Shown: positions 1 through 24,604 of the stretch, one piece after another
How positions within the stretch are numbered: position 1 is the first letter of the stretch
How the letters are laid out: every line of letters begins with the position of its first letter
Virus record (IMG/VR): IMGVR_UViG_3300024999_000378
Location: 1-24,604 of that record
Direction: 5' to 3' (one strand)
DNA: 24,604 nt
DNA from: a virus
Translations under genes and position numbers: made by a program
Notes under the pieces: generated by a model
Databases searched by the model: none
Seen by the model: the letters and a program-made list of their open reading frames with translations, nothing else
Told to the model about the DNA's origin: nothing

Positions 1-2
1 AT

Positions 3-170
3 GAGAAGCAAGGATATTTAGAAGTGCTGAGATTACCGACAGTTAGTGGTTTTTCAAGATGGTCTAATGATAAAGGTTATATCCAGACAGAGAAAAAGAA
101 TCAGAGTTTTATTGTGGATAAGGAGTTGGGGATTACAGATATTTTGAATACTGTGATCAGAAATAAATAG
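3..170 (+). CDS. C-terminal end of an unrecognised protein (5' partial)
   Basis: An open frame enters from the left edge and runs 55 codons to a TAG at 168-170. The visible protein ends in ITDILNTVIRNK and contains GFSRWSNDKGYI, with mixed polar and hydrophobic composition and no membrane segment. I do not recognise the family. It stops 28 bases before the ClpP-like gene on the same strand, so the two are probably co-transcribed. The frame carries no stop from the edge, but it is short, so there is some chance that it is not coding. Confidence 0.5.
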   Translation, partial: EKQGYLEVLRLPTVSGFSRWSNDKGYIQTEKKNQSFIVDKELGITDILNTVIRNK

Positions 171-198
171 AAAAATAAAATATATGAGGTAATTACAT

Positions 199-789
199 AT
201 GGAAATATTAATGCCAAATGATAAAATCATAGATGAGATGAAATTAACATCGGCAATTAGAGATCGTCGCATTTTCATAAATGAGATTATAGACAATGAT
301 ATATCTTTCAAGACAGTTTATTATCTAGATAGAATTGTTGCTTTAGATAATAAATCAAATATTCCTATTTCTGAAAGAGAAAGCATAGAAATACTTATAG
401 ATTCACCAGGAGGAAGTATAAATTCAGGATTAAGTATAATTTCAAAGGTAGAGGAACTAAAAGACATGGGATATAAGATTATTACAACAAATCAAGCATC
501 ATCTGCATCTATGGCATTCATGCTATTAATTGTTGGATCTGAACGCAGAGCTTATCGCTATAGTTATGCACTTGCACATCAACCATCAACTTGGATGGGT
601 GGAGTATTACAAGAATTAGAAGATGAAGTTACTGAATTGAGAAGATTATGGGATTTAATGAAAATGTTGATTATGAAATATACTAAAATTCCAGAATCAA
701 AATTGGATGAAGTTAAAAGAGAAAAGAAAGATTGGATACTTACACCTTCTGAATGTTTGGATTTAGGTTGTATAGACTATATCATGTAG
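199..789 (+). CDS. ClpP-like serine protease (phage-encoded)
   Basis: A 196-residue ClpP-fold peptidase, about the length of bacterial ClpP. The substrate-binding strand and turn is ILIDSPGGSINSGL (residues 65-78). The nucleophile region is ASSASMAFMLL, with Ser104 aligning to the ClpP active serine. The histidine motif is AHQPS with His127, and Asp178 in KKDWILTP fits the triad acid, so a full Ser-His-Asp triad appears present. There is no signal peptide. The ATG at 199 follows a GAGGT Shine-Dalgarno about ten bases upstream. In many siphophages a ClpP-family enzyme near the portal is the head maturation protease, but here a separate protease-scaffold gene sits at 8525 and this gene lies upstream of the terminase. 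It could be the true prohead protease, or an accessory enzyme that works with or against host ClpX/ClpC. Family assignment is firm; the role is inference. Confidence 0.85.
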   Translation: MEILMPNDKIIDEMKLTSAIRDRRIFINEIIDNDISFKTVYYLDRIVALDNKSNIPISERESIEILIDSPGGSINSGLSIISKVEELKDMGYKIITTNQASSASMAFMLLIVGSERRAYRYSYALAHQPSTWMGGVLQELEDEVTELRRLWDLMKMLIMKYTKIPESKLDEVKREKKDWILTPSECLDLGCIDYIM

Positions 790-830
790 ATAATTAGTAA
801 AATAATTTAGATAAATAGGAGAATTATAAT

Positions 831-1235
831 ATGTGCGATAACTGTAAGGAAAAAGAATTAGAATCAGGAGCAAATGAAATATCAAATGAAATTAAAAATG
901 AATTACAAGAATTAAAAATATCTCCATCTTCAGAATCTACAACAGAGCAAATTTTCTACTGTGAACCATTTATATTAGATACTGATAATTTAGAAGAAGA
1001 TTCTAGTGTTAAAATTGATAAAGATGAGTTTGTAAAAGGATTAAAAGACGCTAGTCATGCTTGTGGTATGTATACTGCATTAATTAACACTGGATGGTCT
1101 GTCGAGGATTCTGTAGCATATATTTTTAATTTTATGAATGTAAGTCACAATATAGAAACCACAAAAATCAATGCTAATGCAAGTATTGAGTGTAGTAAAA
1201 ATGTTAGTGATGCTAAGAATAAGGAAATGTTGTAG
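831..1235 (+). CDS. Hypothetical acidic protein
   Basis: A 134-residue acidic protein that I do not recognise. It begins MCDNCKEKELESG, a CxxC pair that could bind metal only with partners elsewhere in the chain (Cys51, Cys78 and Cys122 are scattered). The first 60 residues are rich in Glu and Ser and probably disordered. The middle part (about 65-105) looks helical and ordered. The ATG at 831 has an AGGAG site about ten bases upstream. It lies between the ClpP-like gene and the cysteine-rich gene, with gaps of 41 and 74 bases, which suggests one transcription unit. No function can be given. Confidence 0.7.
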   Translation: MCDNCKEKELESGANEISNEIKNELQELKISPSSESTTEQIFYCEPFILDTDNLEEDSSVKIDKDEFVKGLKDASHACGMYTALINTGWSVEDSVAYIFNFMNVSHNIETTKINANASIECSKNVSDAKNKEML

Positions 1236-1309
1236 GATAAGTGGATAATTATACATTTGGATACTAAACAATATAGTTAAAATAAAATAATAAAGGTAGG
1301 AAACACAAA

Positions 1310-2173
1310 ATGGCAAATAAATTAACTCTCGCAGACATTGATAATATTCTAGATAAACACATCGAAACTTCTATAGATTTTTTAATGGTTGTTGATCATG
1401 GCCTTGCATCTTATATTTCAGAGTATTTAGGAGAAACGTATGATCTTATTGATGAGACTAATGATTTATCTCCTTATATAAAACAATACTATATTTCCAT
1501 GCTATTCGATGATGAAGAAATTCAAATGTTCTGTGAAACTGCTAGAGCAAATGATGGTGATTATAAGTATTCTGATTTCTTTGATTCATATGGGGATTAT
1601 TATATTTTTACTGATATGGATAGAGAAACAGTAGATAAGACATTAGTTGGAAATGCTAGTTGGTCTTTTTGTGAGTTAGTTGAGGATAAAGATAACAGTA
1701 ATGACAGTCAATTTAATGTAAGTCCTGAATGTGCTAATTGTGATTGGTGTGACGAACATTGTGGTCGTGGAAATCATGATGAGGAATATATTGATGAATC
1801 AGAGGATGATGTTTGCTCTGACTGTGGAGAAACAGATTGTATATGTGATAATCCATGTATGTGTGATGATTGTCGCTCGCAAAGACATGATGATATTGTA
1901 AATGCGTCTGTTGGTAAGGCATTTGAGAAGATTATGGCTAGTGAAGGTTGCCCGAATTGTATTGTTGACGCTTTATTTCAGATGAGTTTGGAAATGAAGA
2001 GATTGGGGTGGTCGGATAGAGGAGATTTTGAAGAAGAAAATAGGGAATCGGAAGAAAGTAATAAGACAATTAATATTCATATTGGTAATATTCAATTTCC
2101 TAATGTTACGGATAACATTAATGATTTTATTAGTGGCATTAAAGATTATGCAATTAAGTATAGTAAACAATAG
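1310..2173 (+). CDS. Acidic cysteine-cluster protein, function unknown
   Basis: A 287-residue, strongly acidic protein. The first 120 residues look like a compact helical domain rich in Asp, Glu, Tyr and Phe. Residues 141-188 hold eleven cysteines, spaced as CxxCxxC, CxxxC, CxxC, CxC, CxC and CxxC, with His150 and His156 interleaved; a further CxxC sits at 214-217. This pattern suggests two or more zinc or iron-sulfur sites, not a standard zinc ribbon. The C-terminal 40 residues (INIHIGNIQFPNV region) look like beta structure plus a helix. The start is an ATG with AGGTAGG upstream. The gene ends 22 bases before the homing endonuclease remnant. I do not recognise the family. Confidence 0.75.
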   Translation: MANKLTLADIDNILDKHIETSIDFLMVVDHGLASYISEYLGETYDLIDETNDLSPYIKQYYISMLFDDEEIQMFCETARANDGDYKYSDFFDSYGDYYIFTDMDRETVDKTLVGNASWSFCELVEDKDNSNDSQFNVSPECANCDWCDEHCGRGNHDEEYIDESEDDVCSDCGETDCICDNPCMCDDCRSQRHDDIVNASVGKAFEKIMASEGCPNCIVDALFQMSLEMKRLGWSDRGDFEEENRESEESNKTINIHIGNIQFPNVTDNINDFISGIKDYAIKYSKQ

Positions 2174-2194
2174 CAATTATCCAATCAAATCTAA

Positions 2195-2812
2195 GATTTA
2201 TCTGATTTAAAAAGAAATGTCCATCATTCAATTCATCTCCAACGAGCTTGGAATAAATATGGCGAAGACAATTTTAAATTTGAAACAATTGAAATGGTCG
2301 CTGATAATAGCATTTTATTAGAAAGAGAACAGTTTTGGATGGATAATTTTAATTCTTATCATAGAGATTATGGTTATAATCTTCACAAGATAGCAGGTAG
2401 TCCATTAGGATATAAGCATTCTGAGGAAACTAAAAAATTACTTAGTTTTCTAGGAAAAGGTTTAAAAAGAACAGAAGAAACAAAACAGAAATTAAGTAAA
2501 AGTTTAAAAGGTGTAAATACATGGACAAAAGGCGTTAAACAAAGCAAAGAACATTTAGAAAATAGATTTAAGGATATGCGTGGAAGACCATTAAAAGAAG
2601 AATCTAAAATTAATATGAGAATTCCAATAATGCAATTATCAAAAGATGATTGTTTTATTAGAGAGTGGACTGGTGCATCAGAAGCATCTAATGTTTTAGA
2701 AATAGATATAAGCGGAATCACAAAATGTTGTAGAGGGAGACAGAAAACCCACAAGGGATATAAATGGGTGTATAAAAAAGACTTCCATAAGGAGGAAGAA
2801 CATGCCTCGTAA
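2195..2812 (+). pseudogene. GIY-YIG homing endonuclease remnant, catalytic N-terminus lost
   Basis: The frame reads from just after a TAA at 2192-2194 and begins with DLKRNVHHSIHLQRAWNKYG, the second half of a GIY-YIG domain (the part with the HLQxAWNKYGExNF signature and its Glu). It then continues through NUMOD3-type repeats (GYKHSEETKKLL, LKRTEETKQKLSKSLKG) and a NUMOD1-like DNA-binding segment (IMQLSKDDCFIREWTGASEA to HKGYKWVYK). The GIY and YIG strands and the catalytic Arg/Tyr region are missing, because the previous gene stops at 2173 and leaves no room for them. The first ATG in frame is at 2294, inside the remnant, so a 172-residue protein carrying only the DNA-binding modules could still be made. 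The 3' end is intact and contains the ribosome site of the next gene (2789-2798), whose ATG overlaps it by 11 bases. Decay by a 5' deletion is the simplest reading. Confidence 0.8.
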
Positions 2813-3788
2813 AAAAAGTACCAATAATATTGTAAAAAAACCAATCGTTAAAAAAATTTGTGATAATTGTCATAGAGAATTAGCGTCAACTCAATTCTAT
2901 AATACAAATTCTGTTCTATCGGTAGATGGAAAATTAAATATATGCAAGGTTTGTCTTAAATCAATGATTGATCCAAATAAAATAGAAACTGTTTATAAAG
3001 TATTACAATTATTAGATATTCCATTTATCTACTCATATTACAGAAATGCTAAAGAGAATAATCCAGAAGACCCTTGGAGTAGATATATTACAATGGCCAA
3101 TTCTAAAATCAATGAATTTAAAAAAGGCACTTGGAAAGATAGTAAATTTGAACCAGATAGTATTAATCCAGTAAAACTTAATATGAATCAAGCTATAATG
3201 ACTAGCAATCATTTTGATGTAACAAATGAAATGATATTAAAATGGGGAAATAAATATGAACAAAATGATTATTATGAATTAGAACAATTTTACAACGACA
3301 TGCAAAGAACAAATAGCATCGAAACTACTCAAGATATGATTTATCTAAAAAAATTAGCAATTATATCTTTGAAAATGGATAGAGAACTGGAAGAAGGAAA
3401 TTATGATGAAGCGAAAAAATTAGGTGATTTGTTCTCTAAATATATGGCAGATTCTAAGTTTCGTGCAATGGATAAAACTGATGCAGATAAAACTGGTGGT
3501 ATACGAAGTTTTAGCATGATATATTCAGAAGTTGAAAAAGATGGATTTATCCCCCCCTGGGAATATTATAAAAAAATAAAGGGAATTAGTCAAGATATAG
3601 TAGATAAGACAATTATGCATATTGAGAATTTTACATTAAAACTTAATAAAATAGAAAAGATGACTGCACCTCCAAGTGATTCACCAAAATTAGAATTAGA
3701 TGAAATTGATAATGATACAGTAATAAATATTAACGATATAGCAGTTGATGAAAATTTTGATAGTGTTATTACTGGAGATGATTCATAA
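2802..3788 (+). CDS. Putative terminase small subunit with N-terminal zinc finger
   Basis: A 328-residue protein placed exactly where TerS normally lies. Its stop overlaps the large terminase ATG by one base (TAATG), so the two are translationally coupled. Residues 20-51 form a Cys4 treble-clef or zinc-finger candidate: CDNC, about 24 residues, then CKVC. The remainder is helical, with a central region (about 150-220) like an oligomerisation bundle and an acidic, probably disordered tail. The AAGGAGG site at 2789 lies inside the homing endonuclease remnant. The TerS call rests on position and on the DNA-binding look of the N-terminus, not on recognised family residues. It could instead be another packaging accessory protein. 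Confidence 0.6.
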   Translation: MPRKKSTNNIVKKPIVKKICDNCHRELASTQFYNTNSVLSVDGKLNICKVCLKSMIDPNKIETVYKVLQLLDIPFIYSYYRNAKENNPEDPWSRYITMANSKINEFKKGTWKDSKFEPDSINPVKLNMNQAIMTSNHFDVTNEMILKWGNKYEQNDYYELEQFYNDMQRTNSIETTQDMIYLKKLAIISLKMDRELEEGNYDEAKKLGDLFSKYMADSKFRAMDKTDADKTGGIRSFSMIYSEVEKDGFIPPWEYYKKIKGISQDIVDKTIMHIENFTLKLNKIEKMTAPPSDSPKLELDEIDNDTVININDIAVDENFDSVITGDDS

Positions 3789-5536
3789 TGGTATCGCAAA
3801 ATAATTTTAGCAAAAAAAGTAGAGGAATAAAAGATAGTGATACATTTTCTAATCCTCAGAATTTTGAAACTAACAATATAAATAATTTACAAATTAAAAG
3901 TTTTGAAAATGTTAAAGAACAATGGAGGGAATTATGTAGTTACTTTAGGTGGTATCCTGACCGTTTTCTTGATTTTATATCTTCTCCAGATTCAAAAATA
4001 CAATTATATTATTATCAAAGAATTTATTTAAGAATAATGATGAGATATAGGAAAGTATTTTTAACTGCTACACGAGGAACGTCTAAGAGTTATCTTCAAA
4101 ATTTAGCATTTATTCTAAAATGTGTAATGTATAGTAAAACCAAGCTTTTTACGTGTGCTGTCGGGAAAGAGCAAGCTGCAAAAATTACAGCAGATAATAT
4201 TAACGACATTTTAGATCATTACCCATTATTAAGAAATGAAATAAAAATATTTACCGAGAATAAAGATTATACTAAATTAATTTTTCATAATGGTTCAAAA
4301 TATGACGTGGTACAGATGCGTGATTCTTCGCGAGGTGGTAGAAGATTTTCAGGTTGTGTAGAAGAAATTTCAGACAAGAAGTTTGATGGAGATATATTAA
4401 ATGCAGTAGTTATCCCTTTAATGGCAAATGACCGTCCATCAATGAATGGCAAAGTAGATCCAGATGAAATACATAAATGTGAATTATATATTACAACCGC
4501 AGGAACACAACAGCAATTTGCTTATGAAAAAATGTCAGAAGTATATCAAGATATGCTTGCTGGTAAATCTGCATTTTGTTTAGGAAATAGTTATGAATTA
4601 CCTTGTATGTATGGGCAATTGGATGTTGATTTTATTGAGGAGTTACGCGAATCCCCAACATATTCAATAATGGACTTTATGCGTGAATATCAAAGTATAT
4701 GGACTGGGTCAAGTTCTGATTCTCTTGTCTCTGATGATAAGATACAAAAATGTAGAACTGTTGGGGTAGCTGAGTGGGAGCATTGTGGAGACGATGAGGT
4801 AGAATATGTTTTAGCATATGACGTTAGCAGAAATGAAGGGGATCAGAACGCACTTTCTTGTTTGGCGGTTTTTAAAATTACTCCAAAAAATAATGGAACA
4901 TACCTAAAAGAAATAGTAAATATTTTCTCTATGGAAGGACAACACTCTACATTACAAGCAAAATTTCTTAAAGAAAAGGTAAAAGACTACAAAGCAAGGA
5001 TTTTAGTAATTGATAATAATGGTTTGGGAGTTGCCGTCACGGATTCTTTAGTGTTGGATTTAAATGACGGAAATCCTCCATATTCAGTTGTAAACGATGA
5101 AAGGTATGATAAATATAAATTAGTAAACTCTATTCCTATGGTGTTTGCTCTTAAATCGCAAAATAAGGAAACAAAAGAAAGTGATATGGTTAACCATTTT
5201 ATGCAAGTTTTTACTAGATTAGATATCAATTTACTTAAGGGTAAAAATGAAGGTATAAAAGATTTAGAAAAGAAATTCAAGCATAAAATTAAAGAAAGTG
5301 AAGAATTAATTAGATTAGAAATTCCTTATTTATTAACGGACATATTATGTGAGGAAATATTAAATCTTCGCTATAAACAAGCAGGTAACGAAACAAGGAC
5401 AGAGAGAGTGTCTAGACGCATTCGCAAGGATAAATTTAGTGCTGTACTTTACGGTCTATATTGGATTTATTTACAAGAAAGAGACAATAGTTTGGCAAAT
5501 GATTCGGACTATGATTTTGTATTCACCTACTCATAA
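3788..5536 (+). CDS. terL: Terminase large subunit (ATPase and nuclease)
   Basis: A 582-residue packaging motor that cuts concatemeric DNA and translocates it into the prohead through the portal. The N-terminal ATPase has a Walker A-like loop TATRGTSKS (93-101), a Walker B with catalytic acidic residues in GCVEEIS (189-195), and a coupling motif TTAGT (236-240). The C-terminal RNase H-like nuclease shows the three expected acids: Asp345 in LAYDVSRNEGDQNA, Asp409 in LVIDNNGLG and Asp548 in RKDKFSAVLYGLYW. Length and domain order are typical of a full-length TerL. It is coupled to the upstream TerS candidate and followed after 46 bases by the portal gene. All key residues are present. Confidence 0.95.
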   Translation: MVSQNNFSKKSRGIKDSDTFSNPQNFETNNINNLQIKSFENVKEQWRELCSYFRWYPDRFLDFISSPDSKIQLYYYQRIYLRIMMRYRKVFLTATRGTSKSYLQNLAFILKCVMYSKTKLFTCAVGKEQAAKITADNINDILDHYPLLRNEIKIFTENKDYTKLIFHNGSKYDVVQMRDSSRGGRRFSGCVEEISDKKFDGDILNAVVIPLMANDRPSMNGKVDPDEIHKCELYITTAGTQQQFAYEKMSEVYQDMLAGKSAFCLGNSYELPCMYGQLDVDFIEELRESPTYSIMDFMREYQSIWTGSSSDSLVSDDKIQKCRTVGVAEWEHCGDDEVEYVLAYDVSRNEGDQNALSCLAVFKITPKNNGTYLKEIVNIFSMEGQHSTLQAKFLKEKVKDYKARILVIDNNGLGVAVTDSLVLDLNDGNPPYSVVNDERYDKYKLVNSIPMVFALKSQNKETKESDMVNHFMQVFTRLDINLLKGKNEGIKDLEKKFKHKIKESEELIRLEIPYLLTDILCEEILNLRYKQAGNETRTERVSRRIRKDKFSAVLYGLYWIYLQERDNSLANDSDYDFVFTYS

Positions 5537-5582
5537 TATAAACAAACAATAATAATTATCACAGAAAGGAGGTTATTAACAC

Positions 5583-7190
5583 TTGACAGAAAATAATAAT
5601 ACCTCTCCCCCACTTGAATCACCTCAACTTGAAACCTCTCATGCAGTTGAATTAAATTCAATGACAACTTCAACATACTTTTTTCAAGAAGCATTAACAT
5701 CAGGGATAAGTATTGAACAACTACGTCTTTACATTAAATATCCTATGCGATATAATATGCAGTTAAGACAATTATCTAGAGAAGCTTATAACTCTTCGGG
5801 AATGTACGCGAACTGCATCGATTATATGACATCTATACCTACACTAGATTTTATTGCTACTTCAGATGAAGATAGTGCCGAAGGTGATTTAAAGTGTATA
5901 AATTTTAGAAAGATTTTAAGGAAAATTAATCATAAATTAACTACGCGAGATATTTTAATGAGTTGTTTCATAGATGGCATGTATGTTGCAATATTTCGCA
6001 ATACTAAACCAAATAATAAAAATGTCCAAACACAACAAGGGCTTGTTGATTCTTTGCCGTATCTTGAAGGTTTAAGTTTAGATGATAATATTCAGATACA
6101 ACCTTTGGATCTTGATTATTGTAAATTTATCGGAGTACAAAATAATCAACAATTAGTAGCCTTTAATTTAATGTATTTTAACCAATTTAAACATGGTGGA
6201 CTATTACATGAAATTAAAAATTTTCCTCCAGAATTTATTAAAGCATATTTAAATTATCAAAAAGATGCTTCGAAACAATGGATGATTCTTGATCCTAAAA
6301 CCACAATTGCATTAAAATTTAAAGCAAATGTAAAAGAACCTTATGGTCGTTGCCTTGGTTTGTCTGCTTTATTTGATATTAGATTTGCAGAAGATTATTA
6401 TAATTCTCAAATTAATACAGTTAATGATTTAGCAAGTAGTATTTATATGCTTATGCTTCCAACTGGAGAAAAAGCTGGTGCTTGCAGTTTGAATAAAGAC
6501 CAACAGCAAGCATTAGTAACAGCGTTTGAAGGAGCTGTAAGTTCAAATACTGCTAACACATATGGGAAGTCAAAGGTAAGTAAAATTACTCTTGCTCCAG
6601 GTGCAAAAATAGAAAGAATGACTAAAGATGCTTCTTTATTAAAAGATACTTTAAGTGATGAAAATACTAAAAAAATATCGACAGCTTTGGGTTTTGCCTC
6701 AGCTAGTTTGAATGCTCAAGGTGAAGGTGGAGCAAGTTACTCTACATTGGCTGTGAATGTAAATTTAGTATTAACGCAAATTTTTGCATTAGTTGAGAAT
6801 ATTGCTTGTGAATATACGCGAATATTAAACATCTCAGATAGCAATAATAAACCAGTGAATATTAACTATTTAAGAACATCTATTATAAATCAGAATGAAA
6901 GCTATACAAGAGCAAAGGATTTATATACTTTGGCTGGAGGAACAAATACGCATATGATAGCAGAAGCTGGTTATGATGTCGATGATTATATAGCAATTAA
7001 GAAAATGGAGAAGAGAAATAATTACAAGGATCTATTCGAACCAAATGCAACTTCATTTACTATGAGTGGAGATAATGGTGAAGATAATCCTAATGGAAGA
7101 CCTCCTGATAATACATCAAAAAATGAAAATACCGTAACGTCAAAAGCATTAGGTGGAAATAAAAATCCAAAACCATCAACTAAAAAGTAA
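5583..7190 (+). CDS. Portal protein
   Basis: A 535-residue protein directly after TerL and before the protease-scaffold, the normal portal position, and of usual portal length. Translation probably begins at a TTG (5583), since a strong GAAAGGAGG ends ten bases upstream and no ATG is near. Portal-like features are the clip and stem region around 240-330 and the polar disordered tail after about residue 490 (SGDNGEDNPNGRPPDN). The N-terminus is Ser/Pro/Thr-rich and ends at AVELNSM (residues 21-27). This carries the same ELN-Ser motif as the scaffold and capsid protein, so the first 25 residues may be removed during maturation. Family assignment rests on position, length and composition. Confidence 0.85.
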   Translation: MTENNNTSPPLESPQLETSHAVELNSMTTSTYFFQEALTSGISIEQLRLYIKYPMRYNMQLRQLSREAYNSSGMYANCIDYMTSIPTLDFIATSDEDSAEGDLKCINFRKILRKINHKLTTRDILMSCFIDGMYVAIFRNTKPNNKNVQTQQGLVDSLPYLEGLSLDDNIQIQPLDLDYCKFIGVQNNQQLVAFNLMYFNQFKHGGLLHEIKNFPPEFIKAYLNYQKDASKQWMILDPKTTIALKFKANVKEPYGRCLGLSALFDIRFAEDYYNSQINTVNDLASSIYMLMLPTGEKAGACSLNKDQQQALVTAFEGAVSSNTANTYGKSKVSKITLAPGAKIERMTKDASLLKDTLSDENTKKISTALGFASASLNAQGEGGASYSTLAVNVNLVLTQIFALVENIACEYTRILNISDSNNKPVNINYLRTSIINQNESYTRAKDLYTLAGGTNTHMIAEAGYDVDDYIAIKKMEKRNNYKDLFEPNATSFTMSGDNGEDNPNGRPPDNTSKNENTVTSKALGGNKNPKPSTKK

Positions 7191-7211
7191 ATATAATTTT
7201 AAAAAGATAGA

Positions 7212-7241
7212 AATTAATTGAGGTTCGAAACTTGATTAATT
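7212..7241. repeat. 30-base imperfect palindrome centred on TTCGAA
   Basis: The stretch folds on itself with 14 of 15 positions pairing (two G-T wobbles, one G/A mismatch) and AATTAAT arms. It lies between the portal stop and the intrinsic terminator at 7248. It may be part of the transcript end, a protein-binding site, or a trace of the insertion that brought in the nuclease gene. Confidence 0.55.
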
Positions 7242-7247
7242 ATTAAT

Positions 7248-7280
7248 AAGAGAGGTTTCCTTTCACCTCTCTTCTTTTTA
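7248..7280 (+). terminator. Intrinsic terminator after portal
   Basis: A 9-base-pair perfect stem AAGAGAGGT/ACCTCTCTT with an 8-base loop, followed by CTTTTTA. It separates the portal gene from the inserted nuclease gene. Head genes continue downstream, so it is likely to attenuate transcription, not stop it completely. Confidence 0.75.
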
Positions 7281-7326
7281 TGTTTAATTTTAAGAAAAGG
7301 CATGGCATGGAAAGGAATGATGAATT

Positions 7327-8472
7327 GTGGGTAAAAAAATAACGTTAGAAGAAGCACGACAAGAATTTATTGATAAAAAGTTAATACCTTTGTTTAATGC
7401 ATATAAAAACAGCAAAGAAAAATTATTATCTAAAACACAAGAAGGATATATAATCGAACCAAGTTTAGGTAATTTAAAAAATAATCATATCCCCAATATA
7501 GTTTCCAAGTATAATATATATACTCTTCAAAATATCAAATTATGGTGCAAATTAAATAATAAACCATTTAAATTAATTGATGGTCAAGAATATAAAGATA
7601 ATAGTGAAAAATTAAAATGGCAATGTTTAAAAGAAAACTGTGGTGAAATATTTGAAATGACTTGGAATGATATACAATCTGGTCATGAGTGTGGGTTTTG
7701 TACTGGCCAGCAAGTATGTTTATCTAATTGCCTAGCAACAAAGAACCCAAAATTAGTATCTGAGTGGCATCCAACCAGGAATGGAGAATTAACTCCTTTT
7801 GACGTTACTTGTGGGAGCAGTAAAGAAGTTTGGTGGTTGTGTGATAAAGGGCATGAATGGGAAATGAAGATTTATACAAGGACTGGTATGAAGTGTAATT
7901 GTCCTTATTGTGCAGGCATATATCCATCAAAAGATCATAATCTATTATTTAATAATCCAAAATTATGTGAAGAATGGCATTACAATAAAAATAAAAAAAG
8001 ACCAGAAGAGTATACTCCTTTTAGTGGTGAGAAAGTTTGGTGGTTATGTAAAGAGTGTGGACATGAGTGGGATGCTGAAATTAAGAATAGAAGTAGAAAA
8101 TTAGGTACTGGATGTCCTAAATGTTTAGAGTCCAAAGGAGAACAGGGTATATCAAAATTATTAAATAAATACTATATTTATTATATACCTCAAAAACAAT
8201 TTGATGGTTTAATTGGTTTACGAAATGGTAATCTATCATATGATTTTTATTTACCCGTAAAGTACAATCTGCTCATTGAGTTTCAAGGATTGCAACATGA
8301 AAAGTATTGTAAAGGATTTCATAAATCTATCAAAGATTTTGAAAGGCAATTAGAACATGACAGACGAAAAAAAGAATACGCAGAACAGAACGGATATAAT
8401 TTTTTAGAAATATGGTATTGGGATATTGATAATATTGAAAATATTCTATCAGATTATTTGAAATTAACTTAG
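7327..8472 (+). CDS. Freestanding homing-type endonuclease: zinc-ribbon repeats plus PD-(D/E)XK nuclease
   Basis: A 381-residue protein with repeated zinc ribbons. Cys pairs occur at 122/125, 192/195, 241/244 and 263/266, with NPKLxxEWH at 140 and 210 and GHEW at 175 and 245. These features match the probable zinc-ribbon family DUF4379. The C-terminal nuclease (about 270-381) has LSYDFYLP (Asp306), LIEFQGLQH (Glu318, Gln320) and a QLEHDRRKKEYA helix, typical of very-short-patch-repair-like or PD-(D/E)XK phage nucleases. The start is probably GTG 7327, after GGAAAGGA. It splits portal from protease-scaffold and has its own upstream terminator, which is how mobile freestanding homing genes sit in phage structural operons. 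The target site and activity are inferred. Confidence 0.8.
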   Translation: MGKKITLEEARQEFIDKKLIPLFNAYKNSKEKLLSKTQEGYIIEPSLGNLKNNHIPNIVSKYNIYTLQNIKLWCKLNNKPFKLIDGQEYKDNSEKLKWQCLKENCGEIFEMTWNDIQSGHECGFCTGQQVCLSNCLATKNPKLVSEWHPTRNGELTPFDVTCGSSKEVWWLCDKGHEWEMKIYTRTGMKCNCPYCAGIYPSKDHNLLFNNPKLCEEWHYNKNKKRPEEYTPFSGEKVWWLCKECGHEWDAEIKNRSRKLGTGCPKCLESKGEQGISKLLNKYYIYYIPQKQFDGLIGLRNGNLSYDFYLPVKYNLLIEFQGLQHEKYCKGFHKSIKDFERQLEHDRRKKEYAEQNGYNFLEIWYWDIDNIENILSDYLKLT

Positions 8473-8524
8473 TCAACAAAATAACTAATAATTATTTATT
8501 TAAAGGAGGTGAGAATAAAATAAA

Positions 8525-10177
8525 ATGAGTAAATTTAATACATATATCGAGATTTGTGAAATGCCAGAAGGTGAATTGGCAGGTAGAACAAAAATTAAAA
8601 TGTCTGCTTGTGAGATATATCCAGACAAAAATCATTACAATGCAAATGGCATAACTTGGCTTAAACAATACATAGAAGATAATATTGCATCAACTATAGG
8701 AGCACCTTATGTTGTATCTTGGTTAGACGAAGAATTACAAATACCCTCAGATCACGGAACTATGTCTGTTGATGATGAAGGAAATATTGAATTTGACGGA
8801 GTTGCGGTAGGGAGTATTCAAGAAGCCTATACTGGAACAGTAAATATTGACGGTATAGATAAAGAAGCATTAATTACGGAAGGTTATTTATACAATCAGA
8901 GATATCCCCTATTTGTTGATTGGCTTAAAGAATCTCTTGCAAATGGAGAAAATATAAAGGGATCAATAGAGATTAATGGTAAAGGTGCAAATAAAAACAT
9001 AGAATATCTCGATGGATCTACCAATGAAGATGGCACTCTTAAGGTTGGAAGAATCCCAACTGTTTTTGATGTATCTGGATTAGCTATTTTATATATGTGT
9101 AATCCATCCGATAACACAAGTCAGGTTATTGAGATTAATCAAGTTATTGAAGATGAAAAAGTATTAGAAGACTTACAATTAGACATAAATACATCAATAG
9201 AACAAAACACCATAAACATTATCATAGAAGATGAGGTGAAAGAAGAATTGAGTAAACAAGTAAAAGAAAAGGTAATCGTAAAATCTAAATCTTTTGAGAT
9301 TAATGAATTAAGTTATGATGATATAGCAACTATCATTTCTAGAGCTTTTAATGCTGCAATGTCAATGAAAGAACCTAATGAATATTGCTATTATTATATG
9401 TACAAATTTTATCCACAAAGTCAAACAATAATTATGACCGATTATAATACTCCATCTGAATACTATAAAACAACATATAATATTACAAACAACGATGTCA
9501 CTATCGGAGATATTGTAGAAGTGGATATGGCTTGGATGCCTTCCAATGATGAACCTTCTGTAGAAGTTAATTCATTGTTGATTAAGGATATATTATCAAA
9601 AAAGAAAGATAAAGGAGGAAAAGAAAAAATGGATGAAAAACAGATTGCTGAAATCAATGCAAAATTGGATGATTTAACAGCAAAGTTAACTGATTCAGAT
9701 TCTAAAATTGTAGAGTCTAATACTAAAATTGATGAATTGAATTCTACTATTGCTGAATTAAATAGTACAGTTGTTGAAGCAAACAAAAACATCGAAGCTA
9801 AAACTACTGAACTTAATTTAGTAAATGAAGAATTAAATTCTTTAAAGGCGTTTAAGGAAGCAAAAGACATCGAAGCAAAAGAGGCAGAAGCACAAGCAAA
9901 AATAGCAGAAATTAATACATATTTTGAAGTAGAGATTAAGAAAAATGGGTTTAGTGAAGTAGAACTTAATTCTTTAAAAACTGAATATGTAGAAAAGAAT
10001 GATATGGAGGGACTTAAAGCAAAAGAAGCAGAATTGTGTGTCAAAAGAGTTAAGGAATTAAATTCTTTAAAAACCAACGTGGATATTGAATTGAATGCAA
10101 AAAACGACAATACTGATCTATTTATGGCAATCCACAACACTGAAAAATCCGAAGAAGATATTTCGGATTTATTTTAA
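8525..10177 (+). CDS. Prohead protease fused to capsid scaffold
   Basis: A 550-residue two-part protein between portal and capsid genes. Residues 1 to about 205 look like a prohead serine protease, with candidate catalytic His77 in SDHGTM and Ser147 in IKGSIEING. Residues 370-550 are a charged coiled coil rich in Lys, Glu and Leu, as expected of an assembly core. The ELN motif, followed by Ser, Ala or Leu, occurs at residues 404, 411, 429, 436, 480, 511 and 522. A variant VEVNS at 346-350 lies between protease and scaffold, suggesting self-cleavage during maturation. A strong internal ribosome site at 9611 would give separate scaffold. The ATG at 8525 follows AAAGGAGGTGAG. The catalytic residues are proposed by pattern only and the protease subfamily is not certain. 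Confidence 0.8.
   Translation: MSKFNTYIEICEMPEGELAGRTKIKMSACEIYPDKNHYNANGITWLKQYIEDNIASTIGAPYVVSWLDEELQIPSDHGTMSVDDEGNIEFDGVAVGSIQEAYTGTVNIDGIDKEALITEGYLYNQRYPLFVDWLKESLANGENIKGSIEINGKGANKNIEYLDGSTNEDGTLKVGRIPTVFDVSGLAILYMCNPSDNTSQVIEINQVIEDEKVLEDLQLDINTSIEQNTINIIIEDEVKEELSKQVKEKVIVKSKSFEINELSYDDIATIISRAFNAAMSMKEPNEYCYYYMYKFYPQSQTIIMTDYNTPSEYYKTTYNITNNDVTIGDIVEVDMAWMPSNDEPSVEVNSLLIKDILSKKKDKGGKEKMDEKQIAEINAKLDDLTAKLTDSDSKIVESNTKIDELNSTIAELNSTVVEANKNIEAKTTELNLVNEELNSLKAFKEAKDIEAKEAEAQAKIAEINTYFEVEIKKNGFSEVELNSLKTEYVEKNDMEGLKAKEAELCVKRVKELNSLKTNVDIELNAKNDNTDLFMAIHNTEKSEEDISDLF
9611..9631 (+). promoter_or_regulatory. Internal ribosome binding site and start for the scaffold
   Basis: AAAGGAGG lies inside the protease-scaffold gene, ten bases before an in-frame ATG at 9629. 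It is as strong as the Shine-Dalgarno sites before real genes here. The codons it occupies encode a Lys/Gly-rich linker (KKDKGGKEK) exactly at the join between the protease part and the coiled coil. Confidence 0.8.
9629..10177 (+). CDS. Scaffold protein from internal in-frame start
   Basis: Initiation at the internal ATG would make a 182-residue scaffold beginning MDEKQIAEINAKLDD, identical to the C-terminal third of the longer product. This follows the same plan as lambda C/Nu3, where a protease-scaffold fusion and a free scaffold share one frame and the free form is made in excess. The predicted product is almost all coiled coil, with seven ELN motifs that would let the protease shred it so that it can leave the shell. 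Sequence support is the strong Shine-Dalgarno site and the domain boundary; expression has not been shown. Confidence 0.7.
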   Translation: MDEKQIAEINAKLDDLTAKLTDSDSKIVESNTKIDELNSTIAELNSTVVEANKNIEAKTTELNLVNEELNSLKAFKEAKDIEAKEAEAQAKIAEINTYFEVEIKKNGFSEVELNSLKTEYVEKNDMEGLKAKEAELCVKRVKELNSLKTNVDIELNAKNDNTDLFMAIHNTEKSEEDISDLF

Positions 10178-10227
10178 TTTAACAAACAATAGTAAAAAAA
10201 TAAAATAAGAAATAGGAGGAATTAATA

Positions 10228-11052
10228 ATGAGTTTATTTAAGTTTTCTACACTCGGAGCCATCATGAATACAGTAAATAATCCTCGCGTTCAAGCAACTG
10301 CTGCTACAAAAAATGGTTATGTATTCAAAGTTACTGACAATTATACTTCTGGAGGTTCTAAATCTAGTGTTGCTATAGTTGTTGGTGCTGGTACTATTGC
10401 AAATGGTGCGGTTAGTTTTAACATTGGTGGCCAAAATGTATATACTACCATTGTTGCTGCCACTCAAACCACTGCTGCTTTAGCTGCTGCATTAATAAAA
10501 ACTAACTGTGATGCAGTTTTGCTAGGATTAGGATATACAGTAGCAATTAACACAGCAACAATTACAATTACTGCTCCTGCAAATGGTGCGTCAACTAATT
10601 CTGTTCTTTTGGATAATGTTAGTTTAGCAGACACTACTCTTACTCTCACACCTACTTATACTGCTGGAACTGACGCAGTAACTTACAAAGAAGCCGCTGA
10701 AGCATCTGCAAATGATGCTGGTGCAAAAGCCGATAAGCTTTATGTTGCAATGAATATCATTGATACGCCTGAATTATGGAATCAAGCAGATTTTGTCATT
10801 CCTGTCGGAAGTTATATCAGGGCTTTTAATCTTAATGATTTAATTGGTTATCCTGTTGAGTTATCAAGTGATTTGGTAACAACTGCTTATGGCAGTGTTG
10901 CTGTTGGAGAATATTTAGTTCCTGTACCTGCTGGTGCAAATGCAATGATGTGGAAGAAAGCAACTGATACTGGATATGCTTGTGTATTGAAAGTTATTGA
11001 GAAAACTACTTTTGGTGGAACTGGTTTCTATTGTAAGATCACAAACAACTAA
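10228..11052 (+). CDS. Probable head decoration protein with inserted beta domain
   Basis: A 274-residue protein between scaffold and major capsid, the usual decoration or head-stabilising position. The outer parts (1-40 and 151-274) seem to form one domain: an N-terminal arm, then ADKLYVAMNIID, VIPVGSYIRAF and a beta-rich C-terminus. Residues about 41-150 are low in charge, rich in Thr, Ala and Val, and carry a pattern (GAVSFNIGGQNVYTTIV, a helix of alanines, ATITITAPANG) seen in beta domains inserted in many phage structural proteins. The ATG follows ATAGGAGG. There is no ELN motif, so it is probably not processed and may be added after maturation. Function rests on position and composition. 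Confidence 0.65.
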   Translation: MSLFKFSTLGAIMNTVNNPRVQATAATKNGYVFKVTDNYTSGGSKSSVAIVVGAGTIANGAVSFNIGGQNVYTTIVAATQTTAALAAALIKTNCDAVLLGLGYTVAINTATITITAPANGASTNSVLLDNVSLADTTLTLTPTYTAGTDAVTYKEAAEASANDAGAKADKLYVAMNIIDTPELWNQADFVIPVGSYIRAFNLNDLIGYPVELSSDLVTTAYGSVAVGEYLVPVPAGANAMMWKKATDTGYACVLKVIEKTTFGGTGFYCKITNN

Positions 11053-11083
11053 TAAATAATATTTAAAAGGAGGATTAATAATA

Positions 11084-12202
11084 ATGAGTAATGTTTTAGG
11101 AATAGAGAATTTTAGACCAAGTGTTGAATTGAATAGCATTCAACCTGAACATAAATATACAGAAAAATCTCCTATTGTTGAGATTTTTAGTGCAATGGTT
11201 AGAGGTGAGGATACAAGTAGATTTGGGGAGAAGGCTAACAAAGCGAATGCTTATATTAAGAAATTAGGTACTGAGGCTTTGGCAGGTGATGGCAGAGCAA
11301 AAGTTGAATTGAACACAATTACAAGTCTTATGATTCAAGCACCTCTTCTTAAGAGGCTTCAGTTATTTAATTTTATGGGTAATGTAATAAATGTTGGATT
11401 TAATGAGAGATTACTTTATAAAGTATATAAACTTCAAGGTAAAATGTCTGGATTTCAGGCTAGTCAAGGTGATGTACCATTTGCAACCTCCACATGGAGT
11501 TATCGTGAAATGACAACTCAAACTATTTCTGGAGGTACAAGTATTAACTACAGGCAGTTAGCTACAGGAAACCCTGATAGTATTGCTCCTCTTGCAGAAC
11601 AAGTTTTAACTGATATGCAAAATAAAATTTTCTATACTGTAATGAATTCATTATATAATGGTGTTAAGAATGCAACTGGTATTAAAAATTTTGTTGAAGC
11701 TGCTGGAGTTACAAAAACATCAGTACAAAATATGTTAAAAACTACCCGTAGATGGGGAAATGTAGGAATTTTTGGTGATTATAGTGTGGTCTCTCAAATT
11801 AATGATATGACTGGATTTAATACAGATACCGCAGGAACTCTAGCCAAACAACTTCCTATCTCAGTAATTGAAGAAATTATGAAAACTGGTTTGATTTCTA
11901 CATTTTATAATAGTATTGTGACTGAAATTCCAAACAGTTATAATTTGCTAAAATTAAATTCTGATGGTACGATGTATGATACTTATTTACCCGAAGGTCT
12001 TCTTTTCTTCTTAGTTGCAGGGGAAACTGCATGTTTGCAAATTGGCTATCGTGGTGGATTGCAAAGTGCGACAGGATTTGATGTTGTAACAGGTGAATCT
12101 ATGACTAGATACGATCTTGAAGTGGGCAGCGTGATAATTCCTGAATATATCCCACAGATGGGTATTATTAGCGATTCTAATTTCCCTGTAGATAAACTGT
12201 AA
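11084..12202 (+). CDS. Major capsid protein (HK97-type fold expected)
   Basis: A 372-residue protein after the decoration gene, with a strong AAAAGGAGG site and followed by the strongest terminator of the region. The N-terminal 77 residues are charged and helical, like the delta domain of HK97-type capsid proteins. They contain SVELNS (13-18) and KVELNT (73-78). Cleavage after Asn77 would leave a mature protein of about 295 residues starting at TITSLMIQAP. The body has features of the fold: the GGTSINYRQLATG segment, the long helix LAEQVLTDMQNKIFYTVMNS and a beta-rich P-domain end. The call rests on gene order, length and layout. Confidence 0.85.
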   Translation: MSNVLGIENFRPSVELNSIQPEHKYTEKSPIVEIFSAMVRGEDTSRFGEKANKANAYIKKLGTEALAGDGRAKVELNTITSLMIQAPLLKRLQLFNFMGNVINVGFNERLLYKVYKLQGKMSGFQASQGDVPFATSTWSYREMTTQTISGGTSINYRQLATGNPDSIAPLAEQVLTDMQNKIFYTVMNSLYNGVKNATGIKNFVEAAGVTKTSVQNMLKTTRRWGNVGIFGDYSVVSQINDMTGFNTDTAGTLAKQLPISVIEEIMKTGLISTFYNSIVTEIPNSYNLLKLNSDGTMYDTYLPEGLLFFLVAGETACLQIGYRGGLQSATGFDVVTGESMTRYDLEVGSVIIPEYIPQMGIISDSNFPVDKL

Positions 12203-12234
12203 GCTAAATATAAAATTGTGAATCAGTAGACCTT

Positions 12235-12280
12235 ATAAAGAAAGGCAATTTAGACGAATTGCCTTTCTTTATTTACATTT
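12235..12280 (+). terminator. Intrinsic terminator after the major capsid gene
   Basis: A perfect 16-base-pair stem (ATAAAGAAAGGCAATT and its complement) with a six-base loop, followed by a T-rich TTACATTT. It would limit transcript flow from the highly needed capsid gene into the neck genes. Confidence 0.85.
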
Positions 12281-12331
12281 GGTGAATTACATAAAAAGAT
12301 AAAAATAAAGGAATAAATGGAGGAATAAAAT

Positions 12332-12880
12332 ATGGCGGTGAAAGAAACAAAGGAACAACTTAATACGGAAATATCCCAACAAACAGAAACCCTAGTACAA
12401 CAACATACTTATACCCCCCCTCTCATGGACTCATATTCATCCTTACAAAATCTGGCAGATAATGATATTTATTTTTCTTTAGTCCAAGGTGGAGATTTAA
12501 GCATAAAAGCAAATGGTTACTTAGATATGCTAAATCGTGACATAGTTTCTCTTCGTAATAATTCAAATGTATTTTTTGTTGGAACAGATAGTAAAGGATC
12601 ACATGCTCGTATCTATATTCAAAATCCTGATCTTCGTATTTATGTAGGTTTTGATTCAGAAGATGGAAAAATAAAACAACAAGTCTTGACAGATGAAGTA
12701 TGCCAAAAAATCCTTGATATAAAATCTCAAGAACAATTTGAAAAAGAAGTTCAAGAAAAAATTGTTTCTTATCATGAAAAAGTAAGAATTATAAATTATG
12801 CTAAAAAAGTTAAACTTGATAGTTTTGAGAAAATCACTTTTATTGAAGCACATTCGGGCAAGAAATTTAAAGAGATTTAA
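12332..12880 (+). CDS. Hypothetical protein between capsid and connector genes
   Basis: A 182-residue protein that I do not recognise. The first 30 residues are polar and Gln/Thr-rich and probably disordered. A beta-rich core follows (about 45-110: IYFSLVQGGDLSIKANGYL, ARIYIQNPDLRIYVGF), then a charged helix (120-160) and a short strand. The ATG has GGAGG nine bases upstream. It ends 12 bases before the connector candidate, so the two are likely co-translated. Position suggests a capsid-vertex or neck accessory. Its opening codons use unusually many C bases (a C-run near 12413-12422). Confidence 0.6.
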   Translation: MAVKETKEQLNTEISQQTETLVQQHTYTPPLMDSYSSLQNLADNDIYFSLVQGGDLSIKANGYLDMLNRDIVSLRNNSNVFFVGTDSKGSHARIYIQNPDLRIYVGFDSEDGKIKQQVLTDEVCQKILDIKSQEQFEKEVQEKIVSYHEKVRIINYAKKVKLDSFEKITFIEAHSGKKFKEI

Positions 12881-12892
12881 GGGGGTTAAAAT

Positions 12893-13306
12893 ATGGGAAC
12901 TCCCATCCAATCAGCATATGATTTATTCTTTTCCAAATCAGATGAAGACTTTTTTGGTAAAGAATTATTAGTTTTTCAATGGTTAAATTCTGCGATATCT
13001 AAATGCAAAAAATATGTCAAAAATTCTTTAGATTATATATTAGATAATGATTCAGATACAGATGGTAATTTTATTAATACTTTAGATGACGATGAATTAG
13101 AATTAATTGCTACTCAGATGTTATATGAATATTATAATAAGAAAGAATCATATCTTGTAAGCTTAAAAACACGCATAGGAACAAAAGACTTCAATTCACT
13201 TCCGAGTAAAAAACAAGAATTAGACGGAATACAAAATTCTAAAAGATTATTGAAGGAAGATATCAAAGAGTTACAACAAGAATTTAATACATATAAGTAT
13301 TCTTAA
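12893..13306 (+). CDS. Probable head-tail connector (adaptor) protein
   Basis: A 137-residue, mostly helical protein starting MGTPIQSAYDLFFSK. I associate this opening with small neck adaptor proteins of Firmicute phages (role like SPP1 gp15), which bind the portal after packaging. The acidic middle (LDDDELELIATQMLYEYY) and the C-terminal coiled coil (KRLLKEDIKELQQEF) fit that type. The Shine-Dalgarno is GGGGGTT. It lies between the capsid and head-closure genes, the normal adaptor slot. The call is based on general resemblance and order. Confidence 0.6.
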   Translation: MGTPIQSAYDLFFSKSDEDFFGKELLVFQWLNSAISKCKKYVKNSLDYILDNDSDTDGNFINTLDDDELELIATQMLYEYYNKKESYLVSLKTRIGTKDFNSLPSKKQELDGIQNSKRLLKEDIKELQQEFNTYKYS

Positions 13307-13321
13307 TAAGGTGGTGATTAA

Positions 13322-13534
13322 GTGAATATAATTGTTAAAACTCCACAAGGGGAAATGGAATTGTCTTATTATTGTGATAGGCAATATAAAAGGATTAATT
13401 TGATTATGAAAATGATTGAAGAACGATTTGGAGTTTCGTTATCCACTGATTGCCCTGAATTAAGACATGAAATTCTAACTATTTCCAATTTTACTCGTAG
13501 ATTACCTTCAATGATAAATGAGGTAATTAAATGA
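13322..13534 (+). CDS. Small hypothetical neck-region protein
   Basis: A 70-residue protein read from a GTG at 13322 after AAGGTGGTG. It begins NIIVKTPQGEMELSYYCD, a beta hairpin pattern, followed by a helix and a Pro-containing segment. Its stop overlaps the next ATG as ATGA, showing translational coupling to the head-closure candidate. I do not recognise it. It may be an assembly helper for the neck. Confidence 0.6.
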   Translation: MNIIVKTPQGEMELSYYCDRQYKRINLIMKMIEERFGVSLSTDCPELRHEILTISNFTRRLPSMINEVIK

Positions 13535-14712
13535 ATCTACATCAAGAATGGATGACAGATGGTGATTTATTTGGTGATGATTATCAAGATAATTTAATTA
13601 TACAAGATGCGATTGAAAGATTTGATATTCAAAGGTATCACTCTGCTGAAGGTTGTTCATTTGTAATTGACGAAGAAACAGAGCGAGGAGTAATTCAAGG
13701 CCATATTAATCCTATCAATAGTGATAATAAAGATAGAAAATTATTTTGTGCATTAGATAGTGTTGTAAAAACAGGTTCTATTGTTAAATGGGATAATAGA
13801 ACTTTTTTAGTTGTAACCAAACCTGAAAGCAATCAAGCTTATTTAAGTACAAAAATTTTAGAATCAAACAACACACTCCAATTCTACGACTCATCCTCAA
13901 CTCTCCACACAATCCCTTGCATAATCTCAAAAGGTTCAATCTCCCTAGACGAACAAAAAATAATATCAACATTAGATTCAGAAATTGCAGTACAAATAAG
14001 TAATACTTCAATTACTAGACAAATTCCAATGAATTACGTGTTTAAAATTGGAATGAGGAATTATACGGTAGTAAATATTGATGATATTACTGTGAATGGA
14101 TTATTGTTGATAAAAATGGTTTATAGCGAAGTTGAACAGGTATTTCCATCATATTCTCTTACTATTTTAAATGGAGATTCGATTCAAGCAGACCTTAATA
14201 CTCCTGTACAATTAAATATTCAAGTAAAAGATAGAGAAACAATAATTACATCTCCTTTGCTTACTTTTTCTTCGAGCAATAATTTAATTGCTACTGTATC
14301 AAACACAGGATTGGTAAGTTTCTTGTCTGTAGGGAATGTAAGTATCAGTTGCAAATTGGATAATGATAATTTGATTCAGGATAGTATTGAAATTGAAGTT
14401 GTTGAGGAAGAACAGCATAATTATACTGCAGTAATTAGTGGAAGTACAAGTATAATCAAAACGTACACTAAAGAATATTTAGCAGTATTCAAAAACAATG
14501 GTTTATCTATAGTTAAAGAATCATCTTTCTGGTTAACAGGAATTGATAACTTACCAACTACATTAGCAACTATTACATTACAAAATTCACTTAATAATAC
14601 TTGTGTAGTGCGAGGGGATACTTTAGGGTATGTAAAATTATGGTGCAAAAGTGTGGATGAAGAAATTGTTAGTCAGGATGGAATGGTTATTCAGGTAAAG
14701 AGTTTATTTTAG
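13531..14712 (+). CDS. Probable head-closure protein with two C-terminal Ig-like domains
   Basis: A 393-residue protein. Residues 1 to about 205 contain beta-rich pieces resembling head-closure (stopper) proteins: VVKTGSIVKWDNRTFLVV (78-95) and FKIGMRNYTVVNIDDITVNG (171-190), each a strand pair with a loop. Residues about 207-292 are a BIG2-type Ig domain, with the family signature TFSSSNNLIATVSNTGLVSF. Residues about 297-391 form a second Ig-like domain with the conserved Trp334 and Cys372. Ig-like domains on virion proteins often bind host surface sugars weakly and are commonly swapped between phages. A stretch near 13866-13955 is unusually rich in C compared with the rest of the gene. The stopper role rests on position after the adaptor. 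Confidence 0.65.
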   Translation: MNLHQEWMTDGDLFGDDYQDNLIIQDAIERFDIQRYHSAEGCSFVIDEETERGVIQGHINPINSDNKDRKLFCALDSVVKTGSIVKWDNRTFLVVTKPESNQAYLSTKILESNNTLQFYDSSSTLHTIPCIISKGSISLDEQKIISTLDSEIAVQISNTSITRQIPMNYVFKIGMRNYTVVNIDDITVNGLLLIKMVYSEVEQVFPSYSLTILNGDSIQADLNTPVQLNIQVKDRETIITSPLLTFSSSNNLIATVSNTGLVSFLSVGNVSISCKLDNDNLIQDSIEIEVVEEEQHNYTAVISGSTSIIKTYTKEYLAVFKNNGLSIVKESSFWLTGIDNLPTTLATITLQNSLNNTCVVRGDTLGYVKLWCKSVDEEIVSQDGMVIQVKSLF

Positions 14713-14750
14713 GAAGTGATAGTTAGATTTAAAGAAGGTGAATAGAAAAA

Positions 14751-15227
14751 ATGGGAAGGTTCTCAGAATTAGGCATAAATAAGACAACTATTTTAATGAA
14801 ATTACTTGAAAGAGAAGAAATAGTTAAATGTTTAGTTAACAATGAAAATAATTTTTTAGATGTACCATTGCCTAATAATTTTGATGTAACATCTTTGGTT
14901 TACTCACAAATATTTCCTTATCGTTTCATTCCAACTATTCAAGAATCTCCAAAAAGTTTTATCACAATGAAGTTTGGATATAAACCAAATGGAATGACAT
15001 ATAAAAATGGCAGTATTTACTTCTATATTATAATTCACAATTCACTATTAAAGACAGATTATGGGTCTTTAAGATATGATATGCTTTTAAATTACATAGA
15101 TGAAGTATTTAATTCTTCAAGAGATTTGGGATTAGGTAAATTGCCATTTTATGATATGGATGAATTTATAGTAAATGAAAGCTATTCGGGGGTTTATATT
15201 GCTTATAAATCTACCGAGTTTCAATGA
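14751..15227 (+). CDS. Probable tail terminator or tail completion protein
   Basis: A 158-residue protein after the head-closure candidate, the usual slot for tail completion and terminator proteins. It has an N-terminal helix, a central beta sheet (FITMKFGYKPNGMTYKNGS, IYFYIIIHNSLLKTDYGSLR) and a helix (YDMLLNYIDEVF), then a strand at the end (SGVYIAYKSTEF). This alpha-beta layout is that of tail terminators that cap the tube. The ATG has GAAGGTGA upstream. The function is inferred from order and layout. Confidence 0.55.
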   Translation: MGRFSELGINKTTILMKLLEREEIVKCLVNNENNFLDVPLPNNFDVTSLVYSQIFPYRFIPTIQESPKSFITMKFGYKPNGMTYKNGSIYFYIIIHNSLLKTDYGSLRYDMLLNYIDEVFNSSRDLGLGKLPFYDMDEFIVNESYSGVYIAYKSTEFQ

Positions 15228-15237
15228 TGTGATTAAT

Positions 15238-15966
15238 ATGGATATAGATAAGTATAATATTTACTTAAAAATACAAGAACCAATTGAATTCTATGATATT
15301 TGCACTATATATCAACCAAGTTTTATTGAAATATTCAAATACGGTATAGATAAATTTGAGAAATTACTTCTCCCTTACTATATTACATTAGATAATATTT
15401 ACGAAGAAATAACTGATGAACAAAAAGAAGGGTTGACTAATTTCGATTTAGTATGTAATTATCAAGAATTTATGTCATATTTACTTTTATCTTTAGATTT
15501 TTTTTGTAAATCTAAACTAGATTTTGATGAGAAAGGAATATCTTTTGAATCGTTTGATGGTAGGTTAAACAGAGATAATTTTGATGAATTTGCAGAAATT
15601 ATTTTGAAAATTTCTGGCAGAGAACGTGCTAAAAAAGAGAAGAAAAAGGTTTTCGCAAATGATAGACAAAAAGATATTTGGGAAAAACTTCAAGCAGGTA
15701 GAATGAGAAATGCTAAAAAGAATGAATTGAAAATGGAAGATGTAATTAATGTTTGTGAATATGGTGGAATCTCCTACATACCAGTCGAAGAAATAAAAAA
15801 ATGGAGTTTATGGAGGATTATTAATTGCTATAAAGCGATAATGGGAATTAATAATTATAAAGATAGTTTCAGCATTTTCTTAATAAGTGGGAAAAATGAA
15901 ATTATTGATGGAAAACATTGGAGTGAAGTAATTAAACTAGACTATAAACAACCTAAAGAATATTAA
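15238..15966 (+). CDS. Hypothetical protein next to tail tube
   Basis: I chose ATG 15238, ten bases after the previous stop, giving 242 residues beginning MDIDKYNIYLKIQEP. An upstream ATG at 15175 would add 21 residues but overlaps the preceding gene by 53 bases, so it is less likely. The protein is helical. It has a patterned N-terminal half (DICTIYQPSFIEIFKYGIDK), a basic linker (RERAKKEKKKVF, about residues 128-139) and a C-terminal helix pair around KKWSLWRIINCYKAI. This resembles helical tail assembly proteins, but I cannot name the family. It is likely co-transcribed with tail terminator and tube. Confidence 0.6.
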   Translation: MDIDKYNIYLKIQEPIEFYDICTIYQPSFIEIFKYGIDKFEKLLLPYYITLDNIYEEITDEQKEGLTNFDLVCNYQEFMSYLLLSLDFFCKSKLDFDEKGISFESFDGRLNRDNFDEFAEIILKISGRERAKKEKKKVFANDRQKDIWEKLQAGRMRNAKKNELKMEDVINVCEYGGISYIPVEEIKKWSLWRIINCYKAIMGINNYKDSFSIFLISGKNEIIDGKHWSEVIKLDYKQPKEY

Positions 15967-16023
15967 GTCTATTATATTATACAAAGATAAAAATAAATTA
16001 AAAAAAGAAAGAAGGTTTTATTT

Positions 16024-16773
16024 ATGTTGCAAGGTATTAAAGATTCTGCGAACCTACAAATAATTTCAAATAGTACAAACAAACCATTCCTTTTTATTGA
16101 TTATGCAAAAACGTCTAGTATTGATTTTACGAGCGAGCAGGTATACGCATATAACAAAAGTGTAAAAGCAATTAGATGGGATAAAAATCGTGAAGGTACA
16201 TTCAAAACTGAAATGGAAATATTTGAGAAAAAAGTCGTGGCTTTACTATTTGGTACTGCAATTACTAGTAAAACTATGTCAGTTGCAAAAAGAGAAGTCT
16301 TGACTGTAGCTGCTGGTGGAGCAGGGACAGTGTTAGCGTCCACCCCAAAAAGTGGGAGCTTGTCTATTTTCATTTTAGACGCTGATTTACATACTCATGG
16401 AGTAGAACAACTCGTAGGACTTCCAGCAACTACCATAGATAAATATTCTATTGCAAATAATACTGAATTAACTTTTAATGCTACTACATTTGCTTCAGAA
16501 GGTAAAGTTGTTGCTTATTATTTGTTGGATGGTACTCATAATAGTTTTACTGTAGATAACGTCAGTTTCCCTGGTGGATATACTATTTATGCTGATGCTG
16601 CATTAAGAGGAACTGATCAAAATGACACCTATGTCCAATATCAATTACCTAATGTTAAGCCGAAGAGTAGTGTATCCTTATCGATGGATTCAGATAATGT
16701 GACTAAACTTTCTATCGAGTGGGATATATTCCCAAATGCTGAGGGTGATATGATGAATTATGTAGAGGTATAA
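16024..16773 (+). CDS. Major tail tube protein
   Basis: A 249-residue, beta-rich protein in the tail tube slot. The N-terminal part (ANLQIISNSTNKPFLFIDYA, then EQVYAYNKSVKAIRWDKNR, then TFKTEMEIFEKKVVALL) and the C-terminal part (SFPGGYTIYADAALRGTDQN, SVSLSMDSDNVTKLSIEWDIFP) together look like the tube fold found in Firmicute phages, where one domain forms stacked hexameric rings. Residues 100-170 appear to be the loop and sheet region between them. Asp/Asn-rich turns suit an abundant structural protein. The Shine-Dalgarno is AAAGAAGG. No tail sheath gene is visible beside it, which favours a siphovirus if tail genes lie near, but this cannot be settled here. Confidence 0.75.
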   Translation: MLQGIKDSANLQIISNSTNKPFLFIDYAKTSSIDFTSEQVYAYNKSVKAIRWDKNREGTFKTEMEIFEKKVVALLFGTAITSKTMSVAKREVLTVAAGGAGTVLASTPKSGSLSIFILDADLHTHGVEQLVGLPATTIDKYSIANNTELTFNATTFASEGKVVAYYLLDGTHNSFTVDNVSFPGGYTIYADAALRGTDQNDTYVQYQLPNVKPKSSVSLSMDSDNVTKLSIEWDIFPNAEGDMMNYVEV

Positions 16774-16790
16774 GTTAGGAGGATTGTTTA

Positions 16791-17069
16791 GTGGTAAAAT
16801 ATAACGAAGTAAAATTATCCTATACTTGTGCAGCTTTTCCTCCAGATGGTGTTAAAATGGATAAAGTTTATTTTATTACCAAGAAGCAAGATAAACTTTA
16901 TTTTACTGATGGATTTTCTGAGTTTGAAGGAGAAGAAGATTATATTAAGATGCTATTTTCTCCTAGTGGGAATATGCAATGGAAAGATGTTAATTTTAAA
17001 GAAGATGGTAAGAAAGATACTAAAGAAATGGAAGAAAATTATTTTTTAAAGAATAAAGTAATAAAATAA
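16791..17069 (+). CDS. Small hypothetical protein after tail tube
   Basis: A 92-residue charged protein read from GTG 16791, after a strong AGGAGG eight bases upstream. It begins VKYNEVKLSYTCAAFPPDG, with beta strands (YFITKKQDKLYFTDGFSEF) and a Lys/Glu-rich end. It follows the tail tube by 17 bases and precedes a terminator, so it closes the structural operon in this window. In siphophages this slot often holds a tail assembly chaperone, but I see no slippery sequence that would fuse it to a longer frame. Function unknown. Confidence 0.6.
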   Translation: MVKYNEVKLSYTCAAFPPDGVKMDKVYFITKKQDKLYFTDGFSEFEGEEDYIKMLFSPSGNMQWKDVNFKEDGKKDTKEMEENYFLKNKVIK

Positions 17070-17117
17070 TTACATATGGTTTTCATATTTAGTTGCAACT
17101 GAATTGTGAAGTAATTG

Positions 17118-17160
17118 AAAGAGATTATAACTCTGATTTATAGTCTCTTTTCCCATTTTA
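17118..17160 (+). terminator. Intrinsic terminator closing the structural operon
   Basis: A 13-base-pair stem AAAGAGATTATAA with its complement (one T-G wobble), a 7-base loop, followed by TCCCATTTTA. It lies between the last structural gene and the first gene of the nuclease cluster. Confidence 0.8.
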
Positions 17161-17190
17161 TCCTTTAATCAGAGAAGAGGAGATAATAAA

Positions 17191-19254
17191 ATGTTAATAA
17201 CAAAAGAAGTGACTGTAAAATGGAACAGAAATAATAAAAAGAGATTTGTTGAATTAGGATATATTTTTACAAATTACGGTAATGAATTTATGGTAAAAGT
17301 AGAGGATTTGTCTATACATGCCCCAAATTCGGTAAATGTAACATGCGATTATTGCCAAGATGACGGAATATATACTATAGTTCCAAAGCAATGGGTTAAT
17401 TACTTAAAAGAGCGTAGAAATGTTGCAAAAGATACTTGTAGTTCTTGTAGATATAAAAAATATAAAGATGTACTTAAATTTAAACAAGAATCAAATGTGT
17501 TGACAAAAGAAGATATGGGATATTGGACTTTTAAAGAAAATAGACTTAAAGCATTAGACGAATTTATAAAAACATATGGAACAATATCCAAAATGGAATG
17601 TCATCTAGATGGTAGTGCATTGTATAGTGCATTAGTAAATTTTAAAGAAACTCCTCATGAATTGGCATTAGAGTTAGGATACAATCTTGATGAAATAATG
17701 AATATAAAACCAAATGGATATTATAATGATTTTGATGTATTTAAAAAAGACATTGAAAAACTTATAAGTAAATATGGACGATTTCCTAGAAGTACAGAAA
17801 TAATGCAAGAATTAAAAATTGATAATAGATATATACAAAATTTTGGTGGAATGTATGGCATTAAACGAAAAATGAATTATGATGGATCTAACGATTTAAT
17901 GGACAATAATAAATTCTACAATAATAGTACCTATGAATTATTTTCAGCCAATTTTTTAATATTCAATAATGTTCCTTATTTAAGAGAAAGAAAACCGTTT
18001 AAAAATGAAAATTATAGAAGTGATTTTATGTTTTCTATTATAAAAGAAAATGGAGAATTACAAGAATTGCATGTAGAGGTATGGGGTTGTGAGGATCACA
18101 ACACTACATCGAAGTTTGGCAAGGTATATATGGAAGTTAGAGAAATTAAAGAAAAGTTATATAAGAAAAATAATGTAGATTATATATCTATTGAACCAAG
18201 TGTTTTTATTAATAAAAAATATTCTCAAATACAAGAATCATTATATGATATTTTTAAACCATATTTAAATTTGGAATTTAAATATATTAAACAAGAAAAA
18301 TTCTTATCATTCAATTCTTTAAGTGACGAAGAATTAATGGTAGAGGTATTAAAATATAGTGATAATGATGAATATTTGCCATATGCATTATATTTACGAA
18401 CAGAAAATCATTCTCTTTATCAAGAAATTTTAAAAAGATTTAAAAATTATTCTGAGTTTGCGGAGAAATTTGGTAAACTTACTTTTGTAAAATCTAATGG
18501 ATATTGGGATAAAGAAAAAATATTTAATATATTTAAACATATGTTAAGTAAATATAACAAAATACTTAATAGAACTGAGATAAACAAATTAAAAGACACA
18601 GATATATTGATAGATGATATTAGTCATATAATTAGTTCTTTAAATAGGAAGGATAAATATGGTGGAGTATTTGAATTAAAAATAGAATTTTTTCACAAAT
18701 GTCAACAAAATAATATTGTAATACCAAAATCAGAAATAAAATGGCTTATAAATATAAGCAAAAATTCAACTCGTAGGGGAAATAAATTAGTTAGTGATGA
18801 ATATTCAGAATTAGCAAAACTTATATTGGAAAAATACAATGATAATGATATTAAAGATTCTATTATTAATAGTGAAACAGAATTAGAAAATATAGTGTTT
18901 AAATCGTTTGATTATATGATTGATAAATATGGACACATTCTTTCAATAAATGAATATCATGAATTTAAAAAGATGGATAGTAATTTAAATATAAATATTT
19001 ATAAAAGAATTACCAGATCATCAAGAGGTATTAATACATATAAATTAATGTACTTTCAGCATTGTGTTAATAATGATATAATATTACCAAATAAAGAAAT
19101 TGAATGGTTATTTGAAGTATCTTATGGAAGGTCTAGAAATCAGTTTAAACCTACTCCAGAACACCAACTTCTAGCAAAAAAAATATTAGAAAAATACAAT
19201 AATTCACAAGAAACAAACACAATCATCATAAATAAACAAAATTATGAGCAATAG
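17191..19254 (+). CDS. Large homing-type nuclease: treble clef, HARE repeat, PD-(D/E)XK core, tandem C-terminal repeats
   Basis: A 687-residue protein. Residues 52-86 form a Cys4 treble clef (CDYC at 52-55, CSSC at 83-86). Residues about 180-230 look like a homing-endonuclease-associated repeat (LISKYGRFPRSTEIMQEL then FGGMYGIKRKM). The nuclease core (245-360) has Glu249, Asp278 in YRSDFMF, Glu296 in HVEVWG and a Lys-rich helix (REIKEKLYKK), which fits PD-(D/E)XK with ExW in place of ExK. The C-terminus has two tandem repeats of about 105 residues (442-550 and 567-670) that share NxIxxP, EIxWL and an (L/I)LEKYN ending. The ATG follows AGAGGAG. Its N-terminus matches the gene at 21269 (both start MLxTKEVxV, with CDYC), so the two are relatives. 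It probably acts as a mobile site-specific nuclease. Activity is inferred. Confidence 0.75.
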   Translation: MLITKEVTVKWNRNNKKRFVELGYIFTNYGNEFMVKVEDLSIHAPNSVNVTCDYCQDDGIYTIVPKQWVNYLKERRNVAKDTCSSCRYKKYKDVLKFKQESNVLTKEDMGYWTFKENRLKALDEFIKTYGTISKMECHLDGSALYSALVNFKETPHELALELGYNLDEIMNIKPNGYYNDFDVFKKDIEKLISKYGRFPRSTEIMQELKIDNRYIQNFGGMYGIKRKMNYDGSNDLMDNNKFYNNSTYELFSANFLIFNNVPYLRERKPFKNENYRSDFMFSIIKENGELQELHVEVWGCEDHNTTSKFGKVYMEVREIKEKLYKKNNVDYISIEPSVFINKKYSQIQESLYDIFKPYLNLEFKYIKQEKFLSFNSLSDEELMVEVLKYSDNDEYLPYALYLRTENHSLYQEILKRFKNYSEFAEKFGKLTFVKSNGYWDKEKIFNIFKHMLSKYNKILNRTEINKLKDTDILIDDISHIISSLNRKDKYGGVFELKIEFFHKCQQNNIVIPKSEIKWLINISKNSTRRGNKLVSDEYSELAKLILEKYNDNDIKDSIINSETELENIVFKSFDYMIDKYGHILSINEYHEFKKMDSNLNINIYKRITRSSRGINTYKLMYFQHCVNNDIILPNKEIEWLFEVSYGRSRNQFKPTPEHQLLAKKILEKYNNSQETNTIIINKQNYEQ

Positions 19255-19280
19255 CTAAGTTCATAATTTAAAAACATCAA

Positions 19281-19333
19281 AATAAGGAGAGACAGACAAA
19301 ACCAAATTGTCTTTCTTTCCTTATTTTTTTACT
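19281..19333 (+). terminator. Strong intrinsic terminator after the large nuclease gene
   Basis: A 19-position stem (AATAAGGAGAGACAGACAA with its partner) with only one mismatch and one G-T pair, a 7-base loop, then TTTTT. It is the longest stem in the window and should end transcription from upstream. Confidence 0.9.
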
Positions 19334-19463
19334 ATTTCTATCTCATCAAAAACTAACTCCAAATAAACACTGATTTTATGTTATTTATTGAACTCTGAAA
19401 GTGGCTTATAGCAATGGTTTTGGAAATTGGGAATTATGATAATTTAATATTTTCAGCAGATTG
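19331..19463. other. Gene-free stretch, nothing recognised
   Basis: This is the part of the 366-base gap (19255-19620) between the terminator and the structured element. I found no open frame with a ribosome site. It could hold a promoter for the GIY-YIG gene: TATGATAAT near 19435 is a possible -10, but no convincing -35 lies at the right distance. Confidence 0.4.
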
Positions 19464-19504
19464 AATCTCATTCTTTTATTAATTTATTAGAATGGGATTT
19501 TATT
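19464..19504 (+). terminator. 11-base-pair hairpin directly upstream of structured RNA element A
   Basis: AATCTCATTCT pairs with AGAATGGGATT (one wobble) across a 14-base loop, and is followed by TTATTG. It may be a weak terminator or the first helix of element A. Element B has an equivalent 11-base-pair hairpin at 21094-21119. In both cases the next helix begins three bases after the hairpin ends. Confidence 0.6.
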
Positions 19505-19590
19505 GTGTTGAAAAATTACACAGTAAGCAGGATAGGGTAGCTCCCGAAAGATAAAATCCTTATTATCTTCCTGCTTCCAAATCGTAAGGA
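19502..19590 (+). promoter_or_regulatory. Structured leader RNA, element A (three-way junction with pseudoknot)
   Basis: The helices read from the sequence are as follows. P0 is 19502-19508 with 19518-19524. P1 is AAGCAGGA 19525-19532 with TCCTGCTT 19569-19576. P2 is GGG 19535-19537 with CCC 19543-19545. P3 is AGATAA 19549-19554 with TTATCT 19563-19568. The P3 loop TCCTTA (19557-19562) pairs perfectly with TAAGGA (19585-19590), making a pseudoknot eight bases after P1. P0 and P1 abut without a gap. The Shine-Dalgarno of the GIY-YIG gene (GGAG at 19606) lies 15 bases further on. A second copy (element B at 21122) keeps every helix with different bases. I match it to no RNA family that I know. 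A regulatory leader is the modest reading. Confidence 0.65.
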
Positions 19591-19620
19591 AATAAAAATA
19601 TTAAAGGAGATGTTTAATTA

Positions 19621-20460
19621 ATGAAAAATGTGCAAGAGTTTAATCAAGAAGAAGTTAAAGAGATTATCGATTATTTTGGACAAGAGATGAAAGAGCAGTA
19701 TGTGTCAGTTTTTAATTCAGTGTCACATGGAGTTTTAAGAGAATTACATTTTGTTTCGAAAATGCTGAAAGCAAATAAGTATGGTTATGTTTATTTCTTG
19801 TATAACGAGGATACTAAATTAACAAAAATCGGTTACTCTTTAGATTTGACAAAAAGGTTTAGTCAGATAAAACAATTGTATCAAAATTATGTAGGATTAA
19901 ATCCAAATTTAAAGTTAGTAGGAGTAGTTTATTTAAGTGACTTCTTGTTAAGCAAGTTTGAAGCTTCCGTCCATGAATTTTATAAAGACAATAGGAAATA
20001 TGGAGAATGGTTTGATTTAGACACAGATAATATTATAAAAGATTGGTTTTTGGAAGGAGAATATCTTTTTATAAATAATACCTATGTTCTTATTGAGGAT
20101 GCGTATGAATTTGAATATTTTGAAGAAGTTGATAAGGATTATGTTTTTAGTGAATCAGAAATATTATCATTTATGAAAAGTAAATATGGTATTAAATTAA
20201 AGGATAATTTTGATGTTTTTAATTTTCATAAAAATAGTCCTAAAAACAATAAACTTTGTCAAATATACAATACACATGAAGAAACAGGTTCAGGGTTGGC
20301 ATGTGTTTGCCTGTCAATTGATAACAATAGTAATAATTTTAAGTGCAAGGAATATACGTTTGGTAAAGATGATAGTAAATACTATAGTATTAAGTCCTTA
20401 AAAGAAGAAAAATTTAAATATAAGGATATTGAAAAAGCAGTCAATTTCTTAAGTAAGTAA
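19621..20460 (+). CDS. GIY-YIG nuclease of T5orf172 type
   Basis: A 279-residue protein with a compact GIY-YIG domain in the T5orf172/MUG113 style at residues 53-135. GYVYFLYNE (55-63) stands for the GIY strand and KIGYSLDLTKRF (69-80) for the YIG strand plus catalytic Arg79. Glu114 lies in the metal-binding position (SKFEASVHEFY), and the closing motif is YGEWFDL (127-133). Residues 1-50 are a helical extension, and 150-279 is a C-terminal region with no recognised motif. The ATG has AAAGGAG 11 bases upstream. The gene stands alone between terminators and behind structured element A. It is probably a freestanding mobile or defence-type nuclease; the target is unknown. Confidence 0.8.
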   Translation: MKNVQEFNQEEVKEIIDYFGQEMKEQYVSVFNSVSHGVLRELHFVSKMLKANKYGYVYFLYNEDTKLTKIGYSLDLTKRFSQIKQLYQNYVGLNPNLKLVGVVYLSDFLLSKFEASVHEFYKDNRKYGEWFDLDTDNIIKDWFLEGEYLFINNTYVLIEDAYEFEYFEEVDKDYVFSESEILSFMKSKYGIKLKDNFDVFNFHKNSPKNNKLCQIYNTHEETGSGLACVCLSIDNNSNNFKCKEYTFGKDDSKYYSIKSLKEEKFKYKDIEKAVNFLSK

Positions 20461-20484
20461 GCAAGATTAATAAATAAACTAAAT

Positions 20485-20526
20485 AACAAAGACATTGCTT
20501 TAGTGTGATGTCTTTGTTTTGATATT
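20485..20526 (+). terminator. Intrinsic terminator after the GIY-YIG gene
   Basis: AACAAAGACAT pairs perfectly with ATGTCTTTGTT (11 base pairs) around a 12-base loop and is followed by TTTGATATT. It isolates the GIY-YIG gene from the DUF1064 gene. Confidence 0.8.
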
Positions 20527-20552
20527 GGAATATTGGAGATGAAAGAAAATAA

Positions 20553-21062
20553 ATGGCAAAGAAAAAATACAGTAAATTTCACGTTAACTTGACAGACAAG
20601 GGGAAAGCAGATCGTACATATAAAAACATAACTTATGATTCACTTTTAGAGCTTAAATTCTTCAAAGAAGTAGTAGAAGTAGGATTAGAAAACGGAACAA
20701 TTATAGATTGTAAAAGACAAGTAAAATACGAATTACAGCCAAAATTTAAACATAATGATAAAAATATTCTTGCTGTGAACTATGTTGCCGATTATGTTTT
20801 AACTTATGCCAAAGATGATTCTGGAAACAATCCTGTAATAGTTTTTGATATTAAGGGTGGTATGGTAGATCCAATAGCAAAGCTCAAAAAGAAAATGTTC
20901 CACTATAAATATCCTGAAATTGATTATAGATGGATGAACCACTGCACATTGGATGGAGGGTGGCAAGAATATTCAATAATAGAAAAAGGACAAAAAGATA
21001 GGAAGAAAGCGAAGAAGTTAGATAAAGATAAATTGAAGGTTAATAAAGAAGTTAATAAATAA
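20553..21062 (+). CDS. DUF1064-type PD-(D/E)XK nuclease
   Basis: A 169-residue protein with the features of DUF1064 phage nucleases: an N-terminal helix with YDSLLELKFF (Glu33), VNYVADYVLTY (Asp80) and VIVFDIKGG (Asp99, Lys101), which together make a PD-(D/E)XK active site. Residues 102-125 (MVDPIAKLKKKMFHYKYP) are the usual following helix. The C-terminal 30 residues are Lys-rich and probably disordered. In other phages this family lies among DNA-metabolism genes and is proposed to act in recombination or junction processing. Finding it among homing-type genes at the end of a structural operon is unusual. The ATG at 20553 has only a weak GGAGATGAAAG site upstream. Confidence 0.8.
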   Translation: MAKKKYSKFHVNLTDKGKADRTYKNITYDSLLELKFFKEVVEVGLENGTIIDCKRQVKYELQPKFKHNDKNILAVNYVADYVLTYAKDDSGNNPVIVFDIKGGMVDPIAKLKKKMFHYKYPEIDYRWMNHCTLDGGWQEYSIIEKGQKDRKKAKKLDKDKLKVNKEVNK

Positions 21063-21093
21063 ATAATAAATAATTTAATCAATTATAGAACTC

Positions 21094-21121
21094 AGGCACT
21101 TCATTAATATGAGGTGCTTAC
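21094..21121 (+). terminator. 11-base-pair hairpin directly upstream of structured RNA element B
   Basis: AGGCACTTCAT pairs with ATGAGGTGCTT (two G-T wobbles) around the loop TAAT. The T-run after it is poor (ACTTTG), so it is a weak terminator or the first helix of element B. It matches the hairpin at 19464 in stem length and in its distance to the next helix. Confidence 0.6.
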
Positions 21122-21241
21122 TTTGTGTGATTGATTAATGGTTATTAATGGATTGATTTACACAAATAAGTGGGATAGTGAATAGCTACACGATAAGCCA
21201 ATTGTCCTATTGGTTTCCTGCTTATTACTTTTTGGAGGACA
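21122..21241 (+). promoter_or_regulatory. Structured leader RNA, element B (three-way junction with pseudoknot)
   Basis: This is the second copy of the element at 19502. P0 is TTTGTGT 21122-21128 with ACACAAA 21160-21166. P1 is TAAGTGGGA 21167-21175 with TCCTGCTTA 21216-21224 (two wobbles). P2 is GTG 21178-21180 with CAC 21189-21191. P3 is CCAAT 21198-21202 with ATTGG 21209-21213. The P3 loop TGTCCT (21203-21208) pairs perfectly with AGGACA (21236-21241), a pseudoknot eleven bases after P1 as drawn, or nine after the two extra A-T pairs available to P1. Conserved primary pieces are TTACACA, GGATA, TAGCT, TCCT and TTCCTGCTT. The P0 loop carries its own ATTAAT-GGTT-ATTAAT hairpin. It leads into the nuclease gene at 21269. 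Confidence 0.65.
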
Positions 21242-21268
21242 AATAATACGAAGGACGGTGTTGTAAAG

Positions 21269-22837
21269 ATGTTAAAAACAAAAGAAGTTGAAGTAGTTTT
21301 AGGTTCAATAAATATCAAACATTATGAGGAAAAAGGTTATGTAATTTCAAGAGTAAAAAGGCCAAATGGTAAAATGCAAGTAGAGCGTAATACAAAAATA
21401 ATAGTTAATGTAAGTGATTTACCAGACAAATGTAAACAAGAAGTTGAATATGTTTGCGATTACTGTGCAGAAGAAGGAATCCATAATGTAATTCAAACTT
21501 CGTGGGCAAATTATTATAATCATAAAAAAGATATTATAAATAAAGATGCGTGTGGTAAACATTCGATGCAAAAAGCAATTGAGATGGGTACTACTAATTT
21601 TATTCAAAAGAAAATGATTCCTAAAGAAGAAATTGTAAAATATTATTTAGAATTAGCAAATAAACTTCAGTGTATTCCAAAGACAAAACATATTAATGCC
21701 GAGTCTAAAATTAACCCTGATTTTCCAACAATAAATATTATATATAATGTATTTGGAACTATTAATGATTTAAAAAAGTATTGTAATTTAGATACTGTAT
21801 ATTTTAAATATACTCCATTGCAACTTATTGAGTCATTAACAGAATATATAAAAATAAATGGCATTCCATCTAGTATTATTAAAACATTTAAAAAGAAGAA
21901 TAATTTATCGTCATACAAAACATATGTCTTTCATTTTGGAAATGATTTTTCTAATTTAATAAAATTGTGCGGTTTTGAATTAACGGAAAGTGAAGAACAT
22001 GATATACGTACAAGAGGCAAAGCAAATACATTGTCAAAAGAAGAAGTGATATTAATGATTAAAAATATGCAAAATAAATTAGACAGACCATTAATTTCTC
22101 ATGATTTTGATAATCCAGAAGATAATGAGATTGGAATTACAACAATTAAAAAATATTGGGGCAGTATTAATGTGATGAAGGAAGAATTAGGGTTTACTAT
22201 TACTCATAAAAATCTTAAAGAATTATCTAGACCGCTTGAACAATTAAAAGAAGATATTATAATACTTTGTAATAAAATTCAAAACGAAGAACACAGAACA
22301 ACGATATCTAAAGATGATATTGATAATTGTGACTTTACAATGAGTTATAGTACATACAACAAAATATTCCATGAACAATTGAATATGTCAATTAGTGATT
22401 ATATTTATAGTATTGGATTTAAGTTTTTAAAAGCTGGTAATGGCATGGTCTATCATTATGATGATGGAGAAATTACATCTTCTCAATTTGAGTATGTTTT
22501 TACAAATTATTTGAGAGATATTAATCTAAAATTTAATTCGGATTACAATAGGGGTGTTAGATACAATACTTTTATTGACGATTATAAAGGAATGATGGAT
22601 TGTGATTATGTAATAAAATATAAAGATAGACTAATTTATGTTGAGATTGCAGGTATGTTAAGAGATTATAAAAATTCATATTATAGAGATAAACCTATAA
22701 TTAATAGTAAATCTAAAGAAGAATATAGACAGAAACTAATGAAAAAGGAAGATATATTTAAGGAGTCAGGAGTAGAATATTACATATTATTCCCTAGTGA
22801 CTTGAATGATGAGACTTATAGTAAAATATTTAATTAG
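21269..22837 (+). CDS. Homing-type nuclease: treble clef, four HARE-like repeats, PD-(D/E)XK core
   Basis: A 522-residue protein. The N-terminus (MLKTKEVEVV, then CDYC at 63-66 and Cys95/His98) is a treble clef related to that of the gene at 17191. Residues about 120-172, 182-235, 257-309 and 323-385 look like four homing-endonuclease-associated repeats, each ending in a G-x-hydrophobic turn such as YWGSINVMKEELGF. The C-terminal nuclease (400-515) has Glu408 (SSQFEYVF), Asp446 (MDCDYVI), Glu459 (IYVEIAG) and a lysine helix (EEYRQKLMKKEDIF) before GVEYYILFPSDL, which fits PD-(D/E)XK with ExA in place of ExK. The ATG has AAGGACGGTG upstream. It is preceded by structured element B and followed closely by the recombinase gene. 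It likely cuts a specific DNA site; this is inferred. Confidence 0.75.
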   Translation: MLKTKEVEVVLGSINIKHYEEKGYVISRVKRPNGKMQVERNTKIIVNVSDLPDKCKQEVEYVCDYCAEEGIHNVIQTSWANYYNHKKDIINKDACGKHSMQKAIEMGTTNFIQKKMIPKEEIVKYYLELANKLQCIPKTKHINAESKINPDFPTINIIYNVFGTINDLKKYCNLDTVYFKYTPLQLIESLTEYIKINGIPSSIIKTFKKKNNLSSYKTYVFHFGNDFSNLIKLCGFELTESEEHDIRTRGKANTLSKEEVILMIKNMQNKLDRPLISHDFDNPEDNEIGITTIKKYWGSINVMKEELGFTITHKNLKELSRPLEQLKEDIIILCNKIQNEEHRTTISKDDIDNCDFTMSYSTYNKIFHEQLNMSISDYIYSIGFKFLKAGNGMVYHYDDGEITSSQFEYVFTNYLRDINLKFNSDYNRGVRYNTFIDDYKGMMDCDYVIKYKDRLIYVEIAGMLRDYKNSYYRDKPIINSKSKEEYRQKLMKKEDIFKESGVEYYILFPSDLNDETYSKIFN

Positions 22838-22864
22838 TAATAAATAAATTAAGGAAGTGTATTG

Positions 22865-23818
22865 ATGGCAGAAAGAAGCAAGCGTATTAATTTTTATGAT
22901 GCTGAAAAACTTAAGAAGATAAATCCAGAAACAATGAAATTATGGAATAAATATAAAATTGATATGACAATACGTGAATTATCTCAAGGAACGATAGATG
23001 GTTACGAAAACGACATACAACATTGGTTAATTTATATATATGATAAACAAGTGAACCAATGTATAACTGATTTACAAGAGGATGATATTATTGAATTTAT
23101 TTACTTTTGTAAAATAGAAGGAAATAATTCACGTAGAATGAAACGTAGGATGTCATCTCTTTCTGCTTTTTATAAATTTCTTAGAAGAAAGAAGATAATT
23201 CTTGAAAATCCAATGGAATTTATAGAAAGACCTAAGAAGGATACAGATATAGCAGTTCAAACGTTTTTAACACAAGAGCAAGTAGATTTTATGAAAGATA
23301 AATTGAAAGAACATGGTGATATTCAATTAGAAGTTTACGCATTATTTTCATTATCTACTATGGCAAGGGTTACAGCAGTATCAAATACAAAATGGGATCA
23401 AATTGATTTTGAAGCAAGGACAGTTAATGATGTTTTAGAAAAAGAAGGTAAAATAGTTACTCTGTATTTTAATCAAGAAGTCAAGGATAAACTTAGAGAA
23501 TTGCAAGAATATAGAAAAATTAAAGAAATCAATGATTTAGGATTTGTTTTTATTACTAAGTGGTCGGGAGAAATAAGAAATGCAAATTCAGGAACTTTAT
23601 TTGATTGGTCAAAACGGATTGGTAATCTAGTTGGTATACCTACTTTACATTGCCACGATTTTCGCCATTCTGGGAGCCAACTACTAAAATTAGCCGGGAT
23701 GCCGATTGAGGATATTTCTGAATTATTGAATCATTCGGGATTAGATGTAACTAAGAAATTTTACCTAAGACAAGATAAAAAGAAAACCCAAGAAAACAAA
23801 GATAAATATGGAATATAA
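22865..23818 (+). CDS. Tyrosine recombinase (integrase, XerC/D-like)
   Basis: A 317-residue recombinase. The N-terminal part has a SAM-like core-binding domain (about 35-110; a helix with TIDGYENDIQHWLIYI). The catalytic domain carries the full set of residues: Arg168 in STMARVTAV, Lys196 in KEGKIVTLYF, His264-x-x-Arg267 in HCHDFRHSG, His290 in LLNHSG and Tyr300 in KKFYLR. The Arg motif is ARVTAV instead of the more common LRxSEL. I chose ATG 22865; a TTG directly before it (22862) would add one residue, but AAGGAAG is better placed for the ATG. It lies 27 bases after the nuclease gene and is the last phage-like gene. It could integrate the phage, with an attachment site nearby, or resolve circular dimers. 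Confidence 0.9.
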   Translation: MAERSKRINFYDAEKLKKINPETMKLWNKYKIDMTIRELSQGTIDGYENDIQHWLIYIYDKQVNQCITDLQEDDIIEFIYFCKIEGNNSRRMKRRMSSLSAFYKFLRRKKIILENPMEFIERPKKDTDIAVQTFLTQEQVDFMKDKLKEHGDIQLEVYALFSLSTMARVTAVSNTKWDQIDFEARTVNDVLEKEGKIVTLYFNQEVKDKLRELQEYRKIKEINDLGFVFITKWSGEIRNANSGTLFDWSKRIGNLVGIPTLHCHDFRHSGSQLLKLAGMPIEDISELLNHSGLDVTKKFYLRQDKKKTQENKDKYGI

Positions 23819-23826
23819 ATAATCCA

Positions 23827-23853
23827 AGGGATTAAAATTAAAACTTAATCCCT
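23827..23853 (+). terminator. Hairpin after the recombinase gene
   Basis: AGGGATTAA pairs perfectly with TTAATCCCT around a 9-base loop. It is followed by C-rich sequence, not a T-run, so it would be a poor intrinsic terminator. An alternative role as part of an attachment or recombinase-binding site cannot be excluded. The 193-base gap to the next gene holds nothing else that I can name with confidence. Confidence 0.5.
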
Positions 23854-24011
23854 CATCCTTCCTCCCTTCCTTCCAACTTACCACCATCCTCAACAAACCA
23901 ATAAATAAAATAAATGTCACAATTAATCACAATAAAAATCTAGCAATTTCCTCATTTTTACTATATACTTATATACAGATAAGTAAGATAAAGTAAGAGG
24001 AGGAAACAAAT

Positions 24012-24604
24012 ATGAAATTAAAATTAAAATCCTATCCAAAAACAAAATTCCCCAAAAAACTATTAACCACAATTTCCACAATCACATTATCTCTATCCCT
24101 ATTATTAACCCCTATCCTAACATCTCCTACATTAGCATCTGAGGTAAATACATCACTTCAAGTATCAAATTCAAATACTATTTCACAAACTGCATCAACA
24201 AAAACAGTTAAACCAACAAAAGTAACACTAAACAAGAAAACAACAACCATAAACATAGGATCAACTGAAACCTTAACTCCTACTATCTTCCCATCAACAG
24301 CCACAAATCAAAATGTGACTTGGAAATCTAGCAATGTAAAAATTGCTACAGTAGATTCAGATGGAACTGTAAGTGGTATTAAAAAAGGAAGAGTAATTAT
24401 CACTGTAACAACGGTTGACAGCAAGAAAACTGCTAAATGTAGAGTAACTGTAAAAACTGTTCCAATTCCTAAAATTTCATCTATTTCCGATATTGAGCAG
24501 ACTATAAATCAAGGTGATGATTATTCACTTCCTGAAACAATTGAAGTTATGATGTCTGATAATACTACACAACAATTGCCAGCTACTTGGAATCCTTCGG
24601 AAGT
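24012..24604 (+). CDS. Secreted protein with BIG2 Ig-like domain (3' partial)
   Basis: An open frame of 197 codons runs off the right edge. It begins with a basic N-terminus (KLKLKSYPKTKFPKK) and a hydrophobic core (TISTITLSLSLLLTPILT), with likely signal cleavage near TLAS-E (about residue 43). A Thr/Ser-rich linker follows, then a BIG2 domain (about 68-150) with VTWKSSNVKIATVDSDGTVS, and then the start of another Ig-like domain (SISDIEQTINQGDDYSLPE to PATWNPS). Such proteins are typical of clostridial surface or secreted enzymes and adhesins. The ATG follows GAGGAGG. Codons here use more C than the phage genes, as expected for host sequence or a separate acquisition. A possible -10 TATACT lies at 23964 but its -35 is weak. 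Confidence 0.8.
   Translation, partial: MKLKLKSYPKTKFPKKLLTTISTITLSLSLLLTPILTSPTLASEVNTSLQVSNSNTISQTASTKTVKPTKVTLNKKTTTINIGSTETLTPTIFPSTATNQNVTWKSSNVKIATVDSDGTVSGIKKGRVIITVTTVDSKKTAKCRVTVKTVPIPKISSISDIEQTINQGDDYSLPETIEVMMSDNTTQQLPATWNPSE

Follow-up and report, generated by a model that had tools for sequence, protein, structure and literature searches.

Divergent int-alpA RNAs in front of unrelated phage nuclease genes: candidate translational switches acting in cis

Results

Two RNA elements precede unrelated nuclease genes

The window, by which we mean the whole 24,604-nucleotide stretch of viral DNA that was analysed (IMG/VR record IMGVR_UViG_3300024999_000378, positions 1 to 24,604), carries two RNA elements, A and B, each of which leads into a gene of nuclease type (Table 1). 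The P1, UA linker, P2, P3 and six-base-pair pseudoknot of the original prediction are all present in both elements. A search with the shared pieces joined into one pattern, GGATA..TAGCT..TTCCTGCTT, gives exactly two matches in the window, at A and B, whereas 100 shuffled versions give none. The proteins behind A and B have no Pfam family in common, and no close relatives of either were found among named phages. Two further nuclease-type genes, at 2294-2812 (NUMOD3/I-HmuI-like) and 7327-8472 (DUF4379), lack the RNA element, so that genes of this type abound in the window. A DUF1064 gene stands directly before B (20553-21062) and a similar gene stands before the element in locus L001 (340-852), which suggests a shared insertion place.

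Table 1. Elements A and B, their parts and the genes behind them (positions in the window)
Feature	Position	Strand	Remarks
Element A, whole	19464-19590		as originally placed; position confirmed
A, upstream 11-bp terminator-like hairpin, then T-rich sequence	19465-19499	+	outside the family core
A, P0 (TGTGT...ACACA)	19504-19522	+	abuts P1; local-subfamily feature
A, core	19525-19576	+	R2 match 19524-19596, covariation
A, P1	19525-19532/19569-19576	+	strands AAGCAGGA/TCCTGCTT
A, UA linker	19533-19534	+
A, P2 (GGG/CCC)	19535-19537/19543-19545	+	loop UAGCU
A, P3	19550-19554/19563-19567	+
A, P3-loop segment TCCTTA	19557-19562	+	able to pair with site 1 or the Shine-Dalgarno
A, pseudoknot partner TAAGGA (site 1)	19585-19590	+	6 bp with P3 loop
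A, hairpin P4 (AAATATT/GATGTTT)	19596-19615	+	Shine-Dalgarno inside P4 loop
A, Shine-Dalgarno AAGGA(G)	19604-19609	+	second site complementary to P3 loop
Gene behind A: T5orf172/MUG113 (GIY-YIG-type) nuclease, 279 aa	19621-20460	+	Pfam E 4.7e-5, 5.2e-6
Element B, whole	21094-21241		as originally placed; position confirmed
B, upstream hairpin and P0 region	21094-21166	+	subfamily feature
B, core	21168-21223	+	R2 match 21167-21243, covariation
B, P1	21168-21175/21216-21223	+	strands AAGTGGGA/TCCTGCTT
B, UA linker	21176-21177	+
B, P2 (GTG/CAC)	21178-21180/21189-21191	+
B, P3	21198-21202/21209-21213	+
B, P3-loop segment TGTCCT	21203-21208	+
B, pseudoknot partner AGGACA (site 1)	21236-21241	+	6 bp with P3 loop
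B, hairpin P4 (ATAATAC/GTGTTGT)	21243-21264	+	Shine-Dalgarno region GAAGGACG inside P4 loop
B, AGGACG	21252-21257	+	also complementary to P3 loop; in Shine-Dalgarno region
Gene behind B: 522-aa protein, homing-endonuclease-associated repeat (HNH_repeat)	21269-22837	+	PF18780 E 7e-8

Relatives preserve the fold while its sequence changes

A small number of relatives was first obtained by a pattern scan of IMG/VR, and a relaxed pattern (GGATAGGGTAGCTCC...TTCC) yielded at least 120 stretches there, nearly all of which, among those listed, repeat the layout of A and B. Nine stretches came from bacterial and metagenome-assembled contigs, with L166 among them unconvincing, and the core is matched in 59 named phage records, in the weaker cases perhaps through chance. 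Every homologue was picked up either with a pattern taken from A and B or through its similarity to the core, so this sample is biased towards the A/B core. The pattern matches L002, L004 (a tRNA), L009, L089 and L166 were rejected as non-relatives, and the GC-rich L030, L034, L081 and L121 were excluded as doubtful.

Because MAFFT misplaced P3 in divergent rows, a first model was built on five rows only. A second covariance model, R2, was constructed from 18 matches, with A and B and the three relatives nearest to them excluded. Nearly all of its loci were selected for a match of the Rfam int-alpA model (RF02996, gathering cut-off 35.8 bits) to the record concerned; among the 18 matches themselves, a few lie below that cut-off or were never scored singly. 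In the window R2 has only two matches at E <= 10, one to A (19524-19596, 68.8 bits, E = 1e-21) and one to B (21167-21243, 45.2 bits, E = 2e-13). A nuclease-like gene at 17191 has another hairpin-rich leader (17070-17191) with a purine-rich ribosome-binding site, which R2 does not assign to int-alpA.

Across 107 distinct matches, standard pairs fill 96.6% of pair cells; shuffling lowers the figure to 66.8%, and sliding the partners lowers it to 55% or less. The alignment does lean towards the structure, to which it was fitted. Fifteen of the 16 pairs have changed on both sides, and P1 and P3 are free to vary in sequence while remaining paired. Thus the base changes do preserve pairing, as had been proposed from the two copies in the window.

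The 11-bp hairpin and P0, which had been counted as part of the common architecture along with P1, the UA linker, P2, P3 and the pseudoknot, do not belong to the family core, as they are absent from many relatives. They can be seen by eye in the closest ones (L001, L003, L011 and L012) and are local additions to the A/B subfamily. At L008 and many other loci a sigma70 -10 box occupies the corresponding place. Just upstream of the core, 31 of 97 elements have an exact TATAAT, where chance would give 2.2; most of these boxes lie at a distance of 8-11 nt, which would place the start of the RNA at P1. Elements A and B have no TATAAT at the usual place, where they carry the terminator-like hairpin and P0 instead.

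A and B belong to the int-alpA family

Judged by sequence and fold, A and B are divergent int-alpA RNAs (RF02996), since both are detected by a model that was derived from RF02996-associated loci and did not include them. The RF02996 model itself matches neither element, at its gathering cut-off or at E <= 10. An Rfam scan of the window returned nothing at family cut-offs and chance-level matches only at E <= 10; on this ground a group I intron or known riboswitch was rejected, neither of which had been recognised by the first reading either. RF02996 exceeds its cut-off in L012, L041, L055, L160, L161, L169, L184, L191, L192 and L195, and in 15 of 50 related records. The leader in L012, which scores 41.2, closely resembles A. 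The Rfam model therefore misses much of its own family. The novelty claimed for the RNA falls with these relatives (L012, L041, L055, L169 and others), which are int-alpA by Rfam, rather than with any match to A or B themselves.

The int-alpA consensus and the two elements share the order P1, UA(G), P2, GAAAAG, P3 with a CCUU-type loop, P1' and an AAGG tail; A and B differ from it in falling below the model threshold and in having the additional upstream hairpin and P0. The family takes its name from a neighbourhood of integrase and alpA genes. The window has an integrase gene at 22862-23818, and no alpA gene was seen there. Rfam types int-alpA as an sRNA gene and not as a cis-regulator. In the literature found on int-alpA other than its founding paper, the family occurs as a bare name in a table, and neither a leader role, nor a link to nucleases, nor a second complementarity to the Shine-Dalgarno sequence is described. 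The family is thus already catalogued, and the proposal for its function appears to be new.

The RNA is combined with many kinds of gene

Among 102 downstream ORFs, comparison with Pfam and PHROGs indicates HNH, NUMOD4, AP2, GIY-YIG, T5orf172, endonuclease VII and DUF559 nucleases, which bears out the earlier suggestion that the RNA is reused in front of unrelated nuclease genes. By our reading, a stand-alone nuclease gene directly follows the RNA at about three quarters of roughly 100 loci; the fractions are approximate, as the ORF picked automatically behind the RNA was incorrect or questionable at a few loci (L016, L077, L083 and L100). About a quarter of the downstream genes were not recognised as nucleases (for example RepO, DUF927, SieB, Bro-N, Rha and deltaproteobacterial unknowns). 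They include replication, exclusion and antirepressor genes, and the role of the RNA may therefore be broader. In the temperate phages L183, L184, L187 and L189 (P22-like, Tyrion, Ab105-2phi and Klebsiella) the genes behind the RNA are not clear nucleases but small hypothetical genes or genes of Rha type.

In phage D6E the RNA leads into an HNH gene, and in Dulem virus 33 and Flyfo siphovirus the RNA and its endonuclease gene are opposed to the direction of their neighbours. Enterobacter phage Tyrion, Vibrio phage PS15B and Psychrobacter phage pOW20-A are among its cultured carriers. At one terminase-portal site in Vibrio phages, the RNA occurs with an HNH-type gene (L190, L195), with a T5orf172 gene (L194) or, together with the gene, not at all (L196). 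Promoter and RNA architecture are alike in the three occupied cases despite the different genes, and L194 and L195 differ in the sequences of P2 and P3 while both complementarities of the P3 loop (see below) are readable in each. L195 (641-793) shares site and promoter with L190, its core being replaced by a very different int-alpA sequence with P2 GCTTTAGC. L012 has a second copy (11108-11184), the 3' half of which is nearly identical to B, with another P2 and a different gene behind it; from the sequences, this is modular exchange of leader and gene.

The P3 loop matches two downstream sites

We found that the P3 loop is complementary not only to site 1, just after P1, but also to the Shine-Dalgarno region of the gene behind, a match that the original prediction had overlooked. 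At least five base pairs can form with site 1 in 93 of 98 non-redundant elements, compared with 25 when loops are permuted among elements (z = 25), and with the Shine-Dalgarno side in 79 of 98, compared with 35 (z = 16); permutation does not fully remove relatedness. Among 19 elements without a shared 4-mer in their pairing segments, both matches exceed all 2000 permutations. The two pairings have at least three loop bases in common in 92 of 98 elements, and in 83 of 98 it is the downstream site, not site 1, that has the better complementarity to 16S rRNA. A good second match is absent from some elements, such as L082 and L087.

Predicted pairing energies are close, with means of -6.7 kcal/mol for site 1 and -5.8 kcal/mol for the Shine-Dalgarno; the corresponding values are -5.2 and -4.6 kcal/mol in A and -7.0 and -6.9 kcal/mol in B. 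A hairpin P4 of at least five base pairs is found in 60 of 98 elements, compared with 19.7 when flanks are shuffled, and its loop often holds the Shine-Dalgarno copy.

A possible translational switch and its alternatives

We lean, if only slightly, towards the view that A and B are each the 5' leader of a stand-alone phage nuclease gene and act as translational switches in cis. The transcript would begin with, or close to, a compact fold made of P1, P2 and P3, and the P3 loop would pair with one or the other of two downstream sites that are almost the same in sequence. Pairing with site 1 would close the pseudoknot and leave the ribosome-binding site free (the ON state), while pairing with the Shine-Dalgarno (site 2, in the P4 loop) would block the ribosome (the OFF state). 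Because the same loop nucleotides are used, the two pairings would be mutually exclusive, and it is this that points to a translational switch in cis. We infer that both pairings form, that the one with the Shine-Dalgarno lowers translation and, likewise, which state is the default; a ligand, a protein, processing or the state of transcription may tip the balance. A leader that silences the nuclease was among the roles first offered for the RNA, and it gains support from the complementarity of the P3 loop to the Shine-Dalgarno region. For int-alpA as a whole, we consider the chances evenly balanced that its members are widespread switches of this type, with a P3 loop that selects either a decoy or the Shine-Dalgarno, and that they serve as an interchangeable control cassette for phage nucleases of unrelated kinds and for a few further genes of phages.

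Alternatively, processing of the leader might yield a separate small RNA, spanning P1 to P3, whose targets in trans would be its own transcript and sister transcripts, in the manner of the C4 antisense RNA of phages P1 and P4. Transcription would then be constitutive, the RNA would be released and the Shine-Dalgarno of the gene would be blocked. The Rfam typing as sRNA fits this account, as do the sigma70-like promoter at P1 in many members, the antirepressors or regulators among the genes behind the RNA (L012, L078, L187) and the resemblance of a loop with two mRNA sites downstream to C4 and its targets, phage P4 having C4 and c4-a1b1. However, loops differ within one phage, and each matches its own downstream sites (TCCTTA in A with TAAGGA and AAGGA, TGTCCT in B with AGGACA and AGGACG), which favours action in cis; nor is a processing site known. 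We therefore regard action in trans as unlikely.

A riboswitch, in which the conserved junction of P1, P2 and P3 (UAGGGUAGCUCCCGA) binds a small ligand that chooses between the loop pairings, seems to us quite improbable. The junction and the P2 loop are strongly conserved while the helices vary, the downstream pairings are mutually exclusive and the host range is wide. But the conservation is partly built into the sample by the search pattern, P2 is replaceable (as by GCTTTAGC in L195), the RNA has no known ligand, and most genes downstream encode selfish nucleases and show no metabolic theme.

It is very improbable that the pseudoknot alone matters, as a stabilising or translation-enhancing 5' structure, with the likeness of the Shine-Dalgarno region to site 1 a by-product. 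The pseudoknot does give the stronger of the two signals; however, the Shine-Dalgarno match is loop-specific relative to permutation, even among unrelated loops, and the Shine-Dalgarno region lies in a hairpin loop above chance. That the RNA serves the nuclease as its partner or guide, or the nuclease gene as a signal for mobility, is hardly credible. In favour of it, nuclease genes are frequently associated with the RNA, and two RNAs that guide other nucleases, HEARO and RAGATH-18, lie nearby in L007 and L016. Against it, these two represent other families and sit elsewhere, the nucleases come from families that are not related, and the RNA ends in the nuclease gene's own Shine-Dalgarno.

Under the switch in cis, which we prefer, an orphan Rfam family gains a concrete and testable job, tied to very common selfish phage genes. 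If this is true, unrelated phage nucleases have in common a single, exchangeable cassette for control by RNA, the logic of which (one loop, two matching sites) can be read; it could then also serve as a compact natural translation switch.

Comparison with known systems

RNA structure at the gene start, which conceals the ribosome-binding site, holds down translation of the phage homing endonuclease genes T4 I-TevI, Aeh1 mobE and T4 segB (PMC3014915). The start-hiding structures of I-TevI and mobE show that phage nuclease genes are controlled in such a manner (PMC3014915). These are simple local structures, whereas int-alpA is one conserved, pseudoknotted RNA whose loop has two possible partners.

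HEARO (RF02033) resembles the int-alpA leader in being a phage-borne RNA that adjoins an endonuclease ORF. It is a guide for IscB and, unlike A and B, about 200 nt long; its model matched neither element in the Rfam scan of the window. Two phage contigs with an int-alpA-type leader also carry such RNAs, HEARO in L007 (4332-4517) and RAGATH-18 in L016 (2344-2415).

The C4 model (RF01695) has no match in the window or in related loci, yet it finds C4 in phage P4. An identity of int-alpA with the CI/C4 RNA of phage P4 was rejected, as that phage has C4 and c4-a1b1 and no int-alpA. In the C4 antisense RNA of phages P1 and P4, a loop is complementary to downstream mRNA sites that include the ribosome-binding region. 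A and B are alike to it in outline, each being a small phage RNA with a loop complementary to the ribosome-binding region, and by this analogy C4 is their closest counterpart in logic.
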